Positions 1 to 64,000 of a stretch of 64,000 nucleotides of DNA are shown piece by piece. The stretch is taken from the NCBI GenBank assembly GCA_014584315.1, contig JACTNA010000026.1, positions 19,957-83,956 on the forward strand, given 5' to 3'. The DNA is from Planctomycetota bacterium. GTDB taxonomy: Bacteria; Planctomycetota; Phycisphaerae; Phycisphaerales; UBA1924. The notes under the pieces were generated by a model that saw nothing but the letters and a program-made list of their open reading frames with translations, made no database searches and was not told the DNA's origin. The position numbers and the translations under genes are program-made. Position 1 is the stretch's first letter, and every line of letters begins with the position of its first letter.

Positions 1-1129
1 GGTCGTGGAAGTAGCACGAGAGACAGGTGTCGAGCGGGTCTCGGACGCAGTGGACGACTCTCGCGCTGGGGAACGCGGCCCAGATCAGGCCGAGATGGAG
101 GTAGTTCTGCGGGTTCTTGTCGCTGGCGCGCAGCGCGTCGGGGGCCGCGCGGCGCACGCGTTCGATCCACCGGCGAGCGAACCGCGTGAGAGGCCGCTCG
201 GCGAGGCGGTCGAGCGCGAAGAGGTGCCACCGCCCGTCTTCGACGCCGTGCTGGAGTTCGCCGACGAGCGTGTGGACGTCGCGCAACTCGCCCGCGCCGT
301 GGAAGCGCGGGTGCGCCGAGAGCACCTGCTCGGTGAGCGTGGTGCCCGAACGGGGCATGCCGACGATGAAGACGGGCAGATCGCTCGTCTCGAGGCTCCG
401 CGGGAGGGAGCGGATGCGCTCGGGGGTCCAGGCTTCGATCATGCGGCGGACGGAGGCGGAGTACTCGTCGATGTCGGGGCGTTCGCCCTTGATGCGGTTG
501 GCTTCGTCGAAGGCGGCGAAGGCCTCGTCGTACCGCTTGAGATGGTCGAGCAGATTGCCGAGAATGAAGAGCGAGGAGATGCGCTGCGGTTTCGGCACGT
601 CCGACGCGGCGCCCGCCCGGCGAAGGACATCGACGGCCTGCTCCTCGCGGCCGACACGCCGAGCCGACTGGCCGAAGGCGATGGCGACCGCGATGTGCGG
701 CGGGTCGTCGCCGAGGAAGGGCTCGACGGCGGCGGCGGCCTCGTCGTAGCGCCGAGCCTGGAAGAGGACTTCGGATCGGGCGGCGGCCAGGCCGAGGTGG
801 TCGGGCCGGCGTGCGACGGCGGCGTCCAGCACGCCCAGGGCCTCGTCGTACCGCCCTTCGCGGTTGTAGGTCATCGCGAGGAGTTGGAGGAGTTCCGGGT
901 CGTCGGGCGCGATCTCGACGCCGCGCCGCGCGTGCTGCCTGGCGTCGGCGTAGCGGCCGAGCGCGTTGAGGCACAGCCCCATGAGGTGCCAGGCCCTCGG
1001 ATTCGTCTTCTCGCGTCGGAGCGCGTCGCGGCAGACGCCCTCCGCGCCGAGCGGGTCGCCGCTCAGGTAGAGCCGGAGGGCCTCGTGCAACTGCGGCGAG
1101 GGTCGAGCGGGCGCGGGTCTCGGAGGCAT
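1..1129 (-). CDS. TPR-repeat sulfotransferase, 3' part cut by window edge
   Basis: This gene is absent from the ORF track because it runs off the left edge; I translated it from the reverse complement. It starts at ATG (MPPRPAPARPSPQLHEALRL) and gives at least 376 residues. Residues 10-220 are helical TPR-like repeats (for example GLCLNALGRYADARQHARRG and AMTYNREGRYDEALGVLDAA). These are followed by a sulfotransferase domain with the 5'-phosphosulfate (PAPS) binding loop VFIVGMPRSGTTLTEQVLSA and, further on, ASDKNPQNYLHLGLIW and VVHCVRDPLDTCLSCYF, which match the 3'-phosphate binding region. Fused TPR-sulfotransferases are a known family; the acceptor molecule cannot be predicted. The gene is transcribed divergently from the M20 hydrolase. 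The C-terminus is missing. Confidence 0.9.
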   Translation of the reverse strand, partial: MPPRPAPARPSPQLHEALRLYLSGDPLGAEGVCRDALRREKTNPRAWHLMGLCLNALGRYADARQHARRGVEIAPDDPELLQLLAMTYNREGRYDEALGVLDAAVARRPDHLGLAAARSEVLFQARRYDEAAAAVEPFLGDDPPHIAVAIAFGQSARRVGREEQAVDVLRRAGAASDVPKPQRISSLFILGNLLDHLKRYDEAFAAFDEANRIKGERPDIDEYSASVRRMIEAWTPERIRSLPRSLETSDLPVFIVGMPRSGTTLTEQVLSAHPRFHGAGELRDVHTLVGELQHGVEDGRWHLFALDRLAERPLTRFARRWIERVRRAAPDALRASDKNPQNYLHLGLIWAAFPSARVVHCVRDPLDTCLSCYFHD

Positions 1130-1139
1130 GACGGATGGC

Positions 1140-1145
1140 AGGGTA
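1140..1145 (-). promoter_or_regulatory. Putative -10 hexamer of the sulfotransferase gene
   Basis: TACCCT on the minus strand, 10 nt before the ATG. It fits the TANNNT pattern seen before many genes in this window. No clear -35 is visible. Confidence 0.35.
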
Positions 1146-1173
1146 GCGGGCGGGCGTCGGGGAGCAAAGGGCC

Positions 1174-1179
1174 TACGGT
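1174..1179 (+). promoter_or_regulatory. Putative -10 hexamer, leaderless start of the arginine operon
   Basis: TACGGT lies 6 nt upstream of the M20 hydrolase ATG. That spacing puts the expected transcription start at or next to the A of the start codon, so the mRNA would be leaderless. No Shine-Dalgarno sequence is visible. Confidence 0.45.
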
Positions 1180-1185
1180 TGCTCC

Positions 1186-2418
1186 ATGCCAACAAACGGC
1201 GCGGTGGGATTGTCGGAACGCGAGCACGCCCTCTGCCGCGCCGTCGAGCGCCGGCGCGATGACCTGCTCGCGGACCTGCGGCTGCACGTCGGGCTGCCGA
1301 CCGGCGGGAACAACGCGCCCGCGCTCGACGAGACGCGCGAGCGGCTCACGGACCGCCTGCGGGCGATCGGCGCGACGGTCGAGTTGATCCCCGGTGATCC
1401 GAGGCCCGACTGGCTCTACGGGCAGTCGGCATCCGGTTCGATCCCGCCGACGGCCGTCTGCCGCAAGCGGTCGAAGCGGGCCGGCGCGCCGCGCGTTCTG
1501 CTGGTGGGACACCTGGACACGGTGCATGATCCGGCCGGACCCTTCCGCGAGTTGACGATCAGCGCGGACGGCAAGACCGCGACAGGTCCCGGGTGCGTGG
1601 ACATGAAGGGCGGGCTGGTGATCCTGGTGGCCGCGCTCGAGTCGCTGGTCGAGGCCGGCATCGACGCCGAGTGGACGGTCGTCTTCAACAGCGACGAGGA
1701 GACGGGGTCGTACCACTCGGACGCGGTGCTGGCGGCGGAGGCGGCGAAGCACGACGCGGGGCTGGTGGTCGAGCCTGCGCTGCCGGGCGGTGCGCTGGCG
1801 GTCGAGCGGATGGGGTCGGGTCAGTTCTGCCTGCGGACGTTCGGGCGATCGGCGCACGTCGGACGCGACTTCACCTCAGGCGTGTCGGCCGTGACCGCGC
1901 TCGCCCGGTGCCTGATCTCGATCGCGGAGATGGCCGACCCGGGTCGGGGGATGATCGCGAGCGTCGGGCCGCTCGAGGGCGGCACGGTGACGAACGCGGT
2001 GCCGGATCGGGCGCGGGCGTGGGGCAACGTGCGGTTCGCAACGCAAGAGGCCGCCGCGACGCTGGCCACGAAGCTCGATGCGCTGGCAACGGGCGCGGAC
2101 GCCATGCCGCGCGTCGAGGTGCTGAGCAGTTTCAACCGGCCCGCCAAGCCCCTGACGCCCGGAACGAGCGCGCTGGCGGACCTGGCGCGTGCGGCCGCGG
2201 AGGGGCTGGGGCAGTCGCTGCCGTTCGCGAAGACCGGCGGCGTCTGCGACGGCAACCAGTTGCAGGCGTGCGGGCTGCCGACGATCGACACGCTGGGCGT
2301 TCGCGGCGGCGGGCTGCACACGCCGGAGGAGTGGATCGAACTGGCGAGCCTCGTGGAACGGTGCCAGTTGCTGGGTGTGGTTGTTTCGCGGCTGTCCGAG
2401 GGCCGATTGAAGGTGTGA
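1186..2418 (+). CDS. M20-family metallohydrolase (ArgE/CPG2/DapE-like)
   Basis: A 410-residue zinc amidohydrolase of the M20 peptidase family, which removes N-acyl groups or cleaves C-terminal amino acids. The metal and catalytic motifs are all present: VGHLDTVHDP (first His and Asp), GCVDMKGGLVI (bridging Asp), NSDEETGS (catalytic Glu pair), VEPAL and the late GGGLHTPEEW (His ligand). A dimerisation insert occupies roughly residues 215-320. It is the first gene of a run that continues with an aminotransferase, AstA, an AstD-like dehydrogenase and a ureohydrolase. From that context I infer it may perform the last AST step, N-succinylglutamate desuccinylation, in place of AstE, which is absent from this run. 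A general peptidase role remains possible. Confidence 0.85.
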   Translation: MPTNGAVGLSEREHALCRAVERRRDDLLADLRLHVGLPTGGNNAPALDETRERLTDRLRAIGATVELIPGDPRPDWLYGQSASGSIPPTAVCRKRSKRAGAPRVLLVGHLDTVHDPAGPFRELTISADGKTATGPGCVDMKGGLVILVAALESLVEAGIDAEWTVVFNSDEETGSYHSDAVLAAEAAKHDAGLVVEPALPGGALAVERMGSGQFCLRTFGRSAHVGRDFTSGVSAVTALARCLISIAEMADPGRGMIASVGPLEGGTVTNAVPDRARAWGNVRFATQEAAATLATKLDALATGADAMPRVEVLSSFNRPAKPLTPGTSALADLARAAAEGLGQSLPFAKTGGVCDGNQLQACGLPTIDTLGVRGGGLHTPEEWIELASLVERCQLLGVVVSRLSEGRLKV

Positions 2419-2480
2419 GCGCGCCCGCTGGACGGCGTGGAGCCGTGCGGCCAAGGATGCCCCGCGGGGAAAGGACCGAT

Positions 2481-3938
2481 ATGTCGCAGACCGTGCAGAC
2501 GCCGACGACGCAGGGGAGCCAGTTGCACGCCAGCCCGGCGGTTCGGGAGGCGATCGGTGTGCTGCGCGAGGAGGTTCGGCGGCGCAGCGCGACGATCACC
2601 GGCCCGCGAGCGGGGCGCGAGGAGTTGCGCGAGGCGTACGCGGACCTGCTGAAGCGGGCGAAGCGGGTGCGCGGGCGCGACCTGCTGTACCCCTACGTCG
2701 GCTCGGGCGTGGGGAACGGCGCGCTGGTCGAACTCGCCGACGGGTCGGTGAAGTGGGACATGATCTGCGGGATCGGGGTCCACTTCTTCGGGCACTCGGA
2801 CGAGGAGTTGATCGCGGCGGGCGTCGAGGGCGCGCTCGAGGACACGCTCCAGAACGGGAACCTCCAGACGAACTTCGAGGCGTACCGCTTCGGCGAGACG
2901 CTGCTGGCGGAGGCGTCTCGCTGCACGAGGCTGGCGCACTGCTATGCCTCGCCGACCGGCGCGCTGGCGAACGAGAACGCGCTGAAAGTCTGCTACCAGA
3001 AGCACGCGCCCGCGAGTCGGGTGCTGGCGTTCAAGGACTGCTTCATGGGGCGGACGGTGACGCTCTCGCAGATCGGCGATGCAGCGGCCAACCGCGTCGG
3101 CCTGCCGCTGAACACGCTCGTGGACTACGTCCCGTTCTACAGCGAGGCGGTCGCGGAGCGCGTCGGGCAGGCGAAGCACATCGCGATGATCGTGGATCAT
3201 GTCCGGTCGTACGCGGAGCGGTATCCGCGCCAGCACGCGTGCTTCATCATGGAACTGGTGCAGGGCGAGGGCGGGTTCAACACCGCGCCGCCCGAGTTCT
3301 TCCTCGCGTTGATCGAGGTTTGTCGGGCGAACGGCATCGCCGTCTGGGCGGACGAGGTGCAGACGTTCGGGCGCACGACGGCGATGTTCGCCGCCGAGGC
3401 GCTGGGCATCGGCGAGCACGTGGACGTGATGACCGTCGGCAAGATGTCGCAAGTGTGCGCGACGCTCTACACGCCCGAGTACAACCCCGGACCGGGGCTG
3501 CTCTCGGCGACGTTCACGGGCGCGGGGCCGGCGTTCACCGTCGGGCGCAGGATCATCGAGCGGCTGCGCGACGGGGACTACTACGGCGCGGGCGGGCGCA
3601 TCGCGCAGCATCACGCGGCCTTCCGCGAGCACGTGCGCGCGCTCGCCGCGAAGCGCCCGGACTGGTTCCCTCCGGTGGCCGACGGCGTGCTGACGCCCGC
3701 GCCGAAGGGGATCGTGGGCGGGATCGGCGGCATGATGCGGTTCAGCCCGTTCGGCGGGATCAAGGAGCGTGTGACGAAGGCGTGCCGCACCTGCTTCGAT
3801 GAGGGCGTGATCCTGTTCTACTGCGGGCACGGGCCGTACCACCTGCGGATGCTGCCGCCGCTGGGCGTGATGCGGCTCGAGGACTGGCCGCGCGTGTTCG
3901 AGTGCGTGGAGCGTGGGTTGGCGAAGGCGGCGTCGTAA
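2481..3938 (+). CDS. Class III aminotransferase, probable succinylornithine transaminase role
   Basis: The ORF track extends this frame far upstream; the real start is the ATG at 2481 (MSQTVQTPTT), 10 nt after GGGGAAAGG, giving 485 residues. It is a PLP fold-type I, class III (omega) aminotransferase: FIMELVQGEGGFN and AVWADEVQTFGRT are the cofactor Glu/Asp regions, and the Schiff-base lysine is about K321 in VMTVGKMSQ. It is divergent from typical AstC/ArgD, with a longer N-terminus and an unusual LFYCGHGPYHLRMLPP end. It sits 31 nt upstream of astA. By position it would convert N2-succinylornithine to succinylglutamate semialdehyde. The class is clear, but the substrate is inferred from neighbours only; a lysine or ornithine aminotransferase is also possible. 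Confidence 0.82.
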   Translation: MSQTVQTPTTQGSQLHASPAVREAIGVLREEVRRRSATITGPRAGREELREAYADLLKRAKRVRGRDLLYPYVGSGVGNGALVELADGSVKWDMICGIGVHFFGHSDEELIAAGVEGALEDTLQNGNLQTNFEAYRFGETLLAEASRCTRLAHCYASPTGALANENALKVCYQKHAPASRVLAFKDCFMGRTVTLSQIGDAAANRVGLPLNTLVDYVPFYSEAVAERVGQAKHIAMIVDHVRSYAERYPRQHACFIMELVQGEGGFNTAPPEFFLALIEVCRANGIAVWADEVQTFGRTTAMFAAEALGIGEHVDVMTVGKMSQVCATLYTPEYNPGPGLLSATFTGAGPAFTVGRRIIERLRDGDYYGAGGRIAQHHAAFREHVRALAAKRPDWFPPVADGVLTPAPKGIVGGIGGMMRFSPFGGIKERVTKACRTCFDEGVILFYCGHGPYHLRMLPPLGVMRLEDWPRVFECVERGLAKAAS

Positions 3939-3969
3939 TCGTCGGCAGTCGGCGTGCAGGGAGGCTCGT

Positions 3970-5139
3970 GTGATCGTCATCCGTCGGGCGAGGGTCGAGG
4001 ACGCTGGAACGCTGCTGAAACTGGCGCGGATGGTCCACTTCATCAACCTGCCCGCCGACAAGGAACTGATCGACCTCAAGATCACGCAGAGCCGGCTCTC
4101 GTTCCTGCGCGCGGCGGCGGGCGAAAAGCCGCCTGGCGACAACGGCTCTCCCCGCAAGGCGAAGAAGGCGGCCGACGTGACGGGGTTGTCGTCCGCCGAC
4201 TTCACGCGCGACATTTTCATGTTCGTTGCCGAGGCCCGCGACGACGGGACCGCGCTGGGCACCTCGCAGGTGTTGGCGCGGATGGGCGGGCCGGGCAACC
4301 CGAACTACTCGTTCAAACTGGAACAGCGAGCGACGTTCGCGCCGGACCTGAAGACGGGCACGACACACGTTGTCGCGAGGCTTCACGGCGACGAGACCGG
4401 GCCGACGGAGATCGGGGGGCTGATCCTGCAGCCTGCGTCGCGCGGGCACCGCGTCGGGCGGTTCCTGAGTTTCGTGCGGTTCCACTTCATCGCGCTGCAC
4501 CGGCACCTCTTCGCGGACCGCATCCTGGCGGAGATGATGGCGCCGATCACCGAGGACGGGCGCAGTCTCCTGTGGGAGTACCTGGGCCGCCGGTTCATCC
4601 CGCTCAGTTACACCGAAGCGGACAAGCAATGCCAGCGTTCGCGCAAGTTCATCCCCGCGCTGCTGCCGCCGGGGGACATCTACCTGTCGCTGCTGCCCCC
4701 CGAGGCGCGCGACGTGGTGGGGGAGGTCGGGCGGGAGACGGTGCCCGCGCGACGGATGCTCGAACGCCTCGGCTTCCAGTACACGGGCTTCGTGGACCCG
4801 TTCGACGGCGGGCCGCTGCTCGAGACGCGAACGGACGACGTGCCGATCATCCGCGCGACGCGCGAGGCCGAACTCGGCGAGCCGGCGGCGAAGGGCAAGT
4901 GCCGACACCCGGCGATGGTGAGCACGCTGCACCCGGACGGCGAGTTTTACGCCGTGCAGGAGGACTGCTTCATCGATCCGAAGGGCCGGGTCTGCCTGCC
5001 GCGCGAGGCGATGGAGGCGTTGCACGGCGAGCCGGGCATGTCGGCGGGGTTCACCGACATGGCGTCTATCGCGCAGGATGATGCGCCGCCTGCGGGGGGG
5101 GTGAACAAGCGCAAGTCCAGGGCGGGGGCGCGGGCGTGA
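3970..5139 (+). CDS. astA: Arginine N-succinyltransferase
   Basis: It transfers a succinyl group from succinyl-CoA to the alpha-amino group of arginine, the first step of the AST pathway. The track start at 3913 lies inside the previous gene; the better start is GTG 3970, which begins the family N-terminus VIRRARVEDAGTLLKLA and gives 389 residues. Family features include the acyltransferase core GGLILQPASRGHRVGRFLSF, ADRILAEMM and LWEYLGRRFIPLSYTEAD. Compared with the usual length of about 340, there is an extra basic segment near residues 42-78 (AAGEKPPGDNGSPRKAKKAA) and a longer C-terminus. The last four bases overlap the next gene (GTGA), indicating translational coupling. Confidence 0.9.
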   Translation: MIVIRRARVEDAGTLLKLARMVHFINLPADKELIDLKITQSRLSFLRAAAGEKPPGDNGSPRKAKKAADVTGLSSADFTRDIFMFVAEARDDGTALGTSQVLARMGGPGNPNYSFKLEQRATFAPDLKTGTTHVVARLHGDETGPTEIGGLILQPASRGHRVGRFLSFVRFHFIALHRHLFADRILAEMMAPITEDGRSLLWEYLGRRFIPLSYTEADKQCQRSRKFIPALLPPGDIYLSLLPPEARDVVGEVGRETVPARRMLERLGFQYTGFVDPFDGGPLLETRTDDVPIIRATREAELGEPAAKGKCRHPAMVSTLHPDGEFYAVQEDCFIDPKGRVCLPREAMEALHGEPGMSAGFTDMASIAQDDAPPAGGVNKRKSRAGARA

Positions 5140-6689
5140 GCGGGCGCCACCCATCGCTGGCGCGCGATCCGGCCGACCTGATCGCGGGTGAGTGGATCCC
5201 GCTGGCGGGGAAGGGGATTCGCTCTGCTAATCCGGCGCGACCGGGCGACGGGCTGTGGGAAGGAGCGCCGCGGCTCGAGCACGTTGACCGTGCCGTCGCG
5301 GCGGCGAGATCGGCGCAGCCGGAATGGGCGGCGTGGTCGGCGGAGCGGCGCTTCGACGCGCTTCGCGCCTACCGCGACCTTTGCAAGGCCAACGAGGATC
5401 GGATCGCGGCCCTCATCCGCGACGAAACCGGCAAGGTCGGCTGGGACGCGAAGGGCGAGGCCGCCGCCCTGGCCGCGAAGGTGGACGTCACGCTGGAATC
5501 GTCCGAGCACGGCGGTCTGCGCCGCGTGGCGGGGTTCGAGATCGATCTCGGCGGGACGAAGCGCGGGCGGTGCTGGTTCAGGCCGCACGGTGTGATGGCC
5601 GTGATCGCGCCGTTCAACTTTCCGATGCACCTGCCGAACGGGCACGCCGTGCCCGCGCTGGCGATGGGGAACACCGTCGTCATCAAGCCGAGCGACAAGA
5701 CCCCCGCGTGCGGGCAGATGCTGGCCGAACTGCTCGATGCTGCGCTGCGGGGCGCGGGCGCGCCACCGGGCGTCGTGAACCTCGTGCAGGGGGGGGCGGA
5801 GGCGGCGTCGCGGCTGGTCACGCACGATGGGATCGACGGCGTGCTCTTCACGGGGTCGTGGCCCGTGGGGCGGCGGATTCTGGAGGCGAATCTCGACCGG
5901 CCGGGGCGCATCGTCGCGCTGGAGATGGGCGGCAACAACCCCGCCGTCGTCATGGACGACTGCGACCTGCGGCAGGCGGTGGTCGAGTGCGTCCGCTCGG
6001 CGTTCGTCACGACCGGGCAGCGGTGCACCTGCACTCGCCGCGTGGTCGTGCATCGGGCGGTCGCCGACCGCTTCATCGCCGCCGTGTGCAAGACGGCGAG
6101 CAACCTGATCATCGGCGATCCCGCCGCGCCGCACCCGGTCTTCATGGGCCCGATCATCTCGGAGCAGGCCCGGCGTGCCGCGCTCGACGCGCAGGCCCGG
6201 TTTGCGCGTGCCGGAGGTGAGGTGCTGATCGAGAGCCGCGCGGTCGAGACGCCCGAGGGTGGGTTCTTCATTTCGCCCGGCGTCGTCCGGGTGGAGCGGT
6301 TCACGGATGATGAGAGCGGCGGCGCAGGGTGCGATGAGGAGGTGTTCGGTCCGATGCTTCGCATCGCCGTGACGGATTCGCTGGACGACGCGATCGGGCA
6401 GGCCAACGCGACCCGGTTCGGACTCGCGGCGGCGATCTTCACGCGGAGCGAGACCATCGCGCGGCGGTTCTTCAGCATGGTTCGGGCCGGGTGCGTGAAC
6501 CAGAACGCGGGCACGGCGGGTGCGAGCAGCCGTCTGCCGTTCGGCGGACTGGGCATCTCCGGCAACCACCGCCCGGCCGGCTCGTTCAGCCTCGACTACT
6601 GCGCGTACCCGGTCGCGGGGATGCTCGAGACCGGCGACGGGGCGACGGTGCACCCGGGGATGCGCGTCGAGGATTCGTGGCTTTCCTGA
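5136..6689 (+). CDS. astD: Succinylglutamate semialdehyde dehydrogenase-like aldehyde dehydrogenase
   Basis: A 517-residue NAD-dependent aldehyde dehydrogenase that would oxidise N-succinylglutamate semialdehyde to N-succinylglutamate. It starts at GTG within the astA stop (GTGA). The NAD-binding and catalytic motifs fit AstD closely: APFNFPMHLPNGHAVPALA, LFTGSW, the general-base Glu in LEMGGNNPAVV (E263) and the nucleophile in TGQRCTCTRR (C297). The HLPNGH and GQRCTC signatures are more typical of AstD than of generic aldehyde dehydrogenases. The end SGNHRPAGSFSLDYCAYPVA also matches that family. Confidence 0.9.
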   Translation: MSGRHPSLARDPADLIAGEWIPLAGKGIRSANPARPGDGLWEGAPRLEHVDRAVAAARSAQPEWAAWSAERRFDALRAYRDLCKANEDRIAALIRDETGKVGWDAKGEAAALAAKVDVTLESSEHGGLRRVAGFEIDLGGTKRGRCWFRPHGVMAVIAPFNFPMHLPNGHAVPALAMGNTVVIKPSDKTPACGQMLAELLDAALRGAGAPPGVVNLVQGGAEAASRLVTHDGIDGVLFTGSWPVGRRILEANLDRPGRIVALEMGGNNPAVVMDDCDLRQAVVECVRSAFVTTGQRCTCTRRVVVHRAVADRFIAAVCKTASNLIIGDPAAPHPVFMGPIISEQARRAALDAQARFARAGGEVLIESRAVETPEGGFFISPGVVRVERFTDDESGGAGCDEEVFGPMLRIAVTDSLDDAIGQANATRFGLAAAIFTRSETIARRFFSMVRAGCVNQNAGTAGASSRLPFGGLGISGNHRPAGSFSLDYCAYPVAGMLETGDGATVHPGMRVEDSWLS

Positions 6690-6778
6690 TGGACCGGCGG
6701 CAGCACGCTCGGGAAGCGAGTCGGGAAGGATCGAAGGATCGGATAGCCCGACGGTGATGGAACGGTGAGGAGTTCGAT

Positions 6779-7744
6779 ATGCCGACGATCCTGCCCGATC
6801 CGCGTCAGTTCCCCCGGTTCGCCGGCGTGGCGACCTTCTGCCGGTATCCGCTCATCGAGCAGGTTGCGCCGGAGCATCGGCCGGTCGATTGGGCGATCTA
6901 CGGCGTGCCGTTCGACGGCGGCGTGACCTATCGGCCGGGCGCACGGTTCGGGCCGCGGGCGGTGCGGGATGCGTCCCAGTACGTCAAGCGGTACTCGATG
7001 GAGCACGGGCTGGACCTGTGCGATGCGCTGAGCCTCGCCGACGCGGGCGATGCGCCGGTGCGGCCGTATTCCTGCCGCGAGACGGCCGAGGCGGCGACGG
7101 CCTTTGCGCGCGGGCTGGGCGAACCCTCGCACACCCGACTCTTCGCCGTGGGGGGCGACCATTCGATCGCGTACGCGAACGTGCGTGCGACGTGGGAGCG
7201 GCGCGGCTCGCCGAAGGGGGGGCTGGCGCTGGTCCACTTCGATGCCCATTTCGACACGGTGGACCAGGTCTGGGGCGAGCGTTGGGGGCACGCCTCGCCG
7301 TTCATCCGGGCCATCGAGGAGGGCATGATCGACCCCAGGCGGATGATCTCGATCGGCATCCGCGGGCCGCTGAACACGCGGGAGGACGCCGAGTACGCGC
7401 CGAAGCACGGCGTTCGGATCGTGACCTGCGACGAGTGGCGGCGCGGCGGGAATGGTGTGCTCGAGGCGTTCGTCGCCGAACTCGCGGGAGCCGAGGCATA
7501 CCTGAGTTTCGACGTGGACTGCGTCGATCCGGCGTTCGCGCCGGGCACCGGGACGCACGCCGTCGGTGGCGCGGCGTCGCACGAGGCGCTGGCGGCGATC
7601 CGCTCGCTGCGGGGTCTGAACGTGGTCGGGGCGGACGTGGTCGAGGTCCTCCCCGACCGCGATGTGGCGGGGATCACCGCCCTCCTGGCCGGGACGGTGA
7701 TCTTCGAGGTGCTTTGCCTCGACGCGGTCCGCCGTCGGACGTAG
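6779..7744 (+). CDS. Ureohydrolase (arginase/agmatinase family)
   Basis: A 321-residue binuclear-manganese hydrolase that releases urea from a guanidino group. The metal-binding motifs are intact: VGGDHSIAY, HFDAHFDT and SFDVDCVDPAFAPGTG. A strong Shine-Dalgarno sequence (GTGAGGAG) precedes the ATG, 89 nt after astD. The sequence looks closer to agmatinases than to arginases, but no substrate residue settles this. Next to astA and astD, and with no visible AstB (succinylarginine dihydrolase), I infer that it may hydrolyse N-succinylarginine to N-succinylornithine and urea. Alternatives are agmatinase, guanidinobutyrase or arginase. Confidence 0.85.
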   Translation: MPTILPDPRQFPRFAGVATFCRYPLIEQVAPEHRPVDWAIYGVPFDGGVTYRPGARFGPRAVRDASQYVKRYSMEHGLDLCDALSLADAGDAPVRPYSCRETAEAATAFARGLGEPSHTRLFAVGGDHSIAYANVRATWERRGSPKGGLALVHFDAHFDTVDQVWGERWGHASPFIRAIEEGMIDPRRMISIGIRGPLNTREDAEYAPKHGVRIVTCDEWRRGGNGVLEAFVAELAGAEAYLSFDVDCVDPAFAPGTGTHAVGGAASHEALAAIRSLRGLNVVGADVVEVLPDRDVAGITALLAGTVIFEVLCLDAVRRRT

Positions 7745-8288
7745 GGGCCACGCGCGGCGTCTTCGGGCGCGGCTCGGCGTAGGGCAGCAGTTCGGCGGGC
7801 AGGGCGCGCAGGCCCCGCCGCCTGGCCTTCATGACGGCGTAGTGCAGCGAGTCGTGGACGCGGTGCCGGACGCGGTCGGTGACGTTCAGGCCGAGCGCCT
7901 CCATCTGCGCGAGCGAGAACGCCCAGGCGTGGTATTCCTCGAGGCAGCGCGGCTTGTAGCGGTGGAAGCCGATGGCGTGGTGGCCGATCTCGTGCAGGAA
8001 GATGGCGGCCGAGACCGGGCCGCGCGGGCGTGGGGCTTCGATGAGCCGGCGGGTCTCGCCGTTGGCGTAGGAGACCTCCCATGCGAGGCCGGTCATGTCG
8101 TTGCGCCAGCGTCGGACGCGCACGCCGTAGCGGTCGAGCATCTCGCGAGTCACGGCGTCGTAGCGGTCCTGCATGGAGGCGCCGGGCCGCTGCCTGCCCC
8201 GCCCGACCCGTACCGCCGGTGCCGCTCGGCGCGGCTCCGCGGGCCGACGAGCGCGGCGCGGCGAGATGAGGTCCCAGAGCGTCAGCAC
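7674..8288 (-). CDS. Small metalloprotease-like protein with HExxH motif
   Basis: The sequence shows FLHEIGHHAIGFHRYKPRCLEEYHAW, an HExxH zinc motif with a possible third ligand further on. The start is uncertain. GTG 8288 overlaps the fmt stop (GTGCTGA), giving about 204 residues and translational coupling. ATG 8174 (MQDRYDAVTREML) would give a shorter protein that begins at the better-ordered part. The longer track start at 8423 lies inside fmt and is unlikely. The 3' end overlaps the end of the convergent ureohydrolase gene by 71 bp. The function is unknown; protease activity is inferred from the motif alone. Confidence 0.65.
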   Translation of the reverse strand: MLTLWDLISPRRARRPAEPRRAAPAVRVGRGRQRPGASMQDRYDAVTREMLDRYGVRVRRWRNDMTGLAWEVSYANGETRRLIEAPRPRGPVSAAIFLHEIGHHAIGFHRYKPRCLEEYHAWAFSLAQMEALGLNVTDRVRHRVHDSLHYAVMKARRRGLRALPAELLPYAEPRPKTPRVAPTSDGGPRRGKAPRRSPSRPGGR

Positions 8289-9232
8289 GGCGAGGCTCCC
8301 GGCCCGGAGATCAGCTTCGCGCCCGACTCGACGCGGTGACCACGCGCGAAATCCGCCCACGGCATGGCGCGTCCGCCGGCGGGCTGAACGGTGAGCAGGC
8401 GCAGGGCGGTCCCGCCGCCGCACGCCACGACGCCGTGTACGGGATCGACGATCGTGCCCACGGCGGATTGTTCGGAACCGGCCGATACGGGTTCAACGCG
8501 GAGCAGCCTGAGCGGCCGATCACTCAGCGTTGCTGCGATGCCGGGCCAGGGCGTAAGCCCGTGGATGCGCCGTCGGCAGGCGTCGGCGGGCTGCGAGAAA
8601 TCCACCCAGCCGTCGGCCTTCGTGAGTTTCGGCGCGAGCGTGACGAGGTTCTCGTCCTGCGGGCGAGGTGTGAGGGTGCCCTCGGCGTGCGCGCGCAGGA
8701 CGGCCTCCACCAGGTCCGGGCCGTCGTGGGCGAGCAGGTCGTGCAGTTCGCCGGCGGTCAGGGCCGGGTCGAGCGGTCGGCGCGATTGGCCCAGGACGGC
8801 ACCGGCGTCCATGCGGTCGGCCAGGGTGATGATCGAGTTGCCGGTCTCAGTGTCGCCCGCAAGGACCGCAGCGTTGATCGGAGCCGCGCCCCTCCAGCGG
8901 GGCAGGAGCGAGGCGTGGAGGTTGATCGCAAAGCGCTCATCGAGCAGCGCGCGCCCGAGTTTCTGCCCGAAAGCGATGACAACCCACGCATCGGCGGGCA
9001 AGGCGCGGATCTCGTCGCGCGCCGACGGCTCGTTCACGCTGCCCGGCTTGAGCAGCGGCTCAGCGGGGGCGTGCGTCGCCGCCCAAGCGCCGATGGGCGT
9101 GGGCGTCAGGCGGCCGCCGCGTCCGGCCGGGCGATCGGGCTGCGTCACGATGCCGCGCACGCGATGGCGTGAGGCGAGGCGTTCGAGCGTGGGCAGGCCG
9201 AACGCGCCGGAGCCGAAGAAGACGAGGTCCAT
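8282..9232 (-). CDS. fmt: Methionyl-tRNA formyltransferase
   Basis: It formylates the amino group of Met-tRNA(fMet) using 10-formyl-tetrahydrofolate, in the cytoplasm, to allow initiation. It has 316 residues, the usual length. Visible features are the N-terminal VFFGSGAFGLPTLERL, the catalytic region NLHASLLPRWRGAAPIN (the SLLP motif with preceding Asn-His) and DRMDAGAVLGQ, followed by the C-terminal OB-like tRNA-binding domain. It lies 24 nt downstream of def on the same strand, the classic def-fmt pair. The initiator tRNA it acts on is also in this window at 42.2 kb. Confidence 0.95.
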   Translation of the reverse strand: MDLVFFGSGAFGLPTLERLASRHRVRGIVTQPDRPAGRGGRLTPTPIGAWAATHAPAEPLLKPGSVNEPSARDEIRALPADAWVVIAFGQKLGRALLDERFAINLHASLLPRWRGAAPINAAVLAGDTETGNSIITLADRMDAGAVLGQSRRPLDPALTAGELHDLLAHDGPDLVEAVLRAHAEGTLTPRPQDENLVTLAPKLTKADGWVDFSQPADACRRRIHGLTPWPGIAATLSDRPLRLLRVEPVSAGSEQSAVGTIVDPVHGVVACGGGTALRLLTVQPAGGRAMPWADFARGHRVESGAKLISGPGASPC

Positions 9233-9256
9233 CCGCGTGCAGGATAGTGCCGCGGT

Positions 9257-9805
9257 TCAGGCGCGTTCGAGCTCGCGGAGGAGCCGGCGGTTGCGGAGGC
9301 GGTCCATCTGGGCCATGCGGTCGAGAATCAGAACGCCGTCGAGGTGGTCGCACTCGTGCTGCCAGCATCGGGCGAGGAGTCCGTGGGCGGTCACGGTGAA
9401 GGGTTGGCCCTCGAGGTCGATCGCGGAGACGGTGATGATGGGCGGGCGCAGCACCCGGCCGACCACGTCCGGGATGCTGAGGCAGCCCTCGTCGCCAGGC
9501 TCGACGGGGCCAGCGGGTCCGGACAGGACGGGATTCACGTACACGGTCGGCTGGTGCGTGGCGCCCGCCGGGTCCGAGTCCGGGCTTCGCCCCTCCATTG
9601 GGGGCACGTGGCAGACGAACAACCTCCAGGGCAGCCCGACCTGCGGGGCGGCGAGGCCGATGCCTTCGGCAAGCGTCATGAGTTCGATCATGCGCAGGGC
9701 AACCCGGCGGACTTCGTGGTTCACCTCGGCGACCGGTTCGGCCTTGGCGCGGAGCGCGGGGTGGGGGTAGTGCAGGATGTTCAGGGAGGCGGGATCGACC
9801 GTCAT
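9257..9805 (-). CDS. def: Peptide deformylase
   Basis: It removes the formyl group from nascent N-terminal methionine. It has 182 residues, with all three family motifs: GIGLAAPQVG, EGCLSIP (the metal-ligand Cys) and QHECDHLDG (two ligand His and the catalytic Glu). An insertion near residues 70-85 (MEGRSPDSDPAGATHQP) lengthens the loop between motifs. It is the first gene of the minus-strand def-fmt-metalloprotease run and appears to be transcribed as a leaderless message. Confidence 0.96.
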   Translation of the reverse strand: MTVDPASLNILHYPHPALRAKAEPVAEVNHEVRRVALRMIELMTLAEGIGLAAPQVGLPWRLFVCHVPPMEGRSPDSDPAGATHQPTVYVNPVLSGPAGPVEPGDEGCLSIPDVVGRVLRPPIITVSAIDLEGQPFTVTAHGLLARCWQHECDHLDGVLILDRMAQMDRLRNRRLLRELERA

Positions 9806-9811
9806 CGGGTC

Positions 9812-9817
9812 ATCGTA
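9812..9817 (-). promoter_or_regulatory. Putative -10 hexamer of def, leaderless
   Basis: TACGAT on the minus strand is followed by exactly 6 nt (GACCCG) and the def ATG. Confidence 0.45.
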
Positions 9818-9857
9818 TGTGCCGAGGGCGCTGGCTGGCGGGGGCCGGGCGGTTCGC

Positions 9858-9863
9858 TACAAT
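9858..9863 (+). promoter_or_regulatory. Putative -10 hexamer upstream of the TPR gene
   Basis: TACAAT lies 75 nt before the GTG start at 9939, so this transcript would carry a normal leader. Confidence 0.35.
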
Positions 9864-9938
9864 CGCTCCGCCCGGGACAGGCCGGCGGGTGGTCGGCGTC
9901 GGTTCGGGACGAAGAACAGCACGATCGGGGATAGAAGC

Positions 9939-11462
9939 GTGGCGTTGTTCCGCAAGAAGGGCCGTGAGGATGCCGGTGAACCGGCGGCGGAAGGCGGTGC
10001 ACCTCCCGCGACCGAGGGCAACGGCGAGGCGCCCGTCTACTCGCCCGAAAGGGCGGCGCGGTTTTTCGAGCACGCCAAAACCGTCTCCGAGACGGGGAAC
10101 CACGAGTACGCGATGCAGTTGTGGCTCAGCGGGCTTCGGCAGGACCCGACGAGCATGGAGGCGATGGAGGCGTTCTTCCGCAGCGCGGGCGTCGTCGCCA
10201 GCGAGGAGAAGCCTGCCAAGGCGGCCAAGGAAGCGGCCAAGGTGGTCGACGGCAAGGGACCCGTCGAGCGGTACCTCCAGGCGTTGCTCGCATGGGGCCT
10301 CAACCCGCTCGACGCGACCGCGGCGGTACGGGCCGTGGACGCCGCGGGCAAACTCGGCCTCGGCGAGCAGGCGTACTGGATGGGCGAGCGGGCACTGGCG
10401 ATCGCGCAGCGCGACCGCAAGCCGCGAAAGGACCTGTTCGTCAAACTCATGGAATCGCTCGCGGCGGTGCAGGCCTACCCGCTTGCGGTGAAAGCGGGCG
10501 AGGCGGCCAAGCAACTCGACCCGAGCGACGGCGAACTGGCGGCACGCGTCCGGAACATGTCGGCCGCGGAGACGATGACCCGCGGCGGGTTCGACGAGAC
10601 CGGGCAGGCGGGCGGATTCCGCAAGAACGTCAAGGACCTCGAGAAGCAGCGGCTCATGGAGGACGCCGACCGCGTCTCGAAGACCGAGGAGACCATCGAC
10701 CGGCTCATCGATGCGGCGGAAGCGGATTATGCGAGGCGGCCTGAGGACATGTACGCCGTGCAGACGCTCACGAAGCGGCTGCTCGAACGCGGGCGGGACG
10801 AGGACGAGCAGCGGGCGCTTCGGCTGCTGACGAAAGCGTACGAGGAGACCAAGAGTTTCCGGTTCCGGCAGGAGGCGGGGAGGATTCAGGTCCGGCGTGC
10901 GCGCCGCGCGCTCGTGAAGTACCGCGATGCCGCGGAGGCGAACCCAGGCGACGCCCAGGCCCAGGCCCGGTACGCGGAGGCCGAACGGAAGTTCCTGGAG
11001 ATGGAAGTCGCGGAACTTCTCGCGGCCGTCGAGGCCTACCCGACGGACCTGTCGCTCAAGTTCGAACTGGGCAAGCGGCACTTCGCGCTCAAGGACTACG
11101 AGAAGGCGATCCCACTCCTCCAGGAGGCGAAGGGCGATCCGCGGTTCCGGGCCCACGCGCTGGGGCAACTCGGGCACGCGTTCCAGGCGATCGACTTCGT
11201 GGACGAGGCGATCACGACCTTCCGGCAGGCGATCGAGGCCCACCGCTCGACCTCGGACGAGACGGGGATGGAACTTCGGTACGGGCTGATGGCCGCGCTG
11301 CAGGCGAAGGCGGAGCACGAGCGCGATCTCGCGTCGGCCGAGGAGGCGGAGAAACTCGCCTCCGCGATCGCGATCGAGCAGTTCGGGTACCGCGACGTCC
11401 GCCAGCGGCGCGAGCAGTTGAAGAAACTGGTGGTCGATCTGCGGCAGGGCGCGGGGGCGTAG
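9939..11462 (+). CDS. Cytoplasmic TPR protein with coiled-coil segment
   Basis: The track ORF opens at 9777 over the def promoter; the plausible start is GTG 9939 (MALFRKKGRED after GGGGATAGAAGC), giving 507 residues. There is no signal peptide. After a low-complexity Ala/Gly/Glu N-terminus, TPR-like helices occur at about residues 35-110 (ARFFEHAKTVSETGNHEYAM) and again at about 370-450 (ALKDYEKAIPLLQEAKGDPR, HAFQAIDFVDEAITTFRQAI). A charged, probably coiled-coil region rich in Lys, Glu and Arg lies between them. The function is unknown; such proteins usually act as scaffolds. kdsB follows after 6 nt, so the two are probably co-transcribed. Confidence 0.8.
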   Translation: MALFRKKGREDAGEPAAEGGAPPATEGNGEAPVYSPERAARFFEHAKTVSETGNHEYAMQLWLSGLRQDPTSMEAMEAFFRSAGVVASEEKPAKAAKEAAKVVDGKGPVERYLQALLAWGLNPLDATAAVRAVDAAGKLGLGEQAYWMGERALAIAQRDRKPRKDLFVKLMESLAAVQAYPLAVKAGEAAKQLDPSDGELAARVRNMSAAETMTRGGFDETGQAGGFRKNVKDLEKQRLMEDADRVSKTEETIDRLIDAAEADYARRPEDMYAVQTLTKRLLERGRDEDEQRALRLLTKAYEETKSFRFRQEAGRIQVRRARRALVKYRDAAEANPGDAQAQARYAEAERKFLEMEVAELLAAVEAYPTDLSLKFELGKRHFALKDYEKAIPLLQEAKGDPRFRAHALGQLGHAFQAIDFVDEAITTFRQAIEAHRSTSDETGMELRYGLMAALQAKAEHERDLASAEEAEKLASAIAIEQFGYRDVRQRREQLKKLVVDLRQGAGA

Positions 11463-11468
11463 CGAGCG

Positions 11469-12260
11469 ATGGCACAGCGACCGCCCGGATCGTCGTCGTC
11501 GGTCGGCGGCGCGGTCGCCGTCATTCCCGCCAGGCTGGGTTCGGTGCGATTCCCCGGCAAGGTGCTCGCGGACGCGACCGGCATGCCGCTCATCCAGCAC
11601 GTCTGCGAGGCGGCACGCTCCGCCGCGAGCGTCGATCGAGTGGTCGTGGCAACGGACGACGAACGGGTGCGTGCCGCGGTCGAACGGTTCGGCGGCGAGG
11701 CGGTGATGACCGGCGAGCATCCGAACGGCACGAGCCGGCTGGCGGAGGCCGCCGCGATCCTCGGCTTGGAGCCCGGTCGCATCATCGTCAACGTGCAGGG
11801 CGACGAGCCGGAGATCGAGCCGAGGCTCATCGATCTGAGCGTGCAGGCCCTGGTCGAGACCGGGGCCGAGGCGGCGACGGCCGCGTGCCCGTTCGGCCCG
11901 CACGATCGGCACGAAGACCCGAACGTCGTGAAGGTCGTGCTCGACGGGCGGGGGATGGCGATGTACTTCTCGCGCGCGCCGATCCCGTGCAGGCGCGACG
12001 ACGAGGGCGCGCCCTGCGCCCGACCGCTGCGCCACGTCGGGGTGTACGTCTATCGACGGGCGTTCCTCGAGGAGTACCTGCTCCTGCCCGCGACGCCGCT
12101 CGAACTGACGGAGAAACTCGAGCAACTGCGGATCCTGGAGCACGGGCGGCGGATCGCGGTGGCGGTCGCGGAAGGGACGAGCGCGGGCGTTGACACGCCC
12201 GAGCAGTACGCGGCGTTCGTCGAGCGGTGGAAAGCCGGCGGCGGGCGCGGAACCCGGTAG
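11469..12260 (+). CDS. kdsB: 3-deoxy-manno-octulosonate cytidylyltransferase (CMP-KDO synthetase)
   Basis: It activates KDO with CTP to CMP-KDO for lipopolysaccharide inner-core synthesis. It has 263 residues. Nucleotide-binding and sugar-binding motifs are present: VIPARLGSVRFPGKVLAD, VVVATDDERV, MTGEHPNGTSRLAEA and VNVQGDEPEIEP, then YFSRAPIPCRRD and HVGVYVYRRAFLEEY. The gene implies a lipopolysaccharide-type outer membrane. It overlaps the putative promoter of the adenine deaminase gene at its stop codon. Confidence 0.95.
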   Translation: MAQRPPGSSSSVGGAVAVIPARLGSVRFPGKVLADATGMPLIQHVCEAARSAASVDRVVVATDDERVRAAVERFGGEAVMTGEHPNGTSRLAEAAAILGLEPGRIIVNVQGDEPEIEPRLIDLSVQALVETGAEAATAACPFGPHDRHEDPNVVKVVLDGRGMAMYFSRAPIPCRRDDEGAPCARPLRHVGVYVYRRAFLEEYLLLPATPLELTEKLEQLRILEHGRRIAVAVAEGTSAGVDTPEQYAAFVERWKAGGGRGTR

Positions 12261-12263
12261 ACT
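12258..12263 (+). promoter_or_regulatory. Putative -10 hexamer of the adenine deaminase gene
   Basis: TAGACT begins at the kdsB stop codon and ends 6 nt before the GTG at 12270, consistent with a leaderless transcript that starts at that GTG. Confidence 0.45.
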
Positions 12264-12269
12264 GCCGGC

Positions 12270-14024
12270 GTGATGGAAGTCGGGCATTCGATGGTCGAGC
12301 GGACGGACCCGAGGCTGCTGGCGGTCGCGCGCGGCGACGCCCCCGCGGACCTGCTCATCCGCGGCGCGTCCGTCATCAACACGTTCACGTGCGAGATCGG
12401 GCGGGCCGACGTCGCGGTCTTCGGCGGGCGGGTGGCGGCGGTGGGGGAGCCGCGCGAGGCGATGGAGATCATCGACGCGCCCGGGGCGTTCGTGACGCCG
12501 GGCTTGCTTGACGCGCACATGCACGTCGAGTCGACGATGCTCATGCCGCGCGAGTTCGTGCGGGTCGCGCTGCCGCACGGGACGACGGGGGCGGTGCTGG
12601 ACCCGCACGAAATCGCGAACGTGCTGGGGGTGGCGGGCATCCGCCTGCTGATGGACGACGCCGCCACGATGCCGATGGAACTCATGTGGGGCGTGTCGTC
12701 GTGCGTGCCCGCGTCGCACTTGGAGACGAGCGGGGCGAGCCTGGGCGTGCGCGATCTCGAGCCGCTCTTCGACGATCCGCGCGTCGTCGCGCTCGCGGAG
12801 ATGATGAACTTCCCCGGCGTCGTGCGGGGCGTGCCGGACGTGCTCGCCAAGGTCGCGCTCGGCCTGCGGCGACGCATCGTGGACGGGCACGCGCCGGGCC
12901 TGCGCGGGGCCGGCTTGCAGGCCTACGCCGCCGCGGGGATCACGTCCGACCACGAGTGCACCACCGCGGCCGAGGCGATCGAGAAGGTCCGGCTCGGGAT
13001 GATGGTGTACATCCGCGAGGGGAGCGCGGCCCGGAATCTGGAGGCGCTGCTGCCGGCGGTCACGCCGACGAACCGGCATCGGTTCTGCTTCTGCACCGAC
13101 GACCGCCACCCCGCGGACCTGGCGGACGAGGGCCACGTCGACCACGTCGTGCGCCGGGCCGTCGCGCTCGGGCTTGACCCCGCGTCGGCGGTCGCGATGG
13201 CGACGCTGCACACCGCCCGCCACTACGGCAAGCGCGACCTGGGCGCGGTTGCGCCCGGCTGTGCGGCGGACCTGCTCGTGCTCGACGACCTGCGTGAGTT
13301 CCGCCCACGGCTGGTGCTGTTCCGCGGGCGCGTGGTCGCGCGCGACGGGCGGTACACCGGGCCGGAGCCGCCCGCTCGTGGGGCGATGCCCGCGTCGGTT
13401 GTCCGTCTGCCTGACGGCTTCGGCGATGCGTCGCTTCGCGCGCCCGCGCCGCGCGGCGGTCGCATCCGCGTCATCGGCATGGACCCGCACCAGTTGGTGA
13501 CGGAGTCGCTCGTGCTCCCCGCGAGGATCGAGGGTGGCGTGTGCGTTGCGGATGTCGGCAACGACGTGCTGAAACTGGCCGTCATCGAGCGGCACCGGGG
13601 CACGGGGAACGTCGGAGTCGGGTTCGTGCGGGGATTCGGACTTCGGCACGGTGCGTTGGCGAGCACCGTGGGGCACGACTCGCACAACCTGGCGGTCGTG
13701 GGAACGAACGACGGCGACATGGTGGTCGCGGCCCGTGCGCTGGCGGATGCGGGCGGCGGCCAGTGCGTGGCCGACGGCGGGCGCGTGCTGGCGGTGCTGC
13801 GGCTGCCCGTCGCGGGGCTGATGTCGGATCGGCCCGCCGCGGAAGTGATCGCGCGGCAGCGGGGGTTGTTGGACGCGGCACACTCGCTGGGATGCCCGAT
13901 CCACGACCCGTTCATGCCGCTGAGTTTCCTGCCGCTCGTTGTGATCCCGCACCTGAAGTTGAGCGATCGGGGGCTGGTGGACGTGGACCGGTTCGACTTC
14001 GTGCCGCTGGATGCGGACACGTGA
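12270..14024 (+). CDS. ade: Adenine deaminase
   Basis: It deaminates adenine to hypoxanthine in purine salvage. It has 584 residues and is an amidohydrolase-superfamily protein. The metal-binding HxH is in LLDAHMHVESTML, followed by DPHEIANVLG and ITSDHECTTAAEAIEKVRLGM, then FCTDDRHPADL with the late Asp. The C-terminal domain (VTESLVLPARIEGG, NVGVGFVRGFGLRHGALAST, VGTNDGDM) matches the AdeC family rather than adenosine deaminases. GTG 12270 is chosen because of the promoter spacing; ATG 12273 is an alternative. Confidence 0.93.
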   Translation: MMEVGHSMVERTDPRLLAVARGDAPADLLIRGASVINTFTCEIGRADVAVFGGRVAAVGEPREAMEIIDAPGAFVTPGLLDAHMHVESTMLMPREFVRVALPHGTTGAVLDPHEIANVLGVAGIRLLMDDAATMPMELMWGVSSCVPASHLETSGASLGVRDLEPLFDDPRVVALAEMMNFPGVVRGVPDVLAKVALGLRRRIVDGHAPGLRGAGLQAYAAAGITSDHECTTAAEAIEKVRLGMMVYIREGSAARNLEALLPAVTPTNRHRFCFCTDDRHPADLADEGHVDHVVRRAVALGLDPASAVAMATLHTARHYGKRDLGAVAPGCAADLLVLDDLREFRPRLVLFRGRVVARDGRYTGPEPPARGAMPASVVRLPDGFGDASLRAPAPRGGRIRVIGMDPHQLVTESLVLPARIEGGVCVADVGNDVLKLAVIERHRGTGNVGVGFVRGFGLRHGALASTVGHDSHNLAVVGTNDGDMVVAARALADAGGGQCVADGGRVLAVLRLPVAGLMSDRPAAEVIARQRGLLDAAHSLGCPIHDPFMPLSFLPLVVIPHLKLSDRGLVDVDRFDFVPLDADT

Positions 14025-14193
14025 GGGAGTGCCGCACGGGGCGGACGGATAGGATTCGTGCAGGGTCCGGGCGACGATCCGATCCCGCGGGGCGTGCGTA
14101 CAGGGGTTTGTTCGCCTGGCGAAGCCGGGGAAGAGCGGCAACGCTCGGAGTGGAAGGCCGTCGGCGGACCATCGGCATAATGGAGAGTCAGTG

Positions 14194-16020
14194 ATGCTCG
14201 ATCGGAACTTCGGGGACCTGGTGTCGGATGCTGCGGGGCGCTGGGCGGGGCTCGAGCCGCTCGAGGCGCGGGTGGTGCTGGACGCGACGCCGACAAACGC
14301 GCTCTATCCCGTGGTCGAACTGAACACGAACGTCGGGAGCGTGTTCATCGAGTTGTACACGGACACCGCGCCGCAGAACGTGGCGAACTTCCTCGGCTAC
14401 GTGGAGCGTGAGGACTACGACAACACGGTTTTCCACCGGCTCGTCAAGGGGTTCGTGCTCCAGGGCGGCGGGTTCGTCTGGAACGAGGCGGACAGCGACT
14501 TCGACCAGATCGAGAAGCAGGACCCGGTCGTCAACGAGTTCAACCGGTCGAACGTGCAGTGGACCGTCGCGTTCGCCAAGATCCCGGCGACCGACGACAA
14601 CGGCGACCCGATCGAGGGCGGCGGGCCGGACTCCGCGACCAACCAGTTCTTCTTCAACCTCGCGGACAACTCGGCGAACCTCGACAGCCAGAACGGCGGG
14701 TTCACGGTCTTCGGCGGCGTGGTGGCGGGGCAGGAGATCATCACGTCCATCACACAGTTGCAGGTCGGCAACTTCGGCGGGGCGCAGGGGTCGGTGCCGC
14801 TGCTCCGAATGCCGATCTCGCGCGAGGACGCCAACCCAGAGGACTTCGTCACCATCATCACCGCCCGCAAGGTCTACGACCCCGCAACCAGCCTCGCCGT
14901 CGGCGACGGCGTGCTGCCGGGCGGATCGGCGGATGACTTCGACCGGGCGACGGTCGGCATCCTCAACCGGTTCGGCGGGGCAACCGTCTACCGCCAGTCC
15001 TCGGACGGCACGGGATGGACCGTCACCGACCTCGGCCTCAAGACACAGAGCACGGGCACGACCGGACAGCCGGTGATGTGGGTCGACCCGAAGGACGGGC
15101 GGACGTACGCGGCCGCGCCGTCGGCCGCGGGGCTGAAGCTCTACACGAACACGGGCGAAGGGCAGTGGACCGCCCGCAACCTGAACGCGGAGATCGCGGG
15201 CGCGGGCCAGATCGCGAAGAGCCTGACGGCGTTCATCACACGCGAAGGGCTGGTGATGCTCGCCGGCCTGAGCGCGTCGGGCGAACTCCTGCTCTTCTCG
15301 CAGACCGGCGGCAACGACGGGCTTGGGAACCAGGCGTGGAGTTTCAGCAACATCTCGACCGCGGACCTTGCCGATCAGGAGCTGACGACGCCGGCGTTCA
15401 CCAGCGACCTCGTGAGTTACGTCACCACGTGGAACGGGCTGAACATCGCGGGCCTCGACGCGGACGGCGCGATCCACGCCGTCTGGTGGGCGCCGGGGCT
15501 TGCGCAGTGGACGACGAGCAACCTGAGCGACATCACGGGCGCGCCGGCCCTGTTCGGCGGCCTCACGCCGTACCTGACCTCATGGGGCGGCATCAACCTC
15601 GCCGGGATCAACGCGGACGGGGACGTGACGACGACGTGGTGGGTGCCCGAGTTCGGGGGCGAATGGCGGCAGGACAACCTGAGCGATCTGTTCGGCGGCC
15701 CGGGCCTCGAGCCCGGTTCGCTGGCCAGTTACGTCACGTCCTGGGGCGGGCTGAACGTGGTCGGTCGGCGAAGCGACGGGCACACGATCGTCTACTGGTG
15801 GGCCCCGGGGATCGAGGGCGATGCCTGGGCGATCACGTCCATCAGCGAGTTCATCGACGGCGCGCCGCTGTTCGCCGGACGCGTCGCGGGCATCGCCTCG
15901 CCCGCGGGGACGATCAGCCTCGTCGGCGCGTCCGAGGACCACGATCTGCTCCGCTACTGGTGGCAGCCGGGCGGCGATTGGCGGGCCGAGAATGTGACGC
16001 AGCAGGCCGTGCTCGTCTGA
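14194..16020 (+). CDS. LEPR-XLL secreted protein: cyclophilin-type PPIase plus propeller-like repeats
   Basis: A 608-residue protein (ATG after GTG). It opens with a short tail and the planctomycete motif LEPLEARVVL. A cyclophilin-type peptidyl-prolyl isomerase domain follows at about residues 27-230: VELNTNVGSVFIELYTDTAP, NTVFHRLVKGFVLQGGGF, NQFFFNLADNS and FTVFGGVVAG. After this, about 370 residues form repeats of roughly 40-60 residues with Trp-rich strands (YVTTWNGLNIAGLDADG, YLTSWGGINLAGINADG, YVTSWGGLNVVGRRSDG). The same C-terminal module is present in the protein at 34.8-38.5 kb. The location is probably the cell surface or periplasm. The role is unknown beyond likely proline isomerisation. 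Confidence 0.88.
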   Translation: MLDRNFGDLVSDAAGRWAGLEPLEARVVLDATPTNALYPVVELNTNVGSVFIELYTDTAPQNVANFLGYVEREDYDNTVFHRLVKGFVLQGGGFVWNEADSDFDQIEKQDPVVNEFNRSNVQWTVAFAKIPATDDNGDPIEGGGPDSATNQFFFNLADNSANLDSQNGGFTVFGGVVAGQEIITSITQLQVGNFGGAQGSVPLLRMPISREDANPEDFVTIITARKVYDPATSLAVGDGVLPGGSADDFDRATVGILNRFGGATVYRQSSDGTGWTVTDLGLKTQSTGTTGQPVMWVDPKDGRTYAAAPSAAGLKLYTNTGEGQWTARNLNAEIAGAGQIAKSLTAFITREGLVMLAGLSASGELLLFSQTGGNDGLGNQAWSFSNISTADLADQELTTPAFTSDLVSYVTTWNGLNIAGLDADGAIHAVWWAPGLAQWTTSNLSDITGAPALFGGLTPYLTSWGGINLAGINADGDVTTTWWVPEFGGEWRQDNLSDLFGGPGLEPGSLASYVTSWGGLNVVGRRSDGHTIVYWWAPGIEGDAWAITSISEFIDGAPLFAGRVAGIASPAGTISLVGASEDHDLLRYWWQPGGDWRAENVTQQAVLV

Positions 16021-16029
16021 ACGGCAGGC

Positions 16030-16548
16030 TCAGCCGGTGCGGCGCAGCGCGAGGATGAGTTCGACCTGGCCCGTCGGGCGGTCGATCTCGCGCGCGATCT
16101 CCACGGTCGGCAGGCCGCGATCGGCGAGTTCGTAGACCCGCGTGTGGAGGGGATCGGCGAGTGGGGCCGCGGGCGATCGTTGCGGAGTTCGCGGCGCGGC
16201 GTCGGTCGCCTCCAGTCGGACCAATCGTTCGTCCGCGTCGCGGATGAGTCGCTCCAGCCTGGCGGCCCGTGCCTCGAGTTGGGCGGCGAGCTCGCGGGCG
16301 AGGTCGTGCATCTCGGCCATCACCGCCTCGGCGGAATCCCGCTCCGCGGCCTGGGTCCTGATCGCCTCGATCCGCTCCCGCGGCGACATCTCCTGCTGTG
16401 TCCGGGCGGCGATGCGCTGCTGCACCTTGCGCATGGCGATGAACAGGATGATCATCAGCCCGGCGGCGATGAGCAGGCCGGGCAGCGGGCCGACCGGGGG
16501 GCGGGTCGGCGTGGAGGCCGCGAGCGTCAGGAGCGATGTCGCGTCCAT
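16030..16548 (-). CDS. Membrane-anchored coiled-coil protein, DUF6115-like C-terminus
   Basis: The track start at 17247 lies within tilS; the true start is ATG 16548 (MDATSLLTLAAS), 172 residues. One transmembrane helix (PGLLIAAGLMIILFIAMRKV, about residues 24-43) is followed by a long charged coiled coil (AAERDSAEAVMAEMHDLARE and onward). The protein ends in a helix-turn-helix-like tail, VYELADRGLPTVEIAREIDR, then GQVELILALR. That tail resembles the DUF6115 family; the function is unknown. It is divergent from tilS, with putative -10 hexamers for both genes in the short gap. Confidence 0.75.
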   Translation of the reverse strand: MDATSLLTLAASTPTRPPVGPLPGLLIAAGLMIILFIAMRKVQQRIAARTQQEMSPRERIEAIRTQAAERDSAEAVMAEMHDLARELAAQLEARAARLERLIRDADERLVRLEATDAAPRTPQRSPAAPLADPLHTRVYELADRGLPTVEIAREIDRPTGQVELILALRRTG

Positions 16549-16556
16549 GCGCTCCC

Positions 16557-16562
16557 ACGATA
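16557..16562 (-). promoter_or_regulatory. Putative -10 hexamer of the membrane coiled-coil gene
   Basis: TATCGT on the minus strand lies 8 nt before ATG 16548 and fits the leaderless pattern. Confidence 0.4.
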
Positions 16563-16588
16563 CCACGGGCCGACCGCCCGTGTCGCCG

Positions 16589-16594
16589 TATGAT
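16589..16594 (+). promoter_or_regulatory. Putative -10 hexamer of tilS
   Basis: TATGAT lies 7 nt before ATG 16602. It supports that start over the upstream starts in the track. Confidence 0.45.
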
Positions 16595-16601
16595 CCTCGC
16601 G

Positions 16602-17660
16602 ATGCCGGACTCGAACGGAGTGGTGAGACCGTCCCGCCACGACTCCGCCGTCGGCATGGTGGTCCGCCACTGGCGTCGCCTGACGGGCGGCCCCGAGCGG
16701 CGCGATCAGGATCGGCGAACGCTGATCGCCTGCTCCGGGGGTGCGGACTCCTCCGCCCTGACCCTTTGCCTGGCCTCGGCGACGGATCGGCTTGTCGTGG
16801 CGCACGTCGTGCACGACCTGCGGCCGCGGGCGGAGTCGCTCGCGGATCGAGCCAGGGCGCGGGACCTGGCGGCAGGGCTTGGGCTACCCTTCGCCGAAGC
16901 CCACGTGCGCGTGGCGGAACTGCCCGGCAACGACGAGGCGAACGCGCGTCGCCTGCGCTACGAAGCGCTGGAACGGCTGGCGTTCGAGCAGGGTTGTCCC
17001 TACATCGCGACCGCCCACCACGCCGAGGACCAGCTCGAGACGATGCTGATGGGGCTGGTGCGAGGGACGGGGTTGTCCGGGCTGGCGGGCGTTCGGCCGC
17101 GACGGCCCGTGGGCGAGCGGGGCATCCAGGTCGTCCGTCCGATGCTGCGGCTGGCGCGCGTGGAGAGCGAGCGCATCTGCCGCGAGTGCAAGTGGGCGTG
17201 GGCGGAGGATCCGACGAATCGTGACGTGACGCGTTTGCGTGCGGCATTGCGGGCCGGGCCGGTCAGGGAACTGCTGCGCATCCGCCCGGCGACGTGCGAC
17301 CACGCGGTGAACGTGGCCGAGTTCGTGCGCGAGGCGGCCGCGCTCGTCGAGGATGCCGTGGCGCACGAGTGGCCAAGCGCGACCGTGGTGGAGCGCGACG
17401 GGCGTGTCGTCGCGTACTCGTTCGATCGCGAGCGGCTCCGCGGCCTGCGATGGATCGTGGTCGGTTCTCTGCTGCGATCGGCCTATGCTCGGCTGCGTGA
17501 CGGTCGGGGGCTGGACCGCTTGCGTGCGAGGTCCGTTCGCGCCGCAGCGATGGCCGTCCGCCACGCCGACGACGCGCCGGAGTTTCAGTGGCAGGGCGCT
17601 CGCGTGCGGGTGGGCCGAGATCGTGTCGAGGTCCGGCTGGAGGACTCGGAGGATGGCTAA
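16602..17660 (+). CDS. tilS: tRNA(Ile)-lysidine synthase
   Basis: It attaches lysine to C34 of tRNA-Ile(CAU) using ATP, allowing AUA decoding. It has 352 residues from ATG 16602. The PP-loop ATPase motif is LIACSGGADSSALTLCL. HVVHDLRPRAESLADRARAR, YEALERLAFEQGCPYIATAHHAEDQLETMLMGLVRG and the GLSGLAGVRPRR stretch are family signatures. The C-terminal part is shorter than in E. coli TilS, as in many minimal TilS proteins. The stop overlaps the next gene by 8 bp. Confidence 0.92.
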   Translation: MPDSNGVVRPSRHDSAVGMVVRHWRRLTGGPERRDQDRRTLIACSGGADSSALTLCLASATDRLVVAHVVHDLRPRAESLADRARARDLAAGLGLPFAEAHVRVAELPGNDEANARRLRYEALERLAFEQGCPYIATAHHAEDQLETMLMGLVRGTGLSGLAGVRPRRPVGERGIQVVRPMLRLARVESERICRECKWAWAEDPTNRDVTRLRAALRAGPVRELLRIRPATCDHAVNVAEFVREAAALVEDAVAHEWPSATVVERDGRVVAYSFDRERLRGLRWIVVGSLLRSAYARLRDGRGLDRLRARSVRAAAMAVRHADDAPEFQWQGARVRVGRDRVEVRLEDSEDG

Positions 17661-18036
17661 GAAGATCGTGCTGGTGGGCCACTGCGGGCCGGACGCCGCG
17701 ATGCTGCGGTCGGCGGTGCGTGGCGCGGTGACGGACGTGTCGTTCGAATCGGCGAATGACGAGGAGTCCTTGTCGCGGGCGATGCACGGGGCGGACCTCG
17801 CCTTGGTGAACCGGGCGTTGGAGGGCGCGTTCTCGGCGTCGGACGGGGTCGAGTTGATCGGGCGACTCGCCGCCGACCGCTCCGGCGGCGGGCCGGCGCT
17901 GATGCTGGTGAGCAACTTCGAGGATGCGCAGGCGCGGGCGGTTGAGGCGGGCGCGACGCCCGGGTTCGGCAAGTTGTCGATGTACGATGACGCCGCGAAA
18001 GAGCGCCTGCGTCGGGCGCTCGGCGTGTCGGCGTAG
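17653..18036 (+). CDS. Receiver-like (CheY-fold) protein lacking the phospho-acceptor Asp
   Basis: The start is ATG 17653 (MAKKIVLVGHCGPDAAML), overlapping the tilS stop; 127 residues. The pattern of strand 1 (KIVLVGH), strand 3 (ADLALVNR) and strand 5 (PALMLVSNFEDAQARAVEAGA) with a late Lys (PGFGKLS) matches a response-regulator receiver fold. However, the strand-3 position where the phosphorylated Asp should sit reads LVNR, and the acidic pair after strand 1 is absent. It is probably a pseudo-receiver used for protein contacts. The function is unknown. Confidence 0.7.
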   Translation: MAKKIVLVGHCGPDAAMLRSAVRGAVTDVSFESANDEESLSRAMHGADLALVNRALEGAFSASDGVELIGRLAADRSGGGPALMLVSNFEDAQARAVEAGATPGFGKLSMYDDAAKERLRRALGVSA

Positions 18037-18051
18037 CGGCTGGAGCGTGCA

Positions 18052-19293
18052 ATGGCGAAGCGTGGCGCGTCGAGTGCGGCGGCGAAGAAGCCCGGTGTGA
18101 AGGACTACACGGCGCGCCGGGCGGCGTTGCTGCGCGAGTTGAAAGGGGCGATCGGCGTGGTCTTCGCCGGCGAGGGCGGCGGGCACCTGCGCGGGCAGTG
18201 GGAGGCCGATCGATCCTTCTACTACCTCACCGGCATCGGCGACGAGGCGGGGGCGGCCGTGCTGTTCGACCCCGCCAATCCCGACCCGCGCCGGCGGTGC
18301 ATCCTGTTCCTCAAGCCGCGCGACCCCGAAATGGAGATGTGGGACGGCCACCGCGACGCGATCGGGAGCGCGCTGAAGGCCCGCACGGGCTTCGACACCG
18401 TGCTGCGCACGCGCGCCCTGCCGAACGTCCTGGCCACCATCACACGGCAACGAAAGCGCCTCGCGGCCCTGCACCCGCCGACCCTGCACACCGCGGCGGT
18501 CCAGCCGGACCTGGCGCTGTTCCGCCAGCTGTGCGAACGCACGGCGGGGGTGGCGGTCGAGGATAGGTCCGGCCTGATCCCGTCCATGCGGGCGGTCAAG
18601 TCCCCGGTGGAACTCGCGGCGATCTCGCGGGCGATCGACGCGACGCTCGCGGGGCACACGGCGGCCGCCGCCGCGATGAAGCCCGGCGTGAATGAGCGCG
18701 ACGTGCAGGAAGCGCTCGAACGGGCGATGCGCGACGCGGGGGGGGACGGGACAGCGTACAACTCGATCGTCGGCGCGGGGCCGAACGCCGCGGTTCTGCA
18801 CTACATGCGCAACAACGCCCCGATCGAGCCTGGCGACCTCGTGCTCATCGACGCGGCGGCGACGGTGGACGGCTACGCGGCCGATATCACCCGCACGTAC
18901 CCGGCGTCCGGGAAGTTCTCGGGCGAACAACTGGACGTCTATCGCACGGTGCTGCGCGCCCAGCGTGCGGCGATCGCGGCGGTCAAGCCCGGCAACCACC
19001 TGTGGCAGGCGGACGAGGCGGCCCGGGAGATCATCGACAGGGCCGGCTTCGCCGACGCGTTCTACCACGGCATCGGGCACCCGCTCGGGCTGGAGGTTCA
19101 CGACGTGGCGTCGGATGGCGCGCTGCGGGCGGGCATGGTCGTCACGATCGAGCCGGGCATCTACGTCGAGGAGCGGCGGCTCGGGATTCGGCTCGAAGAC
19201 GACGTGCTGGTCACGCCGCGCGGCAGCCGGAACCTGTCGGCGCACATCCCGATCGAGCCGAGGGACGTCGAGGCGATGGTGCGCGGGCGGTGA
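18052..19293 (+). CDS. Xaa-Pro aminopeptidase (aminopeptidase P, M24 family)
   Basis: It cleaves N-terminal residues preceding proline, using a dinuclear metal site. It has 413 residues. The N-terminal AMP_N domain is at about residues 18-150 (SFYYLTGIGDEAGAAVLFD) and the pita-bread catalytic domain runs from about residue 180. Metal ligands are in VLIDAAATVDGYAADITRTY (two Asp), FYHGIGHPLGLEVHD (His), VVTIEPGIYV (Glu) and GIRLEDDVLVT (Glu). A lysine-rich N-terminus shows no signal peptide, so it is cytoplasmic. Confidence 0.92.
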   Translation: MAKRGASSAAAKKPGVKDYTARRAALLRELKGAIGVVFAGEGGGHLRGQWEADRSFYYLTGIGDEAGAAVLFDPANPDPRRRCILFLKPRDPEMEMWDGHRDAIGSALKARTGFDTVLRTRALPNVLATITRQRKRLAALHPPTLHTAAVQPDLALFRQLCERTAGVAVEDRSGLIPSMRAVKSPVELAAISRAIDATLAGHTAAAAAMKPGVNERDVQEALERAMRDAGGDGTAYNSIVGAGPNAAVLHYMRNNAPIEPGDLVLIDAAATVDGYAADITRTYPASGKFSGEQLDVYRTVLRAQRAAIAAVKPGNHLWQADEAAREIIDRAGFADAFYHGIGHPLGLEVHDVASDGALRAGMVVTIEPGIYVEERRLGIRLEDDVLVTPRGSRNLSAHIPIEPRDVEAMVRGR

Positions 19294-19299
19294 ACGCGG

Positions 19300-20046
19300 T
19301 CAGCCGCGGTCCTTGCCGGCGATGGCCCTCAGCCTCGCGGTGAGCGCGGCCCGGTCGTCCTCGAAGTTCGGCGAGTACAGGCCGATCAGGCGTCGGTCCG
19401 GCCCGACGAGGATCATCCGGTCCGGGTGGCGGATGTTGGCCATGGTCTGGCCGTCGGGGAGCGTGATGCGGTTCGATTCCTCCGGGTCGTCGGATATGTC
19501 GAACTTGAGGCTCTCGGAGGCGATGCGCCTGATCGTTCCGGCGTCGCCGGTGAGGAAACGCCAGCGCGCGTGATCCACCCCGAATGCGGCCGCGTACTCG
19601 CGCAGGCGCTGCGGCGTGTCGTTCGCCGGATCGACGCTGATCGAGACAAACTGGACGTTCGTGCCCGCGAGATTCTCGTACTGCTCGAACATGCGCCCGG
19701 TGAGCATCGGGCAGACGAGCACGCAGTGCGTGAACACGAAGCTCAGCACCGTGATCCGTCCGTCGAAAATCGACTGGTCCACAGGGTTGCCGTCCTGATC
19801 GACCAGGCTGAACTCCGGCACGCGGAGATCGCCCAGCGGCTCGGGGATGGGCTTGAGGAGTTGCTCGAGCGATGCGCGCCGCGCGTCCAGTTGGGTGGGC
19901 GAGGTGAGTTGGGCCTGCTCCTGCGCGAGGCGGCGTGCCTCGGCGGCCTTCTCGGCCTGCTTGGCCCGGAGCATGAGCGCGGCCGACACGGACAACGCCA
20001 GCCCGACAACCGCGACGATCAGCAACGGGGCGAACCACCTGGGCAT
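19300..20046 (-). CDS. SCO1/SenC-family copper chaperone
   Basis: A 248-residue membrane-anchored thioredoxin-fold protein that delivers copper to, or reduces the Cu(A) site of, cytochrome c oxidase. The start is ATG 20046; the track frame extends upstream into the ABC permease gene. It has one N-terminal transmembrane segment (FAPLLIVAVVGLALSVSAALML) and then a helical linker. The SCO domain contains the copper-binding CxxxC in FTHCVLVCPMLTGRM and the redox-fold motif VQFVSISVDPANDTPQRL. The conserved late His is probably the one in RHPDRM. It is the last gene of the ctaB-ABC-SCO1 run. Confidence 0.9.
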   Translation of the reverse strand: MPRWFAPLLIVAVVGLALSVSAALMLRAKQAEKAAEARRLAQEQAQLTSPTQLDARRASLEQLLKPIPEPLGDLRVPEFSLVDQDGNPVDQSIFDGRITVLSFVFTHCVLVCPMLTGRMFEQYENLAGTNVQFVSISVDPANDTPQRLREYAAAFGVDHARWRFLTGDAGTIRRIASESLKFDISDDPEESNRITLPDGQTMANIRHPDRMILVGPDRRLIGLYSPNFEDDRAALTARLRAIAGKDRG

Positions 20047-20060
20047 GTCGGCCTCCCGAG

Positions 20061-20816
20061 TCAGCGCCGCGAGCCGATCGTCGACGCGGCGAGAGCGATT
20101 CCGGCGGCGGCAAAGAGGATCGTAGCCACCCAGGCGATCGGATCGAAGACACCGGCGAGCGAGGCGTGCAAGGCCCGCGTGGGCCATGTCATCGGGTTGG
20201 CGAGCATCACAACGCGCAGCCAGCCGCTCGCGCCCTCGAGCGGGAAGATCGAGCCGGAGAGCAGCCACATCGGCATGAGCAACAGGTTCATCACGCCGTG
20301 GAAACCCTGCACCGAGTCCACGCGCCAGGCGAGCGCCAGGCCGAGACCCGCCACCCCCGCCGCGATGCACGCGAGCGCGGCGAGCGCGCCCAGATGGCCG
20401 GTCGCGCCGGCGGGCAGCCCGAGGATCGCGGCCGCGGGCAGGAGAAGAGCGGCCTGCGCTGTCGCGACGGCCGCCGACCCCGCAAGTTTCGACCCCCAGG
20501 CGACCCATCGCGGCGCGGGGCTGACCAACACGGACTGGAGGAACCCCGCGTGCCGATCGTCGATCAGCGAGATCGCGCCGAGGATCGCGGTGAACATCAC
20601 GGAGACCGTGAGCACGCCGGGCAGCAGGAACGCGGCGTAGGTCGTCGCCGCGTGCCCCGAGGGGGGGGCGAACGATCTGGCGAACCCGCTGCCGAGCAGG
20701 AGCCACAGCAGGACGGGCGTGCCGACCGTCGCGACGATCCGCGAGGGCTGCCGGACGAAGCGCACGAGTTCGCGCGCGGTCAGGCGGACGAAGGGATGGA
20801 AACCGGCCGCGCTCAC
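20061..20816 (-). CDS. ABC-2 type transporter permease
   Basis: A 251-residue integral membrane protein with about six hydrophobic segments (VGTPVLLWLLLGSGFA, FLLPGVLTVSVMFTAILGAI, LAALACIAAGVAGLGLAL and VATILFAAAGIALAAS among them). The family signature SLIDDRHAGFLQSVLVSPAP lies in the loop after the second or third helix. Its first codon overlaps the stop of the ATPase gene. Together the two form an ABC-2 exporter. The position between ctaB and SCO1 suggests a part in heme or copper delivery for terminal oxidase assembly (inference). Confidence 0.88.
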   Translation of the reverse strand: MSAAGFHPFVRLTARELVRFVRQPSRIVATVGTPVLLWLLLGSGFARSFAPPSGHAATTYAAFLLPGVLTVSVMFTAILGAISLIDDRHAGFLQSVLVSPAPRWVAWGSKLAGSAAVATAQAALLLPAAAILGLPAGATGHLGALAALACIAAGVAGLGLALAWRVDSVQGFHGVMNLLLMPMWLLSGSIFPLEGASGWLRVVMLANPMTWPTRALHASLAGVFDPIAWVATILFAAAGIALAASTIGSRR

Positions 20817-21814
20817 GACGAGTTCCCTTCGCCGAGCGGGCTGCCGGTGGCGGCGAGGAAGGCGTCGCCGAGCGTCGGCGGAGAGAACTCGAACGGCAGG
20901 CCGAGCCTGGCGAGTTCCGCCGCCGCGCCGGCCAGCGCGTCTCGATCCTCCGCGTGCCCCACGCCCCCGCCGCCGGGTGTCGCGACGACGCGGAGGCCGA
21001 GCCGTTCCATGCGGGTCACGGCGTCGGGATCGGTCGATCGGATCGTCGAGGTGCCGAGCGCGCCGCGCAGGCGTGCGGGCGAGCCGTCCGCCACGATGCG
21101 GCCCTGGTGCATCATCACGACGCGGTCGGCGCGTTCCGCCTCGTCCATCAGGTGCGTGGACATCAGCACCGTCAGGGGCGTGCCCGCATCGGCGGCCTCG
21201 CGGCGCAACTCGGCGATGGCGTCGAGAAACCGGGTGCGAGCGTCGTGGTCAAGCCCGGCCGTCGGCTCGTCGAGCAGCAGGATTGTCGGCCTGTGCAGCA
21301 GGGCGCGGGCGAGGTCGGCGCGTCGGGCCAGGCCGCCGGAGAGCGAGGCGACGCGATCGTCGAGGCGATCGGTGAGGTCAAGGCGTCGGGTGGTGATCGC
21401 GATTCGCTCGACCGCATCCCGCCCGGAAAGGCCGAAGAGCGAAGCCTGCGCGAGCAGGTTCTCGCGTACGGTGAGCAAGCGGTCGAGGCCCGGGGCTTGG
21501 AAGACGACGCCGAGTTGGGCACGGTAGCGGCGGATCTCGCGTGGGTCCGCTCGCCCGCCCGCGACGGTCCGGCCGAGCGACTCAAGCGTGCCGTCGTCCG
21601 GGCGATCGGCCGTGCCGACGAGGCGCATCAGCGTGGACTTGCCGGAGCCGTTGGGGCCGAGCAGGGCGACCCACTCACCCGTCGGCACGGCGAGCGACAG
21701 TCGATCGAGGGCGACACGCGGTTCGCGACGCCGTGAGCCTGGGAACACACGGCGCAGGTCGGCAGCCCGGATGGCGATGCGTGAATCCGTCCTCGCGTCG
21801 GCGTCGTGTGACAT
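20813..21814 (-). CDS. ABC transporter ATP-binding protein
   Basis: A 333-residue nucleotide-binding subunit. The start is ATG 21814 (MSHDADARTDSR), within the ctaB stop (TGATG), rather than the track start at 21856. Walker A is LLGPNGSGKSTLMRL, the signature is SLSGGLARRADLARALL, Walker B is TILLLDEPTAGLD, and the switch His is in MSTHLMDEAERADR. A C-terminal region of about 80 residues is typical of ABC-2 (CcmA/DRA-type) ATPases. It pairs with the downstream permease. Confidence 0.92.
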   Translation of the reverse strand: MSHDADARTDSRIAIRAADLRRVFPGSRRREPRVALDRLSLAVPTGEWVALLGPNGSGKSTLMRLVGTADRPDDGTLESLGRTVAGGRADPREIRRYRAQLGVVFQAPGLDRLLTVRENLLAQASLFGLSGRDAVERIAITTRRLDLTDRLDDRVASLSGGLARRADLARALLHRPTILLLDEPTAGLDHDARTRFLDAIAELRREAADAGTPLTVLMSTHLMDEAERADRVVMMHQGRIVADGSPARLRGALGTSTIRSTDPDAVTRMERLGLRVVATPGGGGVGHAEDRDALAGAAAELARLGLPFEFSPPTLGDAFLAATGSPLGEGNSS

Positions 21815-22788
21815 CAGAGGAGGGCGTGGGCCATGCCGTCCGCGACCATCGCGCACAGCAGGATCGGCAGATGCACGATCGAGGCGATGAACACCGGCCG
21901 AGCGAGGTCGCGCCGGCGCGCGGCGGCCAGACGGGCGCAGAGCATGAGGAACGCGCCGCCGGTGACGAGCGCGGCGGCCGTGTAGCCCGGTCCGAGCAGG
22001 CCCGGCATCGCCCAGGCGGGCGCGAGCGTCAGGGCGACGAGGAGCGGCGCGGTCAGGCCGATGGCGATCGCGGTGCGGTGCTCGCCGCGTTCGAGGGCCG
22101 GGAGCACGCGGTACCCGCCGCGGGCGTAGTCCTCACGGTACATCCAGCCGATGGCGAGGAAGTGGGGGAGTTGCCAGACGAACATGATGGCGAAGAGAAC
22201 CAGCGCACCCGGCTCGACGAGAGGGGCGAGGCCCGGCGCGGCCGAGACGGCCGACCAGCCGATCAGCGGGGGGAGCGCGCCGGGGACCGCGCCGATGAGC
22301 GTCGATGTCGCCGTCACGGGCTTCGAGGGCGTGTACACCCAGACGTAGAGGACAACACACGCGAGCGAGACGAGCGCGGGCACGACACCCGCGAGCACCA
22401 GCAGCGTGAGCACGCCGAGCAGCGAGAGTGCAAGTCCGGCCGTGCGAACCGAGGAGGGCGTGAGGCGCCCTTCGGGCAGCGGGCGGGTAGAAGTGCGCTG
22501 CATCAGGGCGTCGCGGTCGCGCTCCATCCACTGGTTCAGCGCGTTCGCGCCCGCGGCTGAGAGCGCCGTGCCGAGCGTCGTTCCCAGCACGAGCACGGCG
22601 AGTTCGCCGAAGGCCCAGCGGTGCCCGGCGGCGTAGCGCTCCAGGGCGCCCATGCCGAAGCCGACGAGCGACGTGATGGTCACGAGCCGGGTGATGCGCG
22701 GCTTGGTCGTCTCGACGATGGCCCGCAGACCGCGGACGGAAGCGAGTTCGCTCAGGTCCGCGGCGGGGATGGGTGTGGATCGGCTCAA
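21814..22788 (-). CDS. ctaB: Protoheme IX farnesyltransferase (heme O synthase)
   Basis: It attaches a farnesyl group to heme B to give heme O for cytochrome oxidase, in the inner membrane. Family motifs are TKPRITRLVTITSLVGF, ANALNQWMERDRDALMQRT (the prenyl-diphosphate/magnesium motif), RPLPEGRL and YTPSKPVTATSTLIGAVPGALPP, with about eight to nine transmembrane helices. The track start is GTG 22890. I prefer TTG 22788, which has GGAG eight bases upstream and gives 324 residues, close to the usual length, with a putative -10 (TACACT) further upstream. Confidence 0.9.
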   Translation of the reverse strand: MSRSTPIPAADLSELASVRGLRAIVETTKPRITRLVTITSLVGFGMGALERYAAGHRWAFGELAVLVLGTTLGTALSAAGANALNQWMERDRDALMQRTSTRPLPEGRLTPSSVRTAGLALSLLGVLTLLVLAGVVPALVSLACVVLYVWVYTPSKPVTATSTLIGAVPGALPPLIGWSAVSAAPGLAPLVEPGALVLFAIMFVWQLPHFLAIGWMYREDYARGGYRVLPALERGEHRTAIAIGLTAPLLVALTLAPAWAMPGLLGPGYTAAALVTGGAFLMLCARLAAARRRDLARPVFIASIVHLPILLCAMVADGMAHALL

Positions 22789-23038
22789 CGGGCGACTCCG
22801 TCGGTTGTGGCGGGTGAGCGAGGCCGCGGTATTTCGGGCGGACCGGAAGGGCTGCGGTCTGGCAGGAACCGAGTGTAGGCGATACCGCACAAAGCGTCAG
22901 AGACAGGTCTAGGGGTCGAGCCGAACGCCCCCCGGGGTGTCAGGGGCGGGTCCGGCCCCGGCATCCAAGCCCAAGGCACCCTGTACGAGGCTCTGCCGCC
23001 TGATAGTCTCCGCCTCACGACCGCTCAAGGACGATTCC
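22789..23038. promoter_or_regulatory. Divergent promoter region between ctaB and the GH38-like operon
   Basis: A 250-bp gap between divergent operons. A TACACT hexamer on the minus strand (22872-22877) could drive ctaB with a leader of about 75 nt. TAGTCT (23004-23009, plus strand) lies 29 nt before ATG 23039. No further repeat or operator is apparent by eye. Confidence 0.35.
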
Positions 23039-25669
23039 ATGCCGCGCAAGCCGCTCTACTACACCTTCGGCAACCACATGCACTGGGTGGACATGCAGTG
23101 GCTGTGGGGGTACGACGTGCTGCCGGGGTCTGTCCGGGACATGCTGCGCCTGTGCCGCGAGACGGGGGCGCGCGGGTGCGTGAACTTCGACGGCGTCGGG
23201 TACGAGAAAATGGCGGCCGAGTGCCCGGAAGCGCTGGCCGACCTGCGCGAGGCGGTGCGGGCCGGGACGATCGAGCCCGTCGGGTGCTCCTACGGGCAGC
23301 CCTACGGCCTGTTCCAGGGCGGTGAGAGCAACGTGCGGCAGTTCACGTTCGGGGTGCGGAGCGTGCTGCGGCTGCTGGGCGTGCGCCCGCGGACGTTCTG
23401 GGAAGAGGAGTTCTACTTCTTCCCGCAGTTGCCGCAGGTGTTGGCGTCGTGCGGGTTCACGGGGGCGAACCTGTTCTTCCAGTGGACGTGGCACACGCCA
23501 GAGGTGCCGCGCGAGCGAGCGAGCCTGATCCTGTGGGAGGGCGTGGACGGCACGCGCCTGCCGACGCTGCCGCGCAACGAGTTGAACGTGCACCAGTGGC
23601 CGGAGGACTTCAACGGGCTGCTGGAGCAGGGCCTGATCCGGGAGTTGGACTCACCGGCGATCGTGCAGTGGCTGGAGTTGATGCCGAGCCGGGACTGGAT
23701 GTGCCGCAGCGAGGTGCTGCTGCCTCGGCTGAAGGAGTTGTTCGCGGATCCGCGCTTCGAACTGCGCCCGCGGACGTGCGGCGAACTGATCGCGGAGTTG
23801 CGCGACTCGCCCGGCGTCGATCCGCCCGTGCGCGCGTACACGATGGACGACGTCTGGCACGGGATGACGCTGGGGAAGAACGGGGATCGGCACCCGCGTT
23901 CGGGCGGGTTCTGTGAACAGAGTCTGGTCGCGGCGGAAGCGATCGCCGCGCTGATGGGGCTGTTCGGCCGACCGTACCCGAGTTGGGACTTCTACCCCAC
24001 GTGGGAACTGGAGGAGGCCTGGCGCGAAACGCTCGCCGCGCAGCACCACGACAACCACGAGTGCGAGGGCCTCTGTGGGTCCATCGGCGTTGCCTCGTTC
24101 AAACGAGCGGCCGATCTGGCGCGGGGCGTCGGGGACCGTTCGATCGAGACCCTCGCATCGCGGATGGACGCGATCGAGGGCTCGACGGTGGTGTTCAACG
24201 GATCGGGCGTTCCGCGTGACCTGCTCGTCACCACGTCGCTCGACTCGCGCGGGGAGGTGGTAGAGAACGTGCCGGCGTTCGGATACCGGCTCGTCCCCCG
24301 GGCGACCGGGGGGAATCCGAAGGTCAGGGTCTATCGGGAGAAAGGTGCGATCGTCTTCGAGCGGGGCGGCTTCCGCGTCGAGATCGACTCCAAGCGCGGT
24401 GTGATCGCGCAGATTCGGTCGCAGCACTTCCCGGATGGAGTCCTCGCGCCCGATCGCCCGCTGTGCGCGTTCGTGACGGGGCGCGAGGGCGGCGTTGAAG
24501 CGCTCGACGACATCAGGGTCGAACTCGACGATTTTGCGGGGCGTTCCACGGCCTTCATCGCGTGCGCGAGCCGTCGCGGCGACGGCGGCGTGGGGATGCG
24601 GATCTCGCTCGCGCCGCTGCGCGACGCGGTGGATGTCGAGTTTGTCTCCGATCAGGTGCCCGAACTTGCCCCGGGGATGCACGCCGGACTCGCGACCGAC
24701 TTCGCGCCCCGGTTCCGCATCGCGCAGGTCGTTCACGACTATCCGTACGGGATCGGGCGTGCGGAGGCTTCGGCGACGCGCGTGCGCAAGTATCCGACGG
24801 GCGATTGGATGACATCGCCGCAGGTCTTCGAGGAGATTCGCAGGCCGTTCACCGCCCTGCACTTCGTGGACCTGCTCGACGATCGCGGGTGCGGGCTGCT
24901 CTGCACACACTCAGGCTCGCAGCAGTGGTTCCGCACAGACGATGGCGTACGGTGCCTGCTGACGGCTCGTGACCCGTGGGACGAGCAGCGGTACTCCCGG
25001 GACATCGAGGCGGCCGTCACGATCGCGCCCCACGGGCCGATGTCCGACGCAGATCGAGCGCGTCAGACGGCGCGGTCGTGGCTGGTCGGCGTGCATCACG
25101 GCGTTCGCGGCGATCTTCCAGACGTGTTCGGACCGTTCGAGGTGTGTGGGGCGCCGTCGGTGCACGCCGAGGCCTTCCACCGCGATTCCACGAAGTCCGG
25201 CGAGCACCTGCCCGACTGGGCCGGGCATCGGATGGCGCGCGAGTCGGGCGGGGCCTGCACGCACCCGTTCGTCATTCGCCTCGTCGAGTGGGACGGCGAG
25301 CGAGCGGACGTCACGCTCAAACTTCCCGGCCCGGTCGCCCTCGCGGCCAAGACCAATCTCATGGGCGAATGCGGCGATTGGCCCGCCGGGGGTGCGCCGG
25401 CCGATGCTCCGCCGCATCTTCGCGACACCGGTTGGCTCTCAGCCGAGTCGGCGGATCCGCCCGAGTGGGCGCGAGGGGCCGCCTTCAGAGGCCGGCCGAT
25501 CGAGTGGTCGCGCGTGCGCTTCGTCATGCGTCCGCGCGAGATCGCGACCGTCATGGCGGACCTGGTCATGGGGCGCAAGGAGTGGCGCGATCTCGACGCG
25601 AAGCGGGAGGTCTGGGCGACGGTGCATCGGACTTCCGGCACGCACGACACCGAAGGAGCGCGACAGTGA
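23039..25669 (+). CDS. GH38-like (alpha-mannosidase superfamily) protein with altered catalytic site
   Basis: ATG 23039 (MPRKPLYYTFGNHMHWVDMQ) gives 876 residues; the track start at 22937 is upstream of the promoter. The layout follows family 38: an N-terminal barrel (NHMHWVDMQW, GTIEPVGCSYGQPYGLFQGG, GVRSVLRLLGVRPRTFW), a middle domain (LAAQHHDNHECEGLCGSIG) and a beta-rich C-terminal region of about 450 residues. Two catalytic motifs are unusual. The zinc-site motif reads HMHWVD, and the segment that normally reads DPFGH before the LPQLLA helix reads EEEFYFFPQLPQV, without an obvious nucleophile Asp. There is no signal peptide. It is co-transcribed with a ribokinase and a Gfo/Idh oxidoreductase. 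I infer a glycan-degrading or sugar-modifying role. Confidence 0.75.
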   Translation: MPRKPLYYTFGNHMHWVDMQWLWGYDVLPGSVRDMLRLCRETGARGCVNFDGVGYEKMAAECPEALADLREAVRAGTIEPVGCSYGQPYGLFQGGESNVRQFTFGVRSVLRLLGVRPRTFWEEEFYFFPQLPQVLASCGFTGANLFFQWTWHTPEVPRERASLILWEGVDGTRLPTLPRNELNVHQWPEDFNGLLEQGLIRELDSPAIVQWLELMPSRDWMCRSEVLLPRLKELFADPRFELRPRTCGELIAELRDSPGVDPPVRAYTMDDVWHGMTLGKNGDRHPRSGGFCEQSLVAAEAIAALMGLFGRPYPSWDFYPTWELEEAWRETLAAQHHDNHECEGLCGSIGVASFKRAADLARGVGDRSIETLASRMDAIEGSTVVFNGSGVPRDLLVTTSLDSRGEVVENVPAFGYRLVPRATGGNPKVRVYREKGAIVFERGGFRVEIDSKRGVIAQIRSQHFPDGVLAPDRPLCAFVTGREGGVEALDDIRVELDDFAGRSTAFIACASRRGDGGVGMRISLAPLRDAVDVEFVSDQVPELAPGMHAGLATDFAPRFRIAQVVHDYPYGIGRAEASATRVRKYPTGDWMTSPQVFEEIRRPFTALHFVDLLDDRGCGLLCTHSGSQQWFRTDDGVRCLLTARDPWDEQRYSRDIEAAVTIAPHGPMSDADRARQTARSWLVGVHHGVRGDLPDVFGPFEVCGAPSVHAEAFHRDSTKSGEHLPDWAGHRMARESGGACTHPFVIRLVEWDGERADVTLKLPGPVALAAKTNLMGECGDWPAGGAPADAPPHLRDTGWLSAESADPPEWARGAAFRGRPIEWSRVRFVMRPREIATVMADLVMGRKEWRDLDAKREVWATVHRTSGTHDTEGARQ

Positions 25670-26610
25670 GCGGGACCGTCTGCGTCGTCGGCTCGATCAA
25701 CATGGATCTTGTGGTGCGCACGCCTCGACTGCCCGCGCCCGGAGAGACGATCCTGGGCGGGCCGTTCGAGACCTTCCCCGGCGGCAAGGGGGCGAATCAG
25801 GCCGTCGCCGCGGCGCGCATGGGGGCGAGGGTGTCGATGGTCGGGCGCATCGGCGCGGACGACTACGGCCAGACACTCCGGGCCTTGCTCGTTCGCGAGG
25901 GTGTGGACGCCACGGCGATCCGCGCCACGGCCGGCACAGCGACCGGCGTCGGCGTCATTCTCGTGGACGAGCGCACCGGCGAGAACACGATCGTCGTCGC
26001 GCCGGGGGCGAACGCGAGGCTGACCCCCGACGACGTCGAGACCGTCGCGGGGCTGGTGCGTTCCGCGGCCGTGCTGCTCGTGCAACTCGAGACACCGTTC
26101 GGGACCGTGGCGACGGCGATCCGCATCGCGCGCAGTGCGGGGCGGCGCGTGGTGCTGAACGCTGCGCCCGCGGCGGCCGTGCCCGAGGAGATGCTCCGAC
26201 AGGCCGACCTGCTCATCGCGAATCGCGGCGAGGCAGCGCTGCTGACGGACGGCGCGGAAGATGACGATCCTCAGGCCCTGGCACGCGAGGCGTTGCGCCT
26301 CGGATCGGCGGCCGTGGTGGTCACGGCCGGTCCGGACGGCGCGTGCCTGGCCACGAGTGAGGCATCGCTGCGCGTGCCTTCGATCCCGGTGCGCGCTGTG
26401 GACTCGACCGCGGCGGGGGATGCGTTCTGCGGAGCGGTCGCGGCGTGGATGGCCGCGGGGCGACCGACGGAGGAGGCGGTCCGAGCCGGGTGCGTGGCCG
26501 GCGCGCTCGCGGCCACGCGGGCGGGCGCGATACCGTCGCTGCCCACGCGCGCCGAGGTGGAGGAGCGGCTGTGCGTTGCGCAGGCCGCGGACGGGGAGGC
26601 GCGACCGTGA
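25666..26610 (+). CDS. rbsK: Ribokinase (PfkB family)
   Basis: It phosphorylates ribose or a related sugar at O5. GTG 25666 overlaps the previous stop (GTGA); 314 residues. PfkB signatures are the N-terminal VGSINMDLVVRTPRLPAPGE, the GG motif FPGGKGANQAVAAARMGA and the C-terminal VDSTAAGDAFCGAVAAW with the catalytic Asp. VLLVQLETP and VLNAAPAA are typical of ribokinases. The context of a GH38-like protein and an oxidoreductase means a different pentose or deoxyribose is also possible. Confidence 0.88.
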   Translation: MSGTVCVVGSINMDLVVRTPRLPAPGETILGGPFETFPGGKGANQAVAAARMGARVSMVGRIGADDYGQTLRALLVREGVDATAIRATAGTATGVGVILVDERTGENTIVVAPGANARLTPDDVETVAGLVRSAAVLLVQLETPFGTVATAIRIARSAGRRVVLNAAPAAAVPEEMLRQADLLIANRGEAALLTDGAEDDDPQALAREALRLGSAAVVVTAGPDGACLATSEASLRVPSIPVRAVDSTAAGDAFCGAVAAWMAAGRPTEEAVRAGCVAGALAATRAGAIPSLPTRAEVEERLCVAQAADGEARP

Positions 26611-27809
26611 CGAGCGAGCGCGCGCCGGGCGCGGGATTCATCGAGCACATCCCGGGCGCTGCGCCGGTCGTTCGACCGGAGCGGCACCCGCGGGCGAAGG
26701 GCGTGGGCGTGCTCGGGCTGCACGAGGGGCGGACGCTGCTGATCGCGCTCGAGTCGCGGTGCGCGTTCGCTCGTGCGGTCGCCGGGTGCGACACGAACAC
26801 CGCCAAGATCGAATCCTCGCGCCGCGAACTTCCCGGGTTGTTCTACACCGATGACTACGAGGCCATGCTCGCGCGTCCCGACGTGGAGATCGTGGCGGTC
26901 TACACGCCGGACCACCTGCACGCCGATCACGTCGAGCGGGCGTTCGAGGCGGGCAAGGACGTGCTCTGCACCAAACCGCTGACGAACTCGCTCGAGGGAG
27001 CGCGGCGCATCCTCGAGTCGGGGCGGCGGACGGGCCGGCGGCTGCTGGTCGGGCAGAGCACACGGTTCTTCGAGCCGTTCCGGCGCCAGCGTGCCGCGCT
27101 CGAACGCGGCGAGTTCGGCGGACTCGACGGCGTCGAGATGGTGGACGCGCACTACATCCACCGCATGGACTGGTATTACCGCAAAAGCCCGTGGGCAGCG
27201 ACGGAGACCGACTGGGTGTTCCTGGGGCTGAGCCACCCGGTCGATCTCGTGCGCTGGTATCTCGGGCGCATCCGCACCGTGCACGCGCTCGGCATCGTGT
27301 CGGCCATGGGGCGTTCCTTCGGCGTGCAAGGGCGCGATGCGTACATCGTCAACATGCTCGCCGAGGACGGGCGGATCGCGCGCGTCATGGGCCACTACGG
27401 CTGCCACGAGTTGCCGACGGCGCGCAACTGCATCGAGTGTCTTGTCTTCGCCTCGGGCGGGACGAGCCTCGCCCAGTACCACGACATGCGGTACCTCCAC
27501 ACGGGTGGTGCCGCACCGAGCGAGGGCGGGGCGGCGTTCCGGCCGGGGACGCACGCCGAGATCGTCGAGGACTATCTCTACGCCGGGCGGCACTACTACT
27601 TCAACAGCGAGGTGCACGGGATGCACTACGGCGAGTTCGCCAACTACGCCGACCACCTCGCTTCGGGGCTGATCGCGGGCGAGCCTCGATCGCCGGGCCT
27701 GGAGGAGGGGGTCGAGACCGTGTGCGTCATGGAGGCGATCCGCCGGTCGGCCGAGAGCGGCGGTCCGGTTGAGATCGGGCCGCTGCTGGAACGCGTCGGC
27801 CTGGCCTGA
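26607..27809 (+). CDS. Gfo/Idh/MocA-family oxidoreductase
   Basis: GTG 26607 overlaps the ribokinase stop (GTGA); 400 residues. An N-terminal Rossmann-type domain (KGVGVLGLHEGRTLLIAL, VAVYTPDHLHADHVERAFEA, GKDVLCTKPLTNSLEGAR) carries the EKP-like motif as TKP. The C-terminal alpha/beta substrate domain includes DWVFLGLSHPVDLVRWYLG with the likely catalytic His. The nucleotide-binding turn is GLHEGR rather than the usual GxGxxG, so cofactor binding may be unusual. It probably oxidises or epimerises a sugar handled by this operon. Confidence 0.85.
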   Translation: MTSERAPGAGFIEHIPGAAPVVRPERHPRAKGVGVLGLHEGRTLLIALESRCAFARAVAGCDTNTAKIESSRRELPGLFYTDDYEAMLARPDVEIVAVYTPDHLHADHVERAFEAGKDVLCTKPLTNSLEGARRILESGRRTGRRLLVGQSTRFFEPFRRQRAALERGEFGGLDGVEMVDAHYIHRMDWYYRKSPWAATETDWVFLGLSHPVDLVRWYLGRIRTVHALGIVSAMGRSFGVQGRDAYIVNMLAEDGRIARVMGHYGCHELPTARNCIECLVFASGGTSLAQYHDMRYLHTGGAAPSEGGAAFRPGTHAEIVEDYLYAGRHYYFNSEVHGMHYGEFANYADHLASGLIAGEPRSPGLEEGVETVCVMEAIRRSAESGGPVEIGPLLERVGLA

Positions 27810-27839
27810 CACCCGCTCCCGGGCGGCCAACGATTGCCC

Positions 27840-30800
27840 GTGTCCGAGGCTGTCGACAACGTGAGGCGGCTGCTCCCGTCGTGCATGGCGACGGATCGAG
27901 ATCGGATCGCGCGCCGGCTGCGGGCGGCGGACCACGCGGGTCGGGGAGATGAAATCCGTTTGTTGCGCGAGCAGGCGGAGCGGTCCTCCCGGCGGGCCGC
28001 GGCGCGGACGGGCCGCATCCGCGACATCGACTACCCGCCGGAACTGCCGATCGTCGCCGAGCGGGAGCGGATCCTCGCCGCGATCCGCGAGCACCAGGCG
28101 GTGGTCGTGTGCGGCGAGACAGGCTCGGGCAAGAGCACGCAACTGCCCAAGTTCTGCCTGGAACTGGGGCGCGGCGCGACGGGCATGATCGGGCACACGC
28201 AGCCGCGCCGCGTCGCCGCCCGGAGCATCGCGGCGAGGGTGGCGACGGAACTGCGCGTGCCGCTGGGGAAGGCGGTCGGCCACAAGGTCCGGTTCAACGA
28301 CCGCACCTCGCCGGACACGCTGGTCAAGGTGATGACGGACGGCGTGCTGCTCGCCGAAACGCAGAGCGACCGCAGGCTGCTCGCCTACGACACGATCATC
28401 ATCGACGAGGCCCATGAGCGCAGCCTGAACGTCGACTTCCTGCTCGGGTACCTGCGTCAACTGCTGCCCAGGCGGCACGACCTGAAGGTGATCGTGACGT
28501 CGGCGACGATCGATCCCGAGCGCTTCAGCCGCCACTTCGGCGGGTGTCCGATCGTCGAAGTCTCGGGGCGGACGTTCCCGGTCGAGGTCCGGCACGCGCC
28601 GCCGGATGCCGCGGACTCGTCGATGGGCGACGCGATCGTTGCCGCGCTGCTCGGCCTCGAGGCCGAAGGCCCCGGCGACGTGCTCGTGTTCCTGCCGGGT
28701 GAGCGCGAGATCCGCGAGGCGGCCGAGGCGTTGCGTGCCGCGCCGGGCGCGGACGGGCGGGAGGTGCTCCCGCTCTACGCGAGGCTCTCGGCGGAGGAGC
28801 AGGATCGCGTGTTCCGGGCGCACGACGGGCGGCGCGTCATCCTGGCGACGAACGTGGCCGAGACGTCGCTCACAGTGCCGGGAGTCCGGTTCGTGATCGA
28901 TACGGGCGTCGCGCGGATCAACCGCTACAGCCCACGCTCACGCATCCAGCGGCTGGAGGTCGAGCCGATTTCGCGGGCGTCCGCGGACCAGCGTGCCGGG
29001 CGGTGCGGACGCGTGCGCGAGGGCATCTGCGTTCGCCTGTACAGCGAGAGCGACTACGAGTCGCGCCCCCGGTTCACCGATCCCGAGATCCTGCGGACAA
29101 ACCTCGCGGGGGTCATCCTGCAGATGGCCGCGCTGCGGCTGGGCGAGGTCGAGCGCTTCCCGTTCGTCGAGGCGCCTTCGGCGCGCATGATCCGCGACGG
29201 ACGCGACACGCTGGTCGAACTGGGCGCGATGGGGCCGGACGGCGGGCTGACCGAGATCGGCCGTCGGCTCGCGAGGCTGCCTGTCGATCCGCGGCTCGGG
29301 CGGATGCTCCTGGCGGCGGAGCGGGAGGGTTCGCTTCGCGAGGCGTTGATCATCGTCGCGGGCCTGACGGTGCGCGATCCGCGCGACAGGCCGATCGACA
29401 AGCGCGACGAAGCGGACGCGGCCCACCGGGCGATCGCCGATCCGCGGTCGGACTTCCTCACGCTCGTGCGCGTGTGGGAGGAGTTCCACAAGGCCGCGCG
29501 GGAGATGTCGCGCCGGGGCCTGCAGGGGTGGTGCCGGGAGCGGTTCCTGTCGCACGCGAGGATGCGCGAGTGGCAGGACGTCCATCACCAGTTGCACGCG
29601 ATGGCGACCGAACTCGGGATGAGGGTCAACGCCTCGCCGCCGCACGAGGACCGCGTGCATCGCGCGCTGCTCACGGGGCTGCTGGTGCACGCGGGCCGGC
29701 TGCGCGAGCGGCACGAGTACGAGGGACCGAGCGGGGCGAGGTTCAGGATCCACCCCGGCTCGGTGCTGCACGGGCGCGATCCGCCCTGGGTCGTCGGGGC
29801 CGAACTGGTGCAGACCACGCGCCTCTACGCGCGGATGGTCGCGCCCGTGCGGGCGTCGTGGCTGGAGCGGCTCGGGTCGCACCTGCTGTCGAGGGCGTTT
29901 TCCGAGCCGCGGTGGGACGCGCGACGAGAGCGTGCGATCGCGTTCGAGACGGTCTCGCTGCTGGGATTGCCGGTGGTCGATCGGCGTCGCGTTGATTTCG
30001 GTGGCGTGAATCCGGCGGAGGCCCGGGCGCTCTTCATCCACCACGCGCTGGTCGAGGGCGGGCACGCGAGCGACGCCGGGTTCGAGCGGCACAACCGGGG
30101 CGTGGTCGAGCGGGTGCGCACGCTGGGCGCGAAACTCCGCCGGGATGAGAGCGTGGCGCAGGTCCAACGCCGATTCGAGTTCTTCGATCGCAGGCTCCCG
30201 GCGGGCGTCTGGACCGGGCGCGCGTTCGAGGCATGGCGCCTGCGGGCCGAGCGCGACAACCCGCGCCTGCTTTTCCTCGACGAGCGTGAACTCGCCGGAC
30301 CGCTCGCGGACGCGGCGTCTGCGGCGTCGTTTCCCGACACGGTGCGCGTCGACGGCGTGGACCTGCCCATCGCGTACTCGCACGATCCCGGGGCGGATAC
30401 GGACGGCGTGACCTTGACCGTGCCGCTCGGCGCGGCGTGGTCGCTGACGCAGGCGGTCGTGGACTGGGCCGTACCGGGGCACGTGCGCGACGCGGCCGTC
30501 GCACTCGTGCGGACGCTCCCGCGGGCGGCACGGCGTTCGCTCGGCCCCGCGCCCGACATCGCGGATTCGTTCCTGGCGTCGTCGCCCGATCGTTCCCGCC
30601 CGCTGGTCGAGGGGCTTGCCGCGTTCATCAGCCGCACGCGAGGCGTGACCGTGCGTCCCGGCGATTTCGCGCCCGATGCCGTGCCGGATCACCTTCGAGC
30701 GCGCGTTGTGGTGGTTGACGAAGCGGGGCGTGCGGTGACCTCGGGTCGCGGCGTCGCTCTCGTGCGCGCGTCGATCCGCGGCGACCTGGCGTGTGCGCTC

Positions 30801-31706
30801 CGCACCGTCCACAGCGACTTCAACCGTGCTCCGATCGCGGACTGGACGGTCGGAAACCCGCCGGAAAGCGTGATGATTTCGCTCGGGGGCGCGAGCGTGC
30901 GCGGATGGCCGGCACTGACCGAGGAAGGACACACCGCGGCGATTCGGCTGTTCGCCACGCGCGACGAGGCGGAAGCGGCGTGGCCGATCGGCGTTCGGCG
31001 GCTCCTCCGCGTTCGGCTCGACGGCGAGTTGCGTGCACTCATCACGCACCTGCCGGGCATCGAACGGCTGAGGCTGCTGTACGCCCCGCTGGGGAAGGCG
31101 GACGCGCTGCACGACGACCTGGCCTTGATGGCCGTCGAGCGAGCCTGCCCCGAAGCGCTCTCGTCGATCCGCACGTCCGCGGCGTTCGAGCGTGCCGCGG
31201 CGGACACGTGGGGTCGGCTTTCGCCCGCGCTCGTGGAGGCGTCGGGTGTCGCGGAGAGGACGCTCGAGGCCGTGCAGCGCGTGCGTCTGCTGATCGAAGC
31301 CAATCCGGACCTGCTGCACGGCGAGTCGGGCGAGGACATCACCTCCCAGTTGGGGCACCTGCTGCCCGCCGGGTTTCTCGCGTCGACGCCGGGCGACCGT
31401 CTGCGGCACTATCCGCGCTACCTCGGGGCGCTGGAGGCTCGGCTGCGCCGCCTCGCGGAGGGGCGTGCCGGCGGCGAGCGGGCCGCGCTCGACACGGTCG
31501 CGCCGGCGTGGTGGCGGTACCTCGACGCCGGAGAGCGGCTCGACTCGTGCCCGCCGGCGGCGCGGGATGAACTCGACACATACAGGTGGATGGTCGAGGA
31601 ACTCCGGGTCTCTGTGTTCGCGCAGGGGCTTGGCACGGCGCAGCCGGTTTCCGCAAGGCGGATCGCCGAGCAGTGGGGGCGTGTGCAGGCCGCGATGGCC
31701 GGGTGA
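27840..31706 (+). CDS. hrpA: ATP-dependent RNA helicase HrpA
   Basis: A DEAH-box helicase of about 1,288 residues, close to the E. coli HrpA length. Walker A is CGETGSGKSTQLPKFCLELG, motif II is IIDEAHERSLN, motif III is TSATID, and motifs V and VI are FVIDTGVARINR and DQRAGRCGR. Helicase-associated and OB-fold domains follow, then a long C-terminal DUF3418 region (PEALSSIRTSAAFERAAADT). E. coli HrpA carries residues equivalent to VRRLLPSCMATDRDR, which favours GTG 27840 or TTG 27834 over ATG 27885. It is probably involved in RNA processing or rescue of stalled ribosomes. Confidence 0.93.
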   Translation: MSEAVDNVRRLLPSCMATDRDRIARRLRAADHAGRGDEIRLLREQAERSSRRAAARTGRIRDIDYPPELPIVAERERILAAIREHQAVVVCGETGSGKSTQLPKFCLELGRGATGMIGHTQPRRVAARSIAARVATELRVPLGKAVGHKVRFNDRTSPDTLVKVMTDGVLLAETQSDRRLLAYDTIIIDEAHERSLNVDFLLGYLRQLLPRRHDLKVIVTSATIDPERFSRHFGGCPIVEVSGRTFPVEVRHAPPDAADSSMGDAIVAALLGLEAEGPGDVLVFLPGEREIREAAEALRAAPGADGREVLPLYARLSAEEQDRVFRAHDGRRVILATNVAETSLTVPGVRFVIDTGVARINRYSPRSRIQRLEVEPISRASADQRAGRCGRVREGICVRLYSESDYESRPRFTDPEILRTNLAGVILQMAALRLGEVERFPFVEAPSARMIRDGRDTLVELGAMGPDGGLTEIGRRLARLPVDPRLGRMLLAAEREGSLREALIIVAGLTVRDPRDRPIDKRDEADAAHRAIADPRSDFLTLVRVWEEFHKAAREMSRRGLQGWCRERFLSHARMREWQDVHHQLHAMATELGMRVNASPPHEDRVHRALLTGLLVHAGRLRERHEYEGPSGARFRIHPGSVLHGRDPPWVVGAELVQTTRLYARMVAPVRASWLERLGSHLLSRAFSEPRWDARRERAIAFETVSLLGLPVVDRRRVDFGGVNPAEARALFIHHALVEGGHASDAGFERHNRGVVERVRTLGAKLRRDESVAQVQRRFEFFDRRLPAGVWTGRAFEAWRLRAERDNPRLLFLDERELAGPLADAASAASFPDTVRVDGVDLPIAYSHDPGADTDGVTLTVPLGAAWSLTQAVVDWAVPGHVRDAAVALVRTLPRAARRSLGPAPDIADSFLASSPDRSRPLVEGLAAFISRTRGVTVRPGDFAPDAVPDHLRARVVVVDEAGRAVTSGRGVALVRASIRGDLACALRTVHSDFNRAPIADWTVGNPPESVMISLGGASVRGWPALTEEGHTAAIRLFATRDEAEAAWPIGVRRLLRVRLDGELRALITHLPGIERLRLLYAPLGKADALHDDLALMAVERACPEALSSIRTSAAFERAAADTWGRLSPALVEASGVAERTLEAVQRVRLLIEANPDLLHGESGEDITSQLGHLLPAGFLASTPGDRLRHYPRYLGALEARLRRLAEGRAGGERAALDTVAPAWWRYLDAGERLDSCPPAARDELDTYRWMVEELRVSVFAQGLGTAQPVSARRIAEQWGRVQAAMAG

Positions 31707-31727
31707 GACGCGGCGCGGCGGGCACAG

Positions 31728-31733
31728 TATCCT
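31728..31733 (+). promoter_or_regulatory. Putative -10 hexamer of pntAB
   Basis: TATCCT lies 45 nt before the GTG of pntA, in the short gap after hrpA. Confidence 0.35.
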
Positions 31734-31778
31734 TCCGCCTCCCGCCCCGGGCGGGCCACGTGATCGGAGAAGCGGACC

Positions 31779-33365
31779 GTGCATGTCGGCATCCCGAAGG
31801 AAGTGCATCGAGGCGAGCGTCGGGTCGCCGCCACGCCGCAGACGGTGATGCGGTACCGCAAGGCCGGGTTGGGCGTGCTGGTCGAGCGTGGCGCGGGCGA
31901 GTCCGCGGGTTGCTCCGACGCGGCGTACGTTGAGGCCGGCGCGGAGATCGTCGAAGACGCCCGCGACCTCTGGCTGCGTGCCGACCTGGTCGCGAAGGTG
32001 CGCGCGCCCGAGGAGCACCCCGCGCTGGGCGTCCACGAGGCGGACCTGATCCGCGAGGGCGGACGGCTGATCTGCTTCGTCTGGCCGGGGCAGCATCAGG
32101 AGTTGCTCGAGCGGCTGGCGGCGCGGCGGGCGACCGTCCTGGCCATGGACTGCGTGCCGCGCATCACGCGGGCGCAGAAGATGGACGCGCTCAGTGCCAT
32201 GGCCAACGTGGCGGGGTACAGGGCGGTCGTCGAGGCCGCCCACCACCTGCCGCGGTTCTTTGCGGGGCAGATGACGGCTGCCGGGCGGGTCGATCCGGCC
32301 AAGGTGCTCGTCATCGGGGCCGGCGTGGCGGGGTTGTCCGCCATCGGGGCGGCCCGAAGCCTCGGGGCGATCGTGCGCGCGTTCGACACCCGCGCCGCGA
32401 CGCGCGATCAGGTCCGCAGCATGGGCGCGGAGTTCCTCGAACTGCGCGTCGAGGAGGAGGGCGAGGGGGGCGGGGGCTACGGCAAGGAGATGTCGAAGGC
32501 CTACATCGAGGCGGAGATGGCCCTGTTCGCGGCCCAGGCGATGGACGTGGACGTGATCGTCACGACCGCGCTCATCCCGGGCAAGCGTGCGCCCGTGCTC
32601 GTCACCGCGGGCATGGTCGAGAGCATGAGGCCCGGCTCGGTCGTTGTGGACCTGGCGGCGGAGCAGGGCGGAAACTGCGCGCTCACGCGGCCGGACGAGG
32701 TGGTCGAGCACAAGGGCGTGACGATCATCGGGTTCACGGACCTGCCCAGCCGCATGGCAAGCCAGTCGAGCCAGTTGTACGCCACGACGGTGATGCACCT
32801 CGTCGAGGCGCTGGGGGCGGGCCTGGAGCCGGACGTGGGCGACGAGGTCGTGCGGGGCGCGCTGGTTACGCACCGGGGCGAAATCACCTGGCCTCCGCCG
32901 AAGCCCGAAGCGGAGCCGGTCGTCGCCACGGGGCGCGAGCGGACTGAGTCGACGCGGCACGCCGCCACGCCCGCGGCGGAGGCGAAGAGGCCCCGCTCGT
33001 GGCAGAGGGCGTTCTGGCTCGGGCTCGCGGGCGTGGTGTTGCTGGTGGTGGGACTGACCGCGCCGCCCGCGTTGCTCTCGCACATGACGGTGTTCGTGCT
33101 GGCGTGCTTCGTCGGGTGGCTGGTCGTGTGGAACGTCACGCCCGCGCTGCACACGCCGCTGATGAGCATCACGAACGCGATCAGCGGCATCATCGTCATC
33201 GGCGGGATGCTCCACCTGACCGGGCACGACCGCGGGTTGCCGGCGGTGCTGGGGATGGTCGCGGTGCTGGTGGCCACGGTGAACGTCGCCGGCGGGTTCC
33301 TGGTCACGCGCCGGATGCTCGCGATGTTCAGGAAGCACGCCCCGGCCGGAGGGACCCGCGCGTGA
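31779..33365 (+). CDS. pntA: NAD(P) transhydrogenase subunit alpha (fused PntA)
   Basis: A proton-translocating NAD(P) transhydrogenase subunit that couples hydride transfer from NADH to NADP+ to proton flow. It has 528 residues and starts at GTG. The NAD-binding domain I shows [38 protein letters not shown] (dinucleotide fold) and [17 protein letters not shown]. After a flexible linker near residues 370-405, four membrane helices form the alpha-2 part ([16 protein letters not shown] and [15 protein letters not shown] among them). The alpha-1 and alpha-2 parts are thus fused as in E. coli rather than split. Confidence 0.94.
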
Positions 33366-34759
33366 TGCCGCAGAGCATGGTGACGGCGTCCTACATCGCG
33401 GCCAGCGCACTCTTCATCCTCGCGCTGGGCGGGCTGTCTCGCCCGGAGACGGCCCGGCGCGGCGTGGCGTGCGGCATCGCGGGCATGGCGCTGGCCCTGA
33501 TCGCCACGACGCTCGGCGAGCGAGTGGGCGACTACGCCTTGCTCGCGGGCGCGATGGTCCCGGCGGTGATCGTCGGCGCGGTGGTCGCGGCGCGGGTCCG
33601 CATGACCGCCATGCCGCAACTCGTCGCGATCCTGCACAGTTTCGTCGGGCTTGCGGCCGTGCTGGTGGCTGTCGCGGGGCACGTCGAGCCGCACGCCGCG
33701 CTCGCGGGCTCTGGCGAGGTCGTGCACCGCGTCGAGGTGTATCTCGGGGCCTGCATCGGGTCGATCACGTTCACCGGCTCCGTCGTGGCGTTCCTGAAGT
33801 TGCAGGGCCTCGTGAGCGGCAAGCCCTTGATCCTGCCCGCACGCCACGCCGCCAACGCCGCCATGCTGCTGGCGACGATCGTGCTGGGCGTCCGCTACGG
33901 CATGGCCACCGGCGAAGCGGGCATGGTCGAGTTGCTCGTCGCCACCGCCATCACCGGCGTGCTGGGCATGCACCTGGTTGCGGCGATCGGCGGGGCGGAC
34001 ATGCCCGTCGTGGTCTCGATGCTCAACAGTTACTCGGGCTGGGCGGCGTCGGCGGCGGGGTTCATGCTGGAGAACGACCTGCTCATCGTGACCGGCGCAC
34101 TGGTCGGCAGCAGCGGCGCGATCCTGAGTTACATCATGTGCCGCGGCATGAACCGATCGTTCATCAGCGTCATCCTCGGCGGCTTCGGGACGGAGGGTGG
34201 CGCCGCGCCCCCCGGCACGGCCCCGGCCGGGGACGTCACCTCGATCGACGCCCCGACCGCCGTTTCGCTGCTGCGATCCGCCCGGAGCGTGGTGATCGTG
34301 CCCGGCTACGGCATGGCGGTCGCGCAGGCGCAGCACGCCTTGGCGGAGTGCGTTCGCGTGCTGGAGTCCTCGGGCGTCCGCGTGCGCTTCGCGATCCACC
34401 CGGTCGCGGGGAGGCTGCCCGGGCACATGAACGTCCTGCTCGCCGAGGCGGGCGTGCCGTACGACGGCGTGCTCGAGATGGAGGAGATCAACCCGGACTT
34501 TCCCGAGACGGACGTCGCGCTGGTGATCGGGGCGAATGACATCGTGAACCCCGCGGCCCAGGACGACCCCGGAAGCCCGATCGCCGGGATGCCCGTGCTC
34601 GAAGTCTGGAAGGCCCGCACCGTGATCGTGATGAAGCGCGGGATGGCGACCGGCTACGCGGGCGTGGACAACCCGCTGTTCTATCGTGAGAACACGCGGA
34701 TGCTCTTCGGCGACGCGAAGAAGGTCGTCGAGGCCCTGCTCGCGGGGCTTCGTTCGTAG
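33365..34759 (+). CDS. pntB: NAD(P) transhydrogenase subunit beta
   Basis: A 464-residue partner of PntA. ATG 33365 overlaps the pntA stop (TGATG); GTG 33362 is an alternative. The N-terminal half is a membrane domain of about eight to nine helices ([53 protein letters not shown]). The C-terminal NADP-binding domain III contains [59 protein letters not shown] and [20 protein letters not shown]. The subunits are in the usual order and coupled translationally. Confidence 0.95.
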
Positions 34760-34799
34760 CGGGTTCGTGTCTGTGGACGATCGTGCCCCGCCCTGCCGA

Positions 34800-34805
34800 T
34801 AGACT
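34800..34805 (+). promoter_or_regulatory. Putative -10 hexamer of the FG-GAP protein gene
   Basis: TAGACT lies 41 nt before ATG 34847, in the gap after pntB. Confidence 0.35.
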
Positions 34806-34846
34806 TGGTCCGGCCGGGTGGCCGCGCGCACAGGCAGGATTCCGCG

Positions 34847-37800
34847 ATGAACAAGCCCAGCATCGGTCTCCGCTCCCGCCCCGAAAGCCCCGTCGCCGAC
34901 CCGTGCCGGCACGAGCCGCTCGAGTCTCGGGTGCTGCTCGCCATCGTGTACGACGCGCCGACCACGCCCGTGGGCGAAGCGCCGACCGGGCTTGTCGTCG
35001 CGGACTTCGACGACGACGGCATCCTCGACGCGGCCACGGCGGACTTCGACTCGAATACCGTGACGGTCCTGCTCGGTCGGGGCGACGGCTCGTTCACGCA
35101 CGCGCAGACGCTGGAAGCGCTCGGCTCGGTGTCGCGCATCGTGTCGGGCGACGTGAACGGCGACGGCAACCTCGACCTTGTCGCCAGCGAGTTCGGCAAC
35201 AACTCGATCGCCATCTTCCTCGGCAACGGCGACGGGACGTTCGCCGACGCGACGCGCGTCGCCGGCAACGGAGGGCCGGTCGGGCTGGCGCTCGCGGACC
35301 TGAACGGCGACGGCGACCTCGACCTTGTGACGACGAACTTCCTGCTCAACTTCGTCGGCGTGTACTTCGGGGACGGCGCCGGTGGCTTCGGGCCGGTGAC
35401 GCTGCTGGCGGGCGGGACGTCGCCGCGCGCCGTCGCGGTCGGCGACCTGTCGGGCAACGGCGCCCCGGACCTCGTCGTCGCGGCTTCGGGCGACGACGCC
35501 ATCCGCGTCTTCATCAACGACGGCACGGGCACGTTCGCCGCGCCCGTCCTGTACCTCGTCGGCCAGAACCCCGAGGATGTGGCGCTGGGCGACGTGAACG
35601 GCGACGGCCACCTCGACGTCGTCGTCGCCTGCGCCGATGACAACGTGGTCACGGCCAGGCTCAACGACGGCGCCGGCGCTCTGACGAACCCGGGGTTCCT
35701 GGTGTCCGTGGGGGCCAGGCCGCGATCCGTCGCGCTGGCCGATCTGGACGGCGACGGCCGCCTCGACTTCATCACGGGGAACGCGGACGCCAACAACGTG
35801 CAGGTCGGCTTCGGGCAAGGCAACGGCAACTTCACGCCCGCCCCGGCGTTCCTCGTCGGACAGGGGCCGCGTGGAGTGACGCTAAAGGACATGGACGAGG
35901 ATGGAACGCTCGACGTCGTGGTCGTCAATGAGGAGAGCGACACCCTCACCGTGCTCTTCGGCACCGGAGACGGCGAGTTCGCCGCCCGGAGGGACTCCGC
36001 GACGGGCGCGCCGGTGGGCGCAGCGATGGCCGCCGCGGACCTCGACGGCGACGGTCGCGACGATCTGGTCGCGGCGTTCCCCGAGGACGGCACGGTCCGC
36101 GTCTACTTCTCCGATGGGCTGGGCATCTTCCTGGCCGGCCCGACCTTCGCGACCGGCGGCAGGCCCGTTTTCGTGGCGATCGGCGACCTGAACGGCGACG
36201 GCCATGCCGATCTCGCGGTCAGTCTCCACCAGGACAACGCGGTGGCGATCTTCAACGGCGACGGCGCGGGCGGGTTCGCCGCGGGCGGCGTCCTCGCAAC
36301 GTCCGACGGCCCGCAGGAAGTCCGCATCGGCGACATGGACGGCGACGGGCTGCCGGACCTGGTCGTCGCGTGCTCGACCGCGTCGGTGATCGACGTGCTC
36401 GTCAACGACGGGAGCGGATCGTTCGCTGCGCCCGTCTCGATCGCCGTGCCGGGGAATCCGGTCTCGACCAGGCTCGCCGACCTCGATGAAGACGGCGATC
36501 TCGACATCGCCATGGTGACCTCGACGGGCGGCGCTGCGCTGCAATGGCTCCGCAACAACGGCGGCCTGAACTTCATCGGGCCGTCGATCGCCGCGGACCT
36601 TGGAGGCCTGGGTGTTCGCCTCGCGCTCGCGGACCTCGACGGCGACGGCGATGTGGATGCGGTCGCGACGACCACCGAAGGGAAGGTCGTGGTCTGGCGC
36701 AACAACGGGTTGGGCTTCTACTCGCCCGCCGGCATCTCCGTGGAGGTGGGCGACGGCGCCGGCGCCATCGAGTTCGCCGATGTGAACGTGGACGGTCGGC
36801 CGGACGCGATCGTCGCGGTGCAAGGCTCGGACCGCGTGGCCGTGCTCGAGGGCGATGGCGGCCTCGGGTTCCTGTTGCCGATCGTCTCCCACGCTGTCGG
36901 CGCAAGCCCCGCCGGACTGGCCGTCGGAAGGTTCGCGGGGAGCGCCTACCTCGGCGTCGCGACGCTCAGCGCGACAGACGGCGCCATCAGCGCGTACGAC
37001 AACACCCGAACGCCGTCGAGCATCGACGGGTTGCAGTCCACCCTCCTGACGCTCACGCGCGATGAGCCGTTCACGCTCTCGGTGCAGGCGCGCGACAACC
37101 CGGCCTCGATCCGCCGCGTCGTGTTCTGGGCCGACTTCAACGGCAACGGCGACCCGGACGAAGGCGAAACGCTCGGCACGGACGAGAACGGCGAAGACGG
37201 TTGGTCGATCCTCGCCGTGCTCGGCAGCGGCGCACCGCTCGGCCCTGGACTGACGATCCTCGCACGCGGCGTTGACTTCGCGGGCGTCGAAACAAACCAA
37301 CTCACGCTCGACCTTACGGTCATCTACTCACTGCTCGCCGCCGACGGCGCGGTTGTCTCCGGCGTGCAGGGCGAGGACGGCCGCTATTACGTCGGCGCCA
37401 GGAACTCGGACAACCGCCCGCTGCTCTACCGGCAGATCGACGCCGGCAGCGAATCGTGGGACGCCCGCGACCTCCAGGCGGCGACCGGATCGCCGACGCT
37501 CATCGGCGACGTGGCTTTCTTCGTGGACGCGAAGGACGATTTGCTCTACGCGGCGGCGGTGTCGGCGGACGGCCTGCTGCTCTTCGTGCTGCGCAACGGG
37601 GCCTGGAGTTTCCGCAACCTCTCGGCCGAGGCCGTGCTGGGCGAAGCGCTCACGGGCCAGATGACGGTGTTCGTGGACACGGCGGACATCGCGCACATCG
37701 CCGTCATCGCCGAATCCGGGAGTCTCCTGCTCTTCGTGCAGACGGGGGCGGTGAATCCTGACGGCGGGTTCGTGTGGACGCTCGCGAACCTCAGCACGGA

Positions 37801-38470
37801 CCACCTCGCGCCGCAGGCCATGTCCACCCCGGGCTTCGTCGGTCGCATCACGAGTTACGTGACCAGCTGGAACGCCCGAAACATCGTCGGTGTGGACGCC
37901 TCGGGCCGATTGCACACGGTCTGGATCGCGGACGCCGAGGGCTTCACGCTCTGGCGCACGGACGATCTCTCCGCGATCACCGGCGCGCCGACCATCACCG
38001 GCGGCCTGACCATCTACCTCACCTCGTGGGACGGCATCAACATCGCCGGCACGGACGAGTCCGGCTCGGTGCTCGTCACGTGGTGGGTGCCGCAGTTCGG
38101 CGGCGACTGGGAGGTCAGCGACCTCACCGACCTGTTCGATGGCCCCCAACTCGCCGTCGGCTCGCTGACGAGTTACGTTACCCCGTGGGGCGGGCTGAAC
38201 GTCGCCGGCGTTGGGCCGGACGGCGACCTCGTCATCTACTGGTGGGTGCCGCAGTTCGAGGGCGAATGGGTCGTCAGTTCCTTCGACGAGGTGCTCCCCG
38301 GCGGCTCGCCCCGCCCGGACGGGGGCGGGCTGAGCGGCTACGCCGCGTCGGACGGAAGGCTCAATGTCTTCGGGCAGAGCGAGGATCGCGCGATCATCCG
38401 CTACCACTGGGATCCGGGCACCGACGTGTGGACGCCGGAGAACCTGACGGAGGTCGCCGAACGCACGTGA
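34847..38470 (+). CDS. LEPR-XLL FG-GAP/VCBS-repeat surface protein
   Basis: A 1,207-residue protein starting at ATG 34847. The N-terminus carries HEPLESRVLLAI, a LEPR-XLL-like motif. About a dozen FG-GAP/VCBS repeats follow, with calcium-binding-type loops (VADFDDDGILDAATADFDSN, GDVNGDGNLDLVASEFGNN, ADLDGDGRLDFITGNAD), which together would form beta-propellers. Residues of about 735-835 look like a linker domain. The last 370 or so residues repeat YVTSWNARNIVGVDASG, YLTSWDGINIAGTDESG and YVTPWGGLNVAGVGPDG, which is the same module as at the C-terminus of the 14.2-kb cyclophilin protein. It is probably exported and surface-located; its ligand is unknown. Confidence 0.88.
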   Translation: MNKPSIGLRSRPESPVADPCRHEPLESRVLLAIVYDAPTTPVGEAPTGLVVADFDDDGILDAATADFDSNTVTVLLGRGDGSFTHAQTLEALGSVSRIVSGDVNGDGNLDLVASEFGNNSIAIFLGNGDGTFADATRVAGNGGPVGLALADLNGDGDLDLVTTNFLLNFVGVYFGDGAGGFGPVTLLAGGTSPRAVAVGDLSGNGAPDLVVAASGDDAIRVFINDGTGTFAAPVLYLVGQNPEDVALGDVNGDGHLDVVVACADDNVVTARLNDGAGALTNPGFLVSVGARPRSVALADLDGDGRLDFITGNADANNVQVGFGQGNGNFTPAPAFLVGQGPRGVTLKDMDEDGTLDVVVVNEESDTLTVLFGTGDGEFAARRDSATGAPVGAAMAAADLDGDGRDDLVAAFPEDGTVRVYFSDGLGIFLAGPTFATGGRPVFVAIGDLNGDGHADLAVSLHQDNAVAIFNGDGAGGFAAGGVLATSDGPQEVRIGDMDGDGLPDLVVACSTASVIDVLVNDGSGSFAAPVSIAVPGNPVSTRLADLDEDGDLDIAMVTSTGGAALQWLRNNGGLNFIGPSIAADLGGLGVRLALADLDGDGDVDAVATTTEGKVVVWRNNGLGFYSPAGISVEVGDGAGAIEFADVNVDGRPDAIVAVQGSDRVAVLEGDGGLGFLLPIVSHAVGASPAGLAVGRFAGSAYLGVATLSATDGAISAYDNTRTPSSIDGLQSTLLTLTRDEPFTLSVQARDNPASIRRVVFWADFNGNGDPDEGETLGTDENGEDGWSILAVLGSGAPLGPGLTILARGVDFAGVETNQLTLDLTVIYSLLAADGAVVSGVQGEDGRYYVGARNSDNRPLLYRQIDAGSESWDARDLQAATGSPTLIGDVAFFVDAKDDLLYAAAVSADGLLLFVLRNGAWSFRNLSAEAVLGEALTGQMTVFVDTADIAHIAVIAESGSLLLFVQTGAVNPDGGFVWTLANLSTDHLAPQAMSTPGFVGRITSYVTSWNARNIVGVDASGRLHTVWIADAEGFTLWRTDDLSAITGAPTITGGLTIYLTSWDGINIAGTDESGSVLVTWWVPQFGGDWEVSDLTDLFDGPQLAVGSLTSYVTPWGGLNVAGVGPDGDLVIYWWVPQFEGEWVVSSFDEVLPGGSPRPDGGGLSGYAASDGRLNVFGQSEDRAIIRYHWDPGTDVWTPENLTEVAERT

Positions 38471-38493
38471 GTCTCGCGCCGCATGGTCCTCGA

Positions 38494-39240
38494 TCAACCG
38501 CCGCACGCGGCCACCAGCCGACGGAACACGCCCAGCCCCGCGCTCTCCTGCTCCGTGCGCTCGGGGTGCCACTGCACGCCGACGTAGAATGTGCGCTCGG
38601 GATCCCACACGGCCTCGATCACCCCATCCGCCGAACGCGCCAGCACGCGCAGCCCTCCGGAGTCGGAGATGGCCTGCCGGTGCCGGCTGAAGACGTGGAG
38701 CGGCACGGCGTCGAACAGCGGGGGAGGTGACCCGTTCACCGCCGGCAGGATCTCATGCGTCCGGTCCCAGTGCGCTTCCGCGATCGCGGGCGACGATTCC
38801 TCCATGCGTTGATCGAGCGAGCCGCCCGCGTGCAGCGCCATCATCTGCATGCCCAGGCAGACGCCGAGAACGGGCTTATCCCGGCACCGCTGGGCGAGAG
38901 CGTCGAGGAGTGCCGTCTCGTACTCCTGCCTGTCGGCGTGGACGGGCGTGGCGCGAGGGTGCGTCGTGCCGCCGAAAGGCTCCATGCGGGGATCGTCGCC
39001 CCCTGTGAGCACGAACGCGGAGAGCCGCCGAGCGTGCTCGGCCGCGGCGGCACGGGCGGGGGGCAGAAGCACGGGCACGCCGCCCGCCGCGGCGACCGCC
39101 CTCACGTAGCGCAGGTACGCGAAGGCGCGCTCGCCGCCGGGGGATTCGCAGAGGTCCGTGGTGATGCCCACCAGCGGGGGTTCCGCCATGCGCCAGGTCG
39201 TGCCTCGTGCCGCCCGTCCTTCGCCCTGCTTGCCGGCCAT
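38494..39240 (-). CDS. Class I glutamine amidotransferase (peptidase C26, PuuD-like)
   Basis: A gamma-glutamyl hydrolase-like amidotransferase domain: FVLTGGDDPRMEPFGG, the nucleophile-elbow Cys in VLGVCLGMQMMAL, and the catalytic His-Glu in VGVQWHPERTE. The family includes gamma-glutamyl-GABA hydrolase and glutamine amidotransferases without a synthetase partner. The start is uncertain: ATG 39240 gives 248 residues and sits 7 nt after a TAGAGT hexamer, so I chose it; ATG 39189 (MAEPPLVGITTD) begins directly at the conserved domain. The track start at 39783 lies in the opposite gene. It is convergent with the FG-GAP gene. Confidence 0.85.
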   Translation of the reverse strand: MAGKQGEGRAARGTTWRMAEPPLVGITTDLCESPGGERAFAYLRYVRAVAAAGGVPVLLPPARAAAAEHARRLSAFVLTGGDDPRMEPFGGTTHPRATPVHADRQEYETALLDALAQRCRDKPVLGVCLGMQMMALHAGGSLDQRMEESSPAIAEAHWDRTHEILPAVNGSPPPLFDAVPLHVFSRHRQAISDSGGLRVLARSADGVIEAVWDPERTFYVGVQWHPERTEQESAGLGVFRRLVAACGG

Positions 39241-39247
39241 CAACGCC

Positions 39248-39253
39248 ACTCTA
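39248..39253 (-). promoter_or_regulatory. Putative -10 hexamer of the amidotransferase gene
   Basis: TAGAGT on the minus strand, then 7 nt (GGCGTTG) and ATG 39240. Confidence 0.4.
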
Positions 39254-39276
39254 TCGCGCGCACGGGAGTTGTGCGG

Positions 39277-39282
39277 TAGAGT
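39277..39282 (+). promoter_or_regulatory. Putative -10 hexamer of the DUF4340-like gene
   Basis: TAGAGT is followed by 6 nt and the GTG at 39289. It is back-to-back with the amidotransferase promoter within 36 bp. Confidence 0.45.
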
Positions 39283-39288
39283 TCCCCC

Positions 39289-40695
39289 GTGCGACGCCTG
39301 AGGCTCGTGTTCGTGCTGCTGAGTCTCGCCCTGCTCGGGGCGGCGGCGCTCGTGCTGCTCTCTCGACCCGCGCCCGGTGGGACGATCACCCTGCTCAGTC
39401 TCGTGCCGTCGCAGGTCGAGTCGATCCGCCTCGACGCGGCGGGTCAGCCCCCGATCATCGTCCGACAGGAGGGCCATCGGCGAGAATGGATGATCGTGGT
39501 CGGGTCCGAGGGTGTGGATTCGCGCTGGCCCGCCTCGGAAGCGCGCGTTCGCGCCGCGCTCCGAGTCCTGTCCGCGCTCTCGGGTGAGGCCGCCCACCCG
39601 CTCTCCGACGCCGAGGTCGGTTCGGTCGTGACCATCACGGGCACGGACGGTTCCGAGTGGCGGCTGCGGCTCGCGGCCCAGACGCTCGCTGGCCGCGGAC
39701 GCATCCACGTCGCGGCCCCAACCGGTGAGATCGTGCACGCTCTCGTGGACGACGACGTTCACGCGATGTTGGCATGGCAGCACGTTATGCAGTGGCGAGA
39801 CTCGCGCGCGCTGCCGGGGCTGGATGGCGCCGCCTCACGGTTCCGGGCCGTCACGGGCGAGAGCGAGTTGAGGCTCGCGTCGGTGCGCGGACGCTGGGGG
39901 ATGCAATCCCCGTTTGTCGCTCCGGCCGAACCGAGGATCGTTCAGGAGTTGTTGCGCTCGGTCGAGGCCTTGGCAGTGATCCGCTTCCGGGACGGACAGG
40001 ACGCCGCGGTGACAGGCCGCCCGCTGCTCATCATCGAGGTCGAGACCGACCTCCCCTCGCCGACCGGCGATGAGCGCGACCGGAGGGTGATCGTGCGGCG
40101 GCTCTCGGTGCTGGAGCCTGCCGACGCCTCAGGAGTGCGTTACGTTGCGCGCAGCGAGGCGTTCGCCCTCGCGCCCCAGACGCGGGCGATCGAGGCGATC
40201 GCCGGGCCGGCGTTCGTCGAGGTCGCCGCCGACGCGCTCTCCGCCCTGCCCCTCGACCCGGAGGTGTTCATCGCGAGGCGCGCGGTCGCCGTCCCACCGG
40301 CGGACGTCGGCCGCGTCGAACTCGGACTTCTCGTGCTCGAACGCACCCACCAGGGGTGGGTGCGGATCGACGGCGATCGCCCGGTTCCGGTCGCCGACGA
40401 GCACGCGGCCGGCCTGGAGGCCCTGCTGACGCTCCTCGCCGATGTTCCCGCGGATGTCGTCCGCCGAGGGGGTGCGGAGCCACCGACCGGGTTCGAGCAG
40501 GTCGCCGTCGTTTCGCTGCGCGGGCTGGACGGCGCAGACCTTGGCTCGTTCACGCTCGGCGTCGCCCCGCTCGACGCCGGCGCATCGCAGCCCGAGGCTG
40601 CCGCCGTGGTGTTCGATCGCGTGGCGATGCGCTTCTACCGCGCCGCACGCTCCCGCGATGCGATCGCGTGGCTCGCACAGCATCGGCCTGACTGA
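39289..40695 (+). CDS. DUF4340-like membrane-anchored protein
   Basis: A 468-residue protein with an N-terminal membrane anchor or signal (LVFVLLSLALLGAAALVLLS, about residues 5-24). Two similar beta-rich halves follow (VESIRLDAAGQPPIIVRQEG then DVGRVELGLLVLERTHQGWV). The pattern of a repeated domain after one transmembrane helix resembles DUF4340 proteins, which are usually encoded beside gliding/ABC-type exporter genes. No such partner is adjacent here. It is convergent with purD, 11 nt apart. The function is unknown. Confidence 0.7.
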   Translation: MRRLRLVFVLLSLALLGAAALVLLSRPAPGGTITLLSLVPSQVESIRLDAAGQPPIIVRQEGHRREWMIVVGSEGVDSRWPASEARVRAALRVLSALSGEAAHPLSDAEVGSVVTITGTDGSEWRLRLAAQTLAGRGRIHVAAPTGEIVHALVDDDVHAMLAWQHVMQWRDSRALPGLDGAASRFRAVTGESELRLASVRGRWGMQSPFVAPAEPRIVQELLRSVEALAVIRFRDGQDAAVTGRPLLIIEVETDLPSPTGDERDRRVIVRRLSVLEPADASGVRYVARSEAFALAPQTRAIEAIAGPAFVEVAADALSALPLDPEVFIARRAVAVPPADVGRVELGLLVLERTHQGWVRIDGDRPVPVADEHAAGLEALLTLLADVPADVVRRGGAEPPTGFEQVAVVSLRGLDGADLGSFTLGVAPLDAGASQPEAAAVVFDRVAMRFYRAARSRDAIAWLAQHRPD

Positions 40696-40706
40696 ATCCG
40701 TGACGG

Positions 40707-42050
40707 TTACGCTTGCGAGACGTGCCGCTCGGCAGGTGTCGCCCGCAGCGCGATGTCACGCCGATAGACCATGCCCTCGAAGCGGATACGCCCGCACGCC
40801 TCGTAGGCCCGCTCGCGCGCTTCCGCCAGCGACTCGCCCAGCGCGGTCACGCCGAGCACGCGTCCGCCGGCCGTCACGACACGTCCCCGCTCATCGAGTT
40901 TCGTCCCCGCGTGGTAGACGGTCACGCCCTCGACCTCGCCCGCCTCGCCCAGTCCCTCAATGGGCACGCCGGTGCGCGGCGACTCAGGGTACCCCTCGCT
41001 CGCCAGCACGACGCACACCGACGGGCGCGGGTCCCAATCCAGGTCCACCTCGTCCAGCCGTCGATCGCACGCGGCGATCAACGTCCGCAGCAGGTCGCCT
41101 CGGAACCGCGACATCAGCGGCTGGCACTCCGGATCGCCGAACCGCGTGTTGAACTCCAGCACCTTCGGCCCGCCGGGCGTGAGCATCAGGCCCGCGTAGA
41201 GCACGCCGCAGAACTCGATCCCTTCGCGCCGCAGCGCATCGACCGTCGGAACCAGGATCTGCCGTTCGACCCGCGACATCAGGTCGTCGTCGATCTCCTC
41301 GGCCGGGCAGAACGCCCCCATCCCGCCCGTGTTCGGGCCGACGTCGCCGTCGAGGAGCCGCTTGTGGTCCTGGCACGGCGGCAGGACGTGGATGCTCCGC
41401 CCGTCCACCAGCGCGAGCACCGAGACCTCCCGCCCCTTCAGCCGCTCCTCGATGACGACCGTGCGGCCGGCCTCGCCGAAGACCCGCCGCCGCATGATCC
41501 GGTCGATGGCCACGCGGGCCTCGTCAAGGGACTCGGGCACGACGACGCCCTTGCCCTTCGCCAGCCCCGCCGCCTTGATGACCTGCGGCTCGTCGCGCGA
41601 TTCCAGGAACGCGACGGCCGCCTCGGGGTCGCTGAACGCCCGCCCTTCCGCGGTCGGGATGGCCGCACCCCGCATCAACTGCTTCGCCCACGCCTTGTCG
41701 GCCTCGAGCCGCGCGCCGTCCGCGCCCGGGCCGAACACCCGGCGGTGGGGGGCGCGAAGCGCGTCCGCCCAGCCCTCGGCGAGCGGGTCCTCCGGCCCGA
41801 TGACGACCAGTCCGATGCGCTTGTGGTCGCAGAACTGGACGAGGCGGTAGATCTCGCGCTTGCTCGCCACGAAGTCGATCGGGCGTCCGAGCGACGCCAG
41901 CCCCGCGTTGCCCGGCGTGGCGAGCCAGAGATCGCCCATGGACGACGAGCGGGTCAGGGCGGTCGCCAGCGCGTGCTCACGGCCGCCGCCGCCCACCAGC
42001 AGCACGTTGGTCGGCTCAGCGGTTGGCCCCGGATGGGCGTCGAAAGACAT
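40707..42050 (-). CDS. purD: Phosphoribosylamine-glycine ligase (GAR synthetase)
   Basis: It joins glycine to phosphoribosylamine with ATP in purine synthesis. The start is ATG 42050 (MSFDAHPGPTAEP), 447 residues; it lies 7 nt after a TATGAT hexamer, unlike the longer track start. Motifs include the N-terminal VLLVGGGGREHALATAL, VVIGPEDPLAEGWADALR and the ATP-grasp segments VIKAAGLAKGKGVVV, VVIEERLKGREVSVLALVDG and GPNTGGMGAFCPA, then EFNTRFGDPECQPLM. It has the normal length and all domains. Confidence 0.95.
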   Translation of the reverse strand: MSFDAHPGPTAEPTNVLLVGGGGREHALATALTRSSSMGDLWLATPGNAGLASLGRPIDFVASKREIYRLVQFCDHKRIGLVVIGPEDPLAEGWADALRAPHRRVFGPGADGARLEADKAWAKQLMRGAAIPTAEGRAFSDPEAAVAFLESRDEPQVIKAAGLAKGKGVVVPESLDEARVAIDRIMRRRVFGEAGRTVVIEERLKGREVSVLALVDGRSIHVLPPCQDHKRLLDGDVGPNTGGMGAFCPAEEIDDDLMSRVERQILVPTVDALRREGIEFCGVLYAGLMLTPGGPKVLEFNTRFGDPECQPLMSRFRGDLLRTLIAACDRRLDEVDLDWDPRPSVCVVLASEGYPESPRTGVPIEGLGEAGEVEGVTVYHAGTKLDERGRVVTAGGRVLGVTALGESLAEARERAYEACGRIRFEGMVYRRDIALRATPAERHVSQA

Positions 42051-42057
42051 CGGAGCG

Positions 42058-42063
42058 ATCATA
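42058..42063 (-). promoter_or_regulatory. Putative -10 hexamer of purD
   Basis: TATGAT on the minus strand, 7 nt before ATG 42050. Confidence 0.45.
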
Positions 42064-42194
42064 CGGCCGGACTCGCACGCCGCACGGCCCCTCCCGGCCG
42101 CGCCCACCGATCGCTGACGAGACCCGCCGCCGATCGCGTCCCGGACCTGCCGCAGGTTGACCCCCGTTGCGAACAGCCATACGGTTGGCCAGAT

Positions 42195-42268
<74 letters not shown>

Positions 42269-42611
42269 TTCGGTTGCGAAAGCAGCCGGCCCGCTGGTTT
42301 TCAGGGGACGCCGCCGAGAGACCTCGGCGGCGTTTTCGCGTTCTGACCCACGTTCCGCCAGGGTTGGCGCGGCGGCGCGAAGCGGGATCGGTCTCTGGTC
42401 TTCGGCTTGCGATAACGCGTGGACCCCGCGACTGGCCGCCGACAGGCCGGATTCGGGGGGAAGTCTCGTGGGGTCTCTGTCTCTCGCGCGCCCGGGTTAC
42501 GAGGTAGTCGCGCCTGCGGAGACACCACAACCCCGCCGTTGCGCTGGCTAGGCGGGCGCGACCGTGTCCGATGGGGACCGACCATCTCGGCCTTGATCGC
42601 CAGCCGGACGG
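42269..42611. other. Non-coding gap after the tRNA gene
   Basis: A 343-bp stretch between the tRNA and the 3' end of the NYN gene. It holds the terminator described separately. The short ORFs listed here (for example 42244..42507 and 42419..42679) show no family resemblance and no good start context. This is the visible boundary between chromosomal genes and the island; no clear direct repeat of the tRNA end is visible within the gap. Confidence 0.5.
42308..42336 (+). terminator. Rho-independent-type terminator after the tRNA
   Basis: A perfect 11-bp stem, ACGCCGCCGAG / CTCGGCGGCGT, with loop AGAC, ends in a short T-run (GTTTTC). It lies 40 nt downstream of the tRNA gene in the same orientation. 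Read on the other strand it could also end the NYN transcript, though no T-run is visible on that side. Confidence 0.75.
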
Positions 42612-43232
42612 TCATCTCCCAATCAGAAAATCCTCGACATCATCAACTGAGAGGCTGGAGACACGGCGGCCTCCCTTGATGAACGTGACCGACGAATAGA
42701 ACTGCTCGATCGGAATGAGCTTACCCCGTCGCTCAGCGAATGCCTTGAGCTTGCGGTGGCAGCAGTGGGTCCAAGTGATCAACTCCAGGCTCCAGCCATC
42801 TTCGACGAAGCCCTCAATGTCGTAGAGGAACCCCTCTCCCTTGTAGTACCCCGCGCCATCTCCGGTGCAAAGCACGATCGTGCCCGGATCGTCACGGTGC
42901 TTCCGGACGTGACGGTGCATGCGCAGCTGGATCGCGCTGTCCACGGTTCCGTTCTCACCGGTCTCTGACCGAGGGATCAGCTCGGTCGGCACGTTCAGTT
43001 CCTCTCGGAGGTACTTCCAAACCGAATCGGTCGGAGGCGGCGTGCTTCCGCCCCAGACCACCTCTCGAACCCGGCGCCTTCGGATCGCCAGCTTCAGGAA
43101 GTTCTCGAAGTGCAGGCGAAACGCGCCGCGATCCTCGCGAGCTTTTTGATCAGCGAACCGTTGCCCTTCGTGGAAGATGTTCGAGTTGTCCACATACACC
43201 TGCACCCAGGGTTCGTCTGTGCGCCACGTCAT
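42612..43232 (-). CDS. NYN-domain protein (PIN-like ribonuclease fold)
   Basis: A 206-residue protein beginning WVQVYVDNSNIFHEGQRFA, the hallmark first strand of NYN/LabA-type domains with its acidic residue. VDSAIQLRMHRHVRKHRDDP and IVLCTGDGAGYYKGEGFLYD supply the further acidic positions expected of this metal-dependent nuclease fold. The C-terminal part (WTHCCHRKLKAFAERRGKLI) is typical of such stand-alone proteins. It is the first gene after the tRNA and points back towards it. It likely cleaves RNA, but the target is unknown. A TACCAT hexamer lies 6 nt before its ATG. Confidence 0.85.
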   Translation of the reverse strand: MTWRTDEPWVQVYVDNSNIFHEGQRFADQKAREDRGAFRLHFENFLKLAIRRRRVREVVWGGSTPPPTDSVWKYLREELNVPTELIPRSETGENGTVDSAIQLRMHRHVRKHRDDPGTIVLCTGDGAGYYKGEGFLYDIEGFVEDGWSLELITWTHCCHRKLKAFAERRGKLIPIEQFYSSVTFIKGGRRVSSLSVDDVEDFLIGR

Positions 43233-43238
43233 GGGTCA

Positions 43239-43244
43239 ATGGTA
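43239..43244 (-). promoter_or_regulatory. Putative -10 hexamer of the NYN gene
   Basis: TACCAT on the minus strand is followed by TGACCC (6 nt) and ATG 43232. Confidence 0.45.
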
Positions 43245-43364
43245 GCGGGCCTGCCAGGCAGCCCATCGCCGCGACCGCGGTCCGCCATGCGCGGCCTTCG
43301 GTGAAACGGCATAGAGGACCTGTAACGGCCGGGCACGGGCTGCCCAGCGAATGGAGTCGCATCC

Positions 43365-43571
43365 TTGGACACCATCGACCCTGAGACGATGACCGCTTCG
43401 GAGCGAGCCGCAGAGGTGGCGAACATCCTCGCCCGCGGCGTGATCCGCGCCGTTCGCATCGCGCGTTCGCGTTCCGCCCGGGACATCGCGCCGGCCGCAG
43501 AATCTTCGACCGACCGACTTGAACTGTCGCCCGATGCCGGCCTCAGTGTCGCCGCGCGGCCCGGGGGTTAG
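43365..43571 (+). CDS. Small protein of the recombinase cassette
   Basis: A 68-residue ORF starting at TTG, with GGAG eight bases upstream; ATG 43389 is a weaker alternative. It contains one predicted helix (SERAAEVANILARGVIRAVR) and a disordered tail. It lies 30 nt before the DUF2924 gene, in the same direction. Small proteins with a related helix are common upstream of DUF2924-recombinase pairs, which is why I call it real. The function is unknown. Confidence 0.5.
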   Translation: MDTIDPETMTASERAAEVANILARGVIRAVRIARSRSARDIAPAAESSTDRLELSPDAGLSVAARPGG

Positions 43572-43601
43572 GGCTCCGGGCCGATGCACTGAGGAGCCGC
43601 C

Positions 43602-44105
43602 ATGTCGGACACGATCCAGCGCGAACTCGAGGGCCTTGGCCGAATGACGACGGGCGACCTCGTCCGGCGCTACGAGGAACTGCACGGCCAGCAGTGCCGC
43701 ACCAGGCACCGGGCGTATCTCATCCGGAAGATCGCCTGGCGCATCCAGGCGAACGCGGAGGGCGACCTGAGTGAGCGCGCCAGGAAGCGCGCCGCCGAAC
43801 TGGCCAACGGCGCCGAGGCCCGGGTGATGGCCCCGAAGGCCCTGGTCTGCCCGCCGCAACCCGGTGGGACGGTGACGACCATGCGGGCCGTTTCGACCAT
43901 CGCCGTCGATCCCCGCCTGCCGCCCGCGGGTTCCGCGATCGTGCGGCAGTACAAGGGTCGCACGCTCCGCGTCGTCGTTCTGCCCGACGGCCAGGGGTTC
44001 GAACTCGACGGCGAGCGGTACGCGACCTTGACGGCCGTCGCCAAGAAGGTCACCGGGAGCCACATCAACGGCTTCCGGTTCTTCCGGCTCCGGGAGGTCC
44101 GATGA
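43602..44105 (+). CDS. DUF2924-family protein
   Basis: A 167-residue protein with clear Shine-Dalgarno GAGGAG. The N-terminus LEGLGRMTTGDLVRRYEELH and RTRHRAYLIRKIAWRIQANA, and the later IVRQYKGRTLRVVVLPDGQG and YATLTAVAKKVTGSHINGFRFF, are the DUF2924 pattern. The last part resembles a small DNA-binding fold found in recombinase-associated proteins. The stop overlaps the recombinase start (ATGA). DUF2924 proteins are typically encoded directly before large serine recombinases and probably assist them. Confidence 0.85.
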   Translation: MSDTIQRELEGLGRMTTGDLVRRYEELHGQQCRTRHRAYLIRKIAWRIQANAEGDLSERARKRAAELANGAEARVMAPKALVCPPQPGGTVTTMRAVSTIAVDPRLPPAGSAIVRQYKGRTLRVVVLPDGQGFELDGERYATLTAVAKKVTGSHINGFRFFRLREVR

Positions 44106-45700
44106 GCAAGCGATCCCGAGTGCCGGCGACGGTGTCGCCCAACGGCAGCGCCGCGACGGCCCAGCGCCGCGTCCGCTGCGCCATCTACACGCGCAAGAGC
44201 AGCGAAGAGGGCCTGGACCAGGAGTTCAACTCCCTCGACGCCCAGCGCGAGGCGGGCGAGGCGTACATCTCGAGCCAGAAGAACGAGGGGTGGACCTGCC
44301 TGCCCGACCGCTACGACGATGGCGGCTTCTCCGGCGGGAGCATGGAACGCCCGTCGCTCGAGCGGCTGCTCCGGGACGTCGAGGCCGGGAAGATCGACTG
44401 CGTCCTCGTCTACAAGGTGGACCGCCTGAGCCGGTCGCTCCTGGACTTCGCCAGGATCATGGAGGCGTTCGACCGCCGCGGCGTCTCGTTCGTGTCGGTG
44501 ACGCAGCAGTTCAACACCACGAGTTCGATGGGACGGTTGACGCTCAACATCCTGCTCTCCTTCGCCCAGTTCGAGCGAGAGATCATCGGCGAGCGCATCA
44601 GGGACAAGATCGCGGCCCAGAAGCGCCGTGGCAAGTGGGCGGGCGGCGTGCCCGTCCTCGGCTACGACGTGGACCGCTCGGGCGGGAGCCCGCGGCTCGT
44701 CGTCAACGCCCAAGAGGCCGCCCGCGTGCGGGAGATATTCCAGCTGTACCTGGACAAGGGGTCGCTCCAACCGGTGGTGAACGAGCTGGCCCGGCGCGCG
44801 TGGACGAACAAGCGCCGCGTGACTGGCAAGGGCCGGGCGCTGGGCGGCCGGCGGTTCGACAAGGCGACCTTGCACGCCTTCTTGACCAACCCAATCGTCT
44901 CCGGCAAGATCGTCCACAAGGACCAGATCTACGACGGCGAGCACGAGGCTATCGTTGATCCCGCGGTCTTCGACCGCGTCCAAGCCCAGCTCAGGCTCAA
45001 CGGGCGCACGGGCGGCGTCGAAGTCCGGAACAAGTACGGCGCGCTGCTGCGAGGCTTGCTCCGATGCAAGGCCTGCGGCGGGGCGATGACGCACACGTTC
45101 ACCGGGCGGCACGGGCGGTTCTACCGGTACTACCGCTGCGTCGCGGCGATCAAGAACGGCAGCCACGTCTGCCCGGCGAAGACACTCCCCGCGCTGGAGA
45201 TCGAGCGCGTCGTCGTCGACGAGATACGAGCGCTCGGGCAGGACCGTGGCCTTCTGGAGCGCGTCCTGGCCGAGGCGCAGGCGGTGGTCGAAGCCGAGGG
45301 CGCGACACTGCGCCGCGAGCGCAACGAGCTGAAGGTCGAGCTGGCACGCCTTGACCGCGACCTTCGATCCTTCGTCGCCGACGAGGCGCCCACAACCGGC
45401 GTCACGGGTCTCCTGGCCCACTTGCACGAGCGGATCACCGCCGCGCGGTTGAGGCTGCCTGAGCTGGACGCCCGCGTCGCGGAGATCGATGCCGGGATGG
45501 TCACGCGCACAGAGGCCGAGGCCGCGCTCCGCGACTTCGATGCCGTCTGGAGCAATCTAATCCCGCGCGAGCAGGCGCGGCTCCTGCGGCTGCTGCTCTC
45601 CTCCGTCGAGTACGACGCGGCCGCTGGCACCGTCGCGGTGACGTTCCGGCCCACAGGGATCGCGGCGCTCTGTAGGCGCCGGTTGGAGGACGTGGCATGA
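44102..45700 (+). CDS. Large serine recombinase
   Basis: A 532-residue site-specific recombinase of the resolvase/invertase superfamily. The catalytic region starts CAIYTRKSSEEGLDQEFNSL with the nucleophile Ser (about S33). VYKVDRLSRSLLDFARIMEA and LSFAQFEREIIGERIRDKIA are further core motifs. The recombinase domain (GYDVDRSGGSPRLVVNAQEA and onward), a zinc ribbon (LLRCKACGGAMTHTF, then CVAAIKNGSHVCPAK) and a coiled coil follow. It probably integrates or excises the island. Both flanking genes overlap it by 4 nt. It appears intact. Confidence 0.95.
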   Translation: MSKRSRVPATVSPNGSAATAQRRVRCAIYTRKSSEEGLDQEFNSLDAQREAGEAYISSQKNEGWTCLPDRYDDGGFSGGSMERPSLERLLRDVEAGKIDCVLVYKVDRLSRSLLDFARIMEAFDRRGVSFVSVTQQFNTTSSMGRLTLNILLSFAQFEREIIGERIRDKIAAQKRRGKWAGGVPVLGYDVDRSGGSPRLVVNAQEAARVREIFQLYLDKGSLQPVVNELARRAWTNKRRVTGKGRALGGRRFDKATLHAFLTNPIVSGKIVHKDQIYDGEHEAIVDPAVFDRVQAQLRLNGRTGGVEVRNKYGALLRGLLRCKACGGAMTHTFTGRHGRFYRYYRCVAAIKNGSHVCPAKTLPALEIERVVVDEIRALGQDRGLLERVLAEAQAVVEAEGATLRRERNELKVELARLDRDLRSFVADEAPTTGVTGLLAHLHERITAARLRLPELDARVAEIDAGMVTRTEAEAALRDFDAVWSNLIPREQARLLRLLLSSVEYDAAAGTVAVTFRPTGIAALCRRRLEDVA

Positions 45701-46089
45701 CCACCGTCACCCGCCCGATCCACTTCGCCATCCAGGGTCGGCGAAAGCGGGCGATGGTCGCGCCCGCCCCCGAGCCAGTCGTCCCGCCGGGGCGCGTGCC
45801 CCGCGTTGCACGGCTGATGGCGCTGGCGATCCGGTTCGACGAACTCCTGCGGGAGGGTGCGGTGCCGAACCTGTCGGAGTTGGCACGGCTGGTCCACGTC
45901 ACGCAGCCGCGGATGACGCAGATCATGAACCTCCTACACCTGGCGCCGGACATCCAGGAGGAGATCCTGTTCCTCCCGCTGACGACGGAGGGCCGGGACC
46001 CGATCCACGAGCACATGCTGCGCGACGTGACCGGCGCCGTGTCCTGGCGGGAACAGCGGCGACGGTGGACGGCCCTGCGCGGTCGGTGA
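45697..46089 (+). CDS. HTH protein of the recombinase cassette
   Basis: A 130-residue protein starting within the recombinase stop (ATGA). A helix-turn-helix is visible at about residues 58-85 (VPNLSELARLVHVTQPRMTQ followed by IMNLLHLAPDIQEEILFLP), like the ParB/KorB-type or sigma-region HTH often encoded after such recombinases. A Pro-rich N-terminus precedes it. It is likely a regulator or directionality-type partner of the recombinase; this is inferred from position. Confidence 0.75.
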   Translation: MTTVTRPIHFAIQGRRKRAMVAPAPEPVVPPGRVPRVARLMALAIRFDELLREGAVPNLSELARLVHVTQPRMTQIMNLLHLAPDIQEEILFLPLTTEGRDPIHEHMLRDVTGAVSWREQRRRWTALRGR

Positions 46090-46093
46090 CCTA

Positions 46094-46249
46094 CTACTTC
46101 TTCTTGTCGTAGCGGCCAGAGTCGCCGTGCCCCTTCTTGGGCATGATCTCGACCGATGAATTCCTGCGGTCGGCCTTGGCCGCGGCGACTGACTTGAGCC
46201 GGCCGGTGTCATCGTCGCGCCCGATCTTGAAACCCTTCGCCTTCGACAT
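46094..46249 (-). CDS. Small basic protein, SKAKGF type
   Basis: A 51-residue protein (MSKAKGFKIGRDDDTGRLKS, ending HGDSGRYDKKK). The ATG at 46249 follows GGAGAGACC. Related small SKxKGFxIGRD proteins occur in many bacterial mobile elements, with no known function. Its end is 4 nt from the convergent HTH gene. The track start at 46360 is upstream of the Shine-Dalgarno sequence. Confidence 0.6.
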   Translation of the reverse strand: MSKAKGFKIGRDDDTGRLKSVAAAKADRRNSSVEIMPKKGHGDSGRYDKKK

Positions 46250-46455
46250 TGCAGGTCTCTCCGTAGGTATCCGCGATACCGAACCGACCCCGTCCGCGAC
46301 GGAATCGATTGGCCCGGAATCGGCCGGCTTGCGGTCCGGCGACCCACAGGTTATCATCACGTCAACTGTTTGGCAAACGCGGACGATCTTGCTGCCCGGT
46401 GGTCGGGTCTCAGGCGGGGTCCGGAGCGTTGCCCCGGTATCGTGGGTCGCCCGTC

Positions 46456-49400
46456 ATGCCAAACGCCCCGTTCCAGCCCGGCCAGACCCTCATCGGCCCG
46501 CTCTTTAGCGAGCCCGTCCGCGTGGAAACTGTAGGGCACGCGGGCGCCGACGCGTGGGCGGTCGGCGTCGTCGGCACCCAGACCGAGCGGTTCCGGCGGG
46601 TCACTCTGACTACGGCCGACGTGTCGTCGATCCGAATCGTCGAGGACCGTCGCGGCCTTGATGGCGACGGGGCCCTCTTGCGCCTTGGCGTGCAGGCGTA
46701 CTCCCTCGGGATCGCGCACGAGTTCGATCCGTATTTCGGCCTCTCCATCTCGCGCGTCGACCCGCTGCCGCACCAGCTGGAGGCGGTGTACGACTACCTG
46801 CTCAAGTTGCCGCGGGTGCGGTTCCTGCTTGCGGACGATGCCGGTGCGGGCAAGACCGTGATGGCGGGCCTTCTGCTCCGGGAACTCAAACTGCGAGGGT
46901 TGGCCGAACGCGTCCTGATCGTCGTGCCCGCGAACCTCGCCTTTCAGTGGCAGCGCGAACTCAAGGAGAAGTTCGACGAGAAGTTCCTCGTCCTCAAGGG
47001 CGGGGACATCCGCGACCAGTTCGGTGTGAACCAGTGGCTTGAGCAGAAGCAGATCATCACGTCGCTGGACCTCGCCAAGCGAACCGAGATCCTCCCGGGC
47101 CTGCGCCAGGTGAACTGGGACCTGGTGATCGTTGACGAGGCGCACCGGATGTCGTGGTCTCCGCCGGCGCGAAAGACCGCTCGCTATGCCCTTGGCGAGA
47201 TGCTGCGGGACACGACAGACCACGTCCTCCTGCTGACGGCGACGCCGCACAAGGGCGACCCCACGAACTTCAGTCTGTTCCTGCAGTTGCTCGACGCGGA
47301 CGTGTACGCCGACGTGAAGTCGATTCACGAAGCGATGGACCGCCGGCGCGCTCCGTTCTACCTCCGGCGAACCAAGGAGGCGATGATCCACTTCCCGGAG
47401 CGCCAGGCGGACGGGTCGTGGGTGGCCAAGCCGATCTTCACCAAGCGCATCCCGCACACGGCCGACTTCACGATCGACGGTGCGGAGTTCGAGTTGTACC
47501 GTGATGTGACCCGCTTCGTAAAGCGGCAGAGCGCCGGGGCCGCGCAGAACGAGGACGACCCCCGTGCCCGGGCCGTCGCCTTCCTGATGGCCCTTTACCA
47601 GCGCCGGCTGGCGTCGAGCGCCCGTGCGATGCGCTGCTCCCTGGAAAACCGGGCCCGCCGCCTCGAGGCGGGTCTGAAACGCGCCGCCGAGCTGGCCCGC
47701 GTCGCGCCGCCAGACTTGCCCGACCCCGAGGAACTGGAGGAGATGGAGGAAGGTGAGCGCGAGCGCCTCGAGGAACTGATCGAGGCGATCTCCCTATCGG
47801 CCAACGCCGACCAGATTCAGGAGGAGATCCGCGAACTGCGTGACCACGCGGCCAACGCGCTGGCGATCGAGGAGAGCGGCGCGGAGGCGAAGCTGTCCAA
47901 GTTGAAGACGGTGATGCACGAGCAGGGCTTCTTCGATCACCCGGACAAGCGGCTGCTGATCTTCACCGAGTTCAAGGACACGCTGGACTACCTGGTGGAG
48001 AAGCTGACCGCATGGGGCTTCCGCGTCGGGTTCATCCACGGCGGCATGAAGCCCGGCTCCCGCGACGAGCCCGGCTCGCGCCTCTACGCGGAGCAACAGT
48101 TCCGGGAGGGTGCGATCCAGGTGCTGGTCGCCACCGAGGCAGCGGGCGAGGGCATCAACCTCCAGGTCTGCAACATCCTCTTCAACTACGACATCCCGTG
48201 GAATCCCAATCGCCTGGAACAGCGGATGGGCCGCATCCACCGCTACGGCCAGCGGAAGAACTGCCTCATCTTCAACTTCGTCGCCACCAACACGATCGAG
48301 GGGCGGGTGCTTCAGCGCCTGCACGAGAAACTCCAGGAGATACGCAACGCCCTGGACGATGACGCGGTCTTCAACGTGGTCGGTGAGATCCTCCCGGCCG
48401 CGCACGTCGAGCGCGTCCTCCGCGACTATTACGCCGGGCGCATGGGGGAGGAGGACCTCGAAGATCGGCTGCTGCGGAACGTGGACGAGGGGCGTTTCCG
48501 CGCCATCTGCCACAACGCGCTGGAGGGGCTGGCGTCGAAGAAGCTGAACCTCGCCATGCTGATCGAGCGTCGCGCCCGCGCCCAGGAGCGCCGCGTGGTG
48601 CCGGAGACCATCGCCCGATTCCTGGCGGAGTCCGCTCCGCACGCCAGCCTGGAACTCAAGCCAGTGGGCAACCTGCCACACGCGTTCGACCCGGGCCGAA
48701 CGCCCGTGAGCCTGAAGCGATACGAGCGCGAGAGCGACTGGCGCATGTCGGCGCTGACGACGAGGTACCCGCGTCTCTCCACTGACCGCGATACGGCGGA
48801 GAGGAATGCCCTGGAGTGGGTCACGCCGGGGCATCCGTTGTTTGAGGCCGTCCGCCGACACACCCTGCATCTGGCCGACGATGCCTTTAAGAAGGGCGCC
48901 TGCTTCCACTCCCTCGCCCACGAGGCCCCAGCGCGGATCGACTTCTACCGGGCGCGCGTCGTCGATGGGCTCGGCCACATCATCCACGAGCGGCTGTTCG
49001 CCGTCGAGATCGGCGCGGAGGGCGAACCCCGCCTCCGCGAGCCGTCGGTTCTCGGCGACCTGATCCCAGCGAACCATCCGCCGGTCAGCCTGCCCGCAGT
49101 GACCGCCGCGCCCGAGGCGACGCAGTGGCTTCAGGACAACGCCTTCGGCCTGTTCCTCGAAGAGGTCCGCGCGGACCGGCTCGAGGAGGTCATCCGCGTC
49201 GAGCAGCACATCGAACTCTCGCTCACCGAACTGCTGCACAAGGTGGACCAGGAGATCGGGAAGGCCGCGGCGGAGGTGGAGAAGGGCGTCCAGGGCGCGG
49301 AGGGCCGGCTCAAGCAGGCCGAGGACCGGCACTCCGAGTTGATGGCCCGTCGGGAGCGCCGGCGGCGGGAACTGGAACAGCAGCGCTCCGTCACCCTCCA

Positions 49401-49854
49401 GGGTGTGGAGCGGTTCACGAGCGTGCTCGTGTTGCCCCACCCAGCCCGCGAGGCCCCGGACGTCCGCAACCTGCGATCCAACCCGGAGACCGAGGCGACG
49501 GCCATGCGGGTGGTCGTGGAGTACGAGGCGGCGCAGGGCCGCCAGGCCTATGACGTCAGCGAGAAGAACCTCGGCTACGACATCACCAGCCTCGACCTTG
49601 CCTCGGGCGAACTCCGGCTCATCGAGGTGAAGGGGATTGGCGGCGAGTCCGGGAGCATTCTGCTCACACCCAACGAGCACCGCGTAGCCCAGGACCGGCG
49701 CGACTGCTACTGGCTGTACATCGTCAAGAACTGTGACGCGCGGCCAGAGGTCGTCCCCTTCAAGGATCCCGCACAGCTGCCCTGGGGCGAAGTCGTGAAG
49801 GTGCAGCACTACGCGATCACGCTGAAGGACCTCTCCCGGCCCCGCGAGGATTGA
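46456..49854 (+). CDS. SNF2-family helicase with C-terminal DUF3883 domain
   Basis: ATG 46456 (MPNAPFQPGQTLIGPLFSEP) gives 1,132 residues; TATCGT lies 12 nt upstream. Two RecA lobes are present: Walker A in LADDAGAGKTVMAGLLLREL (about residue 130), DEAH in IVDEAHRMSW, LLLTATPHKGDP, and in lobe 2 VATEAAGEGINLQVCNILFN and EQRMGRIHRYGQ. A coiled coil lies near residues 385-470, and again near 930-980. The last 100 or so residues form a DUF3883 domain (NLGYDITSLDLASGELRLIEVKG), a fold related to restriction endonucleases with a plausible Asp/Glu-x-Lys site. This domain pair occurs in DISARM-like and related phage-defence loci. It is the first gene of the defence array. Confidence 0.92.
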   Translation: MPNAPFQPGQTLIGPLFSEPVRVETVGHAGADAWAVGVVGTQTERFRRVTLTTADVSSIRIVEDRRGLDGDGALLRLGVQAYSLGIAHEFDPYFGLSISRVDPLPHQLEAVYDYLLKLPRVRFLLADDAGAGKTVMAGLLLRELKLRGLAERVLIVVPANLAFQWQRELKEKFDEKFLVLKGGDIRDQFGVNQWLEQKQIITSLDLAKRTEILPGLRQVNWDLVIVDEAHRMSWSPPARKTARYALGEMLRDTTDHVLLLTATPHKGDPTNFSLFLQLLDADVYADVKSIHEAMDRRRAPFYLRRTKEAMIHFPERQADGSWVAKPIFTKRIPHTADFTIDGAEFELYRDVTRFVKRQSAGAAQNEDDPRARAVAFLMALYQRRLASSARAMRCSLENRARRLEAGLKRAAELARVAPPDLPDPEELEEMEEGERERLEELIEAISLSANADQIQEEIRELRDHAANALAIEESGAEAKLSKLKTVMHEQGFFDHPDKRLLIFTEFKDTLDYLVEKLTAWGFRVGFIHGGMKPGSRDEPGSRLYAEQQFREGAIQVLVATEAAGEGINLQVCNILFNYDIPWNPNRLEQRMGRIHRYGQRKNCLIFNFVATNTIEGRVLQRLHEKLQEIRNALDDDAVFNVVGEILPAAHVERVLRDYYAGRMGEEDLEDRLLRNVDEGRFRAICHNALEGLASKKLNLAMLIERRARAQERRVVPETIARFLAESAPHASLELKPVGNLPHAFDPGRTPVSLKRYERESDWRMSALTTRYPRLSTDRDTAERNALEWVTPGHPLFEAVRRHTLHLADDAFKKGACFHSLAHEAPARIDFYRARVVDGLGHIIHERLFAVEIGAEGEPRLREPSVLGDLIPANHPPVSLPAVTAAPEATQWLQDNAFGLFLEEVRADRLEEVIRVEQHIELSLTELLHKVDQEIGKAAAEVEKGVQGAEGRLKQAEDRHSELMARRERRRRELEQQRSVTLQGVERFTSVLVLPHPAREAPDVRNLRSNPETEATAMRVVVEYEAAQGRQAYDVSEKNLGYDITSLDLASGELRLIEVKGIGGESGSILLTPNEHRVAQDRRDCYWLYIVKNCDARPEVVPFKDPAQLPWGEVVKVQHYAITLKDLSRPRED

Positions 49855-49857
49855 GCC

Positions 49858-50511
49858 ATGACTCCGGACGACGACAGACGCGACAAGATTCTGCGGTTCC
49901 TCTACCAGCGCCACAAGACCACGCGTGGCATCAACAAGATCCCGATCGGCATCCGAGACCTTCAGTCGGAGATGAAAACACAGCACCAGATGTCTCAGGC
50001 CGAGGTGTCATCAAACCTGGATTACCTGCTCCAGGTCGGTTGGGTCCGTGAGGTGGTCAAAGAGCGATCCTTCACAACGCCAGGCGGGGCAGAGGTCAGC
50101 GCGTCCCAGTCCAAGTACAAGATCTCTGACATCGGCATCAACCATATGGAGAAGGCCACCGTGTTCAAGAAGCCTCAGGCGGCCAGCCAGATCAACATCA
50201 CGAACATCAAGGGCGTCACTGTCCTAGGCGATGGCAACGTGGTCAACGCGCAGTTCACCGATGTCTCTCGCGCCCTCGACGAACTCGACGATGCCATCTC
50301 CCAGAGCCAGACTCTCACGGACGAGCAGAGACTGGACGCCGCCGGAGACCTGTCCACCATCCGCACGCAGATCGCCAAGAAGAACCCCGACCGCACGATC
50401 ATCGGCACCGCGTGGAGTTCCCTCAAGGCCATCGCCACGGCCGGCGGCGTCGTCGGTGCGGTCGAGAAAGTCAGTCAGGTGATTGGTGGGTTCCTGGCCG
50501 GAGGAGGTTGA
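49858..50511 (+). CDS. Winged-HTH protein with hydrophobic C-terminal region
   Basis: A 217-residue protein 4 nt after the helicase stop, with GAGGA as Shine-Dalgarno. Residues 1-95 look like a winged helix (DKILRFLYQRHKTTRGINKI, VSSNLDYLLQVGWVREVVKE). A short beta-repeat (INITNIKGVTVLGDGNVVNA) follows, then a helical domain ending in a hydrophobic stretch (AIATAGGVVGAVEKVSQVIG). The NITN-GDGN motif plus a helical tail occurs in several proteins of defence loci and suggests a sensor or effector subunit. No enzymatic motif is visible. The function is unknown. Confidence 0.7.
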   Translation: MTPDDDRRDKILRFLYQRHKTTRGINKIPIGIRDLQSEMKTQHQMSQAEVSSNLDYLLQVGWVREVVKERSFTTPGGAEVSASQSKYKISDIGINHMEKATVFKKPQAASQINITNIKGVTVLGDGNVVNAQFTDVSRALDELDDAISQSQTLTDEQRLDAAGDLSTIRTQIAKKNPDRTIIGTAWSSLKAIATAGGVVGAVEKVSQVIGGFLAGGG

Positions 50512-50561
50512 GCGTTGACAATCGAGGCCTGCATGCGCGCTGACGACCCGGAGCTTGGCAC

Positions 50562-51608
50562 ATGAGCGATCGGAAGAGCCTGCTTGCATCCGTTGCCGAC
50601 GCGATCGCCGACTACCGCGACGGCGAGATCGACGCGCCTACACCCGACCACGTTGATCACTGGGTTCGCCAGTTCGATCCGGGAGTGCAGGTGCCGCTCT
50701 TGCGGGAGTTCGCCCACATGCTGGGCGCCACATATCTGTCGAAGGAGACGATGTCCGGCTTCTTCCGCCATCAAATCCGTCACAAGGAGCTCGCCGGCAC
50801 CGACCCGTGCGGATTCTGGCGCAATGCCAACCTCCTGGACATTCAGCAACAGGGCCACAGCCAGTCGGACATTCGTGCGCTTTTCGGCGACGCGCTGAAG
50901 AAGGAATGCGGCATCAAGTCGCTGGCCGATTGCGGTGCGGCTGACGAGGTCTTCGTCTACCTCGACGACGTTCTCTTCAGCGGGAGCCGCATCGGAAACG
51001 ACCTGGAGGAGTGGATCAAGACGGACGCGCCGGCCCGAGGCACCGTGCACATCCTCGTAATGGCCGCGTATCGCTTTGGAGAGTGGAAGTGCTCCGAGCG
51101 CCTGAAGAAGGTAGCTGCGGACGCGAAGAAGAAGCTCTCGTTTCAGGTCTGGGCCGCGCTCCGCCTAGAAAACCGCGTGAGCCATCAGAAGCAGTCCGAG
51201 GTTCTCTGGCCTGCGACTGTTCCCGATGACGCCGCGCTGAAGGCATACCTGGGCGAGGAGCAGAAGTTCCCGTTCAAGCCGCGAACGCCGGGCGGTAAGC
51301 TCGAGCATCCGCTCTTCTCGTCAGAAGAAGGGCGTCAGCTGCTCGAGCGGGAATTCCTGATCGCCGGCATGCGCATCAGGTCGTTCTCACAGAACCCAAG
51401 CCGGGCGCTCCGCCCCCTGGGGTTCAGCCCATTTGGCCTGGGCTTCGGCTCGACGATCGTCACGTACCGCAACTGCCCGAACAACGCGCCGCTTGCGCTG
51501 TGGTGGGGCGACCCGGCGGCGCCGAAGCACCATCCCTTCTCGAAGTGGTATCCGCTTGTTCAGCGCAAGACGTATGGATCGGAGGCCGGATTCGATGACG
51601 TCTTCTGA
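50562..51608 (+). CDS. Phosphoribosyltransferase-like protein (PRTase type of conflict systems)
   Basis: A 348-residue protein. The core motif EVFVYLDDVLFSGSRIGNDL matches the PRPP-binding loop of type I phosphoribosyltransferases (hydrophobic strand, DD, then a Gly-Ser/Thr turn). The C-terminal region APLALWWGDPAAPKHHPFSK is the signature of a subfamily of PRTase-like proteins predicted in bacterial immune loci. It probably uses PRPP or a related ribose phosphate; the substrate is unknown. The 3' end overlaps the NADAR-methyltransferase gene by 14 bp, so both are made together. Confidence 0.75.
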   Translation: MSDRKSLLASVADAIADYRDGEIDAPTPDHVDHWVRQFDPGVQVPLLREFAHMLGATYLSKETMSGFFRHQIRHKELAGTDPCGFWRNANLLDIQQQGHSQSDIRALFGDALKKECGIKSLADCGAADEVFVYLDDVLFSGSRIGNDLEEWIKTDAPARGTVHILVMAAYRFGEWKCSERLKKVAADAKKKLSFQVWAALRLENRVSHQKQSEVLWPATVPDDAALKAYLGEEQKFPFKPRTPGGKLEHPLFSSEEGRQLLEREFLIAGMRIRSFSQNPSRALRPLGFSPFGLGFGSTIVTYRNCPNNAPLALWWGDPAAPKHHPFSKWYPLVQRKTYGSEAGFDDVF

Positions 51609-54600
51609 TCAACGCTCTCGGGACCAGACGCGGACCTACGACCGGCGCACGAGCGTCGTGTTCTGCAAGACGCAGGAGGCCTTCGGCGGGCTCTCGAATA
51701 TGGCGTCGGGTTACCCCGTCGTAGTCAATGGGGTCGACATTCGCACATCGGAGGCGCTCTACCAAGCGTGCCGGTTCCCGCATCGTCCCGACGTGCAGCA
51801 ATTGATCATCGCCGAGCGCAGCCCGATGACAGCGAAGATGAAGAGCAAGCCGCACCGGCACGACACCAGACCGGACTGGGACGCCGTCCGCGTGACCATC
51901 ATGCGGTGGTGCCTTCGAGTGAAGCTCGCCCAACACTGGCAAGGGTTTGGCGATCTGCTCCGGTCTACCGGTGACCGCCCGATTGTTGAAGAATCGCGGA
52001 AGGACGACTTCTGGGGCGCGAAGGTCGTCGACCCAAACACACTTCTGGGAAAGAACGTGCTTGGGCGCCTGCTGATGGAGCTGCGCGAGGAATTGACGTC
52101 AGCATCTGGGGAACGGCTTCGGCGCGTTGAACCGCCGGGCATCCCGGATTTCCAGTTGTACGGCCAGCGTATTGGCGTGATCGCGGGTTACGGTGTACGC
52201 GATCGCGACGCGGACATGCTCCGGCATCCCCTTCTCGCCAGTGCGCGCGAGGATGAGACGCGGGCGCCCAAGCCCACATCAGCATCCACCCAAGCAGTAG
52301 CAGTGGGCGCGGCGGTGCCGGCGACATCGACAACGAAGGACTGGAGCAGCGGCGTGATTCCAAAGGAGTGCAAACGCCTCGCCGAAGTGGACTTCCCCAT
52401 CGCCGTCGTGTCGAAGCACTCGGCGCGGGAGAAGTCGATCCGGCACGGGCATCCCTCGACGCTGCACCTCTGGTGGGCACGGCGTCCCCTGGCGGCCTGC
52501 CGGGCGATGCTTATGGCGCTGCTGCTGCCCAACCCAGCCGACCCGCACTGCCCGGCCGACTTCAAGCAGGCGGCGCGGCGCGTCCTCCTGCAGCATCCCA
52601 TGCGCCCGGGGCGATGGGAAACAGAGATCAAGACCGACGAGGGCCTGCGGCACGTGCTGCTCCAGTTCATTGGGGACTTCGCCGACTGGGACCACGCGGC
52701 AAACGCGGCGTACCTGAGGGCGGCACGCGAACTCGTCAATGCCGCCCACCCGGGCGACACGCCACTGGTCGTCGATCCCTTCGTCGGCGGAGGGTCGATC
52801 CCGCTTGAGGCGCTGCGCTTGGGGTGCGACTCCTTCGGCAGCGACCTCAACCCCGTGGCGTGCCTCATCAACAAGGTCCTGCTGGAGGACATCCCGCGGC
52901 ACGGGGAGCGCTTGGCCGAAGAACTCCGGCGTGTGGGCGCTGAGGTCCAGGAGGCCGCCGAGGCCCAACTGGCCGCGTTCTATCCCGCCGACTCTGACGG
53001 GGCGCGGCCCATCGCGTACCTGTGGGCGCGCACGGTACTGTGCGAGCAGCCCGGGTGCGGGTGCGAGATCCCGTTGGCTCGATCCTTCTGGCTCTGCTCC
53101 AAGGCGTCGCGCCGTCGGGCGCTGCGGTATGAGGTCAGAAGGCCGCGCGGTAAGCCCCCGTACGTGGAGTTCGAGGTCTACGAGCCCAGGAACGAGAAGG
53201 ACATCCAGCCGGGGACCGTGAATCGGGCCAAGGCAGCGTGCCCGGCGTGCGGGGGCGTGCTCGCGCCCGAGCGGGTGCGGGCGCAGTTGCGCGAGCGGAA
53301 GGGCGGTGCAAGGGATGCACGACTGCTCGCGGTGGTGACGACGCGGCGGGATGTTGGAGGCGGGGGCATGGGCGAGGGTGGGCGGTTCTATCGCACGCCG
53401 ACCGATGCAGACCTGCGCGCGACCAGGGCGGCCGAGAAGGAACTCGCACGGCGGGTCACGGCGACGCCCGAGATCCTCAGCGGCCTGAGCATGGTGCCGA
53501 ATGAGCCGACGCCGCGCGGGGGCGGGTCCGGCGCCGGGCGTGCCTTCTCGCAGCGCAACTACGGCATGGATGCGTTCGCGGACCTGTTCACCCCCCGGCA
53601 GTTGCTGGCCATGACGACGCTGGCGCAACTCGTGCGCCAAGCGGGGGAGCGGCTGCGGGCGGGAAGCCCGGGCGAGAGCGTCGCGATAGCCACTGCGACA
53701 AGGACCGTCGATCGGTCCACGGCTTCCGTCGCTCGGTCTACGCCTCTCGTCAAAGGGTCAACGGCCGCCGTCGAGGCGTCTGCGCCTTCCGTTCATCGGT
53801 CTACGGGCGTCGTGAAGGGGTCTGCGGGGACCGTTGCTCGGTCTACGGCACCCGCGGACCGCCCGCTGAGCATGCTCGGCGGGGGTGCGGCCAAGGGCGA
53901 GATGACGCCAACGCTGGCCGAGGCTGTGCAGACGGCGCTGGCACTCGCATTAGGCAGGCAGACTGACGCATCTAGTTCCTTGTGCCGTTGGCATACCAGC
54001 GGCGAAAAGCACACGTCCACATTCGGGCGTCAGGCGCTGCCGATTGTGTGGGACTTCTCCGAGGTGTACGTCCTGTCAGAGATGACGGGTGGCTTTCCAG
54101 GTTCCATCGATTGGGTAGCCGAGGTCTGCTCGTTGCAGAGCGCCATTACCCAACGAGGTTCCGTCGTTCAGGCGAGCGCCACGGTACACCCGCTGCCGAG
54201 CGATTCCACCGCTGCATTCTTCACCGATCCTCCTTACTACGACGCTGTTCCCTACGCAGACCTGTCAGACTACTTCTATGTCTGGCTCAAGCGCGCGCTG
54301 CCTGCATCGCGCCTCAAGGCATTCGCCGATCAACTTGCCCCGAAAGACGACGAGTGCATCGTCGATGAAATCAAAGGCAAGGATCGTGCCTACTTCGAAA
54401 AGACCATGGGCGAGGCGATGGCCGAGGGTCGGCGCGTCTTGAAGCCCGACGGCATCGGGTGCGTGGTCTTCGCCCACAAGACGACCGAAGGGTGGGAGGC
54501 GCTCCTGGGCGGCATGATCGACGCCGGATGGACCATCACCGGCTCCTGGCCCATCACCACCGAGATGTCCTCACGATTGCGAGCGCGGGAATCGGCAGCG

Positions 54601-55629
54601 CTGGCTGCGAGCATCCACCTGGTCTGCCGTCCGCGACCCGAAGATGCACCGATCGGCGACTGGGGCGATGTGCGGGCGGAACTTCCGCGGCGCGTCACCG
54701 AATGGATGGATCGCTTGCAGGCCGAGGGCGTGCGCGGCGCCGACTTGGTGTTCGCGTGCATCGGCCCGGCGCTGGAGGTCTACAGCCGCTACAGCAAGGT
54801 CGTCGATCCGCAGGAGCGTCCCATCCCGCTTGGCGGCGACCCAGAGGCCAAAGAGGCGCACCAGCGGGGATTCCTGGCCTACGTCTGGGAGGTCGTGGGC
54901 CGTGCGGCGCTGAACCAAGTCCTAGGTACGGCGGAGGCGACGGCCCGAAACGGCGCCGCCGGCGCACTCGAGGAGGATGCTCGGTTGACGGCACTGTTCC
55001 TGTGGACGCTTCAGGCGACGGCAGCCACCGCGAACGGGGATGACATGACCCAGGAACACGCCGAAGAGGAGGACGCCGATGACGATGACGCCCCGAGCGG
55101 TGGCAAGGCCAAGAAGGGCTTCTCGATGGTGTACGACGTCGCCCGGCGCTTCGCTCAGCCCCTCGGCATCCACATGGAAACGTGGGAGAAGCGGATCATC
55201 GAGACAGAGAAAGGCGTCGTCCGTCTGATCCCGGTGCTTGAGCGGGCTGAGCAGTTGTTCGGGGAGGACGGGGCCTCGGCTGTGGCAGACCGTCTTGAGA
55301 AGTCAAAGGACGCAGCCAATGCCGCGCAGGGCCTGCTGTTCCCGCAGCCTGAGGAAGCTCCGCGCGTGCGTGGCGGGCGTCGCGGGCGCGCGGACGTTTC
55401 TGATGAGGCGCTGCGGGCCCGCCGCGAAGCGACCACGCTGGATCGCGTACACGCGGCGATGCTCCTCCAGGCCAGCGGGCGGGCCAACGCCCTGCGGGCG
55501 CTGTTGCAGGCGGAGATCGATCGCGGGCCGGACTTCCTGCGGCTGGCCAACGCGTTGTCGGCGCTGTACCCGCAGGCCAGCGACGAGAAGCGGCTGGTGG
55601 ACGCGATGCTGCTGGCGGTGCCGAGATAG
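51595..55629 (+). CDS. NADAR domain fused to DUF1156 DNA methyltransferase
   Basis: ATG 51595 (MTSSDQRSRDQTRTYDRRTS) gives 1,344 residues. Residues of about 25-165 are a NADAR (YbiA/DUF1768) domain: FGGLSNMASGYPVVVNG, TSEALYQACRFPH, LRSTGDRPIVEESRKDDFWG and GKNVLGRLLMELRE, with the conserved Glu, Tyr, Asp and Trp positions. A linker of about 85 residues follows. The DUF1156 methyltransferase then begins with KECKRLAEVDFPIAVVSKHS and LHLWWARRPLAACRAM. It has a SAM site, DPFVGGGSIPLEALRLG (about residue 394), zinc-type Cys pairs (CEQPGCGCEIPL, CPACGG) and the amino-methylase motif TDPPYYDAVPYADLSDYFYV (about residue 875). A seven-residue repeat tract separates parts of the methylase. It probably modifies DNA adenine or cytosine; NADAR enzymes act on ADP-ribosyl or related N-glycosidic bonds. 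The fusion is unusual. Confidence 0.88.
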   Translation: MTSSDQRSRDQTRTYDRRTSVVFCKTQEAFGGLSNMASGYPVVVNGVDIRTSEALYQACRFPHRPDVQQLIIAERSPMTAKMKSKPHRHDTRPDWDAVRVTIMRWCLRVKLAQHWQGFGDLLRSTGDRPIVEESRKDDFWGAKVVDPNTLLGKNVLGRLLMELREELTSASGERLRRVEPPGIPDFQLYGQRIGVIAGYGVRDRDADMLRHPLLASAREDETRAPKPTSASTQAVAVGAAVPATSTTKDWSSGVIPKECKRLAEVDFPIAVVSKHSAREKSIRHGHPSTLHLWWARRPLAACRAMLMALLLPNPADPHCPADFKQAARRVLLQHPMRPGRWETEIKTDEGLRHVLLQFIGDFADWDHAANAAYLRAARELVNAAHPGDTPLVVDPFVGGGSIPLEALRLGCDSFGSDLNPVACLINKVLLEDIPRHGERLAEELRRVGAEVQEAAEAQLAAFYPADSDGARPIAYLWARTVLCEQPGCGCEIPLARSFWLCSKASRRRALRYEVRRPRGKPPYVEFEVYEPRNEKDIQPGTVNRAKAACPACGGVLAPERVRAQLRERKGGARDARLLAVVTTRRDVGGGGMGEGGRFYRTPTDADLRATRAAEKELARRVTATPEILSGLSMVPNEPTPRGGGSGAGRAFSQRNYGMDAFADLFTPRQLLAMTTLAQLVRQAGERLRAGSPGESVAIATATRTVDRSTASVARSTPLVKGSTAAVEASAPSVHRSTGVVKGSAGTVARSTAPADRPLSMLGGGAAKGEMTPTLAEAVQTALALALGRQTDASSSLCRWHTSGEKHTSTFGRQALPIVWDFSEVYVLSEMTGGFPGSIDWVAEVCSLQSAITQRGSVVQASATVHPLPSDSTAAFFTDPPYYDAVPYADLSDYFYVWLKRALPASRLKAFADQLAPKDDECIVDEIKGKDRAYFEKTMGEAMAEGRRVLKPDGIGCVVFAHKTTEGWEALLGGMIDAGWTITGSWPITTEMSSRLRARESAALAASIHLVCRPRPEDAPIGDWGDVRAELPRRVTEWMDRLQAEGVRGADLVFACIGPALEVYSRYSKVVDPQERPIPLGGDPEAKEAHQRGFLAYVWEVVGRAALNQVLGTAEATARNGAAGALEEDARLTALFLWTLQATAATANGDDMTQEHAEEEDADDDDAPSGGKAKKGFSMVYDVARRFAQPLGIHMETWEKRIIETEKGVVRLIPVLERAEQLFGEDGASAVADRLEKSKDAANAAQGLLFPQPEEAPRVRGGRRGRADVSDEALRARREATTLDRVHAAMLLQASGRANALRALLQAEIDRGPDFLRLANALSALYPQASDEKRLVDAMLLAVPR
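53704..53850 (+). repeat. Seven tandem 21-nt (seven-residue) repeats inside the methyltransferase gene
   Basis: Units read TVDRSTA, SVARSTP, LVKGSTA, AVEASAP, SVHRSTG, VVKGSAG, TVARSTA. The unit keeps Val at position 2 and Ser at position 5. At DNA level the GTC/GTT, CGGTC and TACG/CACG stretches recur every 21 nt. The tract lies between the SAM motif and the catalytic DPPY motif (about residues 704-752), in a region that otherwise looks disordered. Confidence 0.85.
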
Positions 55630-55644
55630 AACTGGAATGTGACT

Positions 55645-56001
55645 ATGAGTACTGCAATCCACGATAGATCTGGCGCGGTGGTCGGGTGGCTGGACGACGG
55701 CGTGATTCGCATGCGCAATGGACGGCACGTTGCCTTCCTCAGCGGATCGGGTGTCTACAGCTACGGCGGACGACACTTGGGGCGCTTCCACAACGGGTTC
55801 TTCCGAGATCGTGGGGGTCACGCTGTTGCGTTTGTCGCGGGGGCCTCCGGCGGACCAGTTCCGCCGGTGCCCCATGTCCCTCCCGTCGCTCCCGTGTTCC
55901 CCGTTGCTCCTGTTTCGCCGGTTCCTCCCGTGGCTCCGGTCGCACCCGTTGATTCCCTCTCGTGGTCGTCGTTGACCTGGGAGTCCCTTCTCGGAGGCTG
56001 A
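55645..56001 (+). CDS. Four-fold beta-flower-like small protein with Pro-Val repeat tail
   Basis: A 118-residue protein (ATG 55645; GTG 55639 is also possible), 15 nt after the methyltransferase stop. Four short beta units are seen: IHDRSGAVVGWLDDGVIRM, NGRHVAFLSGSGVYSY, GGRHLGRFHNGFFRD and RGGHAVAFVAGA. They correspond to the four-fold beta-flower small-protein fold. The tail is about 10 triplets of the form PV(P/A/S/F), ending DSLSWSSLTWESLLGG. Such PxV tails are seen in relatives. It sits between the methyltransferase and the DUF499 ATPase. The function is unknown. Confidence 0.7.
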   Translation: MSTAIHDRSGAVVGWLDDGVIRMRNGRHVAFLSGSGVYSYGGRHLGRFHNGFFRDRGGHAVAFVAGASGGPVPPVPHVPPVAPVFPVAPVSPVPPVAPVAPVDSLSWSSLTWESLLGG

Positions 56002-56003
56002 TC

Positions 56004-58781
56004 ATGGACTCCTGGTACAAAGTCGTCACGCCTCGGAAGGAGGTCCGCGAGGGCCGCTCCTTCGACCCCAGCGAGTTCGCCATCGCCCTCGAGCAGGTCG
56101 TCGCGGGCACGGCTCCCGAGGACTACCGCAAGCCGGAACTGTTCTTCTCCCGGACATGCTGGACGCGGGCGCTCACCGAGCACGTAGGCATGGTGCTCCG
56201 CCGCCTGTCAGGGCAGACGCAGAACACGTCGCCGGTGATGACGCTGATCACGCAGTTCGGCGGGGGCAAGACGCACACGCTGACGACGCTGTACCACCTT
56301 GCGAAGCTGGGGCCGAAGGCCAAGCCGATGACCGGCGTCCATGACCTATGGACCGCGGCGCAGTTGACCGAGGCCCCGGAGGCGGCGGTCGGCGTGTTCG
56401 TCGGCAACGCGTGGGACCCGGTCGAGGGGCGCGAGACGCCGTGGCTCGACCTGGCGTGGCAGATCGCCGGCAAGGCTGGGATCGAGGCGCTTGGTCCCGC
56501 GGCGAAGACGACGCCGCCCGGCACGGAGTCACTGGGGAGGCTCTTTGCGGCCGCGGGCAAGCCGGTGCTGATCCTGTGTGACGAGGTCCTCAACTTCACG
56601 AACCGGCATCGCGCGATGGCCGAGCCGTTCCACGCGTTCATCCAGAACCTCACCGTCTCTATGACCGGCACGGCCCGCGGGTCGGCGGTGATCAGCCTGC
56701 CGCGAAGCCAGGTGGAGATGACCGACTGGGACCTCCAGTGGCAGGACAAGATCACCAAGGTCGTGCGGCGCGTGGCGAAGGACCTGATCGCCAACGACGA
56801 GGGCGAGATCAGCGAGGTGATCCGTCGACGGCTCTTCGACGACATCGGGCCGGAGAAGGCCCGGCGCGCCGTGGCGAAGGCCTACGCGGACTGGTGCTTC
56901 GATCGCCGGGCCCAGCTGCCGCCGGAGTGGATGGCGGTCGATACCTCGACCACCGAGAAGAAGGCCCGCGAATACCTCCAGGGTCGGTTCGAGGCGTGCT
57001 ACCCGTTCCATCCGGCCACGCTCTCGGTGTTCCAGAGGAAGTGGCAGGCTCTGCCTCAGTTCCAGCAGACCCGCGGCACGCTGGCGATGCTGGCGCAGTG
57101 GATCGCGTGGGTGTTCGGCGAGCATCACCGTCAAGCGCGGAGCGAGCCGTTGATCACGATTGGCTCGGCACCGCTGCACGAGCCGGGGTTCCGGGCGGTG
57201 GTTTTGGGGCAGTTGGGCGAGGTGCGGCTCAAGTCGGCAATTGAGACGGACATCGCCGGAGACCAGGCACACGCGAAGGTGCTCGACATCGACGCGAAGG
57301 GGCCGCTGCGGGAGGTCCACCGGCGCGTAGGGACGGCGATCCTGTTCGAGTCGTCGGGTGGACAGCGCGACAAGGTGGCCCACCTTCCGGAGTTGCGGTT
57401 CGCGCTGGGCGAGCCGGACATCGAGACGACGTCCGTAGACAACGCCGCGATCGCGCTGGAGCGGCGGGCCTTCTTCATCCAGAAGGTCGGCGCGGATGGG
57501 TTCAAGGTCTACCACAAGGCCAAGATCGACAAGGCGGTGCACGACCGCAGGGCCTCGCTCGACGACGAGACAGATGTCAAGCCGGTGATGCGGCAACTGA
57601 CTGACGAAGAGTTCCGCCGCGGCGCGACGCTACCGCTGGTGCGGTACCCCGAGGACGACCCGATCCAGGACTCGCCGCGGCTGACACTGGTGCTCGTTGA
57701 TCCGGTGCACGAATGGAACGGCGGCGACCTGCGTGATCGGATTGCCGAGAGCACGAAGAACCGCGGGAAGTCGTCGCGGCTGTATCCGGGCTCGCTGGTT
57801 TGGTGCGTGCGCAAGCCCGGGCGCGACTTCAGGGACAAGGTCGAGATGCTGCAGGCGTGGCGGCGCGTGCAGCGCGATGTGCGCGACGGCGTGCTGGGAC
57901 CGGACTTCGAAAAGGCGGATCACCAGGAGATCGCCACGAAGGTGCGCGATGCCGAAGAAGCCGCGAAAGACGAGGTGTGGGCTGGGTATCGCTTCGCGGT
58001 GCTGGCGGATGCCCAGGCGTCGGGCGGGTTAAAGGTCATCGACCTAGGGGCCGGCCACTCCAGCGGAGCCGAGAGCCTGTGCGGCCGCATCATCGCGGCC
58101 CTCAAGGCCGAGGCGCTGCTGAACGAGTCCGTCGGCGCGGGCTACATCGATCGGAACTGGCCGCCGGCGTTCAAGGACTCTGGCGCTTGGCCGCTGCAGA
58201 GCCTTCGTCAGAGCTTCCTGAACGGCGCGCTGACGCGCCTGGTCGATCCGGACCGCGTGCTCAAGGAGAAGATCGTCGAGTTCGTGCGCAATGGCGACTT
58301 CGGGTTGGCGTCCGGCCCCAAGGGCGACGGCACGTTCGAGCGGCTGTGGTTCCAGGAGCCGATCACGTCGGACGAGGTCGCTTTTGAGGCGGGCGTGCTG
58401 CTGCTCAAGAAGCAAAGAGCCGCGGCGCTCAAGAAGGCACCCGGCGCGCCGGGGCCGGGCGAGACGACGATCACCCCACCGCCCCGGCCAGCGGGCCCCG
58501 ATGGCAAGGGGCCGCCGCCGGCTCCGCCTCCGGAGCGCCCGCCCATGCCCTCGTTGACCCGGCTGCGGATCAGCGGCACGGTGCCCGCGGAGCAGTGGAA
58601 CCGGATGGGGACGAAGATCCTCCCGAAGCTGCGCGCCGGCAAGGACCTCCGCATCGACGTGTCGTTCTCGATTGATGTGGACACCAAGTCCGTGGGAGAG
58701 ATGCGATCCGACCTGCGCCAAGTGCTCGACGACCTCGGGCTGGCCGGTGCGATCCGGATCGACGTTTCGGACGGAGCATGA
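56004..58781 (+). CDS. DUF499-family AAA+ ATPase of the defence array
   Basis: ATG 56004 (MDSWYKVVTPRKEVREGRSF) gives 925 residues; it begins 2 nt after the previous stop and the track start at 55962 is too long. Walker A is TQFGGGKTHTLTTLYHLAKL (about residue 84) and Walker B is VLILCDEVLNF (about residue 190). GRFEACYPFHPATLSVFQRK is a further conserved stretch. Near residues 815-850 there is a Pro-rich linker (TPPPRPAGPDGKGPPPAPPP), followed by a small C-terminal domain (RLRISGTVPAEQWNRMGTKI). DUF499 proteins are found with DUF1156 methyltransferases in phage-defence loci and are presumed to be the motor or sensor. Confidence 0.9.
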   Translation: MDSWYKVVTPRKEVREGRSFDPSEFAIALEQVVAGTAPEDYRKPELFFSRTCWTRALTEHVGMVLRRLSGQTQNTSPVMTLITQFGGGKTHTLTTLYHLAKLGPKAKPMTGVHDLWTAAQLTEAPEAAVGVFVGNAWDPVEGRETPWLDLAWQIAGKAGIEALGPAAKTTPPGTESLGRLFAAAGKPVLILCDEVLNFTNRHRAMAEPFHAFIQNLTVSMTGTARGSAVISLPRSQVEMTDWDLQWQDKITKVVRRVAKDLIANDEGEISEVIRRRLFDDIGPEKARRAVAKAYADWCFDRRAQLPPEWMAVDTSTTEKKAREYLQGRFEACYPFHPATLSVFQRKWQALPQFQQTRGTLAMLAQWIAWVFGEHHRQARSEPLITIGSAPLHEPGFRAVVLGQLGEVRLKSAIETDIAGDQAHAKVLDIDAKGPLREVHRRVGTAILFESSGGQRDKVAHLPELRFALGEPDIETTSVDNAAIALERRAFFIQKVGADGFKVYHKAKIDKAVHDRRASLDDETDVKPVMRQLTDEEFRRGATLPLVRYPEDDPIQDSPRLTLVLVDPVHEWNGGDLRDRIAESTKNRGKSSRLYPGSLVWCVRKPGRDFRDKVEMLQAWRRVQRDVRDGVLGPDFEKADHQEIATKVRDAEEAAKDEVWAGYRFAVLADAQASGGLKVIDLGAGHSSGAESLCGRIIAALKAEALLNESVGAGYIDRNWPPAFKDSGAWPLQSLRQSFLNGALTRLVDPDRVLKEKIVEFVRNGDFGLASGPKGDGTFERLWFQEPITSDEVAFEAGVLLLKKQRAAALKKAPGAPGPGETTITPPPRPAGPDGKGPPPAPPPERPPMPSLTRLRISGTVPAEQWNRMGTKILPKLRAGKDLRIDVSFSIDVDTKSVGEMRSDLRQVLDDLGLAGAIRIDVSDGA

Positions 58782-58784
58782 CCG

Positions 58785-59150
58785 ATGACCGGTTCGCACA
58801 AGCCATTCGGGAAATACCTCCGCGAGAAGCGTGTCGCCAAGGGGTACAGCCTCCGGCGGTTTGCGGAGCTCCTCGGTGTCAGTCCGACCTACCTGTCCCA
58901 CGTCGAGCAAGGGAAGATCGATTCGCCGTTGACGGCGAGACTTGCTCATCGCGCCGCCGAACTGCTCGGCGAGAGCCCGGATGAGCTGGTCACGATGGCA
59001 GGGCGTGTGCCCGAGGACCTGCCCAAGATCATCCAGGACCAGCCGGAGAACATGCCCGCTTTGCTCCGGGCCGCAAAGGGGCTTACTTCTGACAAGCTCA
59101 AGAAACTCGTCGAAGAGGCCAAGAAGCTGAAGGAAGGGAGCGATGACTGA
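58785..59150 (+). CDS. XRE-family HTH regulator
   Basis: A 121-residue protein 3 nt after the DUF499 stop. A Cro/C1-type helix-turn-helix is at about residues 10-65 (LREKRVAKGYSLRRFAELLG, SPTYLSHVEQGKIDSP). The C-terminal half is helical and charged (KGLTSDKLKKLVEEAKKLKE). Its stop overlaps the start of the protease gene (TGATG). XRE plus ImmA/IrrE pairs usually form a stress-induced switch: the protease cuts the repressor. Here it probably controls the defence array or its own operon. Confidence 0.9.
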   Translation: MTGSHKPFGKYLREKRVAKGYSLRRFAELLGVSPTYLSHVEQGKIDSPLTARLAHRAAELLGESPDELVTMAGRVPEDLPKIIQDQPENMPALLRAAKGLTSDKLKKLVEEAKKLKEGSDD

Positions 59151-59854
59151 TGGCGTGGACAAACACGAACAGCACGGTCCCGTTCCTTCCCGAGAAGCAC
59201 ATCGAGGATGATGCCGAACTGCTCATCGCCGAGTACTCACGCGACCATCAGCCGATCGCAGCCCCGCCGGTACCGATTGAAGAGATGATCGAGGCCCAGC
59301 TCCATCTAACCGTCGAGATCGACGATCTCCGGGCCACATTCGAGAACGATGATGTTCTGGGCGCGATCTGGTTCAAGGACGGGCTGGTCAAGGTTGACCA
59401 GAGCCTGGACCCGCACAATCGTCCGGCAATGCTCGGGCGCTTCCGATTCACGCTCGCGCACGAGGCGGCGCACTGGCGCCTGCATCGGAAGTACTACCAG
59501 GAGGACCCATCCCAGGCGCACCTTTTCGGCGGGCGCGGCGCGCCGGCTTTCGTGTGCCGGTCGAGCGACAAGCCTCCCGTCGAGTGGCAGGCGGACACCT
59601 ACGCCGGGTACCTGCTGATGCCCAGGAAACTCCTCGTCGAGGCCTGGCGAGAATGGCGCGGCGGGCTGGACCCGGTGGTGCTGGCGACACTCCCGCCCGC
59701 ACCGGCCAACAATGTGCGCGACCCGGACCACGCCCGCATGGAACAGTTCTGCAAACCCCTGGCCGAGAAGTTCGAGGTGTCCGCCGAGGCGATGCGCATC
59801 CGCCTCGAGAGGCTCGGGTTTCTGCTGCGCGAAGCACCGAGCACGCTGTTTTGA
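59150..59854 (+). CDS. ImmA/IrrE-family metallopeptidase
   Basis: A 234-residue protein. The zinc motif is FTLAHEAAHWRLHRKYYQED (HExxH, about residue 104), with a later acidic ligand in EWQADTYAGYLLMPRKLL. Those two blocks and the end AEKFEVSAEAMRIRLERLGF are the ImmA/IrrE (COG2856) pattern. Coupled to the preceding XRE gene by TGATG, it is the likely protease for that repressor. Both are placed between the DUF499 ATPase and two unknown proteins, so they probably belong to the same regulon. Confidence 0.9.
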   Translation: MAWTNTNSTVPFLPEKHIEDDAELLIAEYSRDHQPIAAPPVPIEEMIEAQLHLTVEIDDLRATFENDDVLGAIWFKDGLVKVDQSLDPHNRPAMLGRFRFTLAHEAAHWRLHRKYYQEDPSQAHLFGGRGAPAFVCRSSDKPPVEWQADTYAGYLLMPRKLLVEAWREWRGGLDPVVLATLPPAPANNVRDPDHARMEQFCKPLAEKFEVSAEAMRIRLERLGFLLREAPSTLF

Positions 59855-59923
59855 TCCGTGGCGGGGGCTTCGTCACGCCCTCGCTGTCAACGGTTTACCA
59901 AACCGCACACAAGGAATGATCGA

Positions 59924-61105
59924 ATGGCCAAGCCCTTTGACCCCCGACGGATTCTCAAGCAGATCGCCAACGCCCTGCTGCGCGAGTTCTTCACGCGCCG
60001 CGGAGAACTCACGGATGTGCCGTGGGACACGCTCACCGAGCACAAGGTCGAACCGGTATTCCAGGGCTGGCAGGCACTGGAGGACGAGAAGCAACGCGAG
60101 GTGCAGATGATCCTCCGGGACGTGAGCGAGTTGGCGGACCATCGCGGCGTCGCCGTGCTCGCGGAGGGGGTTCTGCAGCGGTGCCGGGAGCGGGCCGACG
60201 AGTTCCAGGCACAGGTGAGCAAGGCGGACAAGGCGATGTGGGTGCACCTGCACGCGCCTGAGGTATTCGAGGGCGCCGCAATGTTTGCTCGCGCCGACGC
60301 GCTCGCGAGCGGGCGCTACTGGCGGCGGCGCAACGCTCTGCCGAAGCGGGCGCTCGACGATCCGACGGCCGTGTGCGCGCCGCTGGCCAGCGGGCTATCC
60401 GGCTTCTACGGCCCAGTCCAGCTCCGAGGCAAGCACTGCACAGTAGAGCACTACCGCCGCGCAGACAGCGCGGACTACTTCTTCGCCTACCTCGATGACT
60501 ATCCCGACAAGCACCTCGTCTTCGACGGCGCCGGCAACCAGCCTGTGGTGCGGTGGGACCGATACGCGTTCGAGAACGTCTTCGTTTACAACGGCGACGA
60601 AGGCTCGCTCGAGATCTACGCGCCCGGGAAGGTGTGGGAGCCGCTGCAGGTCGCCTTCTGCAAGGCGGTGCTGGGGGTTGACGTTCCGCCGGTGGATCCT
60701 CTCCGCCCCTCCTACCGCCTCGACCATCTCCTCCAGCACAACTTCTCCCTGGCCACGGACCCGGCCGATCGGATTGAGGACGCCAGGGTGACGCGGCTGC
60801 GGATCTTGCCTCTCGGTAGCGGCGGGTACGTCGAGATCAAGGCCGACCCCAGGAGCGACAGGAACGACATCTACCGCAAGATCGACCGCTGGCTCCGACG
60901 CGAGAACCTCCCCGTCGAGAGCTTGCGCGTGGGACAGGCGACCTTTTCACTCCGGTTCATCCACAACGGGACCGGGCGACAGCCCACTCTGACATTCGAC
61001 GTCTCGGTGCCCCACTCCAGCAACCTCAAGAGCAAACCGGACGAGATGCGAATCATCGGCGAGCGCTGCCTGCGAATGTGGGAGGTGACCGATGACCACG
61101 GATGA
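59924..61105 (+). CDS. Unrecognised 393-residue protein of the defence array
   Basis: ATG 59924 (MAKPFDPRRILKQIANALLR) follows AAGGAATGATCG; the track start at 59858 is less likely. The N-terminus to about residue 130 is helical (LLREFFTRRGELTDVPWDTL). The rest looks mixed alpha/beta, with FFAYLDDYPDKHLVFDGAGN and VTRLRILPLGSGGYVEIKAD. No catalytic motif is recognised. It overlaps the next gene by 14 bp, so the two are probably made together. No similar protein is known to me. It is a candidate new component of the system. Confidence 0.75.
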   Translation: MAKPFDPRRILKQIANALLREFFTRRGELTDVPWDTLTEHKVEPVFQGWQALEDEKQREVQMILRDVSELADHRGVAVLAEGVLQRCRERADEFQAQVSKADKAMWVHLHAPEVFEGAAMFARADALASGRYWRRRNALPKRALDDPTAVCAPLASGLSGFYGPVQLRGKHCTVEHYRRADSADYFFAYLDDYPDKHLVFDGAGNQPVVRWDRYAFENVFVYNGDEGSLEIYAPGKVWEPLQVAFCKAVLGVDVPPVDPLRPSYRLDHLLQHNFSLATDPADRIEDARVTRLRILPLGSGGYVEIKADPRSDRNDIYRKIDRWLRRENLPVESLRVGQATFSLRFIHNGTGRQPTLTFDVSVPHSSNLKSKPDEMRIIGERCLRMWEVTDDHG

Positions 61106-62060
61106 CGTGCTGCGTCTGCTTCTCGCGTGCGCGGATGATACAGGCCGCGTGTTCGATCACGCGGAGAGCGAATCGTGGCCTCCCGGAGCACTGCACGAGT
61201 TCGCGCACGCGGGCCTGATTCGCGCGATGCAGACGGCTTTGACCGCGCCGTGCCCGAACTGCGCCGATCGCCACATCGAAGCGGTGACGCCCGTAGGCAA
61301 TCCTCCGGATGCCCGGTACTTTATCTGGTGCCCGGAGTCGCTCCGCGTCGAGGTGACAGCCGAGATGTGCCGTGGGTGGGAGGTTGACCGAGAGGGGCTG
61401 GCATGCTTGGTGTCCTCGGCGCTGGGCCTGACCACCGCGCCCCGCGAAGTCGTGGCGGACCGGCTCTGGCGGCTGGGACGAGGTCGATGGCGCGACGGGA
61501 CGCGCGAGGTTGTGCTGGCGGCTCGGCTCGCCGAGGACGACGCATCCGTCATCGTGTGCCATATTGGCACGGGGGGCAGAACCGTCGTCTTCACACCTCA
61601 TGGCGTCCCGGATGTCCGGATCTGGCCTGGCAGGGCTCCCGCGGTCATATCGCTGTCGTCGATCGCCGTGTGGACAGGGACTGCGCTCGCGCTCGATGCA
61701 TCTGCGATCCTCGAGCATGTGGTTGAGGCGGATCGTCAGGCCGAACAGGCCGGAGGCGTTCCCCTCGATGCTCGCGGCAAGCGGCTCGTCCGAACCCAGG
61801 TCAAGGCCGAGATCAAGGGCCTCTTCAAGGACGACGATCTGATCGCCGCGTACCGGGTGCATCTGTCATACACCAAGGCGGCCGAGGCGCTCAGCAAGGA
61901 ACGCGGGACCAAGGTCTCCCGCGACAAAGTCTCGCGTGCCGTCAAGCGCGCCGGCGGCCCCAAGGCAGTCCTCCGTAATGATGACTCCGGCTCGGTCGCG
62001 CGCAGCGTCGCGTCGCAGCGCCGCGACAGACCCAAGAAAATCGACCAGTACCGTAAGTGA
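61092..62060 (+). CDS. Unrecognised protein with Cys pair and C-terminal HTH-like region
   Basis: A 322-residue protein (ATG 61092) overlapping the previous gene by 14 bp. A possible zinc knuckle (APCPNCADRHIEAV with a later Cys at FIWCPES) lies near residues 52-82. The middle is beta-rich (VIVCHIGTGGRTVVFTPHGV). The last 90 residues are basic and helical, with a likely HTH (SYTKAAEALSKERGTKVSRD) that resembles phage or transposon DNA-binding ends. The function is unknown; DNA binding is inferred from the C-terminus only. Confidence 0.7.
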   Translation: MTTDDVLRLLLACADDTGRVFDHAESESWPPGALHEFAHAGLIRAMQTALTAPCPNCADRHIEAVTPVGNPPDARYFIWCPESLRVEVTAEMCRGWEVDREGLACLVSSALGLTTAPREVVADRLWRLGRGRWRDGTREVVLAARLAEDDASVIVCHIGTGGRTVVFTPHGVPDVRIWPGRAPAVISLSSIAVWTGTALALDASAILEHVVEADRQAEQAGGVPLDARGKRLVRTQVKAEIKGLFKDDDLIAAYRVHLSYTKAAEALSKERGTKVSRDKVSRAVKRAGGPKAVLRNDDSGSVARSVASQRRDRPKKIDQYRK

Positions 62061-62139
62061 CCGCTCTGCAACGGGTTGCAAGCGGCCCCGCCCCTGTCGT
62101 GGCGCCGCCCAACCGCTCCAAACCGCGACGCCCGGGCCT

Positions 62140-62212
62140 GCGTCCGAGGCCGGTCGGCTCATAACCGGCCAGTCGCGGGCGCACTTCGACTGCGGCACGT
62201 CGCCGCGGACGC
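62140..62212 (+). other. 73-nt sequence able to fold as a four-way junction with tRNA-like anticodon arm
   Basis: Outer stem GCGTCC/GGACGC encloses three hairpins: GGCCGGT/ACCGGCC (7 bp, loop CGGCTCATA), AGTCG/CGACT (11-nt loop) and GCGGC/GCCGC (loop ACGTC). The segment GGCTCATAACC is identical to the anticodon loop and stem of the initiator tRNA gene at 42.2 kb. It lacks a D-arm and a normal T-arm, so it is not a working tRNA. It lies between the unknown protein and the sigma-like gene. It could be a structured RNA, a tRNA remnant or an attachment-site relic; GC-rich chance folding is also possible. Confidence 0.35.
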
Positions 62213-62229
62213 GACTGGCGGACGAGCAA

Positions 62230-62249
62230 GACCTCCGGCCTCGGAGGTC
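62230..62249 (+). promoter_or_regulatory. Hairpin that hides the ribosome binding site of the sigma-like gene
   Basis: A perfect 8-bp stem GACCTCCG/CGGAGGTC with loop GCCT. The whole Shine-Dalgarno GGAGGT lies in the 3' arm, and the ATG follows after 2 nt. Translation would be blocked unless the hairpin opens. Confidence 0.65.
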
Positions 62250-62251
62250 CC

Positions 62252-62842
62252 ATGTCCATCCGCAGCGAGGTCGTCTCCCACCCGTTCACCGCCGATCTCA
62301 TCCGCCGCAAGGCCGCGTTCCTGTGCCGCAGCCCGGGGTTCTCGCGCTCCGACGAGGAGGACATTCGTCAGGAGATGACGCTGTACCTCTGGACCAAGGC
62401 CCGGCTCTTCGACGCCGGCCGGGGCACGATCGAGGCGTTCGTCTCCGCCGCCCTGACCAGCTGGGTCCGGATGGAGGTGCGCCACAGGAAGTGCGAGAAG
62501 CGGCGCGGCGGGTTCAACGCCATCTCCCTGGAGGGCACGTTCGTCGAGTGCGACGGCGAGGCCGACTCGCTCGCCACTGTCTTGGGCGAAAGTGACGGGG
62601 CGCGCCGCACCGGCGGCCGGACTTCGTCGGTCCTCGACCACGTCGAGACCCTCGAGGCGTTCCGCGCTGTGGACGCCCAGCTTTCGCCGCGTGAGCGCGC
62701 CCTGCTCCGCGATGTGATCGACCACGGCCTTGTCGGGGCGGCGCGCCTGCGGCACTTGTCGCGCCACCAGGTCGCCCGCGCGGTGGACCGCATCCGCGCG
62801 CGGCTGACCGATGCGCGAGCAGGTCGGATGCCCCTCGCATAG
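62252..62842 (+). CDS. Sigma-70-family-like factor of the phage-like segment
   Basis: A 196-residue protein. Region 2 resembles ECF/sigma-like factors: FSRSDEEDIRQEMTLYLWTK, followed by FDAGRGTIEAFVSAALTSWV and RKCEKRRGGFNAISLEG. Region 4 is a helix-turn-helix at the C-terminus (LSPRERALLRDVIDHGLVGA, LSRHQVARAVDRIRARLTDA). Its Shine-Dalgarno is inside the hairpin described above. It probably directs transcription of element genes, but it may be a sigma-like helper rather than a full sigma factor. Confidence 0.75.
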   Translation: MSIRSEVVSHPFTADLIRRKAAFLCRSPGFSRSDEEDIRQEMTLYLWTKARLFDAGRGTIEAFVSAALTSWVRMEVRHRKCEKRRGGFNAISLEGTFVECDGEADSLATVLGESDGARRTGGRTSSVLDHVETLEAFRAVDAQLSPRERALLRDVIDHGLVGAARLRHLSRHQVARAVDRIRARLTDARAGRMPLA

Positions 62843-62956
62843 AGGACCAGCAGAGGCCCCGTGTGGGGCCAGCTGCGGAGACGGCGGCGAGGAGCGCCCG
62901 GATCACCCGGGCGCTCCGCCGCTGATCGGTATCCCACCGGACGGAGGCGTGAGGCC

Positions 62957-63253
62957 GTGACTCAGAACGAGCACCGATTCCAGTTCAATCCGGAGGTCGA
63001 CCTGCAGGAGGCCGAAGCGACCCTGCGTCTGTCGCTTCTCGCCGCCGAGGGTCTGTACGGCGAGGCCCGAATCCGCACGGATGTGTCGTACTCGGTTGAG
63101 CCGCTCCGCGCTGCGATCCGGATCGAGGGCGATGCGCCGATCACCGACGCGGTCGCGCAGATCTACACCTCGCTCCTCTCGCACGAGTTCGGCCGCGACG
63201 CCTTCACCGTCCGCCGAAGCCCCGCTGGTCAACCCGCAACGTCGGCCGCGTAA
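62957..63253 (+). CDS. Small unknown protein of the phage-like segment
   Basis: The start is GTG 62957 (MTQNEHRFQFNPEVDLQEAE) with GGAGGCG upstream; 98 residues. The track start at 62861 has no Shine-Dalgarno. It is alpha/beta with VDLQEAEATLRLSLLAAEGL and VSYSVEPLRAAIRIEGDA. No family is recognised. It sits 58 nt before the RecA-fold ATPase in the same direction, so it is probably part of the replication/recombination module. Confidence 0.6.
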   Translation: MTQNEHRFQFNPEVDLQEAEATLRLSLLAAEGLYGEARIRTDVSYSVEPLRAAIRIEGDAPITDAVAQIYTSLLSHEFGRDAFTVRRSPAGQPATSAA

Positions 63254-63311
63254 CCCGCGGCACCTTTGGCGCGGGGGCCTCGTCCACCCGTCCATCCACC
63301 ACGGAGATCCC

Positions 63312-64000
63312 ATGACCACAACTCTGATGAAGCAGATCCAGCGAGGCCGAGTCCAACTGCCGCGCCGCGTGATGCTGTACGGCGTCCACGGCATCGGCAA
63401 GAGCACGTTCGGCGCGATGGCCGAGCGGCCCGTGTTCATCCAGACCGAGGACGGCCTGGCCAACATCGAGTGCGACCGCTTCCCGCTGTCGACGCGCTTC
63501 GGCCACGTGCTGAGCGCGCTCTCGGAGCTCTACACGGGCGAGCACGACTACGGCACTGTCGTCATCGACAGCCTCGACTGGCTCGAGCGCCTGATCGAGA
63601 CCGAGATCTGCGAGAAGGAGGACGTACCCAACATCGAGAAGATCGGGTACGCCAAGGGGTACAAGTACATGCTCGACCCCTGGCGCGATGTGCTCGCGGG
63701 CCTCGACGCGCTCCGCAACGACCGGGGCATGACGGTGGTCCTCATCGCGCACGCCAAGATCGAGAAGTTCGACAATCCCGAGACCGAGCCGTACGACCGC
63801 TACTCGCCGCGCCTGCACAAGCTGGCCTCCGCGCTGATACAGGAGTGGTGCGACGAGGTCCTCTTCGCCACCTACAAGGTCCACACCCGCAAGATAGACG
63901 AGGCCTTCAACAAGGCCAAGCACCAGGGCATCGGGACCGGCGAGCGGATCATCCGCACCACGGAGCGCCCGGCGCACGTCGCCAAGAACCGCCTCGGCCT
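63312..64000 (+). CDS. Phage-type P-loop (Sak4/RecA-fold) ATPase, cut by window edge
   Basis: Not in the ORF track because no stop is reached; I translated it from ATG 63312, with GGAG nearby upstream. At least 229 residues are visible. Walker A is YGVHGIGKSTFGAMAERPVF, Walker B YGTVVIDSLDWLERLIETEI, and VLIAHAKIEKFDNPETEPYD is a sensor strand. These are the features of phage nucleotide-binding proteins of the Sak4/single-strand annealing group. It acts in phage recombination or replication and indicates that a phage-like element continues beyond 64 kb. Confidence 0.88.
   Translation, partial: MTTTLMKQIQRGRVQLPRRVMLYGVHGIGKSTFGAMAERPVFIQTEDGLANIECDRFPLSTRFGHVLSALSELYTGEHDYGTVVIDSLDWLERLIETEICEKEDVPNIEKIGYAKGYKYMLDPWRDVLAGLDALRNDRGMTVVLIAHAKIEKFDNPETEPYDRYSPRLHKLASALIQEWCDEVLFATYKVHTRKIDEAFNKAKHQGIGTGERIIRTTERPAHVAKNRLG

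Follow-up and report, generated by a model that had tools for sequence, protein, structure and literature searches.

In Escherichia coli, arginine succinyltransferase (AST) genes are organized as the astCADBE operon, whose end products are glutamate and succinate. The pathway can also be joined at a later point, as in Acinetobacter baumannii, where the astNOP operon is an AST module that can start from ornithine and needs no AstB, alongside a complete astCADBE operon. In E. coli and P. aeruginosa, AstA likewise accepts ornithine in addition to arginine (PMC12375414). Guanidino-acid ureohydrolases form a second group of described enzymes relevant here, and include GpuA and GbuA of P. aeruginosa, proclavaminate amidinohydrolase of S. 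clavuligerus, and human AGMAT/GDAH. The active site of GbuA is capped by Arg72 of the adjacent subunit, which may bind the carboxylate group of the substrate (PMC9772407). Agmatine specificity in E. coli agmatinase has been attributed to Trp68 and perhaps Tyr155, and arginine specificity in arginase to Asn130 (PMC8125230).

The locus described here resembles astCADBE in combining AstA and AstD homologues with a class III aminotransferase in one operon, and its proposed intermediates and end products are the same. Unlike astCADBE, it contains neither AstB nor AstE, carrying instead a ureohydrolase (hereafter U), which would release urea, and an M20 hydrolase; its aminotransferase also falls outside the AstC/ArgD subfamily. 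The A. baumannii astNOP operon, by comparison, is without a ureohydrolase. U shares the fold and di-metal centre of the guanidino-acid ureohydrolases and has a basic residue at the position of GbuA Arg72 (34-40% identity to the solved bacterial enzymes), but unlike them it remains associated with AstA and occurs in alternation with AstB.

Gene content of the locus

The window analyzed here is a stretch of 64,000 nucleotides from Planctomycetota bacterium GCA_014584315.1 (contig JACTNA010000026.1, positions 19,957 to 83,956, forward strand). Five closely spaced open reading frames (ORFs) were found on the + strand at window positions 1186-7744 and were assigned by using Pfam and NCBIfam models:

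1186..2418, + strand, M20 metallohydrolase, carboxypeptidase G2-like (PF01546 and PF07687); proposed N-succinylglutamate desuccinylase
2481..3938, + strand, class III PLP aminotransferase (AT), divergent (PF00202, 126 bits); proposed N-succinylornithine aminotransferase (AstC role)
3970..5139, + strand, AstA, arginine N-succinyltransferase, GTG start (PF04958, 266 bits; TIGR03243, 198 bits)
5136..6689, + strand, AstD-like N-succinylglutamate-semialdehyde dehydrogenase (TIGR03240, 450 bits; PRK09457, 467 bits)
6779..7744, + strand, U, agmatinase-subfamily Mn ureohydrolase (PF00491, 258 bits); proposed N-succinylarginine ureohydrolase replacing AstB

The start of the AstD-like gene overlaps the stop codon of AstA. 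An earlier note, made from the window alone, had described astA and an AstD-like gene joined to a class III aminotransferase, an M20 hydrolase and an arginase-family enzyme, with no AstB or AstE in the run; the ORFs and family models agree with this description, and neither missing enzyme was found between 1186 and 7744. The order was then checked in other Planctomycetota and recurred in many relatives, which argues that the arrangement is not a product of chance. Upstream of the operon lies a divergent TPR/sulfotransferase-like ORF, and downstream, in convergent orientation, are an ORF without a family assignment, fmt and a peptide-deformylase-like ORF (the sulfotransferase-like and deformylase-like ORFs were named by eye).

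The nearest solved structure to AstA was 1yle. For the AstD-like protein, the AstD models (TIGR03240 and PRK09457) scored above all other aldehyde dehydrogenase models, yet these scores were below the equivalog cut-offs. The aminotransferase has the class III fold but fell far under every NCBIfam equivalog cut-off, including those of the AstC/ArgD models; by these scores it is not an AstC/ArgD orthologue. It was co-located with AstA in most of the AST clusters seen.

The M20 hydrolase and the absence of AstB and AstE

Statements about the whole genome are based on family searches, the genome being 97% complete. AstB (PF04996) had no match anywhere in the genome, while the E. coli and Caulobacter controls were positive in the same search, and the AstE hybrid domain (PF04952) had none in the genome either. 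A single protein matched the AstE catalytic domain (AstE_AspA_cat, PF24827); it was considered as a candidate AstE and rejected, being an MpaA-like murein peptide amidase for which the nearest NCBIfam family was murein tripeptide amidase MpaA. The search of the rest of the genome for true astB and astE, which the earlier note had named as the finding that would overturn its reading, was thus negative. Among relatives, the ten strongest AstE catalytic-domain proteins were judged by eye to be more like other members of the AstE/aspartoacylase superfamily than like AstE.

The M20 protein carries both the catalytic and the dimerisation domain (PF01546 and PF07687) and scored 322 bits to PRK07338 (NCBIfam cut-off 357). 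Its nearest solved relative was carboxypeptidase G2 (1cg2/6xj5), at only about 94 bits. Carboxypeptidase G2 cleaves N-acyl-glutamates; the substrate proposed for the M20 enzyme is N-succinylglutamate, not folates.

AST clusters throughout the Planctomycetota begin with M20, including those that keep AstB, and G057, G251, G295 and G364 have AstA, AstD, AstB and a clustered M20 with no AstE-domain protein (in G364, AstB matches only as a fragment at the end of a contig). These AstB-keeping genomes suggest that M20 is a standing replacement for AstE, independent of the fate of AstB. Genome G348, which has AstA and AstB with neither an M20 nor an AstE-domain protein, was counted against the proposed pathway. 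Overall, the replacement of AstE by M20 is old and general in Planctomycetota rather than specific to one lineage. The lack of AstE and the presence of M20 in AstE-less AST operons strongly support the idea that the M20 enzyme may replace AstE, with desuccinylase activity as the predicted function, but the substitution is not particular to this lineage. M20 together with the unusual aminotransferase is a general planctomycete arrangement, also found in lineages that keep AstB, and the swap specific to the present lineage is that of AstB for the ureohydrolase only.

Distribution of U and AstB

In a phylum-wide sample of 392 genomes, AstA was found in 53, and up to 20 kb was read around each AstA. 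The order M20-AT-AstA-AstD-AstB was observed in distant families (G057, G137, G194, G381, G327, G339, G333, G205 and G121); these operons match the window in genes one to four and in their order, and differ in gene five, which is AstB there and the ureohydrolase here. AstB was not seen in the clusters of families f1, f4 and f5, in which U often stood directly 3' of AstD, the slot that AstB occupies in other families.

Mutual exclusion was evaluated in 231 genomes from the order to which the window belongs, with U defined as a match to the protein encoded in the window at E <= 1e-60 (identities of 53-100%). AstA was present in 173 genomes, AstB in 80 and U in 90. U and AstB were never found together (0 of 231), against about 40 co-occurrences expected among AstA genomes (Fisher p 2e-41, relatedness ignored), and 166 of the 173 AstA genomes had exactly one of the two. 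All 90 U genomes had AstA and U never occurred without it, as would be expected if AstA made its substrate, although this is not proof; AstB without AstA was found in 4 genomes. Neither AstB nor U was present in 7 AstA genomes, some of which are fragmented assemblies. One of them, G422, is a single contig, and such genomes indicate that the module does not always require an AstB equivalent; no third replacement was seen downstream of AstD when one was sought in G342 and G422.

Both states occurred within each of the genera g2, g321 and g352. In a quick AstA tree with 65 rows and some long branches, on which supported branches were starred, the state changed at least 11 times; counting only supported branches, the minimum is 8 switches with label AstB and 9 with label U. 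Independent pairs on supported branches changed in opposite directions in about 6 cases and in the same direction in 0 (median p 0.03). U was linked to AstA in 42 of 74 cases and unlinked in 32, and exclusion with AstB held in both groups, which argues that it follows function and not neighbourhood or hitchhiking. Among the best 80 matches to U in GTDB species genomes, all close relatives (at least 56% identity) belonged to Planctomycetota MAGs, mostly labelled Phycisphaerales, and none came from outside the phylum; identity then fell to 45% or less, and this next tier (about 45%) had no AstA match within 10 kb. The close relatives L139, L141, L142 and L143 were not near AST genes, in agreement with the unlinked copies.

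Whatever the route, U very likely fulfils the function of AstB. The proposal that the ureohydrolase could replace AstB had come from one window, and is now backed by the absence of AstB from this genome and by perfect exclusion in 231 genomes, with N-succinylarginine as the substrate that we infer.

Sequence and structural features of U

Metal ligands and catalytic residues are intact in U (H128, D155, H157, D159, H171, D245, D247 and E289), and the di-metal ligands and catalytic His and Glu were invariant in 43 U sequences. An AlphaFold model had a pTM of 0.86 and a mean pLDDT of 79, its first 19 residues being unreliable. By both sequence and fold, the nearest solved relatives were guanidinopropionase, guanidinobutyrase and proclavaminate amidinohydrolase; guanidino-acid hydrolases ranked first, followed by agmatinases and guanidinases, with arginases far behind. 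U scored 185 bits to the agmatinase model TIGR01230 (cut-off 174), hence its NCBIfam name 'agmatinase', and 65 bits to the arginase model TIGR01229 (cut-off 228).

In the alignment, Lys70 of U occupies the column of GbuA Arg72, one column away from SpeB Trp68, and was found in 42 of the 43 U proteins (Arg in the remaining one). Val161 lies in the column of SpeB Tyr155 and the arginase Asn130 position; 38 of the 43 proteins have Val here and the others Leu, Ile or Ala. At position 294 (Arg294 in U), close to the catalytic Glu, 40 of the 43 have Arg, which was not found there in 77 outgroup proteins. The arginase specificity residues are thus missing (Asn130 is replaced by Val161, and the Asp183 loop by GPLN), as is the aromatic agmatine pocket of E. 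coli (Lys70 and Val161 in place of Trp68 and Tyr155). Unlike the guanidino-acid ureohydrolases, the U clade has its own conserved Tyr68, Lys70, Asn134, Val161, Ala172-Ser173, Asn199 and Asp293-Arg294. Judging from its residues, U seems adapted to a guanidino substrate that is acidic and is neither arginine nor agmatine, and Lys70, Val161 and Arg294 may contact the succinyl group.

Alternative functions of U

The main rival to a succinylarginine ureohydrolase is an arginase that converts arginine to ornithine and urea, after which AstA would succinylate ornithine and AstB would be bypassed. Net gene content and the urea product would be the same, AstA genomes without AstB or U exist, and AstA-family enzymes can take ornithine, the AstO of A. 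baumannii being a dedicated ornithine succinyltransferase (PMC12375414). Weak arginine activity of human AGMAT, a guanidino-acid hydrolase (PMC9772407), was also counted against the succinylarginine reading. However, U lacks the arginase determinants described above and scores far below the arginase cut-off, and its confinement to AstA genomes is not what an arginase predicts, since ornithine could also feed other routes. AstA itself shows no fixed difference: no alignment column distinguished genomes with U from those with AstB, and the most similar pairs with one member from each group shared 79-85% identity, which makes it probable that AstA has kept its substrate and product. Where AstB is present, AstA has to use arginine and form succinylarginine, and genomes with U would be expected to make this product too, though this also falls short of proof. 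On this evidence, we consider an arginase unlikely.

That U is a true agmatinase, acting after arginine decarboxylase to convert agmatine to putrescine and lying beside AST genes by chance or shared regulation, would fit its NCBIfam name and the biosynthetic arginine decarboxylase SpeA encoded in the genome. Such a role predicts no exclusion with AstB, and SpeA is common to U and AstB genomes and is missing from the U genome G278. A second protein above the agmatinase cut-off (C13:205002) is present alongside SpeA, so polyamine synthesis in this organism needs no U, and Lys70 and Val161 replace the Trp68/Tyr155 surroundings that give E. coli its agmatine specificity (PMC8125230); an agmatinase is therefore highly improbable. 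Equally remote is the possibility that U belongs to a different arginine route, from arginine through 4-guanidinobutyrate to GABA and urea, as a guanidinobutyrase or guanidinopropionase; the nearest solved structures would favor this. AstA and AstD have no part in that route, whereas U occurs only together with AstA and in alternation with AstB, and all three reference enzymes have Asn where U has Val. Taking residues and distribution together, the arginase and agmatinase readings both rank below a succinylarginine ureohydrolase.

Proposed pathway

In the proposed pathway, AstA would convert arginine to N-succinylarginine, and U would hydrolyze the guanidino group of the latter to give urea and N-succinylornithine. 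The class III aminotransferase would then form N-succinylglutamate semialdehyde, the AstD-like enzyme would oxidize this to N-succinylglutamate, and the M20 enzyme would release succinate and glutamate. Guanidino nitrogen would leave as urea, versus two ammonia and CO2 with AstB.

We regard it as quite probable that the operon encodes an AST pathway with two substitutions: an unrelated urea-releasing enzyme acting on N-succinylarginine in place of AstB, and an M20 hydrolase in place of AstE. The substrate assignments, above all that of U to N-succinylarginine rather than free arginine, are those that we infer from the genomes, and the urea-yielding AST variant put forward in the earlier note stands on the same footing, its ureohydrolase half being much stronger than it was from a single window. 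No description of a ureohydrolase acting on succinylarginine was found in the open-licence literature, which is weak evidence of novelty, and the activity of U is probably undescribed. It is likely that U is the first N-succinylarginine ureohydrolase and that, with the M20 desuccinylase, it constitutes a urea-yielding AST pathway swapped with the AstB form at least 8 times within one order.

Implications

If true, arginine catabolism would gain a new reaction and a new branch. AstB and the arginase-fold enzyme would be a clear example from nature of unrelated enzymes trading places many times, and the automatic name 'agmatinase' is suggested to be wrong in about 90 of the 231 genomes of the window's order. 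The nitrogen outcome would be urea instead of ammonia, which would bear on nitrogen exchange in microbial communities.

Aminotransferase and second agmatinase-like protein

The aminotransferase of the operon (window 2481-3938) is a member of a divergent class III group that accompanies planctomycete arginine succinyltransferase (AST) clusters, and was a poor fit to every NCBIfam subfamily. It is possibly a third non-orthologous step, in place of AstC.

Besides U, the agmatinase-family ureohydrolase of the operon, another protein of the window's genome (G000:C13:205002-205925; loci L032 and L060) was above the agmatinase cut-off (NCBIfam TIGR01230). This 343 aa protein shares 30% identity with U and is likely an agmatinase working with the biosynthetic arginine decarboxylase SpeA, located at C20:9836-11758 of the same genome.

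Variation among AST clusters

In genome G356, the AST cluster (L083) has the order M20-AstA-AstD-AstB, and no aminotransferase match was found between M20 and AstA. Genome G348 carries AstA and AstB; neither an operon-type M20 nor an AstE-domain protein was found in this genome. Two separate AstB match pieces were located within one region of G397 (C1:3454220-3455602), distant from its AstA, and this AstB copy may be interrupted or carry an insertion. Genome G242 has two AstA genes (L057 and L081), one inside an M20-aminotransferase-AstA-AstD cluster and the other elsewhere, with AstB on a different contig; a split of the two between arginine and ornithine is possible.

The M20-aminotransferase-AstA-AstD cluster was also observed in G342 (L077) and G422 (L273), where AstB and U were both absent genome-wide (the G422 assembly is one contig). 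These two clusters may reflect ornithine-only use or some third solution.
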